Origin: Solirubrobacteraceae bacterium
GTDB lineage: Bacteria > Actinomycetota > Thermoleophilia > Solirubrobacterales > Solirubrobacteraceae
Length of the DNA: 64,000 nt
Assembly: GCA_029263125.1 (NCBI GenBank)
Contig: JAJCYD010000004.1
Location: forward strand, 62,001-126,000
Reading direction: 5' to 3'
Shown: piece by piece, positions 1-64,000 of the stretch
Numbering within the stretch: position 1 is the stretch's first letter
How the letters are laid out: every line of letters starts with the position of its first letter
Notes under the pieces: generated by a model
The model's database searches: none
Told to the model about the DNA's origin: nothing
Seen by the model: only the letters and a program-made list of their open reading frames with translations
Position numbers and translations under genes: made by a program

Positions 1-1750
1 GTGCGATCGCCGGCCGCGCGGAGCCGTTGCGGCGCCGCGTGGCGCTGCTGTCGGCCGGCTTGATCACGGCGGGCGCGGCTGGCGCGGCGCCGTTCACCGA
101 AGCGGGGGGCCGCAGCCGGCCCGGAGGCGAGGTGACGTGCGCGGTGAAGGTCTGCGGGTCGATGCGCCCATCGACGAGCGCGACGAGACGGTCGAGCGTC
201 GCCGACGGCAGGCCCTCGCGGCGCAGCGTCTGCGCGAGCAGCGCGACACCATCGAGCGCTTCGCTGGACTGCCCGAGCTCGTCGCCGATGTGCGATGCGA
301 TCATCCCTGTTCCCAACAGCTCACCTGCCCGGCGGTTGCGGCTGCCCTCGGCGATCACCGTCGCGACGAGGTCACCGGCCCCCGCGAGTCCCGCGAAGGT
401 CTGCGGGTCCGCTCCGCGCGCGCGTGCCAGCGCGTCGATCTCGGCGACGACCTTGCCGGCGGCGGCGCCCGCGGCGTTCGGAGAGCTGACGCCCGCGACG
501 GCCGCGGCCAGCGCCGCGGCGTTCTTGGCGGTGCCGGCGAGCTCGACGCCGACGACGTCGCGCGTGCTGGAGGCGTCGAAGCCGGCGCGCCGCAGCAGGC
601 GCTGCAGCTGCGTGGCGAACACGCCGTCAACGGATCCGACGACCAGCGACGCGCCGTGCTCCAGCGCGTCGGCCGCGTGACCGGGACCGCCGATGCAGGC
701 GACCGCGCGCGCACTGACGCGCTCGGAGACATACGCGCTGGGAAGCGTGCCAAGCGGCGCCACGAGGCCCTTGGACATCACGAGCACGCTGGAGCGCTCT
801 GCAATGGCCGCTCCCTGCGCCTCGACGGCAGCTGCCAGTGCATTCGCCGGAACGGCGAAGCAGACGATGTCGGCGCGGCTGAGCACGAGCTCGGCCGCGG
901 TCGTCACGCGCACGTCATCGGGCAGGCAAACGTCGGGGAGGTAGTGCTCGTTGACGCGCTCCTCGCGCAGGCGCCGGGCCTGCTCGGCCGTACGGCAGCC
1001 GAGTTCGACTTCGACGCCCGCTCGGGCGAGCGCGACCGCCAGACCGGTTCCCCAGGCGCCGGCGCCGACGATGGCCGCGCGGCGCAGCGGCGCGGTGCCG
1101 CCCAGCCACTCCCACTGCAGCTCGACGTTCGGCCAGACGCGTTCCATGACCGCGCGGGCGAGCTGCGGCGAGGGCTCGTCGATACGCGAGAAGCGCAGCG
1201 GCGCGCCGCAGCGCATGCTGACCTTGTGCGGGCGGATGCGCCAGCCGCGGCGCACGGCTTCGCTGCCGATGATCGCGACGGGGACGATCGGGGCGCCCGT
1301 CTCCAGCGCGAGGCGTCCGACGCCGCGCTTGGGCGTGCCCAGGCCGCCCGGTCGCGTGCGCGTGCCCTCGGGAAAGATCACGACGCAGTCGCCGCGCTCG
1401 AGAATCCGCCGGGCGGTGTCCATCGCGTCGCGGTCACCGTTGCCGCGGTCGACGGGAAACGCTCCGAGGGAGCTCAGCCACCACGCGATCACCGGGTTGC
1501 TGAACAGCTCGCGCTTGGCGATGAAGTACACGGGGCGCTTGACGAGCGTGCCGATCACGAACGGATCGAGGAACGAGCGGTGGTTGGACGCGATGATCAC
1601 GCCGCCCGTGCTCGGGATGTGCTCGCGGCCGATGCGGCGCATGCGGAAGTACAGGAGGAAGAACGGCTCCAGGACCGCGCGCGAGAGCCAGTACACCAGC
1701 GGGTTGACACCGCGCCCGCGAGCGCGCGCCAAGAACTGATTGCGATCCAT
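1..1750 (-). CDS. Fused PlsC-GpsA: lysophosphatidate acyltransferase + glycerol-3-phosphate dehydrogenase (3' end cut off)
   Basis: One uninterrupted reading frame carries two consecutive steps of phospholipid head-group synthesis. Residues 1-220 are a PlsC/AGPAT acyltransferase, with the HX4D catalytic block NHRSFLDP and the phosphate-binding block FPEGTRTRPG. After a linker of about 10 residues, GpsA starts near residue 226 with a Rossmann fold (GAGAWGT at about 230) and later the substrate/catalytic segment GVELAGTAKNAAAL. I followed the codons across the junction and saw no stop or frame change. The start is ATG at 1750; no Shine-Dalgarno is visible, and a TATCCG sequence lies 5 bases upstream. 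The end lies beyond base 1, after a Pro/Ala-rich tail. In many actinobacteria plsC and gpsA are adjacent separate genes. Fusion could channel glycerol-3-phosphate into phosphatidate, which is inference. It probably acts at the inner membrane face. Confidence 0.9.
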   Translation of the reverse strand, partial: MDRNQFLARARGRGVNPLVYWLSRAVLEPFFLLYFRMRRIGREHIPSTGGVIIASNHRSFLDPFVIGTLVKRPVYFIAKRELFSNPVIAWWLSSLGAFPVDRGNGDRDAMDTARRILERGDCVVIFPEGTRTRPGGLGTPKRGVGRLALETGAPIVPVAIIGSEAVRRGWRIRPHKVSMRCGAPLRFSRIDEPSPQLARAVMERVWPNVELQWEWLGGTAPLRRAAIVGAGAWGTGLAVALARAGVEVELGCRTAEQARRLREERVNEHYLPDVCLPDDVRVTTAAELVLSRADIVCFAVPANALAAAVEAQGAAIAERSSVLVMSKGLVAPLGTLPSAYVSERVSARAVACIGGPGHAADALEHGASLVVGSVDGVFATQLQRLLRRAGFDASSTRDVVGVELAGTAKNAAALAAAVAGVSSPNAAGAAAGKVVAEIDALARARGADPQTFAGLAGAGDLVATVIAEGSRNRRAGELLGTGMIASHIGDELGQSSEALDGVALLAQTLRREGLPSATLDRLVALVDGRIDPQTFTAHVTSPPGRLRPPASVNGAAPAAPAVIKPADSSATRRRNGSARPAIA

Positions 1751-1797
1751 GCCATCGGATACCCGGCCTGGTGACGACCGTTACAGTCCGGTGCCTG

Positions 1798-2328
1798 ATG
1801 GTCATCGATCGCGACAAGACGATTCGCGGAGCCGTCGCGGGTGCCGTCGCCGCGGGCGTGTGGGCGGCGCAGCAGCCGCTGGACAAGCCGCTGTTCGGCG
1901 TGGACTACGACGACTGCGAGCTGCTGGGCAAGCTCGTCACGCGCGGGCGCGCGTGGCCGGCGGTCGGCCTGGCGCTGCATCTCGGTAACGGCGCGCTGCT
2001 GGGCGCCGCGTACGCGGGGGTGGCAGCGCGGATGCCCGTCCCGTCATGGGCGCGCGGCCCGATCGTCGGGCTCGCGGAGCACCTCGCGACGTGGCCGCTG
2101 ACCGTGGTCGTCGATCGCTTCCACCCCGCCCGCGGCGACATGCCGCGACTGGCCGGCAGCGGCCGGGCCTTCGCCCAGGCGACGTGGCGACACCTGCTCT
2201 TCGGCGTCGTCATGGGCGAGCTCGAACGGCGTCTGAACGCCCCGCCGGACCCAGAGCCGGTCGCCTACGAGCACGTCGTGTCCACCAACGGGCACGGCAA
2301 GCTCGAGCACATGGTGGCCGGCGGGTAG
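1798..2328 (+). CDS. Conserved hypothetical protein, small and Gly/Ala-rich, probably membrane-associated
   Basis: A 176-residue protein with no family I can name. It has two or three Gly/Ala-rich hydrophobic stretches near residues 8-25 and 55-80 and a further hydrophobic stretch around 90-110, so it may sit in the membrane. The C-terminus is polar. It is divergent from the plsC-gpsA fusion. I chose ATG 1798 because a -10-like TACAGT (1782-1787) lies 10 bases upstream, fitting a leaderless mRNA. A GTG at 1771 would add nine residues. Function unknown. Confidence 0.6.
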   Translation: MVIDRDKTIRGAVAGAVAAGVWAAQQPLDKPLFGVDYDDCELLGKLVTRGRAWPAVGLALHLGNGALLGAAYAGVAARMPVPSWARGPIVGLAEHLATWPLTVVVDRFHPARGDMPRLAGSGRAFAQATWRHLLFGVVMGELERRLNAPPDPEPVAYEHVVSTNGHGKLEHMVAGG

Positions 2329-2335
2329 GGTCCGA

Positions 2336-2530
2336 TCAGCGCACGTCGATGACCGCGCCATGCCCGCCGGAGCCTGCCAGCCGGCGATCACGTGTCAGCA
2401 GCTGGCGATCCAGCGTTTGTGCGAGCGCGACATACGCCGCGTCGTAGGCGGAGACGTCGTAGGCGGAGATGTTCTCGCGCAGGCCGAAGGCCCTCCGGCG
2501 AAGCGCGTCCGCAAAGGGCCAACGCCGTAG
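2336..2530 (-). pseudogene. VapC-type PIN-domain toxin, C-terminal remnant
   Basis: Only the last 60 or so residues of a PIN-domain ribonuclease are recognisable: an arginine-rich helix, then SAYDAAYVALAQ and LLTRDRRLAGSGG, which match the C-terminal acidic site and end of VapC toxins. The N-terminal half, including the first catalytic Asp, is missing, and no vapB antitoxin gene is nearby. A perfect 15-bp tandem duplication (2440-2469) repeats SAYDV inside the conserved motif. The frame runs on upstream into the tRNA gene without a plausible start. It looks like debris of a toxin-antitoxin module or mobile element next to the tRNA. Confidence 0.7.
2440..2469. repeat. 15-bp perfect tandem duplication inside the VapC remnant
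   Basis: The unit CGTCGTAGGCGGAGA occurs twice head to tail (2440-2454 and 2455-2469). It keeps frame and inserts five residues into the PIN-domain motif. Confidence 0.9.
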
Positions 2531-2583
2531 CGATGTCGCGAGAACGCCTTTGGCGCGACCGACCGGAGTGCCCGCAAGCGCAG

Positions 2584-2656
2584 AGCCCGCCTTCGGACTC
2601 GAACCGAAAACCTCTTCATTACAAGTGAAGTGCTCTGCCAATTGAGCTAGGCGGGC
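2584..2656 (-). tRNA. tRNA-Thr (anticodon TGT)
   Basis: A full cloverleaf can be drawn: acceptor stem GCCCGCC/GGCGGGC, D-arm with GCTCAATTGGCAGAGC, anticodon stem CTTCA/TGAAG around loop CTTGTAA (anticodon TGT), five-base variable loop AGGTT, and T-arm TTCGG/CCGAA with loop TTCGAGT. The 3' CCA is not encoded. Decodes ACA and, by wobble, other ACN threonine codons. A VapC remnant directly follows its 3' end, a common place for mobile-element debris. Confidence 0.96.
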
Positions 2657-2796
2657 ATGACGGGCGCGGTGTGTTGGTCACGCGAGGCGCTCCGCAGCGC
2701 AGGCTAGCGCCCCACGCGACGAGCCCGAGGCGCCCGCGATGGCGAGGGATTGCCCGCCGCCACCGTCCCGGCCTTCTGGCACCCTTCTGCGAGCAC

Positions 2797-4101
2797 ATGG
2801 CCCGAACCACGCGCGTCGTCGAGCAGAGGAAGGATCACGCCGCCAGCGACGCCGGCGTCGGCAACCTGCTCGCAGGCGACGGATTCCGCGGCATCGGGAT
2901 GCTGCTGATCTTCATCGCGCACGTGCTCGCGAACACCGACCCGGCGCCCACGCTGGAGAACTACGGCTGGGCCAAGCAGCCGATCGCGCGGATCGACCTC
3001 GCGCTGTCGACGTTCTTCGCACTGTCGGGCTACTTCATCGCACGGCCGTTCCTGCGCTCGTTCGTCCTGAACACCAGGCGGCCGTCGGTGCGGCGCTACC
3101 TGCGAAACCGCGCCCTGCGGATCATGCCCGCGTTCTACATCATCGTCACGATCGTCATGCTGCGCTTCGGCTTGGATGGCGCGATCGGCCCGACGCCGGA
3201 CAACCCCGGCGGGACCGGCGCCGAGTCGAACTGGTTGCAAGTCCTGTCGGTCTACACGTTCACGCAGAGCTACACCGGCGGCTCGGTCACGCTGCCGATC
3301 GGGCAGGGCTGGACGCTGGATGTCGAGGTGGCGTTCTACCTCGCGATCCCGCTTGCGGCGATGATCGCCTACCGCGTCGGCCAGCCGCTGAAGACCCCCC
3401 GCACGCGAGCGATCGCCGCGCTGTGCTTCATCGGCGGGCTCACGCTCGTCAGCATCACGCTGCGCCAGCTCGCCGACAACTCGTTCGAGCTGCTGACAAG
3501 CCCCCCGCTGATCGTCTACGTCTTCCTGCCGGGCATCGCGCTCGCGGTCATCGAACCGTTCGTCGTGCCCTACTTCCGCGATCAACCCGAGCGCGCAAGG
3601 CGCTTCATCTGGGGAGCCGTCGCGGTCTGCGTGCTGTGCTGGTTTCTCTACATGCGCTGGGACTACGAGGCAGGGACGACGCAGATCCACCACGCGCTCG
3701 GCCGCCGCTCGCTGTTGCAGGCGATCTTCGGGTTCTCCCTCGTCGGCGCGATGATCGTCGTGCAGCTTGGGACGAACACGGTGCCGCGCTGGCTGGACAA
3801 CCGCTGGACGACCTGGCTCGGCGTGCGCTCCTACGCCTTCTATCTGATCCATGTGTGGGTGATCCTCGAGGTCATCCACGTCGCCGGCACGAACCTCGAG
3901 CCGTTCGTGCTCGGGCTGATCGTCTTCTTCGTCGGCTTCCCGATCTCGTGCGCGCTCGCCGGCCTGTCGTGGAAGTACGTCGAGGAGCCGTGCCTGCAAC
4001 GGCGGCTGCCGTGGGCGCCCGGGCTGCGACCGATGAAGGGCAAGGCACACGAGGTCCGCGATCCCAAGACCGAGCCGGAGCCCGAGAAAGCGCCGGTCTA
4101 G
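2797..4101 (+). CDS. Acyltransferase-3 (OafA/YrhL-like) integral membrane protein
   Basis: A 434-residue polytopic protein with about ten membrane segments. It shows the family's N-terminal motif GDGFRGIGMLLIFIAHV with the conserved His, followed by the cytoplasmic segment RRYLRNRALRIMPAFY. The C-terminal part has WTTWLGVRSYAFYLIHVW and a basic tail. Family members move acetyl or other acyl groups onto cell-surface sugars or lipids. The start is ATG 2797; an earlier in-frame start at 2671 would add an Arg/Pro-rich stretch atypical of the family. The TAG stop coincides with the CTAG at the left edge of the palindromic element, so an insertion may have set the 3' end. It lies beside a glycosyltransferase and a PKS with its own acyltransferase, suggesting surface glycan modification; the substrate is unknown. 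Confidence 0.85.
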   Translation: MARTTRVVEQRKDHAASDAGVGNLLAGDGFRGIGMLLIFIAHVLANTDPAPTLENYGWAKQPIARIDLALSTFFALSGYFIARPFLRSFVLNTRRPSVRRYLRNRALRIMPAFYIIVTIVMLRFGLDGAIGPTPDNPGGTGAESNWLQVLSVYTFTQSYTGGSVTLPIGQGWTLDVEVAFYLAIPLAAMIAYRVGQPLKTPRTRAIAALCFIGGLTLVSITLRQLADNSFELLTSPPLIVYVFLPGIALAVIEPFVVPYFRDQPERARRFIWGAVAVCVLCWFLYMRWDYEAGTTQIHHALGRRSLLQAIFGFSLVGAMIVVQLGTNTVPRWLDNRWTTWLGVRSYAFYLIHVWVILEVIHVAGTNLEPFVLGLIVFFVGFPISCALAGLSWKYVEEPCLQRRLPWAPGLRPMKGKAHEVRDPKTEPEPEKAPV

Positions 4102-4282
4102 TGGGCCATCCAGAAATGTTGCACCTCAAACGCCGGGCGCCGATCACCGCCATGCGGCGTCCTCGGATCTCGATGTGGCAGAGCCACACCTTCGATCCTG
4201 CGCCCTTGCGGGCGCCGCTGTCGAAGCCGGTGGTCGGCGCCGGCATCCCGGCGTTTCAGGCACAACGTCCCTGGACGACCCA
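4102..4282. mobile_element. MITE-like palindromic element, 181 bp, flanked by CTAG
   Basis: The first and last 36 bases are inverted repeats (28 of 36 identical), opening TGGGYCRTCC and reaching AAACGCCGGG. CTAG stands on both sides (4098-4101 and 4283-4286), like a 4-bp target duplication; since CTAG is palindromic it could also be the outermost part of the repeat. The arms continue imperfectly to a central hairpin GTGGC-AGA-GCCAC (4175-4187), so the element can fold end to end. It has no transposase. Most arm differences are transitions, and six of seven become G-U pairs in leftward RNA (only one in rightward RNA), so leftward RNA folds better. The left edge supplies the stop codon of the acyltransferase gene, and the right edge lies 2 bases before the glycosyltransferase start. 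Confidence 0.65.
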
Positions 4283-4288
4283 CTAGCG

Positions 4289-5269
4289 ATGCCGGTGGTG
4301 TCGGTCCTGATCGTCACCTACGACCATGGCGACGAGATCGGCGCGTGCCTCGGCGGCGCGCTCGCGCAAACGGCTGACGACCTGGCGGTCGAGATCGTCG
4401 TCGCCGACAACGCGTCCGGCGATGACACGGCGGCGCGCGTGGCCGCGTGCGCGGACGACCGGGTGCGGCTGCTGCAGATGGGATCCAACCGCGGCTTCGC
4501 GGCCGCGGTGAATGCGGCGTTCGACGCCTCGACCGGTGAGCACGTGCTGATCCTCAACCCCGACTGCGTGATGGACCCCGGCTGCGCCGGCGCGCTGCGC
4601 GAGCACCTGCGCGTTCGGCCGAGGGTCGCGCTTGCCGCGGCGCTGCTGCGCGATCCGGACGGCACGCCGCAGCTGCACGCCCGGCGCGACGCGGGACTGG
4701 GCGGAGCGCTGTGGGCGTTCACGGCGACAGGGCGGCGCATCGACGCCGGTCTGCGCGGCGGCCGCGCGCTTGCCGCGCGGCGCTACGAGGACCTGTGGGC
4801 CGGCGGAGCGCCGCGCGAGCCGGTCGCCGTCTTCTGCCCGGCGGCGGCGTGCGTGATGGCCGCGCGGGACGACCTCTCCCCCGCGCCGCTGGACGAGCGC
4901 TTCCCGCTGTTCTTCAACGACGGCGACCTCTGCGCGCGGTTGCGCGACGCCGGCCGCGGCGTGGAGATCGTTCCGGCCGCGACCGCCGTCCACGGCTATG
5001 GGACGAGCGTGAAGCGCGCGCAGCGGGCCGATCCCGCGCGAATGCGTGCCGAGTGGGTGGCCTCGCTGCGCCGCTACGCCGCCTGCCACTGGTCGCGGCC
5101 GCAGCGTGCGGCGCTGCCGGCGCTGCTGCTCGCCGACGTCGCGGTCGGCGCGCTGCTGTGCGTGGCCGGGCGCGAAGATCCGCGCGAGGTGCGCGGCACG
5201 CTGGGCGGCCTGGGCCTGCCGGGCGGTCCGCCGCCGCTGCTGACGCCGACGCGTCGACGCCACCGGTAG
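4289..5269 (+). CDS. GT2-family glycosyltransferase (rhamnosyltransferase-like)
   Basis: A 326-residue GT-A fold enzyme. It opens with the nucleotide-sugar motif PVVSVLIVTYDHG, then VVADNASGDDTA and the metal-binding segment LILNPDCVMDPG (DxD-like NPD). A second acidic motif, FPLFFNDGDLCARLRDAG, is typical of WbbL-like rhamnosyltransferases. It probably adds one sugar to a lipid-linked or surface glycan at the inner membrane face; donor and acceptor cannot be read from sequence. The C-terminal hydrophobic stretch near residue 285 may be a membrane anchor. ATG 4289 is used, with no Shine-Dalgarno because the palindromic element ends 7 bases upstream. An earlier in-frame start at 4175 would lie inside that element. 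Confidence 0.85.
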   Translation: MPVVSVLIVTYDHGDEIGACLGGALAQTADDLAVEIVVADNASGDDTAARVAACADDRVRLLQMGSNRGFAAAVNAAFDASTGEHVLILNPDCVMDPGCAGALREHLRVRPRVALAAALLRDPDGTPQLHARRDAGLGGALWAFTATGRRIDAGLRGGRALAARRYEDLWAGGAPREPVAVFCPAAACVMAARDDLSPAPLDERFPLFFNDGDLCARLRDAGRGVEIVPAATAVHGYGTSVKRAQRADPARMRAEWVASLRRYAACHWSRPQRAALPALLLADVAVGALLCVAGREDPREVRGTLGGLGLPGGPPPLLTPTRRRHR

Positions 5270-5288
5270 CCGCGACCGCGTCGCCCCG

Positions 5289-5452
5289 CTGGGCGGCTTC
5301 TGCATGACCCGCACGCAACACCCGCCCAAGACCCCGGCCGCCACCCGCCCAAGCCTCACGCTGGGCGGCTTCTGCATCACCCGCACGCAACACCCGCCCA
5401 AGCCTCCGGCCGCCACCCGCCCAAGCCTCCGGCCGGCACCCGCCCAAGCCTC
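5289..5452. repeat. Tandem 72-bp repeats with hairpins; likely bidirectional terminator
   Basis: Two 72-bp units start at 5289 and 5361, followed by a partial third. The core CACCCGCCCAAG occurs five times. Each full unit opens CTGGGCGG and later carries CCGCCCAAG, giving an 8-bp stem in RNA of either strand. The block fills the gap between the 3' ends of the convergent glycosyltransferase and PKS genes, so termination is a reasonable role, but no T-tract follows. Translated products would be low-complexity and are not believed. Confidence 0.75.
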
Positions 5453-5473
5453 GCGCGTCTCGTCGAGACGCCG

Positions 5474-8400
5474 TCAGACGACGTCGGCGGGCGCGTCCAG
5501 CGGGCGGATGGCACTGGCCGGCACGCCCGCCAGCAGGTGCCCGCCCGGGTACTCGCCGCCGGTCAGCACGGAGCCGGTCGCGACCATCGCGTTGCGCCCG
5601 ACGTGCGATCCGCGCAGGATCAGCGCGTTGGTGCCGACGAAGACGTTGCTCTCGACGATCACCGGCGTCGACAGGACCGGCTGGCGCGCGACATGGGTGT
5701 CCGAGCCGTCGTGCGTGCGATCGGAGTCCATGACCGTGACGCCCTCCGCGAGACCGACGCGATCGCCGAGCTCGATGCGCTCGTGGCAGTGGATCGTCAC
5801 GTTGCGCCCGACGATCGCCGACTCACCGATGACGAGCGTGCCCTTGGACTTCAGCTCGCTGCCGTCGCGCACCTGCGCGAGCGGACCGAAGCGCATCGTG
5901 CCGCCCCACGGCTGGATCCGGATGCGGTTCTGGAAGTGGCAGCCGTCCCCGATCTCGATCGTGGCATCGACGTGCGTCCAGAGGTCGAAGGTCAGGTCAC
6001 GGCCGAAGCGGCAGTCGCGCCCGATGCGCAGCGTCAGCGAGCCACGGCCCTCGCCGATCGTGTCGATGGCGATGTGGGGCAGGTCGTCGAAGCGCGGAAC
6101 GCCATCGATCGTCGCGGTGAAGTGGCACCCCAGCCGCGCCAGGCGCGCACGCGTCTGCAGGACCCAGGCAGCAAAGCGCGCGCTGCGAACGACGTTGGCG
6201 GCGGTGCCGAGCACAGCGCCACGGTAGCCGCGATCGGGCTGACCATCCCCTACCGGCGACGCGGCGGGCATCGCCGCGTGCACACCGTTGGTGCTCGGGG
6301 TGATCGCAACCGGTGGTGGCGGGATCGCCGCGGCGGGCGGCTCGGCGCCTTCGGCCTGCGAACGCAGGAAGGCCGCCATCGCGACGGGCGTCGGATAGTC
6401 GAAGACGAGCGTCGACGGCAGTCGCAGGCCGCTGACCTTCGCCAGGCGATTGCGCAGGCCGACCGAGCCGAGCGAGTCGAATCCCAGCTGCTTGAACGGC
6501 CGCTGCGGTGCCACGTCATCGGACGATTGGTGTCCGAGGGCTGCCGCGGCCTGCGCGCACACCAGCGTGAGCACGAGCTCGTCGCGCTCCTCGGGCGCCA
6601 CCGCGGCGAGCTGCTGTGCGAGCGTGCCGGTCGCCGCGCGATCGCGGCGAGCCGGAGCACGGACGAGATCGCGCAGTATCGACGGCAGCGAGCCGTCACG
6701 CGCCTGTGAGCGCAGGACCGCCTGGTCGAACTCGACCGCCACGACCGCCGGCTCGCCTGAGCCCAGCGCCGCGTCCAGCAGCGCCGTCGCATGGTCGCGG
6801 CTCAGCAACCGCTGGCCAGTCGCCTCATGGCGCTCGACGTCCTCGCGGCGCAGGTCTCCGAGCATGCCGCTCTCCAGGTCCCACAGGCCCCAGGCGATCG
6901 ACGTCGCGGCCTGCCCGGCGGCGCGGCGCCTGCACGCGAGCGCGTCGAGGTAGGCGTTTGCGGCGGCGTAGTTGCCCTGGCCGGGATGCCCGAGCGTGCC
7001 CGCGACGCTGGAGAACAGCACGAAGGCCTCGAGCTCCATGCCGGCGGTCAGCTCGTCAAGCCAGCGGGCGCCGCCGGCCTTCGGCCGCATGACGCGCTCC
7101 AGGGCGCCGGCATCCAGCGACGCGATCGTGGCATTCTCGAAGGTGCCCGCCGCATGGACCACCGCCGTGAGCGGGTGCTCGGCAGAGATCGACGCGAGCA
7201 GGCCGGCGACGGCGTCGCGGTCTGCGACGTCGCAGACCGCGACCTCGACGGCGCACCCGAGCTCCGCGAGCTCGGCTCGCAGCGACGGCACGCCGTCCGC
7301 GTCACCGCCGCGCCGGCTTGCGAGCAGCAGGTGGCGCGCGCCCGCTTGTGCGAGGTGGCGCGCGACGACGGCGCCAAGTCCGGACGTCCCGCCGGTGATC
7401 AGCACGGTCCCATCCGGATCGGGTGTGCCGGCGGCTGCGCGCGACGGCCGATCGGCGCGGGCCAACCTCGCAACGAGCACCGCGCCGTCGCGCAGCGCCA
7501 GCTGCGGCTCGCCGGTCGCCAGCGCGGACGCGAGCGCGGACTCCAGCGCGGACCCGTCGTCGCCGTCGATCAGCACGAAGCGGCCCGGGTGCTCGGACTG
7601 CGCGCTGCGCACGAGCCCCCACAGCGCGGCGGCTTCGGGGGATGGCGACTCGCCCGCGCTTGCGGCCATCGCGCCCCTTGTGACGATCGCCAGGACGATG
7701 TCGTCCAGCCCCTCCTCGCGCAGCCAGGCCTGCAGCAGCTCCAGCAGCGCCCCGGCGTTCGGCGGCGGCGCCACGAGCACCGCCTGCGGGACGGGCGTGA
7801 CCTCCCGCAGCGCGGCGAGATCGGCGACCTGCGGCGCACCCGCGAGGGCGAGACCCTCCCCCAGCACGGCCAGCCGGGCCGGCGGCTCGCGCGTCGCATC
7901 GCCGGCGGGCGTCCAGCGCACCGTCCACAGCCCCGCGAAGCCGGCGGAGGCCGCGGGACGCGTGACCAGGGCGTCGACGGACAGCACGAGCTCCCCCGCC
8001 TCGTCGAAGCCGCTCAGCCGCAGCACGCCGTCACCGTCGTCGATGACGCGCACGCGCAACGCGGCCGCTCCATGGCGATGCACGCGCACGCCTGCCCAGC
8101 TGAACGCCAGCCGCACCCCTCCGTCGCCGCCCTGGCCGACGGCCACGTGCAGCGCGGCATCCAGCAGCGCGGGATGCACAACGTAGCGCCCGGCTTCGGC
8201 GGCCTGCTCGGGTGCGAGCGCGACCTCGGCGAACAGCACATCGTCGGCGGCCCACGCCGCGCGCAGCGCCTGGAAGGCCGGCCCGTAGGCGAAGCCGCGA
8301 TCGGCCAGCCGGTCATAGAGCGCGTCGGGTTCCACTGGCGCCGCCCCGGGGACCGGCCAGTCGCCGATCGGCGACGGCGCCACGGCCGCGGCCGCGGCGG

Positions 8401-11400
8401 CGGCGGCCGCGGCGGCGGCGATCGTGCCGGTTGCGTGACGCACCCAGTCGCCCGCGTCATCGGCGTACACCTCGATCGGCCGCGCGCCGTCGCCATCGGG
8501 CTCGCCGATGCTGACCTGCATCCGCACGCCCTTCCGGTCTCCCAGGATCAGCGGCGCCTCGATCGTCAGCTCGTCGAGCACGTCGCACGCCGCGTGCGAC
8601 CCGGCGTGCAGCGCCAGCTCGGCGAACGCCGAGGCCGGCAGCAGCACCTCGCCGCCGATCTCGTGATCGGCCAGCCACGGATGCGCCTGTAGCGACACGA
8701 GCCCCGTCCACAACCACGCATCGCGGCCGGCGAGCCGCACCGCGGCGCCGAGCAGCGGATGCTCAGCCGGCTGCAGTCCGGCGGCCGCGACCCCCGCCCC
8801 GGCGGCGCCCGCTCCCGACCCCGGCGCAAGCCAGAAGCGCGTCCGTGCGAACGGGTAGCTCGGCAGCGTCACCGCTCGGGCCTGCAGGCCGGCGAACGCG
8901 ACCTCCCAGTCGACGTGCACGCCGTGGACGAACGCCTCCCCCACGGACGTCTGAAAGCGCGCGAGCGTCCCCTCGCCGCGGCGCAGGGTCCCGACGACGG
9001 CCACGTCGTCGGGCTCGTCGACGGCATCGTCGATCGTCTCCTGCAGCGCCCAGGTCAGCACCGGGTGCGGGCCGGATTCGACGAACGTGGTCACCCCCGC
9101 CGACAGCAACACCCGCGTCGCCTGCTCGAAGCGGACCGGCTCACGCAGGTTGCGCACCCAGTGCGCCGCGTCCATCGCCTCGCCGTCGATGAGCTCCGCG
9201 GTCGTCGTCGAGATGATCGGGATCGCGGCCGCTGTCGGCACGATCGGCGCGAGATCCTTCAGCAGGCGGTCGGCGATCGCATCGACCTGCGGCGAGTGCG
9301 AGGCGTAGTCCACGGCGATCATCCGCGCCCGCACGCCATCGGCCTCGCACGCGCCGAGCAGCTCCTCGAGCGCCGCCGGCTCGCCCGACACGACCGTCGA
9401 GCGCGGCCCGTTGAACGACGCCAGCGAGATGCGCCCGTCGAAGCGCTCGATCCGCTCGCGCACCTCGTCGGCGCCCAGGAACACGGACATCATCCCGCCC
9501 GCTCCGGCCAGCTGCACGAGCGCCGCGCTGCGCAACGCCGCGACGCGCGCGGCGTCGTCGAGCGACAGCGCGCCCGCGACATGCGCGGCGGCGATCTCGC
9601 CCTGCGAGTGCCCGACGACGAACGCCGGATGCACGCCGCAGGAGCGCCACAGCGCTGCCAGCGACACGAAGACCGCGAACGAGGCGGGCTGCACGACGTC
9701 CATCCGCTCGAGCGCCGGCGCGCCCGCGGCGCCGCTGACGACGTCGCGCAGCTTCCAGCCGACGTGCGGGCGCAGTGCCCGCGAGCACGCCTCCATGCGC
9801 TCGGCGAACACCGTCGAGGCATCCCACAGATCGAGCGCCATGCCACGCCACTGCGAGCCCTGGCCGGGGAAGACGAACGCGACCCCGCCGTCGGCGCGCG
9901 CGACCCCCTGCACGGCGGCGTCGTCGGGCTCCCCCGCGGCCACCGCCGACAGCCCGCGCAGCAGCGTCGCTCGATCCCCGGCGACGACCGCGCGATGAGA
10001 CAGCCGCGCACGCCCGGCGGCCAGCGACCAGCCGACGTCGCCGTCGCGCACGGCCGGGTGCGCCCGCACGTGCGAGCGCAGCCGGCGAGCCTGCTCGCGC
10101 AGCGCCGTCTCAGACGTCGCCGACAGGATCCACGGCACGACGTCGCCGTCGTCGCCCTCGACGGGTTCCTGCACCGCCGGAGCCTCCTCGAGCACGACGT
10201 GCGCGTTGGTCCCGCTGATGCCGAACGACGACACCGCCGACCGGCGCGGACGGTCGGCCGCACGCGGCCACGGGCTCGCGTCGCCGAGCAGCGCCACGCC
10301 GCCCGAGGACCAGTCGACCTGCGGCGTCGGCTCGGCGGCGTGCAGCGTGCGCGGGAGCGAGCCGGCCCGCATCGCCATGACCATCTTGATGACGCCCGCG
10401 ACGCCCGCGGCCGCCTGCGTGTGGCCGATGTTGGACTTGATCGAGCCGAGCGCGAGCGGCCCACCGGAGCGCTCGCGCCCGTAGGTGGCCAGCAGCGCCT
10501 GCGCCTCGATCGGGTCCCCCAGCCGCGTGCCCGTGCCATGAGCCTCGACGGCGTCGACCTCGCCCGGCGCCACGCCGCTGTTGGCGAGCGCCTGGCGGAT
10601 GACCTGCTCCTGGGATGGCCCGTTGGGCGCCGCCAAGCCATTGCTCGCGCCGTCCTGGTTGGTCGCGCTCCCGCGCACGAGGCCGAGCACCCGATGCCCC
10701 AGCCGGCGAGCATCCGACAGGCGCTCGACGAGCAGCAGGCCCGCTCCCTCCGACCAGCCGGTGCCGTCCGCGCCGGCGCCGAAGGACTTGCAGCGCCCGT
10801 CGGCGGCGAGACCGCGCTGGCGGCTGAACTCGACGAACACGCCGGGCGTGGCGAGCACCGTCACACCGCCGGCCAGGGCCATCGTGCACTCGCCGCTGCG
10901 CAGCGATTGGCAGGCGAGGTGCAGCGCCACGAGCGACGAGGAGCACGCGGTGTCAACGGTCAGCGCCGGACCCTGCAGCCCGAGCGCGTAGGCGACGCGG
11001 CCGGAGACCACGCTGTACAGCGAGCCGGTGAGGCGCAGTCCCTCGAGGGCGCCGCCTCCCGGCGCGAAGGAGCCGTAGTCCTGCGTGCTGACCCCCGCGA
11101 ACACCCCGGTCGCCGTGCCGTGCAGCGACTGCGGATCGATGCCCGCGTGCTCCAGCGCCTCCCAGGCGGTCTGCAGCAGCAGGCGCTGCTGGGGATCCAT
11201 CGCCAGCGCCTCGTTGGGCGCGATGCCGAAGAAGGCCGCGTCGAACTCGCCCGCGCCGTCGAGGAAGCCGCCCGCGCGGGTCGTGCTCGTGCCCTCGTGG
11301 TCGGGATCGGGGTCATACAACCCGTCGAGATCCCAGCCGCGATCGGTCGGGAAGGCGCCGATCGCGTCGACGCCGCCGTCGACGAGCTCCCACAGCTCCT

Positions 11401-14400
11401 CGGCCGAGCGCACGCCGCCCGGATAGCGGCAGCCGATGCCGACGATCGCGATCGGCTCGTCGTCGTCGGTCCGCGCGGGCGTCACGGCACGCGCGGCCCG
11501 CTCGCCGCCGCCCAACGAGCTGCTCAGCAGCTCGGCGACCGCGGCGGGCGTCGGATGGTCGAAGACGAGCGTCGCGGGCAGTCGCAGCCCCGTCGCCTGC
11601 TCCAGGCGGTTTCGCAGCTCGACCCCGGCGAGCGAATCGAAGCCCAGCTCCTTGAATGCGCGCCGGGGGGCGACGGCCGCCACGGTGTCGTGGCCGAGGA
11701 CCGCCGCCGCGTTGGTGCGGACGAGCTGCAGCAGCGCCGCGCCGCGATCGGCGCCGTCGGCACCCCACGCGCCGCCGGCGGGCTCCGGGGCGCCCTGCGG
11801 CTCCTCGCCGACCCAGAAGCGCCGGCGCGCAAATGCGTACCCAGGCAGGTCGACGCGCTCGGGGGCCGGATCGCCGTAGACGGCCTCCCAGTCGACGTCC
11901 ACGCCGCGCGCATGCGCCTCCCCGAGCGATGTCATGAAGCGTTCCAGGCCCCCCTCGTCGCGGCGCAGCGAGCCGATGACCGCGCGGTCGCCGTCCTCGG
12001 TGGCCAGCGTGCCCTCGACGGCGACCGTCAGCACCGGATGCGGGCTGATCTCGACGAACGCCGTGGCGCCGTGGCGAGCCAGTGCCCTGGTGGCCTGCTC
12101 GAAGCGCACGGGATGGCGCAGGTTGGAGAACCAGTACTCGGGGCCCAGCTCGCCGCCGTCGATGACATCGCCGGTGACGACCGAGCAGAACGCCACGTCG
12201 CCCGACCGCGGCGCGATCGGCGCGAGCTGCTCGAGCAGCGTGTCGCGGATCAGCTCGGCCTGCGGGCCATGCGAGGCGTAGGCCCCGGCGATCCGCCTGG
12301 CCCGCACGCCGTCGGCCTCCAGCGCCTCCAGCAGCTGCGCGAGCGGCTCGAGATCGCCGGTCACCGCGACCGAGCCGGGCCCGTTGTAGACCCCGATCGA
12401 CAAGCCCTCCAACCGGTCCAGGCGCGCTTGCACGGACTCGGCGTCCAGCAGCACCGACACCATCGAGCCGCGACCATCCAGCGCCATCGCCGTGCGCCCG
12501 CGCATCGCCGCCACGCGCGCCGCGTCGGCGAGCGACAGCGCTCCGGCGGCGTATGCCGCGGCGACCTCGCCCTGGGAGTGGCCGACGACGAAGTCGGGCC
12601 GCACCCCCATGTGGCGCCAGAGCTCAGACAACGAGACGGCCATCGCGAACATCACGGGCTGCACGACGTCGACCTGCTCAAGCGGCGGGGCGCCGGGCCT
12701 GTCGCGCAGCACATCCTCCAGCGACCAGTCCAGAAACGGCGCGAGCGCCTCGGCGCACGCCTCGATCGATGCCGCGAACGCCGGCGCCGTGCGCCACAGC
12801 TCAAGCGCCATCCCCGGCCACTGCGATCCCTGGCCCGGGAACACGAACGCGACCTTGCCGGCCTGCCCGGCGGTCCCGAGCGCGATCCCATCGCCCAGCT
12901 CGCCGGCCGCGACGGCCCTCATGCGCCTCAGCAGCGTCTCGGTGTCCGCCCCGACGACCACGGCGCGGCGACCCAGCCGCGCGCGCCCCGTGGCAAGCGA
13001 CCATCCGACGGCGTCCGGCGTCAGCTCCGGGCGCCGCGCGACATGCTCGGCGAGCCGATCGGCCTGGGCGCGCAGCGCCGCCTCGTCGTGCCCGCTGACG
13101 ATCCACGGCACGACAGCGCCGGCCGGGCGCGGCGCGGCCGGCTCGCGAAGCGGCGCCGCCGACAGCAGCAGGTGGCAGTTGGTTCCCCCCATGCCAAACG
13201 ACGAGACGCCCATCACCTCGCCCCGCCACGTCTCGCGCTCGCGCACGACGCGCAACGCCAGCTCGTCGAGCGCGATGGCCGGGTTGGGCTCGGAGAAGTT
13301 CAGGCTCGCGACGAGCTCGCCGCGACCGAGGCACAGCGTCGCCTTCAGCAGCCCGGCGATCCCCGCCGCCCCCTCCAGGTGGCCGATGTTCGTCTTGATC
13401 GAGCCGACCGCGAGCGCCGCGTCGGCCGACCGCCCGACGCCGTAGACGCGTCCCAACGCCGTCGCCTCGACCGGATCGCCGGCGCGCGTGCCGGTCCCGT
13501 GCAACTCGACGTAGCCGACCTCCTCGGCGCGCACGCCCGCACGCGACAGCGCCGCCCGGATCACCCGCTCCTGCGCCTCGGCGCTCGGCGCCGTGATGCC
13601 CGACGCGCCCGTGCCGCTGCTCACGGCGCTGCCGCGGATGACGCCGTGGATGCGGTCGCCGGCCGCGACCGCATCGTCCAGCCGCCGCAGGACGGCGAAG
13701 GCGCCGCCCTCGCCGCGCACGAACCCGTTCGCGCGCGCGTCGAAGACGTAGGCGCGACCATCGGGCGACAGGGCTCCGATGCTCTGCGCGCGCAGCATCG
13801 ACTGCGGCGAGAGGATGAGATTCACGCCGCCGGCGAGCGCCAGCTGCGACTCGCCGGAGCGCAGGCTGTCGCACGCCATGTGCACGGCGACCAGCGACGA
13901 GGACTGGCCGGTGTCGACGGCCATGCTCGGGCCGTGAAAGCCGAAGCGGTGCGAGACCCGGTTGGCGGCGATCCCGCGCTCGAGGCCGGCGAGGGTGTGC
14001 CGGCCAGGCGCCTCGCCGGCCGCGTCGAGCACGTCGGCGTAGTCGCCGTACATGATCCCGACGAACACGCCGACCGCACCCTCGCGCCAGCGCTCGGGGT
14101 CCTGGCCGGCGTCCTCCATGCCCTCGAAAGCCAGCTCGAGCGCAAGGCGCTGCTGGGGGTCCATCGCCACCGCCTCGCGGGGCGAGACGCCGAAGAAGTC
14201 CGCGTCGAAATCCTCGACGCCGTCGACGAATCCCGCGGCTGGCAGCGTCGACGGGTCGCCGTCCCAGCCGCCCAGGCGGGTCGCCGGGAAGTCCGTGATC
14301 GCTTCGACCTCGTCGGACAGCAGCCGCCACAGCGCCGCGCGATCGGGCGCCATCGGCAACCGGCATGAGAGGCCGACGATCGCGATGTCCTCGTGCCGGC

Positions 14401-14404
14401 TCAT
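5474..14404 (-). CDS. Bimodular type I polyketide synthase with C-terminal hexapeptide-repeat acyltransferase
   Basis: A 2976-residue megasynthase. Module 0: KS with active-site Cys replaced by Gln (DTGQSSS, Q167; His motifs kept), AT (GHSQG, Ser 610), ACP (GFDSL, Ser 924). Module 1: KS (DTACSSS, C1154), AT (Ser 1600), DH ([11 protein letters not shown]1914; DAALH, D2082), KR (GGTSGLG near 2335; [11 protein letters not shown]), ACP (GFDSL, Ser 2644). Residues 2780-2970 are a left-handed beta-helix hexapeptide acyltransferase. There is no thioesterase, ER or N-terminal docking helix. Both ATs have GHSQG and YASH, the methylmalonyl-CoA signature. By family rules the KSQ decarboxylates methylmalonyl to propionyl; one extension, reduction and dehydration give 2-methylpent-2-enoyl-ACP. 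The terminal domain may pass it to a hydroxyl or amino acceptor (inference). Start ATG 14404; ATG 14416 is also possible. The KR has FEN where B-type enzymes have LDD. Confidence 0.93.
8381..8423. repeat. GCC/GCG alanine-codon tract in the PKS DH domain
   Basis: A run of GCC/GCG codons encodes about 13 consecutive alanines in the dehydratase region between its two catalytic motifs. It is a low-complexity, slippage-prone tract in a probable surface loop. Confidence 0.8.
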
Positions 14405-14417
14405 CCCCCGTCGCATT

Positions 14418-14436
14418 GTCGCACGGTGCGTGCGAC
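14418..14436. promoter_or_regulatory. Perfect inverted repeat, putative operator upstream of the PKS
   Basis: GTCGCACG-GTG-CGTGCGAC has two perfect 8-bp arms. It lies 14 bases before the PKS ATG in the 126-bp gap between the divergent PKS and FKBP genes. Its position suits a repressor site or an mRNA leader hairpin; no regulator gene is adjacent. Confidence 0.5.
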
Positions 14437-14518
14437 CGGCCGCCGGCGTCGGCCCGCTCGGCTGGCGCGTCGGCGCGTGCGGGAACGGACGTCGGCGCAG
14501 CGCGTTCGGGCAAGCGCT

Positions 14519-14524
14519 TAGGCT
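14519..14524 (+). promoter_or_regulatory. -10 element TAGGCT, leaderless promoter of the FKBP gene
   Basis: TAGGCT matches the actinobacterial TANNNT -10 and ends 6 bases before the ATG, so transcription should begin at or next to the start codon. No Shine-Dalgarno is present and no clear -35 is seen. Confidence 0.5.
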
Positions 14525-14530
14525 TGGGCC

Positions 14531-14926
14531 ATGACCAAGCTTGAGATTTCCGACGACCTGTCCGACAAGCCCGCGATCCCCCAACCCAGCGGCGATCCTC
14601 CAAGCGAGCTGACCAGCGACGACGTCGTCGTCGGCGAGGGCACCGCCGCCTCGCCAGGCAAGCACGTCACCGTGCACTACGTCGGCGTCTCGCATTCCAC
14701 CGGCAAGCAGTTCGATTCCTCCTGGGATCGCGGCGCGCCGTTCGACTTCCCGCTGGGCGCCGGCCGCGTGATCCAGGGATGGGACTTCGGCGTGACGGGC
14801 ATGCGCGAAGGCGGGCGCCGCACGCTGGTCATCCCGCCGGTGATGGGCTACGGCGAGCGCGGCATGGGTCCGATCGCCCCGAACGAGACGCTGGTCTTCG
14901 TCGTCGATCTGCTGAAGGTGGGTTGA
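14531..14926 (+). CDS. FKBP-type peptidyl-prolyl cis-trans isomerase, cytoplasmic
   Basis: A 131-residue single-domain FKBP. The fold is seen in [52 protein letters not shown] and the final [10 protein letters not shown]. Family members catalyse prolyl isomerisation during folding. There is no signal peptide, so it is cytoplasmic. It is followed after 5 bases by a longer lipoprotein paralogue sharing the N-terminal pattern I-S-x-DL-x-KP-x-IP-x-P-x-GDPP, so the pair arose by tandem duplication and is probably one transcript. Confidence 0.93.
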
Positions 14927-14931
14927 GCGCG

Positions 14932-15489
14932 ATGAGCATCCGCACCGCGACCGCCGCCCTGCTCGCCGTCGCCGCGCTCGGCACGGCTGCCTGTGGCGAG
15001 GACCTCGGCAACGACCAGATCGCCGAGTTCGCGACGAGCCCCGAGACGACCGCCACGACCGCGACCGCGACGACGGCGTCCAGCGGCAAGCCGATCCAGG
15101 AGATCGAGATTTCCGAGGACCTCACGAAGAAGCCGGAGATCCCCAAGCCGGCGGGCGACCCGCCCGACAAGCTCTATCAGCGCGACATCGTCGAGGGCAC
15201 GGGCGACGCGGCGAAGTCCGGCGACAACCTGTCGGTGCAGTACGTCGGAGTCAACTACGACACGGGCGAGCAGTTCGATGCCTCGTGGGACGGTGGCGAG
15301 CCGTTCCCGTTCGAGCTCGGCGCGCAGAACGTGATCGGTGGCTGGGATCAGGGCGTCGTCGGGATGAAGGAGGGGGGTCGCAGGCTGCTGGTGATCCCGC
15401 CCGATCTGGCCTACGGCAAGGAGGGCCAGGGCACGATCCCGCCGAACGCCACGCTGATGTTCGTGATCGACCTGAAGTCGATCGGCTGA
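14932..15489 (+). CDS. FKBP-type peptidyl-prolyl cis-trans isomerase lipoprotein
   Basis: A 185-residue paralogue of the preceding gene with an added export region. The N-terminus has a hydrophobic signal ([16 protein letters not shown]); Cys 21 is the likely lipidated residue, although the -3 position (Thr) is not ideal for a lipobox. A Thr-rich spacer (residues 35-50) follows, then a complete FKBP domain ([44 protein letters not shown]). It probably assists folding of exported proteins at the outer membrane face. Start ATG 14932 lies 5 bases after the upstream stop, with a weak AAGGTGG Shine-Dalgarno in the end of that gene. Confidence 0.9.
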
Positions 15490-15506
15490 GCCACGGGGCG
15501 TCGCGG

Positions 15507-15881
15507 CTACGCGGCGCCCCAGACCCCACCCGTGCGGCCGAGCGTGATCGAATGCTCGCCGCTCTCGGTCTCGACGCGGAACACGGCCTGGTCGGAGTCG
15601 GTCCCGGGCTTGTCGATGACCTGCACGAGCCGAAGGCTCGCGATCTCCGTCGCGCCGAGCCGCTGGATCGCGGCGGCGCGCGCCGCCTCCTCGAGCGTCG
15701 CGCGGTCCCACCCCTTGTCCGAGGCGTGCGCCTGGGCCAGCTCGCGCTCGGCACGCCGCAACGATGCGACGAGCTCGCCCTCACCGTCGCGGGTGCGGCG
15801 GCCCATTGCGATGTAGCCACCGGCGCCGAGGCCGACGACGAGCACGAGGACGACCAGCAGGACGATGAGCAGGACGGACAC
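15507..15881 (-). CDS. Hypothetical single-span membrane protein
   Basis: A 124-residue protein. Residues 2-26 are a strong membrane helix (SVLLIVLLVVLVLVVGLGAG), followed by a charged, alanine-rich helical stretch and a beta-rich C-terminus (FRVETESGEHSITLGRTG). No family recognised. It lies just downstream of sigH on the same strand, 28 bases after its stop, and may be co-transcribed. Confidence 0.6.
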   Translation of the reverse strand: MSVLLIVLLVVLVLVVGLGAGGYIAMGRRTRDGEGELVASLRRAERELAQAHASDKGWDRATLEEAARAAAIQRLGATEIASLRLVQVIDKPGTDSDQAVFRVETESGEHSITLGRTGGVWGAA

Positions 15882-15909
15882 CGACGAAGATGCTACTTCC
15901 TAGCGTCGA

Positions 15910-16560
15910 TCAGCTCAGCACGGCTCGGGCGCTCAGGTGCGTGCCGACCTTGCGCTTGACGCGCTGAAGCGCGTTGTCGACGGTCTTGGCGTCGCAGCCC
16001 AGCCGTAGCGCGACCTCCTCATACGGGCGACCGTCGAGGTACAGCGCCAGCACGCGCGACTCGAGCTCCGACAGCGCCGTCGACAGGCAGCCGACGAGGG
16101 ATTGCAGCTCCTCGGTGGAGATGACCTGGTTGACAGGGTCGTGCACGGTGGAGCCCGGGATGACGTCCTCGAGCGTCGGCTCGCCGTCGCCCGAGGCTCC
16201 GGCCGGCGTCGCCGAGAACGAGATGTACTGGTTCAGCGGCGTGTGCTTGTTGCGCGTCGCGGTCTTGACCGCGGTGATGATCTGCCGCGTGATGCACAGC
16301 TCCGCGAAGTTGCGAAACGACGACTCGCGGTCGGCGCGGTAGTCGCGCACGGCCTTGTAGAGGCCGACGAGTCCCTCCTGGATGAGGTCGTCGGCGTCGC
16401 CGCCGGCGAGGAAGTACGAGGAGGCCTTGAGCCGCACGAAGCCGTAGTACCGGCGCACGATCCGGTCGTAGGCATTGCGGTCACCCTGCTTGGCCAGCGC
16501 GATGAGAAAGTAATCATCGACGTGGGCTTGAGGGTGAGACTTCTGGGAAAGACGGGCCAC
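15910..16560 (-). CDS. sigH: RNA polymerase sigma factor, SigH-like sigma-70 family
   Basis: A 216-residue sigma factor closest to the Bacillus SigH type. Region 2 reads VDDYFLIALAKQGDRNAYDR..RYY and SYFLAGGDADDLIQEGLVGLYKAVRDYR, with FRNFAELCITRQIITAVKTATR for -10 recognition and strand opening. Region 4 reads SELESRVLALYLDGRPYEEVALRLGCDAKTVDNALQR, a helix-turn-helix for the -35. I chose GTG 16560 because a good Shine-Dalgarno (GGAAAGGA, 16563-16570) precedes it by 7 bases; an earlier ATG at 16635 lacks one and adds non-family sequence. It closes the conserved rlmB-sigH arrangement known from Firmicutes. It has its own promoter within the end of rlmB. Confidence 0.9.
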   Translation of the reverse strand: MARLSQKSHPQAHVDDYFLIALAKQGDRNAYDRIVRRYYGFVRLKASSYFLAGGDADDLIQEGLVGLYKAVRDYRADRESSFRNFAELCITRQIITAVKTATRNKHTPLNQYISFSATPAGASGDGEPTLEDVIPGSTVHDPVNQVISTEELQSLVGCLSTALSELESRVLALYLDGRPYEEVALRLGCDAKTVDNALQRVKRKVGTHLSARAVLS

Positions 16561-16574
16561 GAGCAGGTCCTTTC

Positions 16575-16594
16575 CCGACCCGCTCACGGGTCGG
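16575..16594 (-). promoter_or_regulatory. Leader hairpin next to the sigH ribosome binding site
   Basis: In the sigH leader RNA, CCGACCCG-TGAG-CGGGTCGG makes a perfect 8-bp stem with a tetraloop and ends about 4 bases before the Shine-Dalgarno. It could restrict or present the ribosome site; no alternative pairing with the Shine-Dalgarno was seen. Confidence 0.45.
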
Positions 16595-16681
16595 AGTTGC
16601 TCAGTGGCGGTCCCCTCCCAGGGCGCCAGCTGCATGAAACCGATGCTGAACCTCAGGGTCAGGCCCCGAGTCGGGCGGGAC

Positions 16682-16709
16682 CGTATACGCCGTTATGGAT
16701 CCCTGTCAA
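16682..16709 (-). promoter_or_regulatory. Sigma-A-type promoter of sigH
   Basis: A consensus -35 TTGACA (16709-16704), 16-bp spacer and -10 TATACG (16687-16682) point at sigH. The -35 overlaps the rlmB stop codon. The start of transcription would lie about 115 bases before the sigH start codon. Confidence 0.65.
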
Positions 16710-17404
16710 GGGATCGTTCGGTGCTGCACGATTCCATACATCAGCACCGCGGCTGCCGCGCTGGCGTTCAGCGACTGCACGCTGCCGCGCTGGGGCAGTG
16801 CGACGAGGACGTCGCAGGACGCGGCGACGCGCGGTCGCAGGCCGCTGCCCTCGCCGCCGATCACGAGTACGACGCCGCCCGCGTAGTCGGGCTCGTCGTA
16901 GCGCGTCGAGCTCTCCGCGTCGGCGCCATAGCACCAGCATCCGGCCGCCTTGGCATCTCCCAGGAAGTCCGCGAGGTTGCGGACCCGCGCGATCCGCAGG
17001 TGCTCGACCGCGCCCGCCGACGCCTTGGCGACGGCCGCTGTGATCGCGGCGGCGCGGCGCTCGCAGAGCACGACGCCGGTGGCTCCCGCGCACTCCGCGG
17101 TGCGGCAGATCGCGCCGACGTTCTGTGGATCCTGAAGCTCGTCCAGCGCGACGATGAACGGCTCGTCGCGCGCGAGCAGCTCGACCGCGCCCACGTAGGG
17201 GTAGCCGCCGGCTTCGGCGCAGATCCCCTGGTGGTCGGGCGACCCGCAGCGCGCCTGCAACGCGCCTCCATCGACGATCTGCACATCCGCCAGGCCGCGC
17301 AGCCACGGCTCGCGAGCGGCGGCCTCGGTCGCCCAGATGCGCTCCAGGCGCCTGCGGCCCGCACGCAGCGCCTCGTGCACCGGGTTGCGCCCGTAGAGGA
17401 TCAC
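16706..17404 (-). CDS. rlmB: 23S rRNA (guanosine-2'-O-)-methyltransferase, TrmH/SpoU family
   Basis: A 232-residue SPOUT methyltransferase. The N-terminal substrate-binding part begins MILYGRNPVHEALRAG. The knotted C-terminal domain has the three SPOUT motifs: DELQDPQNVGAICRTAE, VIGGEGSGLRP and SLNASAAAAVLMYG. RlmB methylates a conserved guanosine in the 23S rRNA peptidyl-transferase region. Its start overlaps the cysS stop by 4 bases (ATGA), so the two are translationally coupled, as in many Gram-positive bacteria. Confidence 0.92.
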   Translation of the reverse strand: MILYGRNPVHEALRAGRRRLERIWATEAAAREPWLRGLADVQIVDGGALQARCGSPDHQGICAEAGGYPYVGAVELLARDEPFIVALDELQDPQNVGAICRTAECAGATGVVLCERRAAAITAAVAKASAGAVEHLRIARVRNLADFLGDAKAAGCWCYGADAESSTRYDEPDYAGGVVLVIGGEGSGLRPRVAASCDVLVALPQRGSVQSLNASAAAAVLMYGIVQHRTIP

Positions 17405-18741
17405 GCCCGCACGAGCGACGGCCCTTCGGGGCCGTCGCGGACCGTCCAGCCCATCGCGCCCAGCTCGTCACGCACGCGGTCGGCCTCAGCGTAGTCCTTG
17501 GCGAGACGAGCGGCCTCGCGCCGTTGCAGCAGCTCGTGCTCCGGCGCGCCTGCCTCGTCGCCGGCCTCGACGAGATTCTCCAGGCCCAGCACGCCGAGCA
17601 TCTCCACGAGGTCTGCGCGGCCCACGGGCTCGCCGCGGCGATTGGCCTCACGAACCCATTCGAAGAGGGCGCCGAGCGCCGTGGCGGTGTTGAAGTCGTC
17701 GGCCAGCGCGGCGAAGAAGGCGTCGCGATGCACGCGCATGTCGGCGGGCGACTCGCCGTCGGCCAGCCGCCGCGCCGCCTCGCGGATCCGCGCGATCCGC
17801 GCCCCGGCCTCCGCCAGGCGCTCGTCGTCGAAGGCCATCGGCTGGCGGTAGTGCGCGCCCGCGAACAGCATGATCAGCGCGTCGCGGCCAACCTCGTCGA
17901 GGACCTCGTGCAGGCGGACGGCGTTGCCCAGGCTCTTGCCCATCGTGCCGCCACGCAGTTGCAGCATCCCGTTGTGCATCCAGATCTGCGCGAGCTCGGC
18001 GCCGCGCCCCATCCGCGTCTGCGCGGCCTCGTTCTCGTGATGGGGGAACGCGAGGTCGTTGCCGCCGCCGTGGATCTCAAAGCCCACGCCGAGCAGCTGC
18101 TCGGCCATCGCCGAGCACTCGATGTGCCAGCCCGGCCGTCCCCGCCCCCACGGCGCGTCCCATGCGGAGTCCTCGCCCTCCTTCTGGGCCTTCCACAGCG
18201 CGAAGTCCAGCGGATCCTCCTTGCGTGCGGTGCCCTCGCCATCCTCGCCCTGGCTCATCTCGTCGATCGCGCGATGGCTGAGCGATCCGTACTCGGCGTC
18301 CGAGCGCACGCGGAAGTACACGTCGCCGTCGACGGCGTAGGCGTGGTCACGCTGCATCAGCGCGGCGATGAGGTCGACGATGCCCTCGATCGACTCGGAG
18401 GCCAGCGGCTCGGCATCCGGGCGCCCGAGGCCGAGCGCGGCCGTGTCGGCGAGGTAGTGCGCCGTCATCTCCGCGGCGAGCTGCACGCTGGTGACGCCCA
18501 GCGGCCGCGCCGCGTCGTAGATCTTGTCGTTGACGTCGGTGATGTTGACGACGAGCGTCACGTCGTGGCCCTCGTGTGCAAGGAAGCGCTTGAGCAGCGA
18601 GAAGACGACGAACGGCCGGGCGTTGCCGACGTGCACGCGGCCGTAGACCGTCGGACCGCAGGCGTAGATGCCCACGCGTTCCCCGGGGCCGGGGCGCAGC
18701 TCGGCGAGCGCGGCCGAGCGCGCGTCGTGCAGACGGATCAT
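17401..18741 (-). CDS. cysS: Cysteinyl-tRNA synthetase
   Basis: A 446-residue class I aminoacyl-tRNA synthetase. The HIGH motif is HVGN (residues 37-40), just after the zinc ligand Cys 28 (ACGPTVYGRV). The zinc/cysteine-site segment WHIECSAMAEQLLG and HGGGNDLAFPHHENE follow, and the KMSKS loop is MGKSLGN near residue 265. The C-terminal helical anticodon-binding part is present, and the length fits the family. Lies in the ispD-ispF-cysS-rlmB-sigH order also found in Firmicutes. Confidence 0.95.
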   Translation of the reverse strand: MIRLHDARSAALAELRPGPGERVGIYACGPTVYGRVHVGNARPFVVFSLLKRFLAHEGHDVTLVVNITDVNDKIYDAARPLGVTSVQLAAEMTAHYLADTAALGLGRPDAEPLASESIEGIVDLIAALMQRDHAYAVDGDVYFRVRSDAEYGSLSHRAIDEMSQGEDGEGTARKEDPLDFALWKAQKEGEDSAWDAPWGRGRPGWHIECSAMAEQLLGVGFEIHGGGNDLAFPHHENEAAQTRMGRGAELAQIWMHNGMLQLRGGTMGKSLGNAVRLHEVLDEVGRDALIMLFAGAHYRQPMAFDDERLAEAGARIARIREAARRLADGESPADMRVHRDAFFAALADDFNTATALGALFEWVREANRRGEPVGRADLVEMLGVLGLENLVEAGDEAGAPEHELLQRREAARLAKDYAEADRVRDELGAMGWTVRDGPEGPSLVRA

Positions 18742-18749
18742 CGTGCGGC

Positions 18750-19235
18750 TCAGGCTACTTCGAGCGTCGCGATCGCCAGGGCCGCAACGCCCTCCAAGCG
18801 CCCGACGAAGCCCATGCCCTCGCCGGTCGACGCCTTCACGTTGACCGACCCGCGAGGAAGCCCCAGCGCCTGCGCCAAGCGCTCGCGCATCGCCCCGCGC
18901 AGCTCGCCGAGCTTCGGGCGCTCCATCAGCACCGTCGCGTCGACGTGCACGACCCGCAGGCCGAGCGCCAGCACGAGCGGGATCACCTCGCCGAGCAACT
19001 CGATCGAATCCGCGCCCGCGTAGGCGACGTCTGAGTCGGGGAACTGCACGCCGATGTCATCCAGGCCCGCCGCGCCGAGCAGCGCGTCCATGACAGCGTG
19101 CGTGAGCACGTCGGCGTCGGAATGCCCGTCGAGACCACGCTCCGCATCGGGGAAGGTCACCCCGCCGAGAATCAGCGGCCTCCCGGCGACGAAGCGGTGC
19201 GAGTCCCATCCCAGGCCCGTGCGCACGCCGCTCAT
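18750..19235 (-). CDS. ispF: 2-C-methyl-D-erythritol 2,4-cyclodiphosphate synthase
   Basis: A 161-residue MEP-pathway enzyme that cyclises CDP-ME-2-phosphate to MEcPP with loss of CMP. Zinc ligands are in GLGWDSHRF (Asp, His) and in DGHSDADVLTHAVMDALLGAA. The conserved C-terminal segment VNVKASTGEGMGFVGR is intact. ATG 19235 overlaps the stop of the upstream PHP gene by 4 bases. ispD lies one gene upstream, so MEP-pathway steps are grouped in this operon. Confidence 0.95.
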   Translation of the reverse strand: MSGVRTGLGWDSHRFVAGRPLILGGVTFPDAERGLDGHSDADVLTHAVMDALLGAAGLDDIGVQFPDSDVAYAGADSIELLGEVIPLVLALGLRVVHVDATVLMERPKLGELRGAMRERLAQALGLPRGSVNVKASTGEGMGFVGRLEGVAALAIATLEVA

Positions 19236-20062
19236 CCGATCGCCTCCAGGCGGCGCGAGCGCCGTTCGAAGATTGCCAGCTCGCCGACGCCGACCCGTTC
19301 GAGCAGCGCCAGGGCGGCGTCGTAGTCGCGCCCGACGTCGCCGGGGACGTGCGCGTCGCTTGACAGTGCGACCGGGCAGCCGGCGTCGACGCACATCTCC
19401 AGGAACGCCTGCGCCGGGTAGAGCTCGCCGACGGGCTTTCGCAGCCCGGCGGTCGAGACCTCGATGGCGATCTGCGATTCGGCGATGCCGTCCATCGCCA
19501 GATCGTAGAAGCGACGCAGGTCGCCTTCGGGCACGGGCCGGCGGCCGCCCCACATCTTGACCAGATCGGGGTGCGCGAGGATGTCGAACAGGCCCGACCG
19601 CGCGGCCTCGCCGAGAGTCTGAAAGTACCGCCGCCACAGCGTGTCGGGACGCTGGGAGCGGTGATCGAAGACCTCGTAGCCGTCGTGGTCGACGGCGTGC
19701 TCGCCGACGAAGTGCACCGAGCCGACGACGAAGTCCCACTCGCGAGCCTCCAGGAGCGTCGCCATCCGGTCTTCGCGCCCGGCGACGAAGTCCGCCTCGA
19801 TTCCCAATCGCAGGTCGGTCTCCTCACGGACGAAGCCGGCGTAGGCGTCGATGTCGTCGACGGCGCTGGCGACCCACAGCGGGTGGCGCCACACGTCAAG
19901 CGCCTGGGCGAAGCGGTACACGTGCTCGGCGCAGCCGAGCTCGCCGATTCCACGCTCCTGGGCGACCGCCCGGTAGCCATCGGCGTTTGCGGCCGTGAAG
20001 TACTGCGCCGCGTGCGTGCCGGGGTCGTCGGGGCGCAGGTGCAGGTGATAGTCGGTCAGCAT
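19232..20062 (-). CDS. PHP-domain phosphoesterase (histidinol-phosphatase HisJ-like)
   Basis: A 276-residue PHP-fold metal-dependent hydrolase. Metal-binding motifs are DYHLHLRPD at the N-terminus, CAEHVYRF, LGIEADFV, VVGSVHFV, ILAHPDLV and LSSDAHVPGDVG near the C-terminus, the pattern of HisK/HisJ histidinol-phosphate phosphatases. It may dephosphorylate histidinol phosphate, but it sits between ispD and ispF with no his gene nearby, so the substrate is uncertain. ATG 20062 is used. Its 5' end overlaps the ispD 3' end by 7 bases and its 3' end overlaps ispF by 4, which implies tight coupling. Confidence 0.85.
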   Translation of the reverse strand: MLTDYHLHLRPDDPGTHAAQYFTAANADGYRAVAQERGIGELGCAEHVYRFAQALDVWRHPLWVASAVDDIDAYAGFVREETDLRLGIEADFVAGREDRMATLLEAREWDFVVGSVHFVGEHAVDHDGYEVFDHRSQRPDTLWRRYFQTLGEAARSGLFDILAHPDLVKMWGGRRPVPEGDLRRFYDLAMDGIAESQIAIEVSTAGLRKPVGELYPAQAFLEMCVDAGCPVALSSDAHVPGDVGRDYDAALALLERVGVGELAIFERRSRRLEAIG

Positions 20063-20712
20063 GCGCAGCGCTCGCGCAATGCGATCTCCGCGACGTGCAG
20101 GTCCCCTGGCGTCGTGATCTTCATGTTCTCGCGCGGCGCCGCCACGATCCGCACGCTGCCACCGGCACGCTCGACGAGCCAGGCGTCGTCGGTGGCTGCC
20201 GCCAGCAGCTCCTCGGGACCGGACAGCGCGCGCTCGAGCACGTCGCGCCGGAAGACCTGCGGCGTCTGCACCGCCCACAGTGCGCGGCGGTCCAGCGTGC
20301 GCGTCACGGCGCCGTCGCGCGCCTCCTTGATCGTGTCGGTCACCGGCGCCGCCGCAATCGCCGCGTCGCAGCCGTGCGCTGCCAGGGTGTCGAGCGCGTC
20401 GCGGAAGATCCGCGGCGTGACGAGCGCCCGCGCGGCATCGTGCACGATCACCGGATCGCCCTCCCCGGCGCGCAGCGCCGCCAGCACGGACTGCGAACGG
20501 TGCTCACCGCCGGTTACGCCCGTCGTGCCCTCCGGAGCCCGCGCACCGGCGGGCAGCGCGACGACGATCTGCCCGACGCCTGCGACCTCCCGCAGCGCGT
20601 CGATGCTCCACTGCAGCATCGGGCGCCCGGCCACGACGACGAACGCCTTGGGTCCGTCAGACCCAAGGCGCTCTCCGCGACCCGCTGCCAGGACGAGCGC
20701 GAGTACGGGTAC
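20056..20712 (-). CDS. ispD: 2-C-methyl-D-erythritol 4-phosphate cytidylyltransferase with non-canonical start
   Basis: A MEP-pathway enzyme that couples CTP to MEP. The nucleotide-binding N-terminus ALVLAAGRGERLGSDGPKAF is essential and present in frame, as are TGGEHRSQSVLAAL, VIVHDAARALV, PVTDTIKEA and QTPQVFRRD. However, no ATG, GTG or TTG exists in frame before this motif; the first is GTG at 20634, inside the protein. A strong GGAGGAA Shine-Dalgarno (20725-20719) has a GTA codon (20712-20710) about 8 bases later, so I place the start there. This could be a rare start codon, a sequencing error or re-initiation after carD. About 218 residues, a normal length. Confidence 0.85.
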   Translation of the reverse strand, partial: VPVLALVLAAGRGERLGSDGPKAFVVVAGRPMLQWSIDALREVAGVGQIVVALPAGARAPEGTTGVTGGEHRSQSVLAALRAGEGDPVIVHDAARALVTPRIFRDALDTLAAHGCDAAIAAAPVTDTIKEARDGAVTRTLDRRALWAVQTPQVFRRDVLERALSGPEELLAAATDDAWLVERAGGSVRIVAAPRENMKITTPGDLHVAEIALRERCAC

Positions 20713-20744
20713 TAGTGCTTCCTCCGTGCCGGCAACCGAAGCAC

Positions 20745-21305
20745 CTATGCCACGACGCCGGCGCTGTCGGCGAGCAGGTCGTCGAGGTGCTGCTCGGCCT
20801 CGTCCTCGTCCTTGTCCAGCGCGTACATGAGCTCGGAGGCGAGAACCTTCTTGGCCCGCGTGAACATCTGCTTCTCGCCGGTCGACAGGCCCTTCTCGTG
20901 CTCGCGGATCGCGAGGTTGCGCACGACCTCGGCGAGCTCGTAGATGTCTCCGGTCTTGATCTTGTCGCGGTTGTGCTTGAAGCGACGGTTCCAGTTCTTT
21001 GGCATCTCGGAGACATCGTCGGCGAGGACGGTGAGGACCTTCTGAACGGTCTCCTCGTCGATCACGCGGCGCAGCCCTGCCATGCCTGCGTTCTCACACG
21101 GGACCATCACGGTCATGTCGTTGTGGAGAATCTTGATCGTGAGGTACTCCCGCTCCTCGCCGAACATCACCCGACGCTCCTTCTTGAGGACCTGGCCGGC
21201 CCCGTGGTGGGGGTAGACGACGTTGTCGCCGAGCTCGAACTCGATGTTCTCGATGGCGCGGGCCTGCAGGTCGTCAAGCAGCTGCTCTTCGATCGCTTCG
21301 GGAAT
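20745..21305 (-). CDS. carD: CarD-family RNA polymerase-binding regulator with non-canonical start
   Basis: About 186 residues. The N-terminal Tudor-like RNAP beta-binding domain starts with FELGDNVVYPHHGAGQVL and includes ILHNDMTVMVPCENAGMAGLR. The helical DNA-binding domain follows with MPKNWNRRFKHNRDKIKTGD and RAKKVLASELMYAL. CarD stabilises promoter open complexes, notably at rRNA promoters. No ATG, GTG or TTG is in frame near the family start. The Shine-Dalgarno AAGGAG (21317-21312) is followed by ATC, ATC and ATT; ATT 21305 has the best spacing (6 bases). The first canonical start would remove half of the RNAP-binding domain. It lies downstream of disA with a 70-base gap. Confidence 0.88.
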   Translation of the reverse strand: MPEAIEEQLLDDLQARAIENIEFELGDNVVYPHHGAGQVLKKERRVMFGEEREYLTIKILHNDMTVMVPCENAGMAGLRRVIDEETVQKVLTVLADDVSEMPKNWNRRFKHNRDKIKTGDIYELAEVVRNLAIREHEKGLSTGEKQMFTRAKKVLASELMYALDKDEDEAEQHLDDLLADSAGVVA

Positions 21306-21375
21306 GATGATCTCCTTTATTAGCGTGGGCCTGACGCGCCACGACGACTTACGCTGACTGAATGCCCTGCAAGCA

Positions 21376-22497
21376 TTACGTCTGTAGGTAACGATCCACG
21401 AGGTTGATCTCCTGCAGACGGCGAAGGCCCTCGCGGATGTCCTTCGCCCGGATCTCCCCCACGCCGTCGACGGTCTCGAGCTCGGCGTCGGTGGCGGCGA
21501 GCATCTCGTCAAGCCCGCCGAAGTCGCCGACGATCTGTGCCACGACGAGCTTCGGCAGCCGCGGGATCCGCCCGAGGATGCGAAACCCGCGCGGGGATAC
21601 GGGATAGTCGAGGGTGTTGAGCTTGCGGTCATAGCCGAGCAGCTCGGCCAGGCGACCGAAGTCCAGCAGGTCGTGGTGAGGCAGGCGGCCGATCTGATCC
21701 AGCGCGCCCGCGTACTCCTCGTCGGAGTTCTCGGCGAGGTAGTCGTGCACGAGCGCGGCCTTGTCGGCGGCGGTGCCGACCATCGTCTCCTCCAGCTGCA
21801 TCTCGATCAGCCGGCCCTCGGTGCCGAGCTCGACGATGTAGCGCTCGATCTCGACGGCCATGCGCGTCACGAGCTCGGAGCGCTGAAGCACCGTCAGGAC
21901 GTCATGCAGCGTCGCGCCGCCCTCGAACTCCAGGGCGGTCAGGCGCGTTGAGACCTGGTCGAGGCGTGTGCGGTACTTGTCGAGCGTCGCGAGGGCCTGG
22001 TTGGCCTTGGCCAGGACGACGGGGATCTCCTCGAGGATGTACTTGCCGCCGTCGACGTAGAGCGAGACGACTTCGCGGCGCTGGGAGACCGCGATCACGA
22101 GCGCGTCGGTCTGCTTGGAGGCGCGCTCGGCGGTGCGGTGACGGGTGCCGGTCTCCAACGAGAGGATCGTGGGATCGGGCATCAGCTGGACGTTGGCCAT
22201 CGCGATGCGCGTCGCGTTGGCGTTGAGCACGATCGCGCCGTCCATCTTCGCGATCTGGTAGAGCAGGGCGGGGGTGTAGTCGATCTCGAGCTTGATGCCT
22301 CCAGAGAACAGGAAGCTCAGCTCGTCGACCTCGCCCACGATGATCAGTCCACCCGTGCGGGCATGGACGATGTTGTCGATGCCCTCCCGAAGCGTGGTAC
22401 CGGGGGCCACCATCTCCAACGCTTTCACCAATCGGGGCTCTTGACGAGACTCAAGCTCGTGTGATTCATCCCCTACTCGTTGGACCATTGGGACCAT
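21376..22497 (-). CDS. disA: DNA integrity scanning diadenylate cyclase DisA
   Basis: A 373-residue protein that makes c-di-AMP from two ATP and scans DNA. The DAC domain has MDGAIVLN and the catalytic motif GTRHRTAERAS near residues 118-126. A central helical spine follows, and the C-terminal helix-hairpin-helix DNA-binding domain includes LDEMLAATDAELETVDGVGEIRAKDIREGL. The neighbouring radA matches the functional link known in Bacillus, where RadA and DisA interact. Start ATG 22497; a second in-frame ATG at 22488 is possible. Confidence 0.95.
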   Translation of the reverse strand: MVPMVQRVGDESHELESRQEPRLVKALEMVAPGTTLREGIDNIVHARTGGLIIVGEVDELSFLFSGGIKLEIDYTPALLYQIAKMDGAIVLNANATRIAMANVQLMPDPTILSLETGTRHRTAERASKQTDALVIAVSQRREVVSLYVDGGKYILEEIPVVLAKANQALATLDKYRTRLDQVSTRLTALEFEGGATLHDVLTVLQRSELVTRMAVEIERYIVELGTEGRLIEMQLEETMVGTAADKAALVHDYLAENSDEEYAGALDQIGRLPHHDLLDFGRLAELLGYDRKLNTLDYPVSPRGFRILGRIPRLPKLVVAQIVGDFGGLDEMLAATDAELETVDGVGEIRAKDIREGLRRLQEINLVDRYLQT

Positions 22498-22550
22498 TTT
22501 AGCGGGTAATTAGGCTCGTGGCGATCTGGACGAACCCGCGACGCGGACGG

Positions 22551-23927
22551 CTACGCCGCGCGGGGGGAGGCCGCCGCCGGCAGCACCGACCGCAACGCCT
22601 GGCGCAGCGTGGGGGCGCTCTCGGGCGAGACGACGCTGCGCAGGCCGAACTTCGCGGCCTCGTCCTGGCGGCGGTCGGGGTGGGCGACCGAGCGCAGCTC
22701 TCCCGTCAGGCCGAGCTCGCCGAAGCAGGCGACAGGAGCCGCGCCCGCCGCATCGCCGACGCCCAGCGTGACCCCTCGCACGGCGCTCGCGACGGCGAGC
22801 GCGATCGCCAGGTCGGCGCCCGGCTCGTCGATGCGGACGCCGCCGACGACGTTGACGAAGACATCGCTGCTGCCGGCGCCGATCCCGGCATGGCGACCGA
22901 GGACGGCCAGCACGAGCGCGAGGCGGTTGCGGTCCAGGCCGTTGACGACGCGCCGCGGCGGCACGAGCTCTGATGGCGAGACGAGCGCCTGCACCTCGAC
23001 GAGCAGCGGGCGCGTGCCCTCCATCGCGGCGAGCACGACCGATCCCGGCTTGCCGGTCGCCTCGGCGACGAAGCGCGCGCTGGCGTCCAGCACCTCGACC
23101 AAGCCGCTCTGGCGCATCTCGAAGACGCCCGCCTCGTTGGTGGAGCCGAAGCGGTTCTTCAACGCCCGCAGCGTCCGGTAGGTGCGCTCGCGCTCGCCCT
23201 CGAACTGCAGCACGCAGTCGACGAGGTGCTCCAAGACGCGCGGACCGGCGAGCGAGCCCTCCTTCGTCACGTGGCCGACGAGCAGCACGGCGATGTCCTG
23301 CGCCTTGGCGGCCTGCATGATCCGCCCGGCGACCTCTCGCACCTGGCCCACCGAGCCGGGCGCGCCGCTCAGATCGGCGGCGTGCATCGTCTGCACGGAG
23401 TCGATGACGCACACCTCCGGGCGCTCGGCGCGCAGCGTCGCGAGGATCGTGTCGAGGTCGGTCTCGGCGAGCACCGGGACGTCGAGCGCTCCGTCTCCGC
23501 AGGTCAGGCGTTCGGCGCGCAGCCGGATCTGCGCCGGGGACTCCTCGCCGGAGACATACAGCGTGCGCCGCCCGGCCGCCGCGAGGTTGCCCAGCGCCAT
23601 GTTCGTCAGGGTCGACTTGCCGATGCCCGGCGATCCACCGAGCAGCACCAGCGAGCCCGGCACGATCCCGCCGCCGAGCACGCGGTCGAGCTCGCCGATC
23701 GCCGTGCGCAGGCGCGGCACTCGCTCGGTGCTGACGTCCGCCAGTCGGACCGGCTTGCCGGCGGTCCTCGTCGCTCGGGCAGCGCCGCCACGGCTGCCCG
23801 GCGCCGCTACGGGCGCGTGCTCCTCGACGAGCGTGTTCCACGCCTCGCAGCCCGGACATTGCCCGTGCCAGCGCGCGGTCGAGTGCCCGCAATCCGAGCA
23901 GACGTGGACGGTCGTGGGTCGCGCCAT
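22551..23927 (-). CDS. radA: DNA repair protein RadA (Sms)
   Basis: A 458-residue recombination helicase. The N-terminal zinc finger CSDCGHS..CPGCEAW spans residues 10-30. The RecA-like ATPase has Walker A GGSPGIGKST near residue 100 and Walker B VCVIDSVQ. The RadA-specific KNRFGSTNE motif is near residue 255, and a Lon-like C-terminal domain completes it. It promotes branch migration and processing of recombination intermediates. It is upstream of disA in the same orientation, 53 bases apart. Confidence 0.95.
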   Translation of the reverse strand: MARPTTVHVCSDCGHSTARWHGQCPGCEAWNTLVEEHAPVAAPGSRGGAARATRTAGKPVRLADVSTERVPRLRTAIGELDRVLGGGIVPGSLVLLGGSPGIGKSTLTNMALGNLAAAGRRTLYVSGEESPAQIRLRAERLTCGDGALDVPVLAETDLDTILATLRAERPEVCVIDSVQTMHAADLSGAPGSVGQVREVAGRIMQAAKAQDIAVLLVGHVTKEGSLAGPRVLEHLVDCVLQFEGERERTYRTLRALKNRFGSTNEAGVFEMRQSGLVEVLDASARFVAEATGKPGSVVLAAMEGTRPLLVEVQALVSPSELVPPRRVVNGLDRNRLALVLAVLGRHAGIGAGSSDVFVNVVGGVRIDEPGADLAIALAVASAVRGVTLGVGDAAGAAPVACFGELGLTGELRSVAHPDRRQDEAAKFGLRSVVSPESAPTLRQALRSVLPAAASPRAA

Positions 23928-23994
23928 CTGCTGAGCCTAGGGTCTGGGGCCGACGTCTTCGCCCCCCGAGGCGTAGGTCCCGGGTGCGCCGAAG

Positions 23995-24435
23995 CTACGC
24001 GGCGCGTTCGCAGACGAGCGTGAGCTCGGGCGAGGGGCGCGGCCCGGCGAGCGCGCGCGAGCGCTCGGAGGCGTCCAGCGAGCATGCGGCCAGCAGCGCG
24101 TCGATCGCCTCGGGCTCGTGCTCGCGCAGGTGCCGGATGGCGCGCGCGTCGAAGACCACGAGCTGCAGGTCGGTGGCGGCGAGCACGGTCGCGACCGGGT
24201 ATGCGGCGCGCCGCGTGGACAGCAGGCCGAACACGTCGCCTGGACCGAGCTCGTCGACGGTCTCGCCGGCGCAGCGGACGATGCCGCGACCTGTGGCGAT
24301 GAAGGCCAGCTCGTAGTGCATCGATCCGCCGAGCAGGACCCGCCGCCCCGCCGCAAGCCGCTGTTCTGCGGCATGCGGAGCGAGCCGCTCGAGCTCTTGG
24401 AAGCTCAGCGACTGAAGGTGCGTCAGCGATGCCAT
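23995..24435 (-). CDS. Stand-alone cyclic-nucleotide-binding (cNMP/CAP-like) domain protein
   Basis: A 146-residue protein built almost entirely of one CAP_ED/cupin-type domain: LQSLSFQELERLAPHAAEQRLAAGRRVLLGG, then ETVDELGPGDVFGLLSTRR, then VLAATDLQLVVFDARAIRHL. The Crp-type C-terminal helix-turn-helix is absent; a short Arg/Ser-rich tail ends the protein. The phosphate-binding motif is weak, so nucleotide binding is uncertain. ATG 24435 follows GGAGAG; a GTG at 24450 is also possible. It precedes radA by 67 bases and may share its transcript. Confidence 0.7.
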   Translation of the reverse strand: MASLTHLQSLSFQELERLAPHAAEQRLAAGRRVLLGGSMHYELAFIATGRGIVRCAGETVDELGPGDVFGLLSTRRAAYPVATVLAATDLQLVVFDARAIRHLREHEPEAIDALLAACSLDASERSRALAGPRPSPELTLVCERAA

Positions 24436-24467
24436 CTGGAGGCTCTCCACTGCCCCTACGGCGTAAC

Positions 24468-24486
24468 GAACGACCGAACATCGTTC
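24468..24486. promoter_or_regulatory. Inverted repeat between divergent genes, putative operator
   Basis: GAACGA-N7-TCGTTC lies in the gap between the divergent cNMP-domain and MmcQ-like genes; a looser ACGAA...TTCGT repeat surrounds it. The regulator is unknown. Confidence 0.35.
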
Positions 24487-24510
24487 ATTTCATTCGTCCA
24501 TGATGGGAGC

Positions 24511-24897
24511 GTGGCCGACTGGGATGACGTGCGGCGAATCGCATTGGCGCTGCCTGAGACGACGGAGAAGCCGGCGTATGGCTCTGCGTCGTGGCGCGTG
24601 CGCGACAAGCTCTTCGTGTGGGAGCGCCCGCTGCGCAAAACCGATCTGCGGGCGCTGGGCGACCAAGCGCCCGATGGCCCGATCCTCGGCGTGCGCGTCG
24701 AGCATCTCGTGGCCAAGGAGGCGCTGCTCGCCGACGACCCGGACGTCTTCTTCACGACCCCGCACTTCGACGGCTATGCCGCGGTCCTCGTGCGCCTGGA
24801 GCGCATCTCCTTCGAGATCCTTGAGGAGCTGATCGTCGAGGCATGGCTGGATCGCGCGCCCAAACGCGTAGCCCGCGCCTATCTCGACGACGCGTAG
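24511..24897 (+). CDS. MmcQ/YjbR-family protein
   Basis: A 128-residue protein. It begins WDDVRRIALALPETTEKPAYG, the family opening, and continues SWRVRDKLFVWERPL and FFTTPHFDGYAAVLVRLERIS, ending in an Arg-containing helix. The fold resembles a CyaY-like DNA-binding domain, but the molecular function is not established. GTG 24511 is used to match the family start; GGGAG lies directly before it, too close to be an ideal ribosome site. Convergent with the Uma2 gene, 12 bases apart. Confidence 0.85.
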   Translation: MADWDDVRRIALALPETTEKPAYGSASWRVRDKLFVWERPLRKTDLRALGDQAPDGPILGVRVEHLVAKEALLADDPDVFFTTPHFDGYAAVLVRLERISFEILEELIVEAWLDRAPKRVARAYLDDA

Positions 24898-24909
24898 CCG
24901 GGCGCAGAG

Positions 24910-25479
24910 TCAGCCCAGGCCGGCGAAGAGCTCGCTGAGCGCGAGCGCGAAGCCCGGGAGCTGGGGCGACTGCAGCAGCTCGTCGCGCTCCAGCTCGAGC
25001 GCGATGTCGAAGCAGGATGCCTCGGGTTCGCTGCGGCGGAACACGAGCACGCTGTGCGCGCGGGTGTCGACGAGCCAGAGCTCGCGCAGCCCCTGCTGCT
25101 CGTACACCGCCCGCTTGACGCCCACGTTGAAGCGCCATGTCGACGGCGAGCGCACCTCGACGGCGATGTCGGGCATCGGCGAAGGTGCGCCCGCGTTGCG
25201 TCCGGGTCCTCGGCCTTCGGCATACCAGAGGATGTCCGGCGCGTAGACGTTGCGGTCGTCGAGGCGGACGTCGAGCGGCATGATCGCGAAACCGCGTCCA
25301 TCCTCCGCTCGCGCCCAGGACACCAACGCGAAGAGCAGGTCCGTGCAGACGTGCTGATGCGGGGGCACCGGCTGGTTCACGACGACCTCACCGTCGATCA
25401 GCTGCGTCCACGGTGGACCTTCCGGCAGCAGCAGGTACTCGTCTGCCGTCATCTGTGCAGCGACTGGCATCGCGTTCAT
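24910..25479 (-). CDS. Uma2-family (DUF820) putative endonuclease
   Basis: A 189-residue protein of the PD-(D/E)XK-like Uma2 family: MTADEYLLLPEGPPWTQLIDGEVVV, then RNVYAPDILW and the core MPDIAVEVRSPST followed by VYEQQGLRELWLVDT. Acidic and Lys residues of the nuclease core can be placed at PDI, EV and the K of VGVKRAVYE. The family is often multicopy, and its role is unclear. Start ATG 25479 has GGAG 5 bases upstream; the frame reaches back to 25506. Confidence 0.85.
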   Translation of the reverse strand: MNAMPVAAQMTADEYLLLPEGPPWTQLIDGEVVVNQPVPPHQHVCTDLLFALVSWARAEDGRGFAIMPLDVRLDDRNVYAPDILWYAEGRGPGRNAGAPSPMPDIAVEVRSPSTWRFNVGVKRAVYEQQGLRELWLVDTRAHSVLVFRRSEPEASCFDIALELERDELLQSPQLPGFALALSELFAGLG

Positions 25480-25560
25480 CGTAGCTCCGTCCTCCGAGCG
25501 TTCCAAGGGGCTTCATCACCCTTCAAAGGGCGCGGCGCCGCGATTCTCGCCCCCCAACAA

Positions 25561-25588
25561 CCGAGGGCGGCTCGCGGGCCGCCCTCGG
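25561..25588 (-). terminator. Hairpin terminator downstream of clpC
   Basis: A perfect 11-bp stem CCGAGGGCGGC / GCCGCCCTCGG with a 6-base loop lies 24 bases after the clpC stop. Only a short T-containing tail (TTGTTGG) follows on the clpC strand. Confidence 0.75.
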
Positions 25589-25612
25589 TAGGACTGTCAG
25601 GTGCAGCCGAGG

Positions 25613-28222
25613 TCAGTCGGCCGGAGGGGGCTCCTCGATCGTCGGCTGGTCCAGCGCGCCGCCGGGCTCGGCAGGGCCCTCCTCGTCGTCGGAGACCTCC
25701 GCCGCGCCGGCGCCGACCGTGGCCGGCACCTTCGTCGGCTCGACGACCGTCAGGGAGACCTCGCGGTCGTCCTCCTCGGGCGCCTTCTCGACCATGACCG
25801 TCGCGCCGGCGGGCAGCTCGGCCCGCAGGACGAAGTCCGCCAGCGGATCCTCGATGTAGCGCTGGATCGCGCGGCGCAGCGGCCGGGCGCCCATCGACGG
25901 GTCCCAGCCCTTGTCGACGAGCAGATCCTTGGCCTCGTCTGAGAGCTCCAGCTGCAGCCCGCGGTCGGCCATCGACTCGCGGATGCGACGCATCAGCAGG
26001 TCGACGATCTGGCGGATCTCCGCCTTCTGGAGCTTGTGGAAGACGATCACGTCGTCGATGCGGTTGAGGAACTCGGGCCGGAAGACCTTCTTCAGCTCGC
26101 CCATGATCCGGTTCTTCATGTCGTCGTAGGTGATGCCGGTCTCGTCGTCGGAGACCGCGAACCCGAGCGGCGTGTTGCGAGCGATCTCCGATGCGCCGAT
26201 GTTCGACGTCATGATCACGATCGCGTGGCGGAAGTCGACCGTGCGGCCCTGGGAGTCGGTCAGGCGCCCGTCCTCGAGGATCTGCAGGAGGATGTTGAAG
26301 ACGTCCGGGTGGGCCTTCTCGATCTCGTCGAGCAGCAGCACGCAGTACGGCTTGCGCCGGACCGCCTCCGTCAGCTGGCCACCCTCGTCGAAGCCGATGT
26401 AGCCCGGGGGCGAGCCCACCAGGCGCGACACGGAGTGCTTCTCCATGTACTCCGACATGTCGACGCGGGTCATGGCCTCCTCGTCGCCGAAGAGGAACTC
26501 CGCCAGCGTGCGCGCGAGCTCGGTCTTGCCGACGCCCGACGGGCCGAGGAACACGAACGAGCCCGTCGGCCGCTTGGGATCCTTCAGCCCCGCGCGGGAG
26601 CGGCGGATCGCCTTGGAGATGACCTCGACCGCGGCCTGCTGGCCGATGACGCGCTTGTGCAGCTCCTCCTCCATGCGCATGAGCTTCGCCGTCTCGGCCT
26701 CGGTGAGCTTGAAGACGGGGATGCCGGTCCACATCGAGACGATGTCGGCGATCTCCTCCTCGCCAATCGCCGGACGCTCGGTCTCGGCCTCGCCGGCCTC
26801 CCACTGCTCCTCCAGCTCGCGCTTCTTCTGCGTGAGCTGGCGCTCGGTGTCGCGGAGGTTTGCGGCCTTCTCGAACTCCTGCGACTCGATCGCCGTCTCC
26901 TTGTCGCGCCGCGTCGTCTCGATCTCCTCTTCGAGCTCGCGATAGACGGGTGGGGAGGTCATCGACTTGATGCGCATGCGCGACGCGGCCTCGTCGATGA
27001 GGTCGATCGCCTTGTCTGGCAGGAAGCGGTCGGAGATGTAGCGGTCGGCGAGCTCCGCCGCGGCCTCGAGGGCCTCGTCGGTGATCCTGACCTTGTGATG
27101 GGCCTCGTAGCGGTCGCGCAGGCCCTTGAGGATCTGCACGGTCTCCTCCGTCGAGGGCTGCTCGACGCGGATCTGCTGGAAGCGACGCTCCAGGGCGCTG
27201 TCGCGCTCGAGGTACTTGCGGTACTCCTCGAGCGTCGTCGCGCCGATCGTCTGCAGCTCGCCGCGGGCGAGCGCCGGCTTGAGGATCGAGGCCGCGTCGA
27301 TCGCGCCCTCGGCCGCGCCCGCGCCGACGAGGTTGTGCAGCTCGTCGATGAACAGGATGATGTCGCCGCGCTGGGTGATCTCCTTCATCACCTTCTTCAG
27401 GCGCTCCTCGAACTCGCCGCGGTACTTCGAGCCGGCGACCAGGGCCGCGAGGTCCAGCGTGTAGATCTGCTTGCCCTTCAGCAGCTCGGGCACGTCGGAC
27501 GTCGTGATGCGCTGAGCGAGGCCCTCGACGACGGCGGTCTTGCCGACGCCGGGCTCGCCGACGAGCACGGGGTTGTTCTTCGTGCGGCGCGAGAGGATCT
27601 GCATGATCCGTTCGATCTCGGTCTCGCGACCGACGACCGGATCGAGCTTGCCCTCCTCGGCGAGCTTGGTCAGGTTGCGCCCGAACTGGTCGAGCAGCTT
27701 GGAGGACTTCTTGCCCTCGCCCGACGCGCTGCCCGAGCTTCCGGCCCCTGCGCCCGCCGCGGCACCGGCGCCCTGGCGGCGACCGCCCGGACCGGACAGC
27801 ATCCGGATGACCTCGTTGCGGATCTTCTCGGAGTCCGCGTCGAAGTCCAGCAGGATGCGCGCTGCGACGCCCTCGTTCTCGCGGACGAGGCCGAGCAGGA
27901 TGTGCTCGGTGCCGATGTAGTTGTGGCCGAGACTCAACGCCTCGCGCAGCGCGAGCTCCAAGACCTTCTTGGCGCGCGGCGTGAAGGGGATCTGGCCGGA
28001 GGTGACCTCCTCGCCCGATCCGACGATCCGGACGACCTGGGCGCGTACACGCTCGACGGTGATGTCGAGGCTCTCGAGGACCCGCGCGGCGAGACCTTCC
28101 TCCTCACGGAGGAGGCCGAGCAGGATGTGCTCGGTCCCGATGTAGTTGTGCTTGAGCGTGCGCGCCTCTTCCTGCGCGAGAACGACCACCTGACGGGCTC
28201 GTTCTGTGAATCGCTCGAACAT
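25613..28222 (-). CDS. clpC: ATP-dependent Clp protease ATPase subunit ClpC
   Basis: An 869-residue Hsp100 unfoldase. Two N-terminal Clp repeats (both containing [13 protein letters not shown]) are followed by NBD1 (Walker A GEPGVGKT near 225; Walker [10 protein letters not shown]), a coiled middle domain with a UVR-like segment ([17 protein letters not shown]), NBD2 (GPSGVGKTE near 565; [13 protein letters not shown]) and the C-terminal D2 small domain. It feeds substrates to ClpP. ATG 28222 has GGAGG 9 bases upstream. No CtsR, HspR or CIRCE-type operator was seen in its 257-base upstream gap; a weak -10, TATAGA (28293-28288), is present. Confidence 0.96.
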
Positions 28223-28386
28223 TCTGCTGATCCCTCCTGCTGGGGCGGGGCCTCTAGCGTCGGTTCTGGCGTTGTCCGGATGGGCGTTCTATAACTGACG
28301 GAATACCCGACTCTCCATCCTTTCGGCTCCATCGACGAAACAGATGACTTGATCGGGAGAAGACCGGCGGAACGTCGTCAGTCTAC

Positions 28387-28416
28387 CAACGCACCTGACG
28401 GGTCCAAGGTGCGTTG
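28387..28416 (-). terminator. Hairpin terminator downstream of greA
   Basis: CAACGCACCT-N10-AGGTGCGTTG forms a perfect 10-bp stem 63 bases after the greA stop, before the clpC promoter region. No T-tract follows. Confidence 0.6.
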
Positions 28417-28479
28417 CCACACGGCGACGCCGCACAAACCGCCCGCGGGCCGCGGCATCGCCCCGCGGTCGACGTCGAG

Positions 28480-28959
28480 CTAGAGGCCGATGTCGATCTT
28501 CGTGATCTTGAACCGGACGTTCCTGCCATTGGGCAGGGCGACGTCGACGATGTCGTTGCGCTTGCGACCCAGCAGCGCCTTGCCGACGGGCGACTCGTAG
28601 GACAGCCGTTCCGGCGGCTTGGCCTCGGGCGACCCGACGATCGTGAACTTCTGCGTCTTGCCGGTCTGCTCGTTCTTGACGTTGACGATCGAACCGACCT
28701 GGACGACGTCGGTCGAGACGTCCTCGGCCGCCACCACCGTGGCCGACCGCAGGCGATCCTCGACCTGCGCGATGCGCGCCTCGAGCATGGCCTGCTCATT
28801 CTTGGCGTCGTCGTACTCGGAGTTCTCGGTGATGTCGCCGAACTCGCGGGCCTCCTTGATGCGCTGAGCGACCTCACGGCGCTTGTCGCCCTGGAGGTGA
28901 GCAAGCTCGACCTTGAGCTTCTCGAGACCGACTGTGGTGAGGATGACGTCTTTGGGCAT
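28480..28959 (-). CDS. greA: Transcription elongation factor GreA
   Basis: A 159-residue factor that rescues backtracked RNA polymerase. The N-terminal coiled coil carries the catalytic acidic tip GDITENSEYDDAKNEQ, where two acidic residues position Mg2+ in the polymerase channel. The C-terminal FKBP-like domain has SYESPVGKALLGRKRND. Start ATG 28959 follows a GGGAG site. An upstream TATCCT near 29034 could be a -10, leaving a long leader. Confidence 0.96.
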   Translation of the reverse strand: MPKDVILTTVGLEKLKVELAHLQGDKRREVAQRIKEAREFGDITENSEYDDAKNEQAMLEARIAQVEDRLRSATVVAAEDVSTDVVQVGSIVNVKNEQTGKTQKFTIVGSPEAKPPERLSYESPVGKALLGRKRNDIVDVALPNGRNVRFKITKIDIGL

Positions 28960-29079
28960 GGCTCCCGGGGGCTCGTGCGGCGGCTGTGATTTCCGACCCC
29001 AGCGGGCGGGAGTTCGGCGGTTGGCGCGCGAGAGGATAGCAAGGGTCCAGACCCCACCTGAACGGCCGTCGCGGAGCGC

Positions 29080-29844
29080 TCAGGCGTTTCGCTCGTGCAG
29101 CAACCGCAGCCCCGTCAGCGTCAGCAGATCATCGACCTCGTCGATCAGCTCGGTGAAGGGAACGATGGAGTGCGCCAGCCCGCCGGTGGCGACGACGTCG
29201 GTGTCCTCGCCGAGCTCGTCGAACACGCGCGTCAGGATGCCGTCGATCGCCCCGGCGAAGCCGTAGACGACCCCCGAGCGGATCGCGTCGACGGTGCTCT
29301 TGCCGATGACGGCCTTCGGCGGCGCGAGATCGATCGTCGGCAGCCGTGCTCCGCGCGAGGTCAGCGCCGCGAGCGAGATCTCCACGCCGGGCACGAGGAT
29401 CCCGCCGAGGAAGTCCCCGTTCGCGCCGACGATGTCGAAGTTCACCGACGTGCCGAAGTCCACGCAGACGGCGGGCCCGCCGAAGCGCTCGCGGATCGCG
29501 ACGGCGTTGGCCAGGCGGTCGGCCCCGATCTCGTGCGGATTGTCATAGCGCAGCGCCATCCCGGTCTTCAGGCCCGGACCGACGGCGATCATGCTGCTGG
29601 CCAGGTAGCGCTCGCCCATCGCCAGCCATTCGCGCTCCAGCGCCGGGACCGTCGACGAGACGATCGACGAGCTGATGTCGGCCAGCCCGACCCCGCGCAG
29701 CTCGAGCAGGTTGCGCATGACCGCGCCGATCTCGTCGGCTGTGGACTCGGGCACCGTCGCGAAGCGCCAGTGCTCGACGAGCCGGCCGTCCGCAAACGTG
29801 CCGAAGTGCGTCTGGGTGTTGCCGACGTCGACCGCGAGCAGCAT
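29080..29844 (-). CDS. coaX: Type III pantothenate kinase
   Basis: A 254-residue ASKHA-fold kinase that phosphorylates pantothenate, the first committed step to CoA. The phosphate-binding loop DVGNTQTHFG is at the N-terminus. The catalytic/pantothenate segment PHEIGADRLANAV, the second phosphate motif VCVDFGTSVNFDIV and VVATGGLAHSI are all present. Start ATG 29844 (MLLAVDVGN) is the family start. It lies 16 bases after the haem-oxygenase-like gene. Confidence 0.95.
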   Translation of the reverse strand: MLLAVDVGNTQTHFGTFADGRLVEHWRFATVPESTADEIGAVMRNLLELRGVGLADISSSIVSSTVPALEREWLAMGERYLASSMIAVGPGLKTGMALRYDNPHEIGADRLANAVAIRERFGGPAVCVDFGTSVNFDIVGANGDFLGGILVPGVEISLAALTSRGARLPTIDLAPPKAVIGKSTVDAIRSGVVYGFAGAIDGILTRVFDELGEDTDVVATGGLAHSIVPFTELIDEVDDLLTLTGLRLLHERNA

Positions 29845-29860
29845 TGCCGCCGCCCGGCCG

Positions 29861-30643
29861 TCAGCCCTGCTGCGCGGCGCGGGCGAGCTCCACCAGCGCG
29901 GCCGTTGCCGGACGCATGTCGGCGCCCTTCTCAAGCGGCTCGGCGAAGAGCGCGCGCGTCGCCGCCGACTGGCCGGCGCCCGTGCACGCGAGATCGATCC
30001 CATAGCGGTCGATGCCGGTGCAGTAGGCCGACACCGCGCCGCGAGCGCCGGTCAGCTCGCGCGCGATCAGCAGCAGGCCCGTGGCGTGATCGGCGTTGAG
30101 GTGGTCGACGGCCTTGGCCGCGCCGGCGGCCGTCGGATCGGGCTCGGCGTATCCGTACTCGCCGCGGTCGATCGTGTCCATGCGCGCGAAGCCACCCACC
30201 CAGCGCACCCGCTGGACCTCCAGCACCCACAGCGTGAAGTCCTCCCAGCCGGCGTACAGGCGAGCTCCGGGCACCGCGGCGACGTGCGCCTCGAAGGCCT
30301 CCTCGGCACGGTCGCCCTGCGGTCGCACGCACGTGCCGCCGAGGGTGATGCGCGGCAGGTCGAGCGGATCGCCATCGGCCTTGGGGTCGTTGACCGCCAG
30401 GCTGGCGCGCGGGTCTGCGAGCAGGTTGCGGCCATGCTGGGCCATGCTGGAGACCAGCAGAACAGGATCGCCGCCGGCTGTCGGGCCGTAGACGACCAGC
30501 GAGCACCACGGATCTCCGCCCTCGCCGACCGTCGCGAGGTGGCCCACCGCCATCTGCGAGACGAGCGTGCGCGCCTCCTCAGCGGGGCTGCGGCGGCCGC
30601 TGTAGTCGGGCTGGTCTGGGGAGTCGCTGCCGTGGTCGCTCAT
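29861..30643 (-). CDS. HugZ-like flavin-fold protein with DUF2470 domain
   Basis: A 260-residue protein. Residues 15-160 form a split-barrel pyridoxamine-phosphate-oxidase-like domain (VSQMAVGHLATVGEGGDPW, LVSSMAQHGRNLLADPRASL). The C-terminus is DUF2470 (AVDHLNADHATGLLLIARE), as in HugZ haem oxygenases. Haem degradation is possible but not shown; the haem-ligand His is not obvious. ATG 30643 is preferred because TAGCGT (30658-30653) lies 9 bases upstream, suggesting leaderless transcription; GTG 30652 is the alternative. Confidence 0.8.
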   Translation of the reverse strand: MSDHGSDSPDQPDYSGRRSPAEEARTLVSQMAVGHLATVGEGGDPWCSLVVYGPTAGGDPVLLVSSMAQHGRNLLADPRASLAVNDPKADGDPLDLPRITLGGTCVRPQGDRAEEAFEAHVAAVPGARLYAGWEDFTLWVLEVQRVRWVGGFARMDTIDRGEYGYAEPDPTAAGAAKAVDHLNADHATGLLLIARELTGARGAVSAYCTGIDRYGIDLACTGAGQSAATRALFAEPLEKGADMRPATAALVELARAAQQG

Positions 30644-30659
30644 ACGGCTCACACGCTAC

Positions 30660-31157
30660 TCAGGTCGCGAGCGGCGGACCACCACGACGCACGCCTTCGG
30701 TCACGGGGAGGCGGGCGAGCGCGTCGGCCAGGCGGTCGCCGGCCGGCGTCTGAAGGTCGAAGTCGAGCTCCAGCAGCGGAATCAGGACGAAACGCCGCGC
30801 GAGCACCTGCTCGTGGGGCAGCGACAGGCGCTCGTGGTGCAGCTCGACGTCTCCCAGCAGCAGGACGTCGACGTCGATCGGGCGCGGTCCGTGGCGCGGG
30901 CCGCCGGCCGCACGCCCCAGCTCGCGCTCGACGGCCTTGCAGGCATCCAGCAGCGCGATCGGCCGCGACGCCGTCTCGACTCGCAGGCACGCGTTGAGGA
31001 AGTCCGGCTGGTCGAGGATCTCGCCGACGGGATCGGTCTCGTAGGTGCAGGAGCTCTTCAGCGGCGTCACGCCGTGTGCCGCCAGCGCGTGCACCGCGGC
31101 CTGCAGATGGGCGCGGCGGTCGCCGACGTTGGAGCCCAGCCCGAGGTAGCCGATCAC
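30660..31157 (-). CDS. folK: 6-hydroxymethyl-7,8-dihydropterin pyrophosphokinase
   Basis: A 165-residue HPPK. It transfers pyrophosphate from ATP to hydroxymethyl-dihydropterin. Family signatures: GYLGLGSNVGDRRAHLQ, YETDPVG, QPDFLNACLRVET and the Mg2+-binding RHGPRPIDVDVLLLG. GTG 31157 lies 10 bases after folB; an earlier GTG at 31193 overlaps folB. It belongs to the folP-folB-folK cluster. Confidence 0.93.
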   Translation of the reverse strand: MIGYLGLGSNVGDRRAHLQAAVHALAAHGVTPLKSSCTYETDPVGEILDQPDFLNACLRVETASRPIALLDACKAVERELGRAAGGPRHGPRPIDVDVLLLGDVELHHERLSLPHEQVLARRFVLIPLLELDFDLQTPAGDRLADALARLPVTEGVRRGGPPLAT

Positions 31158-31167
31158 CGTACGAGGG

Positions 31168-31617
31168 TCAGTCGTCGAGCTCTTCCAGCTCACGCCAGAC
31201 CTCGACCGAGACGCTCTCGACGGGCAGCGGGATCGGCGGCTCGGGCTTTGAGGTCTTCACCGAGATCGCCAGCGCGTCGAAGTCCTTGAGCAGGCGGTCG
31301 GCGATCGCCGCGCACAGCCGCTCCAGCGTCTTGTCCGAGCGCTGGGTGGCGACGAGCGCCGCGACCTCGCAGACGCGCCCGTAGTCCACCGTGTCCTGGA
31401 CGCGATCGGTGACGGTCGCGTCGGCCTCGCCGAGCTCCAGGCGGATGTCGAGGATCAGCCGCTGCCCGACGTCGCGCTCGGCGGCGCTCACGCCGTGGTG
31501 GGTGTAGAGCGACAGCCCGTTGACCTCGACGGTCACCACGGTCTGCACGCGATCCTCGCGATCGAAGTCCTCGTCGTCCAGCGGTCCGTCTAGGTCGTCG
31601 TCGTCATCGTCGTCCAC
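31168..31617 (-). CDS. folB: Dihydroneopterin aldolase with acidic N-terminal extension
   Basis: A 149-residue reading, of which about residues 27-149 are the folB domain: VNGLSLYTHHGVSAAERDVGQRL, VDYGRVCEVA, LERLCAAIADRLL and VKTSKPEPPI. It converts dihydroneopterin to hydroxymethyl-dihydropterin. The first 23 residues are almost all Asp/Glu (seven Asp in a row) and overlap the folP 3' end by 28 bases; GTG codons near 31549 could be the true start. If real, the acidic tail is unusual for the family. Confidence 0.9.
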   Translation of the reverse strand: MDDDDDDDLDGPLDDEDFDREDRVQTVVTVEVNGLSLYTHHGVSAAERDVGQRLILDIRLELGEADATVTDRVQDTVDYGRVCEVAALVATQRSDKTLERLCAAIADRLLKDFDALAISVKTSKPEPPIPLPVESVSVEVWRELEELDD

Positions 31618-32423
31618 GAGCCGCGCAACGTAGCAGCCGCGACGCGCAGGGCATCGTGCGCGGGGCCGACGTCGTGGACGCGGAAGATGCTCGCGCCGGC
31701 CGCCAGGGCGAGAACGTTCGTCGCGAGTGTTCCCGCGATCCGGTCGCCGGTCTCGCGGCCCGTGATCGTGCCGAGGAACGACTTGCGCGACGTTCCGATC
31801 ACCAACGGACGGCCGAGTGCGGCGAGCTCGTCCAGGCGCGCCAGCAGCTGGAGGTTGTGGTCGATCGTCTTGCCGAATCCGATGCCCGGATCAAGCCAGA
31901 CGCGCCGCTCGTCGATCCCCGCCGCGACCGCGACCGCCAGGCGCTCGCGCAGAAACGCCACGACGTCGGCGACGACGTCGTCGTAGCGAGGCTCGCGCTG
32001 CATCGTGCGCGGCTCGCCGAGCATGTGCATGAGCACGCAGCAGCAGCCGCGCTCGGCGAGCAGCGCGGCCATCCGCGGGTCTGCGCGCAGCGCCGTGACG
32101 TCGTTGACGATCGACGCGCCCGCGTCCAGCGCCGCCTGCGCGACGCGCGCCTTGGAGGTGTCGATCGACAACCTCGCGCCGCAGCCCCGAAGACCCTCCA
32201 GCACCGGCAGCACCCGGCGCAGCTCCTCGACCTCGTCGACCGGCTCGGCGCCCGGCCGCGTGGACTCGCCGCCCACGTCGAGGATCGCGGCGCCATCGCG
32301 CACCAGCGCGTGCCCGTGAGCGATCGCCGCGTCCGGATCGAGGTTCAGGCCGCCATCGGAGAAGGAGTCCGGGGTGACGTTGACAATCCCCATGACGACG
32401 GGATCGGGGACGTTCGCCGTCAT
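31590..32423 (-). CDS. folP: Dihydropteroate synthase
   Basis: A 277-residue TIM-barrel enzyme that joins hydroxymethyl-dihydropterin pyrophosphate to p-aminobenzoate; the sulfonamide target. Signatures: VMGIVNVTPDSFSDGG, ILDVGGESTRPGAEPV, SIDTSKARVAQAAL, IVNDVTAL and the phosphate-binding GTSRKSFLG. The C-terminal TTMTTTT comes from the GAC repeat shared with the folB start. folE, often upstream in such clusters, is absent here; 43 bases separate folP from ftsH. Confidence 0.95.
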   Translation of the reverse strand: MTANVPDPVVMGIVNVTPDSFSDGGLNLDPDAAIAHGHALVRDGAAILDVGGESTRPGAEPVDEVEELRRVLPVLEGLRGCGARLSIDTSKARVAQAALDAGASIVNDVTALRADPRMAALLAERGCCCVLMHMLGEPRTMQREPRYDDVVADVVAFLRERLAVAVAAGIDERRVWLDPGIGFGKTIDHNLQLLARLDELAALGRPLVIGTSRKSFLGTITGRETGDRIAGTLATNVLALAAGASIFRVHDVGPAHDALRVAAATLRGSWTTMTTTT

Positions 32424-32466
32424 CGCCGTGTTCGAGCGCCGGCGTCTCGCGCCGGGCGTGCGACCC

Positions 32467-34439
<1,973 letters not shown>

Positions 34440-34443
<4 letters not shown>

Positions 34444-34466
34444 GCTGAGGTTTTCCGGGCGGACAT
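34440..34466 (-). CDS. Putative 8-codon upstream leader frame coupled to ftsH
   Basis: ATG 34466 opens an eight-residue frame (MSARKTSA) whose TGA overlaps the ftsH GTG by two bases. Its ATG lies 9 bases after a -10-like TAGGCT (34481-34476), so ribosomes could start at the mRNA 5' end and re-initiate at ftsH. No conservation evidence is available here. Confidence 0.4.
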
Positions 34467-34475
34467 GAAGCAGTG

Positions 34476-34481
34476 AGCCTA
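34476..34481 (-). promoter_or_regulatory. -10 element of the ftsH leader
   Basis: TAGGCT fits TANNNT, 9 bases before the leader ATG. No convincing -35 was found. Confidence 0.4.
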
Positions 34482-34545
34482 GCAAGTGCCGCCGGCGGTC
34501 CTGACCGTTGGTCGGGACGTGCCAGGTATGGATCAGCCCGCGCGG

Positions 34546-35079
34546 TCAGGCGCCTTCGACGAGTGCCGCGACGTAGGGAAGGTTGCGGTAGCGCTCGCCG
34601 TGATCGAGGCCGTAGCCGATGACGAAGCGGTTGGGGATCTCGAAGCCGACGTAGCGCGGCTCGACGGAGACCTTGCGCCGTTCGGGCTTGGTCAGCAGCG
34701 CGCAGACCTCGATCGACTTCGGGTCGCGGGCGCCGAGGTTGCGCAGCAGGTACTGCAGTGTCAGGCCGGAGTCGACGATGTCCTCGACGATCAGCACGTG
34801 ACGACCGTCGATCGGCGCGTCGAGGTCCTTGAGGATCCGCACGACGCCGGAGGAGTCGGTCGTCGAGCCATAGCTGGCGACCGCCATGAAGTCCAGCTCA
34901 CATGGCACGTCGATGTGGCGCATGAGGTCCGACAAGAAGAAGACCGCGCCCTTCAGCACCCCGACCAGCAGCAGATCGCGGCCGTGGTAGTCCTCCGTGA
35001 TCTGGGCTCCCAGCTCGCGCACCCGGCGGGAGAGGTCATCGGGCTGGACGAGGATCTCCCCCACGGCGTCGTCGCGCAT
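34546..35079 (-). CDS. hpt: Hypoxanthine(-guanine) phosphoribosyltransferase
   Basis: A 177-residue type I PRTase for purine salvage. The PRPP-binding motif is LIVEDIVDSGLTL; LVGVLKGAVFFLSDL and ASYGSTTDSSG form the flexible and PPi loops, and VGFEIPNRFVIGYGLD contacts the base. ATG 35079 is preceded by a -10-like TACACT (35094-35089) at 9 bases, suggesting a leaderless start. tilS-hpt-ftsH is a common Gram-positive order. Confidence 0.95.
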   Translation of the reverse strand: MRDDAVGEILVQPDDLSRRVRELGAQITEDYHGRDLLLVGVLKGAVFFLSDLMRHIDVPCELDFMAVASYGSTTDSSGVVRILKDLDAPIDGRHVLIVEDIVDSGLTLQYLLRNLGARDPKSIEVCALLTKPERRKVSVEPRYVGFEIPNRFVIGYGLDHGERYRNLPYVAALVEGA

Positions 35080-35132
35080 GCCCGTCGCAGTGTAAGCGGC
35101 CGTGCTGGCGCGCCGAACACCGCGCTCGTGGG

Positions 35133-36110
35133 CTACGGCCCATCGGGCGTTCCAACGGCCTCGCTGGGCTGCGGCGCGGCCCGCCCCGGCGGCGTTAGGT
35201 CGACGCGCAGCACGCCGCGGCTCACGATGGCGCGAGCGCCGTCGCCGAGGTCAAGCGCCCCGTCACCGAGCGCGAGGATGTCGGGCAGGCGGCTCGCGGC
35301 GCGAGCGCACAGGCGCTCCGCGGCATCCTCGGCCAGGCGTCGCACGACGAGCCGGGCGAGCGCTGGAGGCAGCGCGGCGAGATGGTCGACCGCGATGTGG
35401 TCGCGACCGGCCAGGGCGGTCGCGACGACCTCGTCGAGCACCGCCGCCTCCTCGCGCAGCAGCTCGGCGGTGCGCACGACGTTCGCCTCTGCCGCCGGAT
35501 GCAGCTCTCGCAGGGCTGGGACGAGTCCCGCGCGGGCGCGATTGCGTGCGTAGCCGGGATCGGAGTTCGACACGTCCTCGCACCACGCGAGAGCACGGGC
35601 GACACAGTGGGCCGCCGTCTGCTGACGCGTGACACCCAGCAACGGCCGCAGCAGCAGACCGTCGCGCGCGCTCATACCCAGCAGCGCCCGCCGGCCCGGT
35701 GAGGCAGCGAGGCGGTACAGGACGGTCTCCGCCTGGTCGGAGGCCGTGTGCCCCGTCGCCAGCAACGCGCCGCGGGCGGTCGCCAGGCGCGCTCCCACGC
35801 CGAGCCGGACATCGCGCGCCCACGCCTGCAAGTTGCCGGCGTCCTGCGGGCGATGGGCTGCGTGCAGCTGGAATGCCACCTCGAAGCGCTCGCAGAGCTC
35901 TTCGCAATGTGACTGGTCGTCGCCCGCCTGGGCGCGCAGGCCGTAGTTGACGTGCAGCGCCGCCACCGAGGCCGCGCCGACGAGGCGGACCGCGATGTCC
36001 AACAGGCAGACCGAGTCGCGCCCGCCCGACAGCAGAACGACGACCGGCCGCCCCGCCGGGAGCAGCCCTGTCGCCGCAACCCGCTCGAGCAGATCGTCGG
36101 TCGGTCCCAT
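35133..36110 (-). CDS. tilS: tRNA(Ile)-lysidine synthetase
   Basis: A 325-residue N-type ATP pyrophosphatase. The P-loop is VVVLLSGGRDSVCLLD near residue 25. HVNYGLRAQAGDDQSHCEELC, LATGHTASDQAETVLYRLA and RPLLGVTRQQTAAHC are typical of TilS. It adds lysine to C34 of the AUA-reading tRNA-Ile, so it is essential. The C-terminal domain is short. ATG 36110 was chosen because upstream in-frame sequence (to 36581) is not TilS-like. Confidence 0.93.
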   Translation of the reverse strand: MGPTDDLLERVAATGLLPAGRPVVVLLSGGRDSVCLLDIAVRLVGAASVAALHVNYGLRAQAGDDQSHCEELCERFEVAFQLHAAHRPQDAGNLQAWARDVRLGVGARLATARGALLATGHTASDQAETVLYRLAASPGRRALLGMSARDGLLLRPLLGVTRQQTAAHCVARALAWCEDVSNSDPGYARNRARAGLVPALRELHPAAEANVVRTAELLREEAAVLDEVVATALAGRDHIAVDHLAALPPALARLVVRRLAEDAAERLCARAASRLPDILALGDGALDLGDGARAIVSRGVLRVDLTPPGRAAPQPSEAVGTPDGP

Positions 36111-36189
36111 CGGGGCGAGTCTAGGGTCCTCCGATCGTGGCTTGGGCGTCACCGCACCGGATGCCGACGGCTGACCGCGATCGGACCGC

Positions 36190-36219
36190 TTGACCGCGGC
36201 TGTGAGCGCGGGATAGGGT
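36190..36219 (+). promoter_or_regulatory. Promoter of a leaderless lipoprotein gene
   Basis: TTGACC (36190-36195), 18-bp spacer, TAGGGT (36214-36219), then GTG 6 bases later. The -35 matches the consensus at five of six positions, which supports leaderless transcription. Confidence 0.65.
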
Positions 36220-36225
36220 CGGCGC

Positions 36226-36723
36226 GTGTCGCTCCGCCCCCTCGTCGTAGCGATGCTGGCCGGCAGCGCGCTGGCCGCGGGATGTGGTGAGTCGGGTTCG
36301 GAAGGCTCCAAGGAGCGCTTCATCGCCGACGGTGACAAGCTTTGCGCGAACCTCGCGAAGCGGGCGAGAGTGCTGCTGGACAATCCCGTCTCCTCGACCC
36401 CGGAGGAAACGCTGGCCAGCGTCAGCGTCCTTCGAGAACTCGCGCGGGATCTCAGTGCCGTCCTCGCCAAGGATCCGCCCTCCGGCGACGAGGACGCCAC
36501 GCAGTTGGTCAGCGACGCCAAGCGGCTCGCGAGCCTCGCGCGCGCCCAGAAGGTCGTCGCGAAGGAGATCCTTGCCGCCATCGAGGCCGGCGACGTGGCG
36601 CGCGTGCAACGGCTTGGAAGCGCCTTCGACCGCGTCGCACAGGGTCGTCAGACGAAGCTCGCCAACCAGCTCGACGCCCGCATGCGCGCATACGGCTTCA
36701 AGAACTGCGGCCGCAGCAACTAG
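36226..36723 (+). CDS. Putative lipoprotein, helical
   Basis: A 165-residue exported protein with a short signal and lipobox ALAAGC (Cys 20). The mature part is alpha-helical and charged (ARVLLDNPVSSTPEETLASVS, ARDLSAVLAKDPPSGDEDAT) with a Cys near each end. No family recognised. The start is GTG placed 6 bases after a -10. Divergent from tilS. Confidence 0.75.
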   Translation: MSLRPLVVAMLAGSALAAGCGESGSEGSKERFIADGDKLCANLAKRARVLLDNPVSSTPEETLASVSVLRELARDLSAVLAKDPPSGDEDATQLVSDAKRLASLARAQKVVAKEILAAIEAGDVARVQRLGSAFDRVAQGRQTKLANQLDARMRAYGFKNCGRSN

Positions 36724-36888
36724 CACACGCGGACCGCCGCCAGCCACACTCGTCGAGCGTCGAGAACAGCCAACGCACCGCGTCGGTCGATATCGATGTC
36801 GCGTGGTCGCGCGAGGCGGGTCTAGAGGGTGACCCCTAGGGATCATTCCCGATGGTCAGCCGGCCCGATCGAGCCGAGACTGTCACGC

Positions 36889-38010
36889 ATGCACTCGACA
36901 CCCGACACTCCCGCTCCACCACCACCGGATTCCGGCCCCAAGCGCTTCGAGCGCTCAGGCTCCGATCGTCTCGTCGGCGGGGTCTGCGGCGGCCTCGCCA
37001 CGTACTTCTCGGTCGACCTGACGCTCGTGCGGATCGGCATGGTCGCGCTCGCGCTGCTGGGCGGCGCCGGGCTCATCGTCTACGCCGCCGCACTCATCCT
37101 CGTCCCGTCGGACGGCACCGGCCCGACCAAGCCGCGAAGCACCCGCGATCGCGTGATCGCGGCGATCATCGTGGTCGGGCTCGTGATCGCCTGCGTGATC
37201 ACGAGTGGATCGGGGCTCGGCGACGTGCTGTTCCCGGTCGCGGCGCTCGGCGTCGCCGGCCTGGCCGTCTGGTGGTTGGTCTCCGGTGAGCGGCCGACCG
37301 GCCGCCCGGCATCGGTCCTGCGACGCGCCGCGCTCGGCGTGGGTCTGCTGCTGGGCTGCACCGCGCTGGCGTTCGGCAGCTTCCTGGCCAGCGGCTTCGG
37401 CGGCGGGGTCGCGGTCGCCTCGATCGTCATCGCCTCCGGCGCAGCGCTTGTGGTCGCCGCCTTCGTGGGCGGCGCGCGCTGGCTCGTCCTGCCGGCGCTC
37501 GCGGTCGCGCTGCCGCTGGCCTTCGTGTCAGCGGCGGACATCGACCTCGAAGGCGGCTTCGGCGAGCGCGACATCCGGCCGGGGACGCTGGCCGAGGTCA
37601 AGGACGGCTATCGACTCGGCGCCGGCGAGCTCGTCGTCGACCTGCGCGACGTGCGGCTACCCGCGGGCGATCGCCGACTGAAGGTCTCGATCGGCACCGG
37701 ATACGCGGTCGTGCTCGTCGACGAAGACGTGTGCGTGGCGAGCACCGCCACGGTCGGGATCGGCGCCGTGCAGGTCTTCGATCGCGACGGCGCCGGCTTC
37801 GACGTCGACTGGAGCGATGACCGCCGTGCCCCGCGCACGACCCCCAGGCTCGTCATCGACGGCAAGGTCGGCGTCGGCTTCCTGGAGGTGCGCCGCGAGA
37901 AGCGCGACCATCGCGACCGGCGTGGCGCGCGGCGCGAGCGCTCCGACGAGCGCAACGACGCGTGCGCGACGACGACGGCGAGCGTGGGCAGCGGTGCGTC
38001 GAACGGGTAG
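36889..38010 (+). CDS. PspC-domain envelope-stress membrane protein (LiaF-like C-terminus)
   Basis: A 373-residue protein. After a Pro-rich leader, residues 20-80 are a PspC domain (RLVGGVCGGLATYFSVDLTLVR, then a membrane span). Several further spans follow to about residue 215. The extracytoplasmic or C-terminal part (DIDLEGGFGERDIRP, GAGELVVDLRDVRLP) resembles the beta-helical DUF2154/LiaF repeats. The C-terminus is Arg/Asp-rich. It is the first gene of an operon with a small membrane protein, a PspC-containing histidine kinase and a response regulator. It probably senses or dampens an envelope-stress signal. Confidence 0.85.
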   Translation: MHSTPDTPAPPPPDSGPKRFERSGSDRLVGGVCGGLATYFSVDLTLVRIGMVALALLGGAGLIVYAAALILVPSDGTGPTKPRSTRDRVIAAIIVVGLVIACVITSGSGLGDVLFPVAALGVAGLAVWWLVSGERPTGRPASVLRRAALGVGLLLGCTALAFGSFLASGFGGGVAVASIVIASGAALVVAAFVGGARWLVLPALAVALPLAFVSAADIDLEGGFGERDIRPGTLAEVKDGYRLGAGELVVDLRDVRLPAGDRRLKVSIGTGYAVVLVDEDVCVASTATVGIGAVQVFDRDGAGFDVDWSDDRRAPRTTPRLVIDGKVGVGFLEVRREKRDHRDRRGARRERSDERNDACATTTASVGSGASNG

Positions 38011-38188
38011 CCCGGACCAGACGTCGCTGACGGCGGGGATCGTGCTGATCGCCCTCGGCACGGTCCTGCTGCTCGACAATGCCGGCGTGCTGCGCATGGA
38101 CTTCAGCGCGATGGCCCCCGTCGCCTTCGGCGTCGTCGGGGCCATCCTGCTGGCCAGCGGGCTGTCGCGAGGAACGTCGCGGCGATGA
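37994..38188 (+). CDS. Small two-span membrane protein (LiaI/LiaF-like)
   Basis: A 64-residue protein: GIVLIALGTVLLLDNAGVLR, then APVAFGVVGAILLASGL, two spans with the LLLDN turn common to LiaF/DUF5668 membrane modules. GTG 37994 overlaps the end of the preceding gene by 17 bases, and its stop overlaps the kinase ATG (ATGA). This coupling argues it is real despite its size. Confidence 0.7.
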   Translation: MRRTGSPDQTSLTAGIVLIALGTVLLLDNAGVLRMDFSAMAPVAFGVVGAILLASGLSRGTSRR

Positions 38189-39471
38189 GCACCGCGACGC
38201 GATCCGCGAGCGGTCGCGCGGCGACGCTGCGGCGCGAGCTGCGCCGCGACCCCGAGCACGGCATCATCGCCGGAGTCTGCGCGGGCCTCGCCAGGCGCAT
38301 GCAGGTCGATCCGCTGCTGCTGCGCATCCTCTTCGCCGCCACGACGATCGCCAGCGGCATCGGCCTGATCGCCTACATCGTCGCGTGGATCCTGCTGCCG
38401 GCGCAGGAGCGCGGCGACGCGCAGCCGGCGCCGCCAAGCCGCGGGCATCGCGCCACCGCCGAGGTCTCCGCGGGCGCCGGCCTGCTGCTGCTGGCCGTGC
38501 TGCTGGCCGTCCGGGCGCTCGGCCTGCCGTTCTCGGACCTGCTGATCTGGCCGCTGGTTCTCGTTGCCGCGGGCGGTGCGCTGATCTGGCACCGCTCGGC
38601 CGGCGTGGCGAGCCCCGGCGCACCGGCCGCGCCGATGCACAGGGCATCCGCGGTGCAGGCTCGCGACGTCTCGCACGCCGGCGCGACCGCCGAGTTGCGA
38701 CCCGCGGTCGTCTCGCGCATCGGCATCGGGGTGACGCTCGTGATCGCCGCGGCGATCGTGTTCCTGCAGTTCAGCGGCGCGCTCGCCGCCGCCACCGACG
38801 TCGCGCTGGCGGCGATCGTCGTCGCGATCGCCCTGGGCGTGATCTTCGCGCCGTGGTTCATGCGCATGGCGACGTCGCTGTCGATCGAGCGCGCGGAGCG
38901 CATCCGCTCTCAGGAGCGTGCCGAGTTCGCCGCCCACCTGCACGACTCGGTGCTCCAGACGCTGGCGCTCGTGCAGAAGCGCGCCGGCGATCCACGCGCC
39001 GTGGCCGCGCTCGCCCGCCGCCAGGAGCGCGAGCTGCGCACCTGGCTCTCGGGCGCGCCCGCGCGCGAGGCAGGCGAGCGCTGGCTGGCGGCGGCGCTGG
39101 AGTCCGCCGCACTGGAGATCGAGGAGGCGCACGGCGTCGTCGTCGACGTCGTCGCCGTCGGAGATGCGCGCCTGGATCGCGACGGCGAAGCGCTCGTCAG
39201 CGCCGCGCGCGAGGCCATGCTCAACGCGGCGAAGTTCGGCGAGGGAACGCCGATCGCGGTTTACGCGGAGGCCAGCGAGGAGCACATGCAGGTCTTCGTG
39301 CGCGACCGCGGGCCGGGGTTCGATCCGTCGGCGGTGCCCGCGGACCGCCGCGGCGTGCGCGAGTCGATCGTCGGCCGGATGAGTCGTCACGGCGGACGGG
39401 CGACGATCCACGCATCCCCCGGTGGCGGCACCGAGGTCGAGCTCGTCGTGCAGCGCGGCGGCGCGTCGTGA
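38185..39471 (+). CDS. PspC-domain sensor histidine kinase (NarL/LiaS type)
   Basis: A 428-residue kinase. An N-terminal PspC domain (GIIAGVCAGLARRMQVDPLLLR, residues 26-75) is followed by three or four further membrane spans. The dimerisation/phosphoacceptor helix is EFAAHLHDSVLQTLALVQKR with the likely phospho-His near residue 252. The HATPase has AREAMLNAAKFG (N box) and RDRGPGFDP (G1). The stop overlaps the response regulator GTG. The PspC sensor module implies that membrane integrity or envelope stress is the signal. Confidence 0.9.
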   Translation: MSTATRSASGRAATLRRELRRDPEHGIIAGVCAGLARRMQVDPLLLRILFAATTIASGIGLIAYIVAWILLPAQERGDAQPAPPSRGHRATAEVSAGAGLLLLAVLLAVRALGLPFSDLLIWPLVLVAAGGALIWHRSAGVASPGAPAAPMHRASAVQARDVSHAGATAELRPAVVSRIGIGVTLVIAAAIVFLQFSGALAAATDVALAAIVVAIALGVIFAPWFMRMATSLSIERAERIRSQERAEFAAHLHDSVLQTLALVQKRAGDPRAVAALARRQERELRTWLSGAPAREAGERWLAAALESAALEIEEAHGVVVDVVAVGDARLDRDGEALVSAAREAMLNAAKFGEGTPIAVYAEASEEHMQVFVRDRGPGFDPSAVPADRRGVRESIVGRMSRHGGRATIHASPGGGTEVELVVQRGGAS

Positions 39472-40145
39472 GCGGCGAGGCGACGCCGCGCGTGGTGCTC
39501 GTCGACGACCACGGGCTGTTTCGAGCGGGCGTGCGCTCCGAGCTGGAGGGCCTGGTCGACGTCGTCGGCGAGGCCGACACGGTCGCCGCGGCGATCGAGA
39601 CGATCCGCGCGCTAGAACCGGACGTCGTGCTGCTGGACGTCCACATGCCCGACGGCGGCGGCCTGGAGGTCATCCGCCGCGCGCCGCCTTCCGCCGGCAT
39701 GCGATTCCTGGCGCTGTCGGTCTCCGACGCCTCCGAGGACGTCATCGCGGTCGTGCGCGCGGGCGCACGCGGATACGTCACGAAGTCGATCTCCGCCGCT
39801 GAGCTCGCCGACGCGGTACGCCGCGTCCACGGCGGCGACGCCGTCTTCTCTCCCCGCCTGGCCGGCTTCGTGCTGGACGCATTCGCCGGCGGGGCGCCCG
39901 CTGGTCCGGCTCCCGCCGCCGGCGCCGACGCCGAGCTCGACCAGCTCACTCCGCGCGAGCGCGAGGTCCTGCAGCACATCGCCCGCGGCTATATGTACAA
40001 GGAGATCGCGCTGCGGCTGGGTATCTCCGCCAAGACCGTCGAGGCCCACGTCTCGGCGGTGCTGCGCAAGCTCCAGCTCTCCAGCCGCCACGAGCTGTCG
40101 CGCTGGGCGCAGCAGCGCCGCATGCTCGATGACGACGAAGCCTGA
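39468..40145 (+). CDS. NarL/LuxR-family response regulator
   Basis: A 225-residue regulator. The receiver domain has VVLVDDHGLFRAGV and the phospho-acceptor Asp in DVVLLDVHMPDGG (near residue 57), with the conserved Lys in YVTKSISAAEL. An Ala/Pro linker joins the LuxR helix-turn-helix (LTPREREVLQHIARG..EIALRLGISAKTVEAHV). GTG start coupled to the kinase stop. It probably autoregulates this operon. Confidence 0.95.
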   Translation: MSGEATPRVVLVDDHGLFRAGVRSELEGLVDVVGEADTVAAAIETIRALEPDVVLLDVHMPDGGGLEVIRRAPPSAGMRFLALSVSDASEDVIAVVRAGARGYVTKSISAAELADAVRRVHGGDAVFSPRLAGFVLDAFAGGAPAGPAPAAGADAELDQLTPREREVLQHIARGYMYKEIALRLGISAKTVEAHVSAVLRKLQLSSRHELSRWAQQRRMLDDDEA

Positions 40146-40151
40146 CGTGAC

Positions 40152-40177
40152 GACGGCGGGACCGTGGCCCCGCCGTC
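40152..40177. terminator. Hairpin terminator, possibly bidirectional
   Basis: GACGGCGGG and CCCGCCGTC pair around a short loop, 6 bases after the response-regulator stop. It could also end a leftward transcript from the promoter at 40278-40306. Confidence 0.65.
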
Positions 40178-40271
40178 TGCGGGCTACGTGGCCCGCTGCC
40201 TCGGTCGACGGCGCTCGTCTTGCTGCCGGCGGCGCCTTGCGGGCGGTCTCACGCCCACTGCTCAACCTTGT
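40152..40271 (-). ncRNA. Candidate structured small RNA (about 120 nt)
   Basis: A leftward transcript from the TTGACA/TATCCC promoter would start near 40271 and end at the hairpin above. In between, the RNA can form successive hairpins: GGGCG/CGCCC, GGCGC/GCGCC and a perfect GCGGGC-CACGTA-GCCCGC, then the terminator stem. No protein frame fits. There is no known Rfam family I can assign. This rests on a promoter match plus folding only. Confidence 0.4.
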
Positions 40272-40277
40272 CTGCAA

Positions 40278-40306
40278 GGGATACGCCCCGCGTCGTCCGC
40301 TGTCAA
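40278..40306 (-). promoter_or_regulatory. Sigma-A-type promoter reading into a gene-free interval
   Basis: A consensus TTGACA (40306-40301), 17-bp spacer, TATCCC (40283-40278). It faces away from the SCP2 gene and toward the end of the response-regulator gene, with no protein gene downstream on its strand for over 1 kb. Confidence 0.55.
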
Positions 40307-40334
40307 CGGGGCTTAATATGCACGGCCGCCGTGA

Positions 40335-40760
40335 TCAGGCCTTGAGATGCGGATACTCCGCCTCGACGACCGCCGAGAACTGCGCGTAGACCGGCTTGGT
40401 GATCGGGATCAGGGCCAGCGCGGCCTTGATGTCACCACCGGTCTTGATCTTGCGCTTGGCGATCGCCAACGGGACGTTCTCCTTGCCCTGGAAGTAGCGG
40501 TTGGCGGTCTGCGAGGACATCCGCATCTGCACCTTGGACGTCCAGTCGACGTCGTCGCTCCAGGTCCAGTGCAGGCAGCCGTCCTCTCCGTCCCGGGCGG
40601 CGCGGATGTTGACGACCTGGTCGAGGTCCTCGAACTCGAAGCGCTGCGGCACGTCGGCGTCGCGCAGCTTCGGGCCCATGTCCGGATCCTCGCTCATCAG
40701 CGTGAAGACGCGGTCCATCACCTCGCGGAACTCCTTCGCGCCGGAGAACTCGACGGCCAT
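40335..40760 (-). CDS. SCP2 sterol/lipid-carrier domain protein
   Basis: A 141-residue single SCP2 domain: FREVMDRVFTLMSEDPDMGPKL, VVNIRAARDGEDGCLHWTW and the typical SSQTANRYFQGKENVPLAIAKRKIKTGGDIKAALALIP. SCP2 folds hold hydrophobic ligands in a tunnel. ATG 40760 overlaps the stop of the upstream gene (TGATG), so translation is coupled. Confidence 0.85.
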   Translation of the reverse strand: MAVEFSGAKEFREVMDRVFTLMSEDPDMGPKLRDADVPQRFEFEDLDQVVNIRAARDGEDGCLHWTWSDDVDWTSKVQMRMSSQTANRYFQGKENVPLAIAKRKIKTGGDIKAALALIPITKPVYAQFSAVVEAEYPHLKA

Positions 40761-41116
40761 CAGGCCCCGTCGGCCTTGGGCTTGGCCTTCGGCTTGGCCG
40801 CCGCGGACTTGCGCGGCTTGGCGGCCGGAGCGCGCTTGGCCGCCGGACGGCGGGCCGCGGGCTTGGGCTTCTCCTTCGCCGCGGCCTCGAGCGCGTCGAT
40901 GCGGGCTCCGAGCGCGGTGATGTCGGCGCGTAGCGCCTTGACCTCCTCGGCGGACGCGGGCCGCAGATCGTCGACCGCTCCGCGCAGGCGCCCGGCGGTG
41001 CTCCCGAGCTCGTCGATCAGCTCGGAGATCCGCTCGCGGGGAATCTGGGTCTGGAACGCCTGGTCGACGGCGTTGCGCACGGCGTCGGCTCGTGATGTGG
41101 ACTTCTTCTTTGCCAT
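40760..41116 (-). CDS. Phasin-like/Lys-Ala-rich basic protein
   Basis: A 118-residue protein. Residues 10-75 are an amphipathic helix with coiled-coil character (VDQAFQTQIPRERISELIDEL, VKALRADITALGARIDALE). The tail is Lys/Ala/Pro-rich, like histone H1 or PHA-associated regulators. It may bind granules, membranes or DNA; not resolved. ATG 41116 lies 6 bases after TATCAT (41128-41123), a leaderless pattern. Coupled to the SCP2 gene. Confidence 0.65.
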   Translation of the reverse strand: MAKKKSTSRADAVRNAVDQAFQTQIPRERISELIDELGSTAGRLRGAVDDLRPASAEEVKALRADITALGARIDALEAAAKEKPKPAARRPAAKRAPAAKPRKSAAAKPKAKPKADGA

Positions 41117-41167
41117 GGCTCGATGATAGGCGCGTCGCCGCGCGTATGACGGGCGCCACCACGCCAG

Positions 41168-41869
41168 ATGCCCATCCACATCCACCCCACCGCAACCATC
41201 GCGCCGCGCGCCCTGCTGCCCGGAGACCCTGGACGCGCGCTGGCGCTCGCCCAGCTGCTGACCTCCGAGCCCAAGATGTTCAACCACAACCGCGGCCTGT
41301 GGGGCTACACGGGAACGGCCGCCGATGGCGAGGCGCTCACGATCCAGAGCACCGGCATGGGCGGCCCGAGCGCAGCGATCGTGCTCGAGGAGCTGTGTGA
41401 CCTCGGTCTGCGTCACGCCATCCGCGTGGGCACGTGTGGTGCGCTGCATCCGGAGCTCGCGCTCGGCGACCTCGTGATCGCCGACGTCGCGCTGGCCTGC
41501 GACGGCACCAGCCGCGCGCTGGGCGCCGGCGATCGCCTCGTGGTCGACGCCGCGCTCGTCGACGCACTGCGCGCGGCCGCGGGCGACCACGCCGCGCGCG
41601 TGGGCACGATCGTCTCCAGCGACCTGTTCTACGACGCGCGTCCCGCGGGCACGCGGGCGACCGAGCGCGCGAGCGCGCTGGCGATCGAGATGGAGGCGGC
41701 GGCGCTGCTGCGCGTCGGCGAGCTGCGCGGCGTCGCGGTCGCCTGCCTGCTGGCCGTCAGCGACGTCTTCGACGAGGAGGGCGCGCGTCATCGCCTCGAC
41801 GGCGACGGTCTCGTGCGAGCCGCCGAGCGGCTGGGCGAGGTCGCGGCCGCGGCGCTGCTCAGCCGCTGA
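41168..41869 (+). CDS. Purine/uridine nucleoside phosphorylase (DeoD/Udp type)
   Basis: A 233-residue hexameric-type nucleoside phosphorylase. Family features: RALLPGDPGRA with the phosphate-contacting residues, STGMGGPSAAIVLEEL, IRVGTCGALHPELALGDLVIA and the ribose/base segment ALAIEMEAAALLRVGELRGV, then LAVSD. Cleaves a nucleoside with phosphate. The base specificity is not readable. It ends 11 bases inside the convergent coiled-coil gene. Confidence 0.9.
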   Translation: MPIHIHPTATIAPRALLPGDPGRALALAQLLTSEPKMFNHNRGLWGYTGTAADGEALTIQSTGMGGPSAAIVLEELCDLGLRHAIRVGTCGALHPELALGDLVIADVALACDGTSRALGAGDRLVVDAALVDALRAAAGDHAARVGTIVSSDLFYDARPAGTRATERASALAIEMEAAALLRVGELRGVAVACLLAVSDVFDEEGARHRLDGDGLVRAAERLGEVAAAALLSR

Positions 41870-42305
41870 CCTTCATGCGCTCCTGGTGGTCTGGCACCTG
41901 CTCGTTGCCGTCGGGCATCGCCCTGCGCAGCGCCGTCAGCTCGTGCGTGATCGCGGCGAGCTGGCCCTCGATCGCCTCCAGGCGCCGGTCGATGCCCGAG
42001 CTCTCCGCAACGGCCGGAAGGCGCTCGTCGAGGCGATCGATGCCATCCTCGATGCCCTCCAGGCGCTGAGACACCGAACGCACGCGGCGCGTGAGCCGCT
42101 CGATGTCGGCCGCCGTGGGGAGATTCAGCGCGTCGAAGGCCGCCTCCTGAGCGGCGGTGGCCTTCTCGCGCGCTTCGGACGCCCGCGCGATGGCGCCGCT
42201 CACGATGGGGTTTGCGAGCAGATCCTCGGCCAGCCTGCCGAGGGTGTCCTCGCTCTGCTTGGCAAGCCGCTCGCGCAGCCCTTCGGACTCGGTCTCGTCG
42301 CTCAT
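41859..42305 (-). CDS. Coiled-coil hypothetical protein
   Basis: A 148-residue, charged, almost wholly helical protein. Residues 25-75 are Ala/Glu-rich and 65-130 show heptad patterns (LTRRVRSVSQRLEGIEDGIDR, RLEAIEGQLAAITHELTALRR). The start of the family resembles polyhydroxyalkanoate or envelope-associated helical proteins, but none can be named. ATG 42305; convergent overlap of 11 bases with the phosphorylase gene. Confidence 0.65.
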   Translation of the reverse strand: MSDETESEGLRERLAKQSEDTLGRLAEDLLANPIVSGAIARASEAREKATAAQEAAFDALNLPTAADIERLTRRVRSVSQRLEGIEDGIDRLDERLPAVAESSGIDRRLEAIEGQLAAITHELTALRRAMPDGNEQVPDHQERMKVSG

Positions 42306-42473
42306 CGGGCTGCGATCCTCCAGCCGGTAGGGGGCCAATCGGAGGCTAGCGCAGAGCACCACGCGCGAAGGCGCCGCGATCGGCATGATGGAGCGCCGCG
42401 CGAGCGGCCCGGCGCGCTTCCGTCCACACGACACTGTGGAATGTCGCTTCGCAAGCGGTCGTGCAACCGGGGC

Positions 42474-42503
42474 TTCGCAGTTTTGGCGATTTCCCGATAG
42501 GCT
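42474..42503 (+). promoter_or_regulatory. Possible promoter of the peptidoglycan hydrolase gene
   Basis: TTCGCA (42474-42479), 18-bp spacer, TAGGCT (42498-42503), about 64 bases before the start. No riboswitch core could be recognised in the rest of the leader. Confidence 0.35.
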
Positions 42504-42566
42504 GCCGCCCACGCGCATCGGGAGTCGCGTACTTGGAACACCTCCAGGGGGGAGATGCAGGAACAC

Positions 42567-45038
42567 ATGCACCGCAAGCGTAGGCTGCTTATCGCTCTGG
42601 TCGCAACCGGCGGGATGTTCGCTGGTCTGGGATCGATCGCCACGACCGCGAACGCCACACCGCGGACGTTCGTCGTCACCGTCGTCGGCAATCTCAAGAA
42701 GACCATCACCGTCGACGTCGGCGCCAACGTGCCGCTCGACCAGATCAAGCTGCCGTCGATCCTCGGCTTGCCCGTCCTTGACATCAAGGAGATCACGCAG
42801 GGTCTGGTGCAGGCATTGCCCGCGCCCTTGGCACCCGCCGAGGCGCCGAAATCCGAGGCGCCGAAAGCCTCGGAGGCGATCGACGACGAACTGCTGCCGA
42901 GCGCCAACGAGGAGCAGGACCAGGCGACGACCGGCAAGAAGAAGCGCACGCCGCGTTCGGGCGAGCGCGCCCTGGACTCCGCTGGCAACGTCATCGACGA
43001 GGCGATCACGAAGGTCGAGCGGGCACGGCCCAAGAAGACCGACCTGCGCTTCGGCAACGGGATCCCGACCGCACAGAACCCGACGTTCTCCCTCGCGATG
43101 CCGGGCCCGGTCGCGGTCGGCGTTCCGAGCTTCTTCATCGACAAGTTCAGCATCCCCGTCTTCCTCCTCCCGATCTACCAGGCCGCCGGCATCCAGTACG
43201 GCGTGCCGTGGGAGATCCTCGCCGCGATCAACGAGATCGAGACGAACTACGGCCGCAACCTCAACGTCTCCAGCGCGGGCGCCAAGGGCTGGATGCAGTT
43301 CATCGATTCCAGCTGGAAGGCCTACGGGGTCGACGCCAACGGCGACGGCGAGAAGGACCCGTACAACCCCGTCGACGCCATCTTTGCCGCAGCGCGCTAC
43401 CTCAAGGCCGCAGGGGCCGAACAGGATCTGCGCAAGGCGATCTTCGCCTACAACCACGCCGACTGGTACGTCAACTCCGTCCTCATGCGCGCACGCTTCA
43501 TCGGCGGCATGCCCGCCGACTTGGTCGGCTCGCTGAGCGGCCTGACGCAGGGTCGCTTCCCGGTGTACGCCGAGGCGAAGTACGCCGACGACATCTCCGA
43601 GCGCGAGGCCAGCCGCCGGGTCGCACGCGGCGAGAACGCCGCGCGGCCGATCGAGGGCAAGGCGTCGCGCCGCGGAATCAACATCTACGCGAAGGCCGGA
43701 GCCCCCGTCGTCGCCGTCCAGGACGGGAAGATCGTCAAGGTCGGCAACAGCAAGCGCCTTGGCAACTTCGTGACGATGAAGGACGTCTACGGCAACTCGT
43801 ACACCTACGCCGGCCTGAAGAAGGTCGCCACGAAGGTCGCGGTGCCCAAGCAGCGCAAGCAGAGCAAGCAGTCGATCGCCAAGGAGCTCAAGCTCCCGGC
43901 CGACGAGAAGCCCAAGGCCGCCGCGAGCGCCGGCAGCAACTCCGACAGCGCAGCCAAGAAGGTCGGTGACGTCGTCAAGAAGACGACCGATGCCGCCGCC
44001 AAGGCCACCGACGAGGCGGCCGCGGTCACCAAGGAGCGGCTGTTCGCCAACCCGACGCGCCCGAAGGCCCTTCAGGCCGGCGGCAAGGCGCAGCTGCTGG
44101 AGAGCGGGTCCTCGCTGGCGGAGGGCGCGACGGTCAAGAGCTACTTCTCCGGACCGATCGGGCTCAAGAGCAAGGACGTCGTCCTCAAGAGCCTCGTCCC
44201 CGGGCGCCGCGTCATCGCAGGGACGATCCTCGGTCGCATCGGCACGACGTCTGAGCGGATGGCGCCGCACGTGCTGTTCGAGATCCGGCCGGCAGGTCGC
44301 GGCGCTCCGCGCATCGATCCGAAGCCGATCCTCGACGGCTGGAAGGTCCTCGAGGCCACGGCGATCTACCGCGCGCAGGGCAGGAACCCGTTCTTCGGAA
44401 ACGACGCCCAGCAGGCGACGATCGGGCAGATCCTGCTGATGAGCAAGGAGACGCTCGCCAAGCGCGTGCTGGCCAACCCGCGGATCGAGGTCTACTCGTG
44501 CGGTCGCCAGGACATCCTGGGCGGCATCACCGATCGCCGCGTGCTCGCCTCACTGGAGTTCCTGGCCGCCAGCGGACTGAAGCCCACCGTCACGTCGCTG
44601 CGTTGCGGCCACGGCTTCTACACCTCGGGCGGTCGCGTCTCGGCGCACTCCTCGGGCAACGCCGTCGACATCGCGAAGATCAACGGGATCCCGATCCTGG
44701 GCAACCAGGGAGCCGGCTCGATCACCGACATCGCGGTTCGCAGGCTGCTCACGCTGCAGGGCACGATGAAGCCCGCGCAGATCATCACCCTGATGAAGTA
44801 CGAGGGCACCGACAACACCCTCGCGATGGGCGATCACGCCGACCACATCCATCTCGGGTTCCGGCCTGAGTTCGACGCCAACGGCAAGCTCGCGGAGTCG
44901 ATCCTCAAGCCGTCGCAGTGGGTCAAGCTCATCGACCGTCTCGGCCAGATCGACAACCCGACGGTGGCGGTCGCACCGTCGAAGTACGCGATCAAGGCAG
45001 CCACCAGCCGTGCCAGCAAGGCCCACGTAGCCGAGTAG
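42567..45038 (+). CDS. Multidomain peptidoglycan hydrolase: SLT + degenerate LytM + M15-like peptidase
   Basis: An 823-residue exported protein with an N-terminal signal (RRLLIALVATGGMFAGLGS). Near residues 190-320 is a lytic transglycosylase (WEILAAINEIETNYGRN, with a candidate catalytic Glu, SAGAKGWMQFIDSSWKAYG, AAARYLKAAG). From about 365 comes an M23/LytM fold cut by a 160-residue Lys/Ala-rich insert; its metal ligands are lost (SRRGIN, TYAGL, APHVLFEIR), so it is probably inactive. Residues 620-790 hold a VanY/M15-type site (SAHSSGNAVDI, ADHIHLGF). It may cleave both glycan and peptide. I use ATG 42567 because the signal starts there and AGGA is 5 bases upstream; ATG 42555 abuts its GGGGGGAG. 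Confidence 0.88.
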   Translation: MHRKRRLLIALVATGGMFAGLGSIATTANATPRTFVVTVVGNLKKTITVDVGANVPLDQIKLPSILGLPVLDIKEITQGLVQALPAPLAPAEAPKSEAPKASEAIDDELLPSANEEQDQATTGKKKRTPRSGERALDSAGNVIDEAITKVERARPKKTDLRFGNGIPTAQNPTFSLAMPGPVAVGVPSFFIDKFSIPVFLLPIYQAAGIQYGVPWEILAAINEIETNYGRNLNVSSAGAKGWMQFIDSSWKAYGVDANGDGEKDPYNPVDAIFAAARYLKAAGAEQDLRKAIFAYNHADWYVNSVLMRARFIGGMPADLVGSLSGLTQGRFPVYAEAKYADDISEREASRRVARGENAARPIEGKASRRGINIYAKAGAPVVAVQDGKIVKVGNSKRLGNFVTMKDVYGNSYTYAGLKKVATKVAVPKQRKQSKQSIAKELKLPADEKPKAAASAGSNSDSAAKKVGDVVKKTTDAAAKATDEAAAVTKERLFANPTRPKALQAGGKAQLLESGSSLAEGATVKSYFSGPIGLKSKDVVLKSLVPGRRVIAGTILGRIGTTSERMAPHVLFEIRPAGRGAPRIDPKPILDGWKVLEATAIYRAQGRNPFFGNDAQQATIGQILLMSKETLAKRVLANPRIEVYSCGRQDILGGITDRRVLASLEFLAASGLKPTVTSLRCGHGFYTSGGRVSAHSSGNAVDIAKINGIPILGNQGAGSITDIAVRRLLTLQGTMKPAQIITLMKYEGTDNTLAMGDHADHIHLGFRPEFDANGKLAESILKPSQWVKLIDRLGQIDNPTVAVAPSKYAIKAATSRASKAHVAE

Positions 45039-45080
45039 GACACACATCGACCGGCAATCCCGGTCGGAGGCAGGATCGAG

Positions 45081-45117
45081 ACCGCCGTGACGCCATCGTC
45101 ACGGCGGTTTCGCTTTG
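45081..45117 (+). terminator. Rho-independent terminator of the peptidoglycan hydrolase gene
   Basis: ACCGCCGTGAC-GCCATC-GTCACGGCGGT is a perfect 11-bp stem, followed by TTTCGCTTT. This is the most canonical terminator in the window. Confidence 0.88.
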
Positions 45118-45953
45118 TGCAGGTCGAGTATCCGTGGGCGCTGGGACCGCAGCCGGGCCGCTACGCGATGCGCGAGCACGTCGGCGAGGGCGTGCGCCAC
45201 GTCCTCGTGCTGGACACCCTGGGCGCCGCGCAGCGCCGCCGGCTCGTGCGCCGAGCCCGCGCACGTCGGGCCCCATCCCATCCGGCTCCGGTGCCGGTGG
45301 TCACGTCCCGCGCGACCCTGATCGACACCACGGCGTTGTGCGACCCGCACGCCGCGGAGCAGTGGCTGCGCCAGGCCGACCTCCAGGCGGTCGCCGCCGA
45401 GGCGCTGGCACGGCTCAACCGCGTGCTGCACGCGCATCGGGTCGCGTCGGCCGACGCGTTTGTCCGAGAGGTCTCGGCGCGACAGGCGCTCGTCGTGCGC
45501 GTCGGCTATGGCGACGGCGAGCAGGTCGCCGACGGCCGCTGGGACCGCGCGATCGCACTCGCCCCGCCGACCGGCGATCGCCACCGGCGGCCCACCGCGC
45601 TGCGCGATCAGGAACGTCTCGCCGCGCTGCTGACCGGCCGCGACGCGGTGCTGGCGTGCGAGGAGCTGACCCTGCGTGCCCGCGCCGACCTCGATGCCGA
45701 GCGCTGGCGCGAGGCGGCACTTCAGCTCGACGTGGCGCTCGGCGCGGCGCTCACCGAGCTCGAACCGTGGCGCCGGCAGGCGCGGCTCGACGAGCGCCTC
45801 GACGAGCTCGGACAGCTCCGCGAGAGCGCCGGCGCCGCGGCGCGGGCCGCGCAGCAGGGCGGCCTCCAGGACGCGCAGATCGCCGCCGTGCGCCACGCGC
45901 TCGGCCGCCTGGAGGCCGCCCTGCGTGCGCGCACCGCCGGCGGGATCGGATGA
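45117..45953 (+). CDS. Conserved hypothetical protein, Arg/Ala-rich
   Basis: A 278-residue soluble protein without a recognised family. It starts VQVEYPWALGPQPGRYAMREH, has a beta-rich first third and a helical rest with LDAERWREAALQLDVALGAAL, and ends in a coiled-coil-like stretch (RLDELGQLRESAGAAARAAQ). GTG 45117 is preferred: the earlier GTG 45087 lies within the upstream terminator stem. It is convergent with the beta-oxidation operon. Confidence 0.65.
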   Translation: MQVEYPWALGPQPGRYAMREHVGEGVRHVLVLDTLGAAQRRRLVRRARARRAPSHPAPVPVVTSRATLIDTTALCDPHAAEQWLRQADLQAVAAEALARLNRVLHAHRVASADAFVREVSARQALVVRVGYGDGEQVADGRWDRAIALAPPTGDRHRRPTALRDQERLAALLTGRDAVLACEELTLRARADLDAERWREAALQLDVALGAALTELEPWRRQARLDERLDELGQLRESAGAAARAAQQGGLQDAQIAAVRHALGRLEAALRARTAGGIG

Positions 45954-45960
45954 TCGTCGG

Positions 45961-47952
45961 CTACTGGCCCTTCCACACCGCCTGACGCTTGCCGAGGAAC
46001 GCTGCGATGCCCTCGCGAGCGTCGGCGCTTGCGAAGACGTCCTCGAACGCGGCCTTCTCGGCTTCGATGCCCTCGTCGAGGTCCGCGTCGCCGGCGGTCG
46101 TGCGCTTGATCGCCCGGACGGCGAGCGGCGCCTGCCCGGCGAGCTTGCGCGCCCACGCGAGCGCGGCGTCGAACAGCTCGTGGTCGGGCACGACGCGGTT
46201 GACGAGCCCGATCTCGTAGGCCTCGGCGGCGGAGATCGGATCGCCGGTGAGGTTGAGCTCGAGCGCTCGCGCCGTGCCGACAAGTCGCGGCAGGCGCTGC
46301 GTGCCACCGAAGCCCGGCATGATGCCGAGCCCGATCTCGGGCTGGCCGAAGCTCGCCGACTGCGCGGCGATGCGCACGTCGCAGGCCATCGCCAGCTCAC
46401 AGCCGCCGCCGTAGGCCACGGCGTTGACGGCGGCGATCGTCACCGTCGAGGACCGCTCCATGCGCCGCATCAGGCCGTGGGCGTCGTCGAGCAGCTCCGC
46501 GCCGGCGGCGCGGTCCAGCGTCGTGAAGGCCTTGATGTCCGCGCCCGCGCACCACAGCATCGGGTTCGCCGACGCGATCACCAGCACGCGCACCGTCGGC
46601 TCGGCGTCGACGTGGTCCCAGACCCGCGCGAGCTCGGCGATCACCTGTGGCGAGAGCGAGTTGGCGGGCGGGCGGTCCAGCCAGGCGATCGCGATGTCGC
46701 CGCGGGTCTCCAGGCGAACCGACTCGCCCTGCTCGAAGCCCTGGGCGTCGGGCTGCGCGTAGGCGAAGAAGCCCTGCCCCGACTTCGCCCCGAGCCGGCC
46801 CTGCGCGACCAGGCGCCGCAGGATCGCCGGCGCCTCGTAGCGCTCGCCCCACTCGACGACGGCCGTGTCCAGCTGGGCGAGCACCTCGTCGAGTCCGGTC
46901 TGGTCGGCACGAGCGAACGGCGGTGGGATCAGCCCGGCGCCGGCCATCATCCCGAGGTCGATGTCGCGAACCGTCGCCATCCCCTCCTCGAGCACCAGGC
47001 AGGCCTCGACGAACGCCTTGAGCACGAAGCGCTGCGTCAGCTCCTCGGCGTCGAACTCGGTCGCTCCCTCGGTGCGTGGCTGACCGCTGTCGTAGAAGCC
47101 CTTCCCCGTCTTGGCGCCGAGCTCGCCGGCCTGGACGAGCGCGCGCATGCCCTCGTGGACGTAGAAGCTGTCGCCATAGCTGTGCCGGACGTGCTCGGCA
47201 ACGTGCAAGACCGTGTCGAGGCCGAGAAGGTCGGTGAGGAAGAACGGGCCCATCGGAGCCACGCGCGACGAGGAGATCGCGTCGTCGATCGCCTTGATCG
47301 CCAGCTCGTTGCACTCCTGAAAGCGCCACACCTCGCTGATCGAGGACATGAGGATGCGATTGACGACGAACCCGGGCTCCTCGCCGCAGGCGATCGGCAT
47401 CTTGCGGATCGCCTGGGCGAACGTCGTCGCGACCTGCATCGTCTCGGGCGAGGTGTCGGCGCCCTCGACGATCTCGACGAGCCGCATCATCGACGCGGGA
47501 TAGAAGAAGTGAAAGCCGACGACCTTGTCGGGCCGGCTCGTCGCGTCGGCCATCTCGCTGATCGCCAGCGACGACGTGTTCGACGCGAGGATCGCGTGCC
47601 CCGGCGTGGCGACGTCCAGCTCTGCGAGCACGGCCTGCTTGATCTCGATGCGTTCCGGGACGGCCTCGATGACGAAGTCGACATCGCCGAAATCCTCATA
47701 GGTGGTCGTGCCGGTGATCCGCCCGAGGATCTGATCGGCCTGCGCGGCGGCCTGCTGCTCGTCGATCTTCTGCTTGGCGACGAGGCCGGCGAGCTGGGCC
47801 CTTGTGACCTCCTCGGCCTTGCGCAGGCCGAGGTCCACGAACTCCTGCTTGACGTCCTTGAGCACCACGGGCACGCCGGCGGAGGCGATCACCGCAGCGA
47901 TCTCGCCGCCCATCGTCCCGGCGCCGACAACCGCGGCCTTGAACACGAACAC
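45961..47952 (-). CDS. Bifunctional 3-hydroxyacyl-CoA dehydrogenase / enoyl-CoA hydratase
   Basis: A 663-residue beta-oxidation enzyme with the dehydrogenase first. Residues 1-290 are the NAD-binding dehydrogenase (VVGAGTMGGEIAAVIASAG, VIEAVPERIEIKQ, FFYPASMMRLVEIV); 300-395 repeat its C-terminal helical domain. From about 405 is a crotonase fold (oxyanion GADIKAF; AVAYGGGCELAMACD and PEIGLGIMPGFGGTQRLPR with both catalytic Glu). E. coli FadB has the opposite order; this order is known in archaea and some bacteria. GTG 47952 follows AAGGAG by 9 bases. Last gene of the operon. Confidence 0.93.
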   Translation of the reverse strand: MFVFKAAVVGAGTMGGEIAAVIASAGVPVVLKDVKQEFVDLGLRKAEEVTRAQLAGLVAKQKIDEQQAAAQADQILGRITGTTTYEDFGDVDFVIEAVPERIEIKQAVLAELDVATPGHAILASNTSSLAISEMADATSRPDKVVGFHFFYPASMMRLVEIVEGADTSPETMQVATTFAQAIRKMPIACGEEPGFVVNRILMSSISEVWRFQECNELAIKAIDDAISSSRVAPMGPFFLTDLLGLDTVLHVAEHVRHSYGDSFYVHEGMRALVQAGELGAKTGKGFYDSGQPRTEGATEFDAEELTQRFVLKAFVEACLVLEEGMATVRDIDLGMMAGAGLIPPPFARADQTGLDEVLAQLDTAVVEWGERYEAPAILRRLVAQGRLGAKSGQGFFAYAQPDAQGFEQGESVRLETRGDIAIAWLDRPPANSLSPQVIAELARVWDHVDAEPTVRVLVIASANPMLWCAGADIKAFTTLDRAAGAELLDDAHGLMRRMERSSTVTIAAVNAVAYGGGCELAMACDVRIAAQSASFGQPEIGLGIMPGFGGTQRLPRLVGTARALELNLTGDPISAAEAYEIGLVNRVVPDHELFDAALAWARKLAGQAPLAVRAIKRTTAGDADLDEGIEAEKAAFEDVFASADAREGIAAFLGKRQAVWKGQ

Positions 47953-48023
47953 AGTGAGCAACTCCTTGTCGTTTGAGGCGCGGCGCAGGGGCCGCGCGCG
48001 TCTTCTGAATCCTCAGAGCCCCA

Positions 48024-48497
48024 TCAGGGCTCGCGCTCTGCCAGCAGCTCGCGGCGCAGCAGATCGACCCCCACCGCCAGCTCGCGCAGGCGCGGACCGA
48101 TCTCGCTGACCAGCGCGTCGCGTGCTGCGGCGCCGCTGGGCGTCAGACGGTAGAAGCGACGCGAGCGGCGCTCGGGATGCTCCCATTCCCCGGCGACGAG
48201 CCCCTCTGCCTCCAGCGTTCGCAGCAGCGGGTACATCGTGTTCGGGTTGACCCCAACGAGGCCGCCCGTCAGCTCGCCGACACGCTCCATCAGCTGGTTG
48301 CCGTAGGACGGCCCGCGCTCGAGCAGGTGCAGGACCAGCAGGCGCAGCAGGCCGGCCCTGCGCAGACCGCCGAGCAGGGGGTCCGTCGAGCCCGGCCCGC
48401 CGCCGCTCGCCGGCCTCGCCCCGGCGGCCGCCCGGACGTCGTTGCGGGCGGCCGTCTCGGCGACGGCCGCCTCGGTCGAGGGACGGCGTGGCGCCAT
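48024..48497 (-). CDS. PadR-family transcriptional regulator
   Basis: A 157-residue winged-helix repressor-like protein. An Ala-rich leader (residues 1-45) precedes the PadR domain: LLRLLVLHLLERGPSYGNQLMERV, GVNPNTMYPLLRTLEAEGLV and a wing with EHPERRSRRFYRLTPSG. It lies between acyl-CoA dehydrogenase and the bifunctional enzyme on the same strand, so it may be co-transcribed and adjust the operon. Confidence 0.88.
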   Translation of the reverse strand: MAPRRPSTEAAVAETAARNDVRAAAGARPASGGGPGSTDPLLGGLRRAGLLRLLVLHLLERGPSYGNQLMERVGELTGGLVGVNPNTMYPLLRTLEAEGLVAGEWEHPERRSRRFYRLTPSGAAARDALVSEIGPRLRELAVGVDLLRRELLAEREP

Positions 48498-48536
48498 CGG
48501 TGCAGTATGGCGCGCGTCCGCCCACGAGGACCGGCG

Positions 48537-49709
48537 CTACGCCGTGGCGGTCGCCGGCTCCTCGATACGCCGGGGCAGCAGCGTCTCGCGGGCGATCACG
48601 AGGCGCTGGATCTGCGACGTGCCCTCGTAGAGCTGCATGATCTTCGCGTCGCGCATGAACTTCTCGACCTTGTACTCCTTGATGAAGCCGTAGCCGCCGA
48701 AGATCTGGACGGCGTCGGTCGTGACCTCCATCGCGCTGTCGGCGGCGAAGCGCTTGGCGTGCGAGGACTCCAGCGTGTTGCGCTTGCCCTGGTCCAGCAG
48801 CACGGCGCTGTTCCACGCGGCCAGCCGCGAGAGGTGCACCTTCGTGGCCATGTCGGCGATCATGAACTGGATCGCCTGATGCATCGCGATCGGCACGCCG
48901 AACTGCACGCGCTCCTTGGAGTACGCGGTCGCCATCTCAAACGCCGCGCGCGAGATGCCGGTCGCCATCGCGGCGACGCCCGGGCGCGTGTAGTCGAGCA
49001 CCCGCATCGCGAGCTTGAAGCCGTGGTTCTCCTCGCCCAGCAGGTAGCGGGCGTCGACCTCGGTGTCGTTGAAGGTGATGGTCGCGGTGTTCGATGCCCG
49101 CTGGCCCATCTTGTCCTCCTTCTTGTCCACGATGACGGTGTCGTCCTTATGGACCAGGAAGGCGGAGATGCCGCGGTGACCGGCCTCGGGGTCGGTCTTG
49201 GCGTAGACGACGAAGTAGTCGGCGTAGCTGCCGTTGGTGATGAAGCACTTCGAGCCGTTGAGGACGTACTTGTCGCCCATGCGCACCGCGCGGGTACGCA
49301 TACCGCTGACGTCCGATCCGGCGTCGGGCTCGGTGAGGCAGAATGACGCGAGCTTGGGCGATTCCAGCAGCGCGGCGCTGAACTCGCGCTTGACCTCGTC
49401 GGAGCCGCCGAGCATCACCGGAGCGGCAGCGAGGCCGTTGGCGCCCAGCGACGTCTGGATGCCGGAGCAGCCCCACGACATCTCCTCCTCGATGATGCAT
49501 CCGTCGAGGCTGTTGAGCCCCGGCCCGCCGTACTCCTCGGGGATGTGGGTGTTCATCAGGCCGACCTCGTGGGCCTTGTTGATGATCGCCTGCGGGAAGC
49601 CCCCGTCGCGGTCAAGCTCCCAGGCCACGGGACGAATCTCCTTCTCCGCGAAGTCGTGCGCGAGATCGCGAAGGTCCTTCTGCTCGTCGGTCAGGGTGAA
49701 GTCGACCAT
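48537..49709 (-). CDS. Acyl-CoA dehydrogenase
   Basis: A 390-residue FAD enzyme for the first beta-oxidation step. Signatures: FCLTEPDAGSDVSGMRTRA, YVLNGSKCFITNGSYAD, SKERVQFGVPI, and near the C-terminus DAVQIFGGYGFIKEYKVEKFMRD in parts, followed by the catalytic-base motif YEGTSQIQR. ATG 49709 has AGGAG 7 bases upstream. First gene of the operon, with a TetR-type operator over the predicted transcription start. Confidence 0.95.
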   Translation of the reverse strand: MVDFTLTDEQKDLRDLAHDFAEKEIRPVAWELDRDGGFPQAIINKAHEVGLMNTHIPEEYGGPGLNSLDGCIIEEEMSWGCSGIQTSLGANGLAAAPVMLGGSDEVKREFSAALLESPKLASFCLTEPDAGSDVSGMRTRAVRMGDKYVLNGSKCFITNGSYADYFVVYAKTDPEAGHRGISAFLVHKDDTVIVDKKEDKMGQRASNTATITFNDTEVDARYLLGEENHGFKLAMRVLDYTRPGVAAMATGISRAAFEMATAYSKERVQFGVPIAMHQAIQFMIADMATKVHLSRLAAWNSAVLLDQGKRNTLESSHAKRFAADSAMEVTTDAVQIFGGYGFIKEYKVEKFMRDAKIMQLYEGTSQIQRLVIARETLLPRRIEEPATATA

Positions 49710-49743
49710 GGGAGGGCTCCTGAAGAGGTGGTGAGGGTCTCGA

Positions 49744-49759
49744 TTGACTGGTCAGTCAA
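49744..49759. promoter_or_regulatory. TetR-type operator of the beta-oxidation operon
   Basis: TTGACT-GGTC-AGTCAA is a 6-bp-arm inverted repeat beginning 2 bases after the -10, just where transcription should begin. Such sites are typical of TetR-family fatty-acid regulators that release on acyl-CoA. No TetR gene is in the window. Confidence 0.6.
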
Positions 49760-49760
49760 C

Positions 49761-49788
49761 ATCGTACCCGATGGATATCGGAGCGCAA
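49761..49788 (-). promoter_or_regulatory. Promoter of the beta-oxidation operon
   Basis: TTGCGC (49788-49783), 16-bp spacer, TACGAT (49766-49761), reading toward the acyl-CoA dehydrogenase. From here to 50022 I see no gene and no further structure. Confidence 0.5.
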
Positions 49789-50022
49789 CACCGAACCCTT
49801 GAGCGCTGCCGCCTGCATCGGGTCCGAGCAGGAATCGGTTCGGGGGCTTGGCTGCCGGATCGTGGATGCCAGGCAACGCGCGCGAGCGCAGGCGGGCGCC
49901 AGCCCGTCGAGCATCGCGCGTGGCATCTGGCGCCGCGAGACGGTGGCCAAACACCGCAGGTATTCCTGCTCGAGCCCATAGACCGCGCAGCCGGCAGGAC
50001 CCGTTCTGATAGGAATCGGTCG

Positions 50023-50346
50023 ATGGCCAACCCCAGACAGTTCGACCTCGAGGATCTCGTCAACCGCCCCGGGACCTACTTCAACCCGCAGACCGAAGTG
50101 CTGATCGTCGTCGACGACTCGCCAGATGTCGACACCGAGGTCTTCAACATGGAGGAGTGGGAAGGCTCGGACTGGGTGCTCATCTCCGACGACGTCCCGA
50201 TCGACGAGCATGTGCGCGACGAGCAGATGCAGGCCTTCCAGGTCCGCCATGGAGCGTCGCTGAGCGCCGGCCTGGATGCCGGCGACGACATCGTCGACGC
50301 CGAGGAGAACGCCGAGCCCGAGGCCGACGAGGTCGAAGAGCTCTAG
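50023..50346 (+). CDS. Acidic hypothetical protein
   Basis: A 107-residue, very acidic protein with a structured first half (FDLEDLVNRPGTYFNPQTEVL, VVDDSPDVDTEVFNMEEW) and an Asp/Glu-rich tail. No family recognised; one domain of unknown type found in related actinobacteria is possible. ATG 50023 has AGGA 8 bases upstream. Confidence 0.65.
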   Translation: MANPRQFDLEDLVNRPGTYFNPQTEVLIVVDDSPDVDTEVFNMEEWEGSDWVLISDDVPIDEHVRDEQMQAFQVRHGASLSAGLDAGDDIVDAEENAEPEADEVEEL

Positions 50347-50405
50347 CGCGCGCACGCCGCTGGCCTGTCGCCACAGAGGCCGCGACCGGCACGGCCGACC
50401 GCAGG

Positions 50406-50425
50406 CCCCGGCGCGCGTCCCGGGG
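50406..50425 (+). terminator. Possible terminator after the acidic protein gene
   Basis: CCCCGG-N8-CCGGGG forms a short stem followed by TGCGGTTTA. It separates that gene from the copper operon. Confidence 0.35.
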
Positions 50426-50463
50426 TGCGGTTTACCCCACCCCATTCAGTGCGGTCTGCCTCC

Positions 50464-50492
50464 TAGACCGGCCACCTGCGTGGGTGTACGGT
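50464..50492 (+). promoter_or_regulatory. Possible promoter of the copper operon
   Basis: TAGACC (50464-50469), 17-bp spacer, TACGGT (50487-50492), about 98 bases before the first gene. No CopY/CsoR-like inverted repeat was identified. Confidence 0.35.
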
Positions 50493-50590
50493 GCTCGCGC
50501 CGAAAACAGCGAGCCGATGCCCAGCAGGGTTTGCGGCGGGGGCTCGAGCGATGACGACCTGCTGTTTTTCTCAGGAACGGAGCGAGCAAG

Positions 50591-51124
50591 ATGAAGAGAC
50601 GTACGCTGGGTGTCGCCGCGATTGCCGTGGCGACGTTGACGGCAGCACCGGCGGTCAGCTCGGCAGTCACCACGTCCACGTCGAAGCCGAAGATCGACAT
50701 CCTCGGGGGGGCGTCGTTCAAGGCCAACCGCTACATCCAGGACAGGATGCGCTTCAACAAGGACGTCTACCGGTTGAAGTCCGGCACGACGATCCAGATC
50801 CGCAGCAAGACGCCAGGCGAGCCACACACCGTGTCGGTGGTCCGCCGCGCCGACTACCCGAAGACCGTCAAGGGATTTGAGACGTGCTTCATGAAGGGCC
50901 CGTGCGGCAAGCTCGGCGAGGCGCACGGCTTCCCCGAGGGTGACGGTCCGCCGACCACGCCGCTCGTCAACACGGGCAAGGCCGGCTTTGACCGGACGGG
51001 CGATTCGATCGTGATCGCGCCCAACGGGAAGGGCAGCGTCAAGCTCACGGCGGCAAAGGGCCAGACGCTGCAGCTGCTGTGCATCATCCATCCGTGGATG
51101 CAGGCAAAGATCGTGGTCAAGTGA
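50591..51124 (+). CDS. Exported cupredoxin-like protein
   Basis: A 177-residue protein with a signal peptide (LGVAAIAVATLTAAPAVSSA). The C-terminal Greek-key part shows a type 1 copper pattern: GEPHTVSVV (His) and LQLLCIIHPWMQAKIVV (Cys, His, axial Met). A loop with CFMKGPCGKLGEAHG sits between them and could hold a disulfide or extra ligands. It probably passes electrons to or from the adjacent multicopper oxidase outside the membrane. GGAG lies 9 bases before ATG 50591. First gene of a three-gene operon. Confidence 0.8.
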   Translation: MKRRTLGVAAIAVATLTAAPAVSSAVTTSTSKPKIDILGGASFKANRYIQDRMRFNKDVYRLKSGTTIQIRSKTPGEPHTVSVVRRADYPKTVKGFETCFMKGPCGKLGEAHGFPEGDGPPTTPLVNTGKAGFDRTGDSIVIAPNGKGSVKLTAAKGQTLQLLCIIHPWMQAKIVVK

Positions 51125-51128
51125 CGAC

Positions 51129-52091
51129 ATGATCGACCGGATCTGGAGGGTCCCGGCGCCCGCCGGGACCCTCCGGCGCCTGCTCGGCAGCGCGACCGCG
51201 GCGCTCGTGGCGGTGGCCGCCGCCGGGCCCGCAACCGCAGCCGCAGTCACACGCGAGTACTGGGTCGGGGCGACGCCGACGACCTGGAACATCGTGCCCA
51301 ACGGCGTCGACGCGATCCTCGGCACGCGCTACGGCAACGAGACGATCCTCCCGACCGTCACCTACCGCCGATACACGCGCGGCTGGAAGAAGCTGCTGCG
51401 CAACGCCCCCGCCCGCAACGTCGACTCCGACCGGATTCCGGGGCCGCTGCTGCACGCCCGGGTCGGTGATCGCATCGTCGTGCACTTCAAGAACTTCGAC
51501 ACGCGCTTCAACCGCGCCCATTCCATGCACTTCCACGGCGTGAGCTACAAGCCGTCCTCCGACGGCGCCTACCTCCCGGGCTTCTCCGGGCGCGACGCCG
51601 AGGTCAAGCCCGGGCAGACGTGGACCTACAAGCTGCGCGCCGGCCCGCAGTCAGCGGGCTTCTGGCCATACCACGACCACTCGACGTCGATGCACGAATC
51701 GCTCGCCGGTGGCATGTACGGAGGACTCTCGATCCGCGGCCGCCGCGAGCGCGCTCCCGACCGCGAGTTCGTCGTCGTGCTCGCACCGACCGGCGACCTG
51801 CAGACGATCAACGGGCACGCCTTCGTCGGCAACACGCCGGTCTTCAGCGCACGGGTCGGCGACCTGGTGCAGTGGGACGTCATGGCGATCGGCTCCGAGC
51901 ACCACACCTTTCATGTCCACGGCCATCGCTGGCTCGAGCACGGCGTGCCACGCGACACGCAGACCGTCGGCCCCGCGGAGAGCTTCCGCTTCCGCTGGCG
52001 CGAGGACGCGACGGGCACATGGTTCTACCACTGCCACGTCGAGCAGCACATGGAGCGCGGGATGATCGGCATCTACCGGGTGACGCGATGA
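51129..52091 (+). CDS. Two-domain multicopper oxidase (laccase-like)
   Basis: A 320-residue exported oxidase with a signal peptide (residues 15-40). Copper motifs appear in order: HSMHFHG (near 131), WPYHDHSTS (near 179), HHTFHVHGHRW (near 258) and YHCHVEQHMERGM (near 300), which supply type 1 and the type 2/3 cluster ligands. The size fits two-domain laccases that act as trimers with interdomain copper clusters. Oxidises phenols, metals or an electron carrier; the substrate is unknown. Its stop overlaps the next gene (ATGA). Confidence 0.92.
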   Translation: MIDRIWRVPAPAGTLRRLLGSATAALVAVAAAGPATAAAVTREYWVGATPTTWNIVPNGVDAILGTRYGNETILPTVTYRRYTRGWKKLLRNAPARNVDSDRIPGPLLHARVGDRIVVHFKNFDTRFNRAHSMHFHGVSYKPSSDGAYLPGFSGRDAEVKPGQTWTYKLRAGPQSAGFWPYHDHSTSMHESLAGGMYGGLSIRGRRERAPDREFVVVLAPTGDLQTINGHAFVGNTPVFSARVGDLVQWDVMAIGSEHHTFHVHGHRWLEHGVPRDTQTVGPAESFRFRWREDATGTWFYHCHVEQHMERGMIGIYRVTR

Positions 52092-52963
52092 GATGCCTTC
52101 GGGTCGCCGGGCTGCTCGCCGCGCTCGCGGCGACAGTGCCCGGGCTCGCACTCGCGCAACCCGCGGACGACAACACACACGCCCCCGGCGAGCCGGCGCA
52201 GGTCTCCATCGGCGCCACGGCTGTCGATCCGGCGAACATCGCGATCCTCACCGGCGAGCGCGTCGAATGGCACAACGCGTCGGTTCGCGACCACACGATC
52301 ACCTCCAGGGACGGGCTCTTCGACTCCGGCGTCATCGGGTCCAACCGGCGCTTCAGCCAGGAGTTCTCCGCCGGCGGATCCTTCGCCTACTTCTGCCGCA
52401 TCCATCCGTTCATCACCGGCACGGTCGATGTGGCGCCCGTGCTGCTGAGCGCTCCCGCCCGGTCGTTCGTCCGCGGGGACAAGGTGGTGCTCAAGGGACG
52501 CACCCACCCGGCCGCCGGGACCGTCGGCATCGAGCGCGATTCGGGCGGCGGCTTCGTGCCCGTGACGTCGGTGCCGCTGGCTTCTGACGGATCGTTCAGC
52601 GCCAGCGTCCCGGCCGAGGGGCCGGCGAGCTTCCGCGCGGTGTCGGGCACCGACGCCAGCGCGCCCGTGCGCATCGACGTCGCCGCAGCGCGCGTGCTGC
52701 GCGTCTCGGCGGTGCGGGGCCGCCGCCACCAGGTCGTGCGCGTGACGGTCAGCCCGCCACTGCCGGGCGCCATCGTGCGCCTGCAGCCCTACGTCAAGCA
52801 TCGTTTCGGCTGGTGGACGACGCACCGCGCACGCCTGGAGCATGGTCGTCGCGCGTCGATCCGCCTGCCCCGCGGCTCCACGGCCTCCGTCCGCATCGTG
52901 CTCACCGAGCCGGACGGCGAGACGTCGACCGGTGTGCGGCGGATGGTCAGGCTGCCCGGCTGA
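52088..52963 (+). CDS. Exported plastocyanin-like protein with Ig-like C-terminal domain
   Basis: A 291-residue protein with a signal peptide (GLLAALAATVPGLALA). Residues 35-120 form a cupredoxin domain with HNASVRDHTITS (His), then FAYFCRIHPFITGTVDV (Cys, His); the usual axial Met is replaced by Ile or Thr. The rest is beta-rich, Arg-containing and probably one or two Ig-like domains. ATG 52088 is coupled to the oxidase stop. Likely a partner or anchor for the oxidase on the cell surface. Confidence 0.82.
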   Translation: MRCLRVAGLLAALAATVPGLALAQPADDNTHAPGEPAQVSIGATAVDPANIAILTGERVEWHNASVRDHTITSRDGLFDSGVIGSNRRFSQEFSAGGSFAYFCRIHPFITGTVDVAPVLLSAPARSFVRGDKVVLKGRTHPAAGTVGIERDSGGGFVPVTSVPLASDGSFSASVPAEGPASFRAVSGTDASAPVRIDVAAARVLRVSAVRGRRHQVVRVTVSPPLPGAIVRLQPYVKHRFGWWTTHRARLEHGRRASIRLPRGSTASVRIVLTEPDGETSTGVRRMVRLPG

Positions 52964-52999
52964 CGCCGCCTTCCCGAAGGCATCGGCGCGGCGGCGTCA
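52961..52999. terminator. Bidirectional terminator at the end of the copper operon
   Basis: TGACGCCGCC (52961-52970) pairs perfectly with GGCGGCGTCA (52990-52999), with an inner stem GCCTTC/GAAGGC. The stop codon TGA of the last copper gene is the base of the stem. The stem also ends the converging TerC gene. Confidence 0.75.
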
Positions 53000-53014
53000 C
53001 GCTGCGCGTGGCCG

Positions 53015-53995
53015 TCAGCCCCGATCGTCCTGGGCGCCCTCGGGTTCGACCGGCTGCTCCGTCTCGGCGCGTCGCCGCGCCGCCCCGCCGGGATCGCGGC
53101 GGTCGCCGATCAGCGACGCGCCGATGCCCCCCGCGAACGCGACCGCGACGAACGCCAGGCTCAGCAGCGGGCCGATCTTCACGATGTCCTCGATCAGGAG
53201 CTTGACCGCGACGAGCGCCAGGACGACGGCAATCGTCTCGTCGAGGTAGCGGAAGCGTTTGATCAGGCCCTCGACGAGCACGAACAGGGCGCGCAGCCCG
53301 ATCAGCGCGAAGACGTTGCCCGCCCAGATGATCAGCGGCTCGCGAGTGATCGCGAACGCCGCCGGGATCGAGTCGACCGCGAACGCCAGGTCGGCGGCGA
53401 CGATCGCCGCCAGGCACAGGAAGATCGGCGTCACGTGGCGGCGGCCGTTCTCGCGCGCGAACCAGTGGCCGTTGCGGAAGCCGTCGGTCACCGGGAAGAC
53501 CTTGCGCACGCCCCGCACGACGAGGTTGCGGTCGGGATCGACGTTCTCCCCCACGCCGCGGTAGATGCGGTACGCGAGCACGAGCAGCAGCACGCCGAGC
53601 AGGTAGAGCACGACGTGGAACTGCTCGATCAGCGCCGTGCCGCCGAGGATCGCCAGCCCGCGCAGCACGAGCGCGGCGATGATGCCCCAGAACAGCAGGC
53701 GCGCGCGGTGCGCGTGGGGCACGCCGAAGTACGCGAACAGCAGGATGAAGACGAACAGGTTGTCCAGCGACAGGGAGCGCTCGATGAGGTAGACGGTCAG
53801 GTAGTTGATGCCGTCCCCACTGCCGTTGAGCGCGAAGACGACGCCGGTGACCGACAGGCCGAGCACCAGCCACCCCAGCGACCAGAGGACGCTCTCGCGG
53901 AACGTCGCCTCGCGTCCGTGGGCGAAGAAGCGCACGTCGACGAACAGCAGGACGATCATGACGACGACGAGGCCGCCGAACTCCAGGATCTCCAT
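53015..53995 (-). CDS. TerC/Alx-family integral membrane protein
   Basis: A 326-residue protein with about nine membrane segments. Acidic residues within membranes are conserved as in the family: ERSLSLDNLFVFILLF and AFAVDSIPAAFAITREPLII. TerC/Alx proteins take part in metal (Mn2+) homeostasis or export and tellurite resistance. ATG 53995 sits 10 bases after the truncated antiporter gene, so both are probably transcribed together. The C-terminus is Arg/Glu-rich. Confidence 0.9.
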   Translation of the reverse strand: MEILEFGGLVVVMIVLLFVDVRFFAHGREATFRESVLWSLGWLVLGLSVTGVVFALNGSGDGINYLTVYLIERSLSLDNLFVFILLFAYFGVPHAHRARLLFWGIIAALVLRGLAILGGTALIEQFHVVLYLLGVLLLVLAYRIYRGVGENVDPDRNLVVRGVRKVFPVTDGFRNGHWFARENGRRHVTPIFLCLAAIVAADLAFAVDSIPAAFAITREPLIIWAGNVFALIGLRALFVLVEGLIKRFRYLDETIAVVLALVAVKLLIEDIVKIGPLLSLAFVAVAFAGGIGASLIGDRRDPGGAARRRAETEQPVEPEGAQDDRG

Positions 53996-54005
53996 CAGCC
54001 GTGCA

Positions 54006-54338
54006 CTACGCGTAGAAGAAGACGACGCCGAGCACCGCGTACACGGCCAGCAGCTGCACGCCCTCATACCACGTCGACTCGCCGTCGTGCGTGACGTGGT
54101 TGGCGATCAGGATGGCCAGGAAGACCGCGCCCAGCTCGAAGCCGTTGAAGACGAGCGCCATCGGGTTCGGCCCGATCACGAAGGAGGCGAGCACGAGGAC
54201 GGGCGCCGCGAACAGCGCGATCTGCGCGCTGGAGCCGATCGCGATGTTGACGGCGAGGTCCATCTTGTCGCGCAGCAGGAAGCTGCGCAGCCCGCCGATT
54301 CCGCCCGATCGTGAGGGATCCGCGTCGGCTTCAGCCAT
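54006..54338 (-). pseudogene. Truncated Ca2+/H+ antiporter (CAX/ChaA), C-terminal piece
   Basis: A 110-residue reading whose residues 24-110 match only the end of CAX antiporters: KMDLAVNIAIGSSAQIALF, then DGESTWYEGVQLLAVYAV, with three membrane helices. Full antiporters are about 350-400 residues with two acidic repeat motifs; the first half and the ion-binding motif are missing. The first 23 residues look unrelated and overlap the aldo/keto reductase stop by 8 bases. Either a decayed gene, or a minimal subunit that pairs with another half, since the frame is intact. Confidence 0.65.
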
Positions 54339-55467
54339 TGGCGGCGAGCTGGCGCAGATCGCGATCGGGGTCGATGTCCCAGCGGCGCGCGAGCTCGCGC
54401 AACGGCTCGTCCATCGGCCAGCGATCCGGGCGAGCGTCGCCCTCGTGATCTGGACCGGCCCCCTTCAGCGCCATGCCGCCGGTGTTGTCGCCGATCGCGC
54501 GAATCCGGGCGATCTCGTCGGCGTCCAGCAGCGGCTCGGACGGCGTCGCCAGCAGCTCGGCGCGCTTGTCCTCGATCGGGCGACCGCCCGGCTCCTGGAT
54601 CAGGGTCGGCACGACGCACGCGACCGGCCCGTGCGCCAGGCACCACTGGGCGGCGAGCTGCATCGTCGTCAGCCCGTGGCGCTCGGCGAACGGGCGCAAC
54701 GCCGCGAGCCTGTCCACCCCGGCGTCGACCCAGCCCGTGGGCCGATGGAGGCGATGGTCGCGGGCAGCAAAGTCGTGGCCCGGGCGCACGTCGTCCCAGA
54801 AGATGCCGCCGTAGTCCACGACGCGGGTGATGACCTCGACCTCGTGCGAGGCGGCCGCGGTCAGGCACAGCTCGCCGGGCCAGGGCTCCAGCGGGTTGAG
54901 GATCACCATCGCCCAGTCGATCAGCTCGCCGAAGCGCTCGAAGCAGTCGATCACATCCAGGGTGAAGCCGTTGGCCGGCCCCGGAGCGACGCCGAGGCTG
55001 GCCGCGAGACCCTCGTCGCGAACCGCGCGCATCGCGTTCCACACCGCCTCGCTCGTGTAGCCGGTGCGGTCGGGGTTGTGCAGCAGCAGCACGTCGAACG
55101 CGTCGATGCCGAGGCGCTGCAGGCTCTGCTCGGCAGCCATGCGGACGTAGTCGCCGTACTCCTGCGGCCCGCGCAGCGACGGGTCGGTGAAGCGCGGAAA
55201 GCCCCTTGCGCCGTCGCGCTCGGCATTGTAGAAGTCGTGGCCGATCGCCCCGACGACGCAGTAGTCGTCGCGGCCACACCCCTGCAGCGCCCGGCCGAGA
55301 ACCAGATCGGCCTCGCCGGATCCGTAGGCGTCGGCGGTCAACAGCGTGTCGAGACCGCCGCCGGGGCGCAGCAGCGCCTGCAGGCGCCGCTCGTCGACGG
55401 GCTCGCCGAAATGCAGGTAGCGGCCGCCGCTCCACGTCCCGATCGCGGTGTGTGAGGGCCGGCGCAT
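54331..55467 (-). CDS. Aldo/keto reductase-family protein
   Basis: A 378-residue TIM-barrel protein. The Asp-Tyr pair lies in TADAYGSGEADLVLGRAL, and the catalytic His in FDVLLLHNPDRTGY. The expected TK motif with the catalytic Lys is VVGAIGHDF here, so the Lys is missing or shifted; activity may be altered. The C-terminal half has LGVAPGPANGF, VVPTLIQEPG and an extra 70-residue tail. ATG 55467 lies 6 bases after TAATCT (55479-55474), a leaderless pattern; GTG 55473 is the alternative. Confidence 0.8.
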   Translation of the reverse strand: MRRPSHTAIGTWSGGRYLHFGEPVDERRLQALLRPGGGLDTLLTADAYGSGEADLVLGRALQGCGRDDYCVVGAIGHDFYNAERDGARGFPRFTDPSLRGPQEYGDYVRMAAEQSLQRLGIDAFDVLLLHNPDRTGYTSEAVWNAMRAVRDEGLAASLGVAPGPANGFTLDVIDCFERFGELIDWAMVILNPLEPWPGELCLTAAASHEVEVITRVVDYGGIFWDDVRPGHDFAARDHRLHRPTGWVDAGVDRLAALRPFAERHGLTTMQLAAQWCLAHGPVACVVPTLIQEPGGRPIEDKRAELLATPSEPLLDADEIARIRAIGDNTGGMALKGAGPDHEGDARPDRWPMDEPLRELARRWDIDPDRDLRQLAANG

Positions 55468-55530
55468 CGCCACAGATTACGGGGCGCGCGACAGCAGGGC
55501 TCGCCGCGCGATCACGCCCTTGCCGTGCGT

Positions 55531-56550
55531 CTATGGAGCGAGCTCCTTGGCGCAGGCGGCGACCGCGTCGCCGTCGCCGTCGGCCTTGCGGACGCAGTCC
55601 AGGAAGGCCTTGCTGTCCTTGCTGTCGGACTCGCCCTCTTCCCCGCCCGGCAGCGTTCCGCCGCCGAGCCCGTCGAGCAGCGAGCCGAGCCCGCCGCCGT
55701 CGGGCAGCTCCGACAGCGGGCGCGCGTTCTTCGGCGCGGTGACGTCGACGGTGGTCTCGTCGACGTCGTCGATGCGCACCGTCAGGTCGATCGTGGCGCC
55801 GTTGAGACCGGTGATCGGCGATTCGCCGCTGTCGAAGTCCAACGTGACGGACAGGACGAGCCGGCGAAGGATCTGGTCCTGCGCGCCGCTGTAGACATCG
55901 ACCTTCGCGGACTCGACGCCGGCGGCGATCTGGTCGCGCAGCTTGGCTGTGAGCACGCCGCCCAGGCCCGCGGCGTCGAGCAGCGTGCCGACGTCGGCAA
56001 GCAGCTTGCCGGCGTCGATCCCACCGCTGACGTGGGTCGTGTCGACATCGCCGACCTTGGTGTCGTCCTCGGTCTTGGCATCGGTGATCCAGGAGGACGG
56101 ATCCAGGCCCAGCGATGCGAAGCCGGCGTTGGAGCCGGCGCCCAGCGCCTCGGTCAACGACGTGATCGACTCGTCGTCGAGCTCGTAGTCCTTGCCGCCC
56201 AGGCGCAGGAAGGCTCGCTTGCCGGTCGTCGTCGCGGTCGCGCTCAGGTCCTGGCGGCCAAGCGAGCCCGACAGCTTCAGCGTGGCCAGCGGCAGCTCAC
56301 CCTCGGCCGTCGCGGCGAACGGGCCGGCGGCACGAAACGTGATCGGGCCACCCAGCGCGAGCAGCCCCTCGGGCTCGAGCTTGAGGCTCGCCGTCAGGCG
56401 GCCGCTCTGGATCTTCGACGTCGCGCTGACGGTCTTCGCGAGCGCGGCCTTCGCACCGTCGTCGTCCGAATCGCCGCAGGCTCCGAGCGCCAGGCCCGCG
56501 AGGGCGAGGCCGGCCAGGACGAGCAGCGCGCGGAATGTCGGGTGGTTCAC
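55531..56550 (-). CDS. Putative lipoprotein (LppX/LprG-like)
   Basis: A 339-residue exported protein with lipobox LALGAC (Cys near 21) and an Asp-rich linker. The mature region is beta-rich (LTASLKLEPEGLLALGG, GPFAATAEGELPLATLKLSG, GKRAFLRLGGKDYEL) and has late VTLDFDSGESPI and ATIDLTVRIDDVD segments. The pattern is reminiscent of LprG/LppX lipid carriers. It ends in Cys-containing FLDCVRKADGDGDAVAACAK. GTG 56550; divergent from the epimerase-like gene. Confidence 0.75.
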   Translation of the reverse strand: MNHPTFRALLVLAGLALAGLALGACGDSDDDGAKAALAKTVSATSKIQSGRLTASLKLEPEGLLALGGPITFRAAGPFAATAEGELPLATLKLSGSLGRQDLSATATTTGKRAFLRLGGKDYELDDESITSLTEALGAGSNAGFASLGLDPSSWITDAKTEDDTKVGDVDTTHVSGGIDAGKLLADVGTLLDAAGLGGVLTAKLRDQIAAGVESAKVDVYSGAQDQILRRLVLSVTLDFDSGESPITGLNGATIDLTVRIDDVDETTVDVTAPKNARPLSELPDGGGLGSLLDGLGGGTLPGGEEGESDSKDSKAFLDCVRKADGDGDAVAACAKELAP

Positions 56551-56617
56551 GGTTCGTGTCCCCGGCCTGCAATGGCAACTGCAACAGCGAGGGCATCGGC
56601 AACCTAGCATCGAGGGG

Positions 56618-58231
56618 GTGCGCCGGATCTCAGTTGCCGGGCTTGCGCTGGCGCTCGCGCTCGTGTTCGCCCCCACCACCGCCGCCTCCTCGCTGCTCAC
56701 GCTGCGCGAGGACGGCAGCACGTTCGTCCGCGAGGATCGCTACCTGCCGGCCGAGCGGCTGGCGTCCGTGGCGCGCGCACGCACGACCCCGTCGGCGACC
56801 GCGAAGGCACCCACGAGGCTCACCGTCCAGTCGGCCGCCAAGCGCAAGCGCAAGCCCAAGCGCACCGTTCGCCGCGAGCTCTCGCGCCTGCTGAAGGCGA
56901 GCGCGATCGACCGCACGACCTACAGCGCGCACCGCGCCACCTACACCCAGGCGCGCAAGCTGCGCAGCAAGCTGCGCGGGGCGCGCCGCTCAGCGATGGA
57001 CGCCGTGCTGGACAACCTCGACGACGTCGCCGCCCGCGGCGACCTCACCGCGTCGCGGCTGCCGGCGCTCTTTGAGACGGTCGCGCGCAACCGCCAGTGG
57101 TGGTCGGACGGGCCGCTGCTGAGCTACGGCCGCCGCGTGAGCTTCCGCGGCAGCCCGCTCGTCTGGCAGTACTACAGCGGCGAGGGCCTGCAGATCCAGT
57201 GGCTGGGAACCTTCGGCAAGGCCAACGCGCTGTGGAAGTCGCGCAAGCACGACGACGAGCTGCGCGAGCTGCTCGACGCGGCGCTCGGGCTCGCCGCGCA
57301 GCGTGCCGGCGGGATCGCCTTCGAGTACCTCTTCGACTTCGACGGGGGACGGCCGCCGTGGGTGAGCGGCCTGTCGCAAGGCACCGCCCTGCAAGCACTG
57401 TCGCGGGCCGCGGTGCGCCTCGGCGAGCCCCGCTACTTCCAAGCCGCGAGGGCCGGGCTTGGCATCTTCGGCGCGGCGCCGCCCAGCGGGGTGCGTGTCA
57501 GCACCGACGCCGGAGCGCACTACCTCATCTACTCGTTCGCGTCCAAGCTGCGCGTGCTCAACGCCTTCACGCAGGCCGTCAACGGCCTGCACGACTTCGC
57601 GCTGCTGGCCAACGACCCCGTCGGCCGCGAGCTCTACGCCGCCGGCGAGGCACAGCTGCGCGCGGAGCTCCCCCGCTACGACACCGGCGCATGGTCTCGC
57701 TACTCGCTGCATCGCGAGGCCGACCTCAGCTACCACAAGCTCTCGCGCGACTTCCTGCGCAACCTGTGCACCCGCGCCACCGACGACGCGGCTCGCGCCG
57801 CGGCCGCAACCGGACAGGGCGCCCCCGCGGGCGGCGCCACGCCGGTCGTCCCGCCGGCGCCCGCCCCGGTCCCCTCCCCCGCCCCGGTCGATCCGGCGAT
57901 CTACTGCGACGCCGCCGAGCGCTTCACGACGTACCTCGACCAGCCGCCGAAGATCTCGTTCGTGTCGCGCCGCGCCCGCGCCGGCAAGCCCGCATCGCTG
58001 AAGCTCAAGGTCTCAAAGCCCGCGTATGTCAAGCTCGCCGTCAAGCGCGGGACGCGAACGGTGACCGTCCTGTCGGCGCGCCTGGGCAGCGGCCGGCGCT
58101 CGCTGCGCTGGCGCAAGCCGCGCGCCGGATCGGGCTATGAGGTGCAGCTGCGAGCGACCGACCTGGCGGGCAACGTCGGCTCGGCCGAGGGCGAGCTGAA
58201 GGTGCTCAAGGCCCGCAAGAAGAAGCGCTGA
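56618..58231 (+). CDS. Exported D-glucuronyl C5-epimerase-like protein
   Basis: A 537-residue exported protein. After the signal and a Lys/Arg-rich segment, residues 150-400 match the catalytic alpha/alpha-barrel C-terminal domain of D-glucuronyl C5-epimerases: IAFEYLFDFDGGRPPWVSGLSQGTALQALSRA in parts, HYLIYSFASKLRVLNAFTQAV, RYDTGAWSRYSLHR and SYHKLSRDFLRNLC. The last 100 residues form an Ig-like domain with a basic end. It may act on a uronic-acid-containing surface polymer. GTG 56618 follows GAGGGG directly. Confidence 0.8.
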   Translation: MRRISVAGLALALALVFAPTTAASSLLTLREDGSTFVREDRYLPAERLASVARARTTPSATAKAPTRLTVQSAAKRKRKPKRTVRRELSRLLKASAIDRTTYSAHRATYTQARKLRSKLRGARRSAMDAVLDNLDDVAARGDLTASRLPALFETVARNRQWWSDGPLLSYGRRVSFRGSPLVWQYYSGEGLQIQWLGTFGKANALWKSRKHDDELRELLDAALGLAAQRAGGIAFEYLFDFDGGRPPWVSGLSQGTALQALSRAAVRLGEPRYFQAARAGLGIFGAAPPSGVRVSTDAGAHYLIYSFASKLRVLNAFTQAVNGLHDFALLANDPVGRELYAAGEAQLRAELPRYDTGAWSRYSLHREADLSYHKLSRDFLRNLCTRATDDAARAAAATGQGAPAGGATPVVPPAPAPVPSPAPVDPAIYCDAAERFTTYLDQPPKISFVSRRARAGKPASLKLKVSKPAYVKLAVKRGTRTVTVLSARLGSGRRSLRWRKPRAGSGYEVQLRATDLAGNVGSAEGELKVLKARKKKR

Positions 58232-58263
58232 GCGACCCGCGTCGCGTGCCGCCGACGCGCGCG

Positions 58264-58269
58264 TACAAT
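58264..58269 (+). promoter_or_regulatory. -10 element of the EVE-domain gene
   Basis: TACAAT, 7 bases before ATG 58277, an almost consensus -10 in leaderless position. Confidence 0.55.
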
Positions 58270-58276
58270 CCGGCCG

Positions 58277-58741
58277 ATGGGCGACGCTCCGCGCACGTGG
58301 ATCCTGACCAGCTCGCCTGACAACCATGCGGCGACGGCGGCGCGCGACTTCACCGTGATCGGCATGAAGGAGCGCCGGCGCAACCAGGCACTGCAGATGG
58401 AGCCCGGCGACCGGATCGTGCTGTACCTGACGCAGGTGATGCGCTTCGCCGCGGCGATCCGCCTGACCGGCGCGCTGTACGAGGAGCGCACGAAGATCTG
58501 GCCGGGCAAGCCGGGCAAGGAGGACGACTACCCGTGGCGCTTTGACTGCGAGCCCGAGCTCGTGCTCGACGAGCCGCTGTGGGTGACCGCGGAATCGCTG
58601 AAGGACGACCTCGCCCACATCCGCAAGTGGCCGGCCGAGCACTGGAAGCTCGCCTTCCAGGGCCAGCTGCGCACCGTGTCTGGCGCCGATGCGGCGCTGC
58701 TCATGGATCGCATGCACGCGGCAGCCGGCGCGGTCGCGTGA
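58277..58741 (+). CDS. EVE/PUA-like domain protein
   Basis: A 154-residue single-domain protein: RTWILTSSPDNHAATAARDF, then MEPGDRIVLYLTQVMRFAAAIRLTG, ending in a C-terminal helix. EVE domains bind modified bases in DNA or RNA in some systems; specificity here is unknown. ATG 58277 lies 7 bases after TACAAT. Its stop overlaps the following GTG (GTGA). Confidence 0.85.
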   Translation: MGDAPRTWILTSSPDNHAATAARDFTVIGMKERRRNQALQMEPGDRIVLYLTQVMRFAAAIRLTGALYEERTKIWPGKPGKEDDYPWRFDCEPELVLDEPLWVTAESLKDDLAHIRKWPAEHWKLAFQGQLRTVSGADAALLMDRMHAAAGAVA

Positions 58742-59451
58742 TCGGGCGCCTGTCGCGCCTGCTCGCGGCGGGCGGCGCGCTTGACCGCGACCAGCGCTTC
58801 GCGGCCGGCGCTGCGCTCGGGCTGCTGGCGACGATGTTCCTGCCCTGGTATGAGAAGACGGCGCTGATCCCCGGAACGTCGGCCTTCGCCAGCGACAGGA
58901 TCAGCGCCTTCGGCGCGGTGTCGTTCGTCGAGGCCGCGATCTTCCTCGTGTCGGCCGGTGCGCTGCTGCTCGTGCTGACGCGTGCCGGAGGCGGGCGCTA
59001 TCACCTGCCGGGCGGCGACGGGACCGTGATCCTCGTCGCGGGGTGCTGGGCGACCCTGCTGATCTTCTACCGGGTCTTCGACCGCCCCGACGTCAGCGGC
59101 AACGCCGGAACGGTCGGCATCCAGTGGGGCTTCTTCGTGGCCTTCGTCGCCGCCGGGGCGCTGGCGTTCGCGGGCCAGCGCATGCGCGTCGCGGCCCGTC
59201 CCGAGCAACCGATCCGCCACCGGCGCCCGCGGACACCGCCTCCCGATGACTCCACCTCCGACGGGGCTGATGTCGTGCCCCAGCCCGCGGGATCAACCCC
59301 CGTCGCGCCGCCCGAGCCGCACCGGCGACCGCGCGGTCGCTCCCTGCGCCGGGAGGACGCCGAGGAGCTGACCTTCGAAGCGCCGGACATCGGCGAGCCG
59401 CCCGGCCGGGCGCCCCGGCCGCGACGGCGCTCGTCGAAGGACGGGGGTTAG
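58738..59451 (+). CDS. Membrane protein with Arg/Pro-rich tail
   Basis: A 237-residue protein with about four membrane helices between residues 20 and 145 (AAGAALGLLATMFLPWY, VEAAIFLVSAGALLLVL, VILVAGCWATLLIFY, WGFFVAFVAAGALAF). The cytoplasmic tail is Arg/Pro/Asp-rich. No family recognised. Its GTG is coupled to the EVE gene, and its 3' end overlaps the convergent glycosidase-like gene by 4 bases. Confidence 0.75.
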   Translation: MIGRLSRLLAAGGALDRDQRFAAGAALGLLATMFLPWYEKTALIPGTSAFASDRISAFGAVSFVEAAIFLVSAGALLLVLTRAGGGRYHLPGGDGTVILVAGCWATLLIFYRVFDRPDVSGNAGTVGIQWGFFVAFVAAGALAFAGQRMRVAARPEQPIRHRRPRTPPPDDSTSDGADVVPQPAGSTPVAPPEPHRRPRGRSLRREDAEELTFEAPDIGEPPGRAPRPRRRSSKDGG

Positions 59452-60368
59452 CTTCCGCGCCGCGCCTCGCGAGCGAAGACCTCAAACGACGGGCGCAGCG
59501 TGCCCTTCTCGGTAACCAGCGCGGAGTCCCAGCTCGTGCTGCGCGACGCGCGCCAGTGATAGACGTAGACCCGCTCGATCCGCGAGCTTTTCGCGGCGAG
59601 GCGGAACATGCGCCGTGTCGCCTTGGGGGCGCGCCTGCGGCCGGTGCGGATGAGCTTGCGCCGATCGGGCTTGCCCTTCGACGGCTTCTTGCGCCCCACG
59701 ATCGCCCCGGTCTCGGTGAACCAAATCCTGCCGGGAGCCAGGCGCAGCATCGTGTTCGTGCCCCAGCTCGAGGCGGAGTTGACGTCGACGTAGTTGTGCA
59801 GCCCCCACACCCGCGGGAGCGAGCCGCCACCGAACGCCCGCAGGTACTCGCGCATCCAGGTCGCCAGGCTGGAGTTGTCGACGACGTCCGCGCCAAGCAC
59901 CGTGCATCTGCGACACAGCGAGCGCAGCGTGCGGTAGTACGTCGCGATCCGCCGCGGATCGGCGTTGCGCGGCTGGACGGCAAGGTTCGGTTCGTTCCAG
60001 GGGCTGTACTCACGCACATCGCGGTAGCGGCGCAGGAAGCGGCGCACGTGGCGCTTGTAGGTCGCCGTCCTGGGGAGGCTGAAGGCCCGGGTGCGGCTGC
60101 GACCGAAGGTGACCAGCGCCCGCATGCCGGCGGCTCGCGTCGCGCGCATCCACGCGTCGATCTCGGCGCGCTGCCAGTCGTGGGCCATGGCATCCCAGGG
60201 GACGGTGAGCCGCGCGTGTCGCACGGGCAGCTCCGTCAGACGCGGATCCTCGAAGGACGCCGCCCGCTGGTCAGCGAGGCCGACGGTCACGGCCTGCGAC
60301 GGGGCAGCCGCGACCAGCGCTCCCAGCAGGACGAGTGCCGCGACGATCGGCGTGGCGCGGCGACGCAT
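59448..60368 (-). CDS. Secreted glycoside-hydrolase-like TIM-barrel protein
   Basis: A 306-residue exported protein (signal IVAALVLLGALVAAAPSQA). It shows a clan-A glycosidase pattern: acid/base Glu in SPWNEPNLAVQP and nucleophile Glu in IWFTETGAIVGRK, with intervening VWGLHNYVDVNSA. A Lys/Arg-rich loop follows the nucleophile. The substrate is unknown, but a beta-linked glycan is plausible. ATG 60368 is used; convergent with the membrane protein. Confidence 0.82.
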   Translation of the reverse strand: MRRRATPIVAALVLLGALVAAAPSQAVTVGLADQRAASFEDPRLTELPVRHARLTVPWDAMAHDWQRAEIDAWMRATRAAGMRALVTFGRSRTRAFSLPRTATYKRHVRRFLRRYRDVREYSPWNEPNLAVQPRNADPRRIATYYRTLRSLCRRCTVLGADVVDNSSLATWMREYLRAFGGGSLPRVWGLHNYVDVNSASSWGTNTMLRLAPGRIWFTETGAIVGRKKPSKGKPDRRKLIRTGRRRAPKATRRMFRLAAKSSRIERVYVYHWRASRSTSWDSALVTEKGTLRPSFEVFAREARRGS

Positions 60369-60447
60369 CAGCGACAGGATGCAGGATCGCCCACCGCCAG
60401 GAGCCAGGTTGGCGCGATGCTGTCAGCGGACGTGGTAAGCCTTGGGC

Positions 60448-61140
60448 ATGAGCGAGCCGATACCGGTAGCCGATGGCGTCTGGAGGGTGACGCTCGGCTA
60501 TCCGCTGAAGATCAACGCCTTCCTGATCTCCGAGGACGGCGGCGTCGCCGTCTTCGACGCCGCTTCGAGGCAGCTGGGGCCGAAGATCCGCACCGCCGCC
60601 GACAGCCTCGGCGGGGCCACCCGCGTCATCCTCGGCAACGCGCACGCCGACCATCGCGGTGGAGCCAGGGCGCTCGGCGCCCCGATCCAGTGCCACCTCG
60701 ACGAGCGGGCCGACGTCGAGGGCGATGGCGGCGTGCACTACTTCGACTACAAGGCCCTGCCGTTCTTCGCGCGGCCGCTGACCGCGCACCTGATGGGCTC
60801 CTGGGACGACGGCCCGCTGGCGGTCGACAAGACCCTCCAGGAGGGCGACGCGGTCGGCGACTTCGAGGTCGTCCATCTTCCGGGCCACGGACCCGGGTGC
60901 ATGGGCCTGTGGCGCGCGTCGAACCGCCTCGCGCTCAGCAACGACTGCTTCGCGCTCTTCGATCCCGCCTTCCCGCGTGCGGGCAAGCCGCGGATCCCCC
61001 ACCCGGCGTTCAACTGGTCGACCGAACGGGTGCGCGAGTCGATCGCCAAGCTCGCCGCGCTGGAGCCGGCGACCTGCTGGCCGGGGCACTTCGGACCGCT
61101 GACCGGCGATGTCGCCTCGCAGCTGCGCGGCGTGCGCTGA
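60448..61140 (+). CDS. Metallo-beta-lactamase-fold hydrolase
   Basis: A 230-residue MBL-fold protein: WRVTLGYPLKINAFLI, the metal motif GNAHADHRGGARAL (HxDH-type), VVHLPGHGPGCMGLW, LSNDCFALFD and the last metal-binding His in TCWPGHFGPLTGD. Probably a thioesterase- or glyoxalase-II-like hydrolase; substrate unclear. ATG 60448 fits the family start; a TTG 6 bases earlier is possible. Confidence 0.85.
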   Translation: MSEPIPVADGVWRVTLGYPLKINAFLISEDGGVAVFDAASRQLGPKIRTAADSLGGATRVILGNAHADHRGGARALGAPIQCHLDERADVEGDGGVHYFDYKALPFFARPLTAHLMGSWDDGPLAVDKTLQEGDAVGDFEVVHLPGHGPGCMGLWRASNRLALSNDCFALFDPAFPRAGKPRIPHPAFNWSTERVRESIAKLAALEPATCWPGHFGPLTGDVASQLRGVR

Positions 61141-61153
61141 GGGCGCTCGCGGC

Positions 61154-61240
61154 CTACGTCAGCGCGACGACCGCGACCGCGACGACGAACAGCACCTCGG
61201 CGACGACGAACAGGACGATGACCTGGGTCTTGGGACTCAT
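61154..61240 (-). CDS. Tiny single-span membrane protein (28 residues), uncertain
   Basis: MSPKTQ followed by a complete membrane helix (VIVLFVVAEVLFVVAVAVV) and ALT. The frame is clean and the shape is that of a small membrane protein, but no neighbour or homologue supports it. Confidence 0.35.
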   Translation of the reverse strand: MSPKTQVIVLFVVAEVLFVVAVAVVALT

Positions 61241-61380
61241 GCCGCCAGGCTCGCAGACGGGCGTTACGGATCGCTGACGGCGCCCGGCGGCGGCGACGAC
61301 CGCGTTTGACGGCGGCGCCGGCGGCGACGGGGTGTGCGACGCGCCGCGCGCCCACGCCGCCGATCGCCGGGTGACGGGGT

Positions 61381-61617
61381 TCAGCGGCAGGTGCCCGGCT
61401 CGGCGCACGGCCGAGGATCGGAGGGGTCCTCGCGGTAGGCGGCGTACGCGCCGGCCAGCATCAGGGCGCTCGCCGCGAACAACACCGCCAGACCGCCGAT
61501 CACGATCCGGCGCGATCCCACGAGATAGCCGGCGATCGCGATCAGCACGCCCGCTGCGATCAGGGCCGCGGGCAGGCTGCCGGACACGGCAACGGCGACG
61601 ATGGCTGGCACGAGCAT
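61381..61617 (-). CDS. Small membrane protein, hypothetical
   Basis: A 78-residue protein with two or three hydrophobic spans (VPAIVAVAVSGSLPAALIAAG, IVIGGLAVLFAASALMLAG) and a polar tail ending CAEPGTCR with two Cys. ATG 61617. Divergent from the MoxR gene, whose ATG is 25 bases away. Confidence 0.6.
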   Translation of the reverse strand: MLVPAIVAVAVSGSLPAALIAAGVLIAIAGYLVGSRRIVIGGLAVLFAASALMLAGAYAAYREDPSDPRPCAEPGTCR

Positions 61618-61642
61618 GGCGAACTCCTATCATCGGTCACCC

Positions 61643-62557
61643 ATGGCTGCCGCTTCGGACAATGGCGCAGGCGCGGCGGCCGCCTCGGTCTCGGCGCTGG
61701 CCGCCGGCCTGCGAGAGGCCGGCTACTTGCCCGGCGCGTCGACGGCGCTCGTCTCGTTCCTCGCGACACGGCTGGGCAAGCCGATCCTCGTCGAGGGCCC
61801 GGCTGGGGTCGGCAAGACCGAGCTCGCCAAGGCGCTGTCGAAGGTGCTCGACCGCCGGCTCGTGCGCCTGCAGTGCTACGAGGGCCTCGACGAGGCCAAG
61901 GCGCTGTATGAGTGGAACTACCGCAAGCAGCTGCTGCGCATCCAGGCCGAAAGCCAGGACACGGGATGGGACGAGGTGCAGGACGACATCTTCGGTGAGG
62001 AGTTCTTGCTGTCGCGGCCGCTGATGGACGCGATCACCTCCGAGCAGCCGATCGTCCTGCTGATCGACGAGATCGACAAGACCGACCAGGAGTTCGAGGC
62101 GATGCTGCTCGAGCTGCTGTCGGACTTTCAGATCTCGATCCCGGAGCTCGGCCGCATCGAGGCGCGCTCGCACCCCGTCGTGCTGCTGACCTCCAACAAC
62201 TCGCGCGAGCTGACCGAGGCGCTCAAGCGCCGCTGCCTGTACCTGTGGCTGGACTACCCCGAGCTCGAGCACGAGCTCGAGATCGTCCGCCTGCACGCGC
62301 CCGAGCTGCAGGAGACGATCGCGCGGCGGCTCGTGGAAATCGTCGGCATGGTGCGCGACCTGGATCTCAAGAAGCCGCCGTCGATCGCCGAGTCGATCGA
62401 CTGGGCGCGCACGCTGCTGCTGCTCGGCGCGCAGGACATCGACCGCGCCGTCTTCGAGGAGACGCTGTCGGTGATCGTCAAGCACCGCACCGACATGGAC
62501 CTCGTCGCCGAGCGCGTCGGCGTCAAGCTCGTCGGGCAGCGCGCCGCCGCGCCCTGA
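61643..62557 (+). CDS. MoxR-family AAA ATPase (CoxD-like)
   Basis: A 304-residue AAA+ protein. Walker A is [15 protein letters not shown] near residues 50-64, Walker B is VLLIDEIDKTD, and the sensor VLLTSNNSRELTEALKRRCLY is a MoxR hallmark. Such chaperones act with VWA partners to activate metalloenzymes, as CoxD does for CO dehydrogenase. ATG 61643 lies 9 bases after TATCAT (61628-61633). The VWA partner follows 39 bases later; no CO dehydrogenase gene is in view. Confidence 0.92.
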   Translation: MAAASDNGAGAAAASVSALAAGLREAGYLPGASTALVSFLATRLGKPILVEGPAGVGKTELAKALSKVLDRRLVRLQCYEGLDEAKALYEWNYRKQLLRIQAESQDTGWDEVQDDIFGEEFLLSRPLMDAITSEQPIVLLIDEIDKTDQEFEAMLLELLSDFQISIPELGRIEARSHPVVLLTSNNSRELTEALKRRCLYLWLDYPELEHELEIVRLHAPELQETIARRLVEIVGMVRDLDLKKPPSIAESIDWARTLLLLGAQDIDRAVFEETLSVIVKHRTDMDLVAERVGVKLVGQRAAAP

Positions 62558-62596
62558 CCAGCGCACCGATCCGCAATCGTGTCGGCTGGGTGGCTC

Positions 62597-64000
62597 ATGC
62601 CGCCAGGCAGACGCCACGACGTGAGCTGGTCGCGCCCTATCCTCATCTGGATCCCCTCCGCAGGCACACCACCGCACGCCTCGGGCATCGCGTCGCACCT
62701 CGTCGCGTTCGCGGCAGAGCTGCGCTGCGAAGGGGTCAACAGCGGCACGGCGGAACTGCTGGACGCGGTCGCCGTGCTCGAGCAGGTCTCGTGGACCGAG
62801 CCGCAGGACTTCCGCGAGGGGCTCGCCGCGACGCTCGCCAAGTCCCAGGAGGACCGGCGGATCTTCGAGCTGGTCTTCGAGCGCTTCTTCTTCCGCGCAG
62901 CGGAAACCGCCGCGATCGTCGAGAGCATCACCGAGGGATCGGCCGGCGGAGCTGCCGGCGGCGAGGGCGCCGATGTCGACCTGGAGACCCTGCGCCAGCA
63001 GATCGCCGCCGCGCTGCGCGAGGGTTCCGAGGGAGCGATGCGCGACCTCGCACGGCTGGCGATCGCGGCGTTCGGGCGCGCCGGACCCGGCTCGGGCGTC
63101 GTCGGCGTGGATGTGCAGCGCATCCGCCGTCAGCTCGGCCTGCGCTCAGAACCCCAGCCTGACCTGCCCGCCGAGGACCCGCGCCGCGACGGCGTCCCCC
63201 GCGACGCCCTCAGACACTTCGAATCGCTGCTGCGCCGCGAGCTGCAGCGCGGCAAGATCGAGCGCACCCAGACCCTCCCCCCGTCGCGCCCGCTGTCAGA
63301 GCTCGACCGCGCGCTGCCGTCCGGACCGCTTCAGGACCTCGCCGCGGTGCACCGCGTCGTCGCGCAGCTCAAACGCCGCCTGAAGACCCAGGGCCAGGAG
63401 ACCCGCGGCCATCGCCGCCACGCCCACGTCGACGTGCGGCGCACGATGCGCGCGTCGCTGCAGACCGGCGGCGTGCCGGTGTCGCTGCGCTTCAAGCCGC
63501 AGCGACCGCGCCGGCCGGAGATCTACGTGCTGTGCGACGTCTCGACGAGCGTGACGAGCGCGTCGGTGTTCTTCTTGTCGGTGCTGCACGCCCTGCACGA
63601 CTCCTTTCGCAAGATGCGCTCCTTCGTCTTCATCGAGCGCATCTCGGAGGTCACCGACGTCTTCGATCGCGAGCGCGACTTCCGGGCGGTGTCGGAGGCG
63701 ATCGGACGCGACGCGGGCGTCGCCGACGTCAGCGGCTACACCGACTACGGCCGCGTGTGGTCGGAGTTTCGCGCCCTCGTCGAGGACGACCTGCACCCCC
63801 GCGCGACGGTCATCGTGCTCGGCGACGCCCGTACGAACGGGCGCGACCCGCGCGCGGACATCTTCGCCGAGGTTGCCGCCCGCGCCGGGCGAACCTTCTG
63901 GCTGAATCCCGAGCCGCGGCTGTACTGGAACTACGGCGACTCGGTCATCGCGACCTACGAGCAGCACTGCCAGGCGTTCGAGTGTTGGACGACCAACCAG
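62597..64000 (+). CDS. VWA-domain protein (CoxE-like), 3' end outside the window
   Basis: At least 468 residues. The N-terminal region has ASHLVAFAAELRCEGVNSG and VFERFFFRAAE, then an acidic/Arg-rich middle. The VWA domain carries the MIDAS motif YVLCDVSTSV near residue 315, then SVLHALHDSFRKMRSF and VIVLGDARTNGRDP. VWA proteins of this group partner with the adjacent MoxR ATPase. Start uncertain: ATG 62597 or GTG 62621. The frame is still open at base 64000. Confidence 0.88.
   Translation, partial: MPPGRRHDVSWSRPILIWIPSAGTPPHASGIASHLVAFAAELRCEGVNSGTAELLDAVAVLEQVSWTEPQDFREGLAATLAKSQEDRRIFELVFERFFFRAAETAAIVESITEGSAGGAAGGEGADVDLETLRQQIAAALREGSEGAMRDLARLAIAAFGRAGPGSGVVGVDVQRIRRQLGLRSEPQPDLPAEDPRRDGVPRDALRHFESLLRRELQRGKIERTQTLPPSRPLSELDRALPSGPLQDLAAVHRVVAQLKRRLKTQGQETRGHRRHAHVDVRRTMRASLQTGGVPVSLRFKPQRPRRPEIYVLCDVSTSVTSASVFFLSVLHALHDSFRKMRSFVFIERISEVTDVFDRERDFRAVSEAIGRDAGVADVSGYTDYGRVWSEFRALVEDDLHPRATVIVLGDARTNGRDPRADIFAEVAARAGRTFWLNPEPRLYWNYGDSVIATYEQHCQAFECWTTNQ

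Follow-up and report, generated by a model that had tools for sequence, protein, structure and literature searches.

A single polypeptide encoded in the stretch of DNA analysed here (64,000 nucleotides of a Solirubrobacteraceae genome, referred to as the window) joins a modular type I polyketide synthase (PKS) to a C-terminal left-handed beta-helix (LbH) acyltransferase domain. Two other genomes of the genus carry the same carrier protein-linker-LbH end. We consider it somewhat better than an even chance that the protein is a self-offloading PKS, in which the tethered LbH domain would transfer the finished acyl group from the ACP to a surface glycan.

Domain architecture of the PKS

The open reading frame (positions 14404-5474, minus strand) comprises 2976 codons plus a stop, and is open with a strong GC3 bias over its full length. 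The features of the locus are collected in Table 1. Pfam detected two KS, two AT and two ACP domains, a single DH and a single KR, with hexapeptide repeats at the C-terminus, and the protein scored 2894 bits against the type I PKS model NF045894 (cut-off 1740). The KS, AT and ACP domains carry their catalytic residues and are arranged in a loading and an extension module, as in a modular type I PKS, and all the PKS catalytic motifs that were checked are intact. An earlier note had read the protein as a loading module, one extension module with DH and KR, and a C-terminal beta-helix acyltransferase, and this layout is borne out by the reading frame, Pfam, the motifs and the structure model. A detail absent from that note is that the loading KS is of the KSQ type, with glutamine in place of the active-site cysteine at the N-terminus of the protein, followed by an AT and an ACP. 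The closest PDB relatives of this KS (phmmer) are PKS ketosynthases, including the KSQ of GfsA and the loading KS of PikAI. Neither an ER nor a thioesterase (TE) domain was found by Pfam or motif scan; lacking the latter, the protein is not a canonical TE-terminated PKS.

Table 1. Features of the PKS-LbH locus in the window (residue numbers refer to the fusion protein)
Feature	Positions	Strand	Basis
Type I PKS-acyltransferase fusion, 2976 aa: KSQ-AT-ACP / KS-AT-DH-KR-ACP / LbH	5474..14404	-	ORF, translation, Pfam, NCBIfam, motifs
Loading KSQ, residues about 5-463; Gln167 replaces active-site Cys (VDTGQSSS)	13016..14392	-	alignment; phmmer PDB relatives
Loading AT, about residues 517-833; GHSQGE and YASH; carboxylate-binding Arg retained; methylmalonyl-type by motif	11906..12856	-	alignment; approximate boundaries
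Loading ACP, 894-960; LGFDSL	11525..11725	-	Pfam, motif
Extension KS, 983-1356; VDTACSSS	10337..11458	-	Pfam, motif
Extension AT, 1510-1830; GHSQGE and YASH; methylmalonyl-type by motif	8915..9877	-	Pfam, motif
Dehydratase, 1882-2153; [10 protein letters not shown] and [10 protein letters not shown]	7946..8761	-	Pfam, motif
Ketoreductase, 2332-2509; [16 protein letters not shown]	6878..7411	-	Pfam, motif
Terminal ACP, about 2612-2678; LGFDSL	6371..6571	-	motif
Low-complexity linker, 2681-2723	6236..6364	-	alignment with G001
LbH acyltransferase domain, 2724-2976, C-terminal; begins with a positively charged helix	5477..6235	-	profile, AlphaFold2 model, fold comparison
Codon CGC, Arg2896 at the LbH catalytic His position	5717..5719	-	alignment
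GT2-family glycosyltransferase, convergent neighbour of the PKS, genus-specific	4175..5269	+	neighbourhood comparison
Acyl_transf_3 integral-membrane O-acyltransferase; possible helper or replacement	2671..4101	+	absent from compared sister flanks

The YASH motif in an AT is taken as methylmalonyl-specific. The acyl group that had been proposed from the sequence, 2-methylpent-2-enoyl-ACP (propionyl plus one methylmalonyl, processed by KR and DH), matches the motifs, from which we infer the product. The window genome (3.75 Mb) encodes a methylmalonyl-CoA mutase and two genes of the PPTase superfamily, and the fusion is the sole type I PKS found in it.

Fold and family of the LbH domain

The Pfam hexapeptide repeats of the C-terminal domain scored 25.6 and 26.9 bits, just under the curated cut-off of 27, and its profile matched solved LbH acyltransferases with an E value of 6e-26. 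An AlphaFold2 model built from an alignment of 43 sequences had a mean pLDDT of 95.3; it replaced an earlier model (21 rows, pLDDT 74) for which Foldseek returned no match at E 0.001 or better. Both the profile and the predicted structure show hexapeptide repeats forming a left-handed beta-helix, as in the LbH superfamily. The nearest solved folds, compared with VIA-align, are NeuO, OatWY, LpxA and LpxD (Z about 20-23; NeuO 22.9, LpxA/LpxD 20-22.6), and AntD gave a Z of 19.8. By sequence, the best PDB matches are MAT/LacA-type acetyltransferases. The domain fell below the cut-off of every curated acyltransferase family tested, with WbbJ scoring best: the WbbJ/WcaF models gave 49.3 bits against a cut-off of 243 (NF007240) and 38.4 against 192 (NF007797), and the LpxA/LpxD models 22.5 against 231 (TIGR01852) and 25.3 against 242.5 (TIGR01853). 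Likewise, the Pls/PosA model TIGR02353 gave 25.1 bits against 423.1 (E 5e-6), and the protein has one LbH domain as against the three LbH/TM repeats of that family.

Conservation and origin of the fusion

Among the seven genomes sampled from the genus, that of the window included, the ACP-linker-LbH end was also found in two congeners (G001 and G004), in a continuous reading frame. Across the three fusion genomes the junction is 65-70% identical and the LbH domain about 70%. An assembly chimera or an annotation artefact could in principle generate such a protein; given that the same junction is continuous in three genomes at this level of divergence, we regard the probability of this as negligible, and the chimera was rejected.

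Between the window and G001 the LbH domain is 71% identical, the KR 61% and the DH 56%, and the linker is the least conserved stretch (42%). The G001 PKS begins with the loading AT, without a KSQ, the carboxylate-binding Arg of this AT is replaced by Thr, and an ER is present; an Sfp-type PPTase gene immediately precedes the PKS gene. Both a KSQ with an Arg-containing AT and an AT without that Arg are known ways of obtaining a short starter. The G004 fragment ends at a contig edge, with an ER-like region visible, and the N-terminal half of the PKS was not found in the G004 assembly. Hence, the starter logic and the reduction level have changed in the genus, and the ACP-LbH end has been kept. 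Since an ER is present, the predicted product of the sister fusions is 2-methylpentanoyl, which for G001 presupposes that its loading AT supplies the matching starter.

The fused LbH domains form one clade (100/100) that is sister to free-standing proteins of the genus g8 (94/99), which fits a single event in which a captured gene came to lie behind the last ACP. Free-standing homologues from the same taxonomic family (G034, G048, G204 and G207) are full-length relatives, 49-53% identical, but unfused, and no PKS was found next to those examined. Four free-standing homologues (L029, L031, L041 and L043) lie among housekeeping genes, named by eye as CorA-like, DagK-like lipid kinase, threonine synthase or LigD. 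Elsewhere in the family, PKSs with their 3′ end present in the assembly terminate in a TE or in a bare carrier protein.

In a wider search, in which the best candidates per genome were scored, no additional PKS-LbH fusion stood out among the matches listed for the order (232 genomes), the phylum sample (396) and the class sample (399). One long-frame match (G034:C4:73827, a frame of 1219 aa) was partial, and a scan of genome contigs revealed two weak partial relatives only. A compact locus in the congener G002, in which no fusion was found (L139, 8479-16424), comprises, as named by eye, a carrier protein and FAAL-like, PKS, thioesterase-like and PPTase-like genes.

Gene neighbourhood

The GT2 gene converges on the PKS gene in all three fusion genomes, and the farther flanks, where available, differ. 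Within the order, this GT2 occurs in this genus only (5 of the 232 genomes). In G002 and G003 it is flanked by a large membrane protein and a Wzx-like flippase, and a GT4 is close at hand (names by eye); no fusion was found in these two assemblies, both of which are fragmented. In the fusion genomes (G000, that of the window, G001 and G004) the GT4-membrane protein-flippase group (names by eye) lies on another contig, without the GT2. Because this locus persists without the GT2 in the fusion genomes, where the GT2 adjoins the PKS, the GT2 must have changed its location, between a place in the glycan locus and one beside the PKS. This context, although indirect, is the best contextual evidence for a surface glycan as the acyl acceptor; it is a point against the model that in the fusion genomes this locus and the PKS are not physically linked.

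Promoter and terminator scans found nothing. Between the convergent stops of the GT2 and PKS genes (5287-5453) there are two tandem 72-bp copies (94% identical) and a diverged partial third, and the core motif of this repeat occurs within the window at this place only. At the edge of the window (2-1750, minus strand), one ORF combines a PlsC-type acyltransferase with a NAD-dependent glycerol-3-phosphate dehydrogenase (GpsA-like), two early steps of phospholipid synthesis.

Proposed mechanism

In the self-offloading model, the KSQ-AT-ACP loading module would decarboxylate methylmalonyl to a propionyl starter, and the extension module would add one methylmalonyl unit, reduce and dehydrate it, leaving (probably E) 2-methylpent-2-enoyl on the terminal ACP. 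The LbH domain, whose ancestor was presumably a free-standing acyltransferase from within this taxonomic family, would then take the acyl group directly from this ACP, in the manner of LpxA/LpxD, and esterify a sugar of a membrane-linked surface glycan. The neighbouring GT2 would take part in making this glycan, probably together with a GT4/Wzx-like flippase pathway. Transfer from the ACP to an alcohol or amine of a sugar or lipid had already been suggested in the earlier note; the fold, the domain capture and the glycan-locus context favour a sugar, and the residue at the catalytic position of the window copy (see below) speaks against transfer.

PKS modules are dimeric and LbH enzymes normally form trimers, so the fusion implies an unusual stoichiometry or assembly. 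We tentatively suggest, as a proposal that falls a little short of an even chance, that in this lineage a C6 branched acyl group, made in cis, is joined as an ester to an exported surface glycan by the LpxA-like beta-helix of the PKS itself, that the mismatch between PKS dimer and LbH trimer forces a hexamer or a larger assembly, and that loading logic and enoyl reduction vary around a conserved acyl handover.

The catalytic position and alternative readings

The column of LacA His115, the catalytic base of that enzyme, corresponds to residue 2896 of the fusion. Histidine occupies it in 41 of the 43 aligned sequences, including the G001 and G004 fusions; the exceptions are a lysine in the free-standing L055 (G208:C401) and the arginine of the window copy, a point that the earlier note did not contain. 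The catalytic histidine typical of the LbH superfamily is thus absent from the window copy, which is for this reason predicted to be inactive in transfer; the histidine has either disappeared recently or been misread in the assembly. Accelerated decay of the domain was rejected by relative-rate counts and branch lengths. Since the conserved columns are otherwise all kept, with Arg2896 as the sole departure, and the branch shows no acceleration, a very recent loss or a base-calling or assembly error is indicated. We judge it rather unlikely, albeit plausible, that the codon reflects an error in sequencing, assembly or consensus and that the window copy matches its sisters in activity: a single A to G transition separates CAC (His) from CGC (Arg), the remainder of the domain is intact and the assembly is a draft of 53 contigs, but the lysine of L055 suggests that basic replacements may arise naturally. 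The substitution of so conserved a residue would fit a catalytically dead LbH domain that serves as a scaffold only, for oligomerisation or acceptor binding, with the acyl group released otherwise, e.g., by the adjacent membrane acyltransferase-3 (2671-4101), by a stand-alone enzyme or by hydrolysis. Among the flanks compared, it is only in the window genome that an AT3 gene lies beside the GT2. However, intact conserved columns and an unraised rate would be unexpected after long disuse, and the two sister fusions retain the histidine, so this explanation also seems to us on the unlikely side. A non-catalytic beta-helix, which the earlier note would have counted as a refutation of its reading, is therefore realised by half: it applies to the window copy and not to its sisters, and because both of these keep the histidine the evidence supports the design rather than the window copy.

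A different objection concerns the donor. In the families nearest to it by sequence, LbH enzymes for the most part use acetyl-CoA, hence the domain could carry out acetylation without involving the PKS. It would then be a glycan O-acetyltransferase with acetyl-CoA as donor, joined to the PKS in one chain but with no part in releasing the polyketide. The nearest NCBIfam models (WbbJ, WcaF and other acetyltransferases), although all score far under their cut-offs, and the MAT/LacA-type top matches in the PDB agree with this. Against it, the fusion immediately after the terminal ACP is conserved, the PKS has no other release domain, and LpxA/LpxD, which are equally close in fold, use acyl-ACP. 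We consider simple acetylation unlikely, albeit plausible.

Comparison with known systems

The earlier note knew of no described system of this layout. The pairing of PKS and LbH indeed appears new in the searchable literature, where no such fusion was found (most subscription papers lay beyond the reach of the search), nor were 2-methylpent-2-enoyl esters of bacterial glycans; working analogues, however, exist (PMC10901484; PMC10522769). In the fungal PKS-cAT LtbA, which makes luteodienoside A, a C-terminal acyltransferase offloads the chain onto glucinol, with the glycosyltransferase LtbB as partner (PMC10901484). Fungal HR-PKSs with a C-terminal carnitine O-acyltransferase (LtbA, Tv6-931) resemble the fusion in having an acyltransferase after the ACP, and offload the chain onto a sugar or polyol (PMC10901484), as is proposed here, but their acyltransferase fold is unrelated, the PKS is iterative and the product soluble, whereas here an LbH domain follows a bacterial modular PKS with one extension. 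In Pls/PosA a carrier protein is followed by left-handed beta-helices in place of a thioesterase, according to a model and not to experiment (PMC10522769). These NRPS-like synthetases (TIGR02353) share with the fusion the order of carrier protein and LbH, and a weak HMM match, but have three LbH units per chain, six TM helices, amino-acid polymerisation and no PKS.

LpxA and LpxD have the LbH fold and pass an acyl group from ACP to a sugar; unlike the fusion, they are stand-alone trimers that use fatty-acid ACP and UDP-sugars, and are 10-21% identical to the window domain. NeuO (the best fold match), OatWY, WbbJ and AntD act on surface glycans or sugar precursors, but with CoA donors and without fusion to a PKS. 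The PKS-LbH layout is a new combination, seen here in one genus (three genomes), and would work in the manner of self-offloading PKSs already described.

If the model is correct, one bacterial polypeptide would both make a dedicated short branched acyl group and place it on a cell-surface glycan, and assembly-line chemistry would be joined to sugar acylation of the LpxA type. The LbH domain would provide PKS engineering with a new release domain, giving sugar esters instead of acids or lactones, and the fusion would be a test case for how a megasynthase built as a dimer copes with a domain that normally forms trimers. Sister species that naturally carry His or Arg at the catalytic position lend themselves to a comparison of activity.
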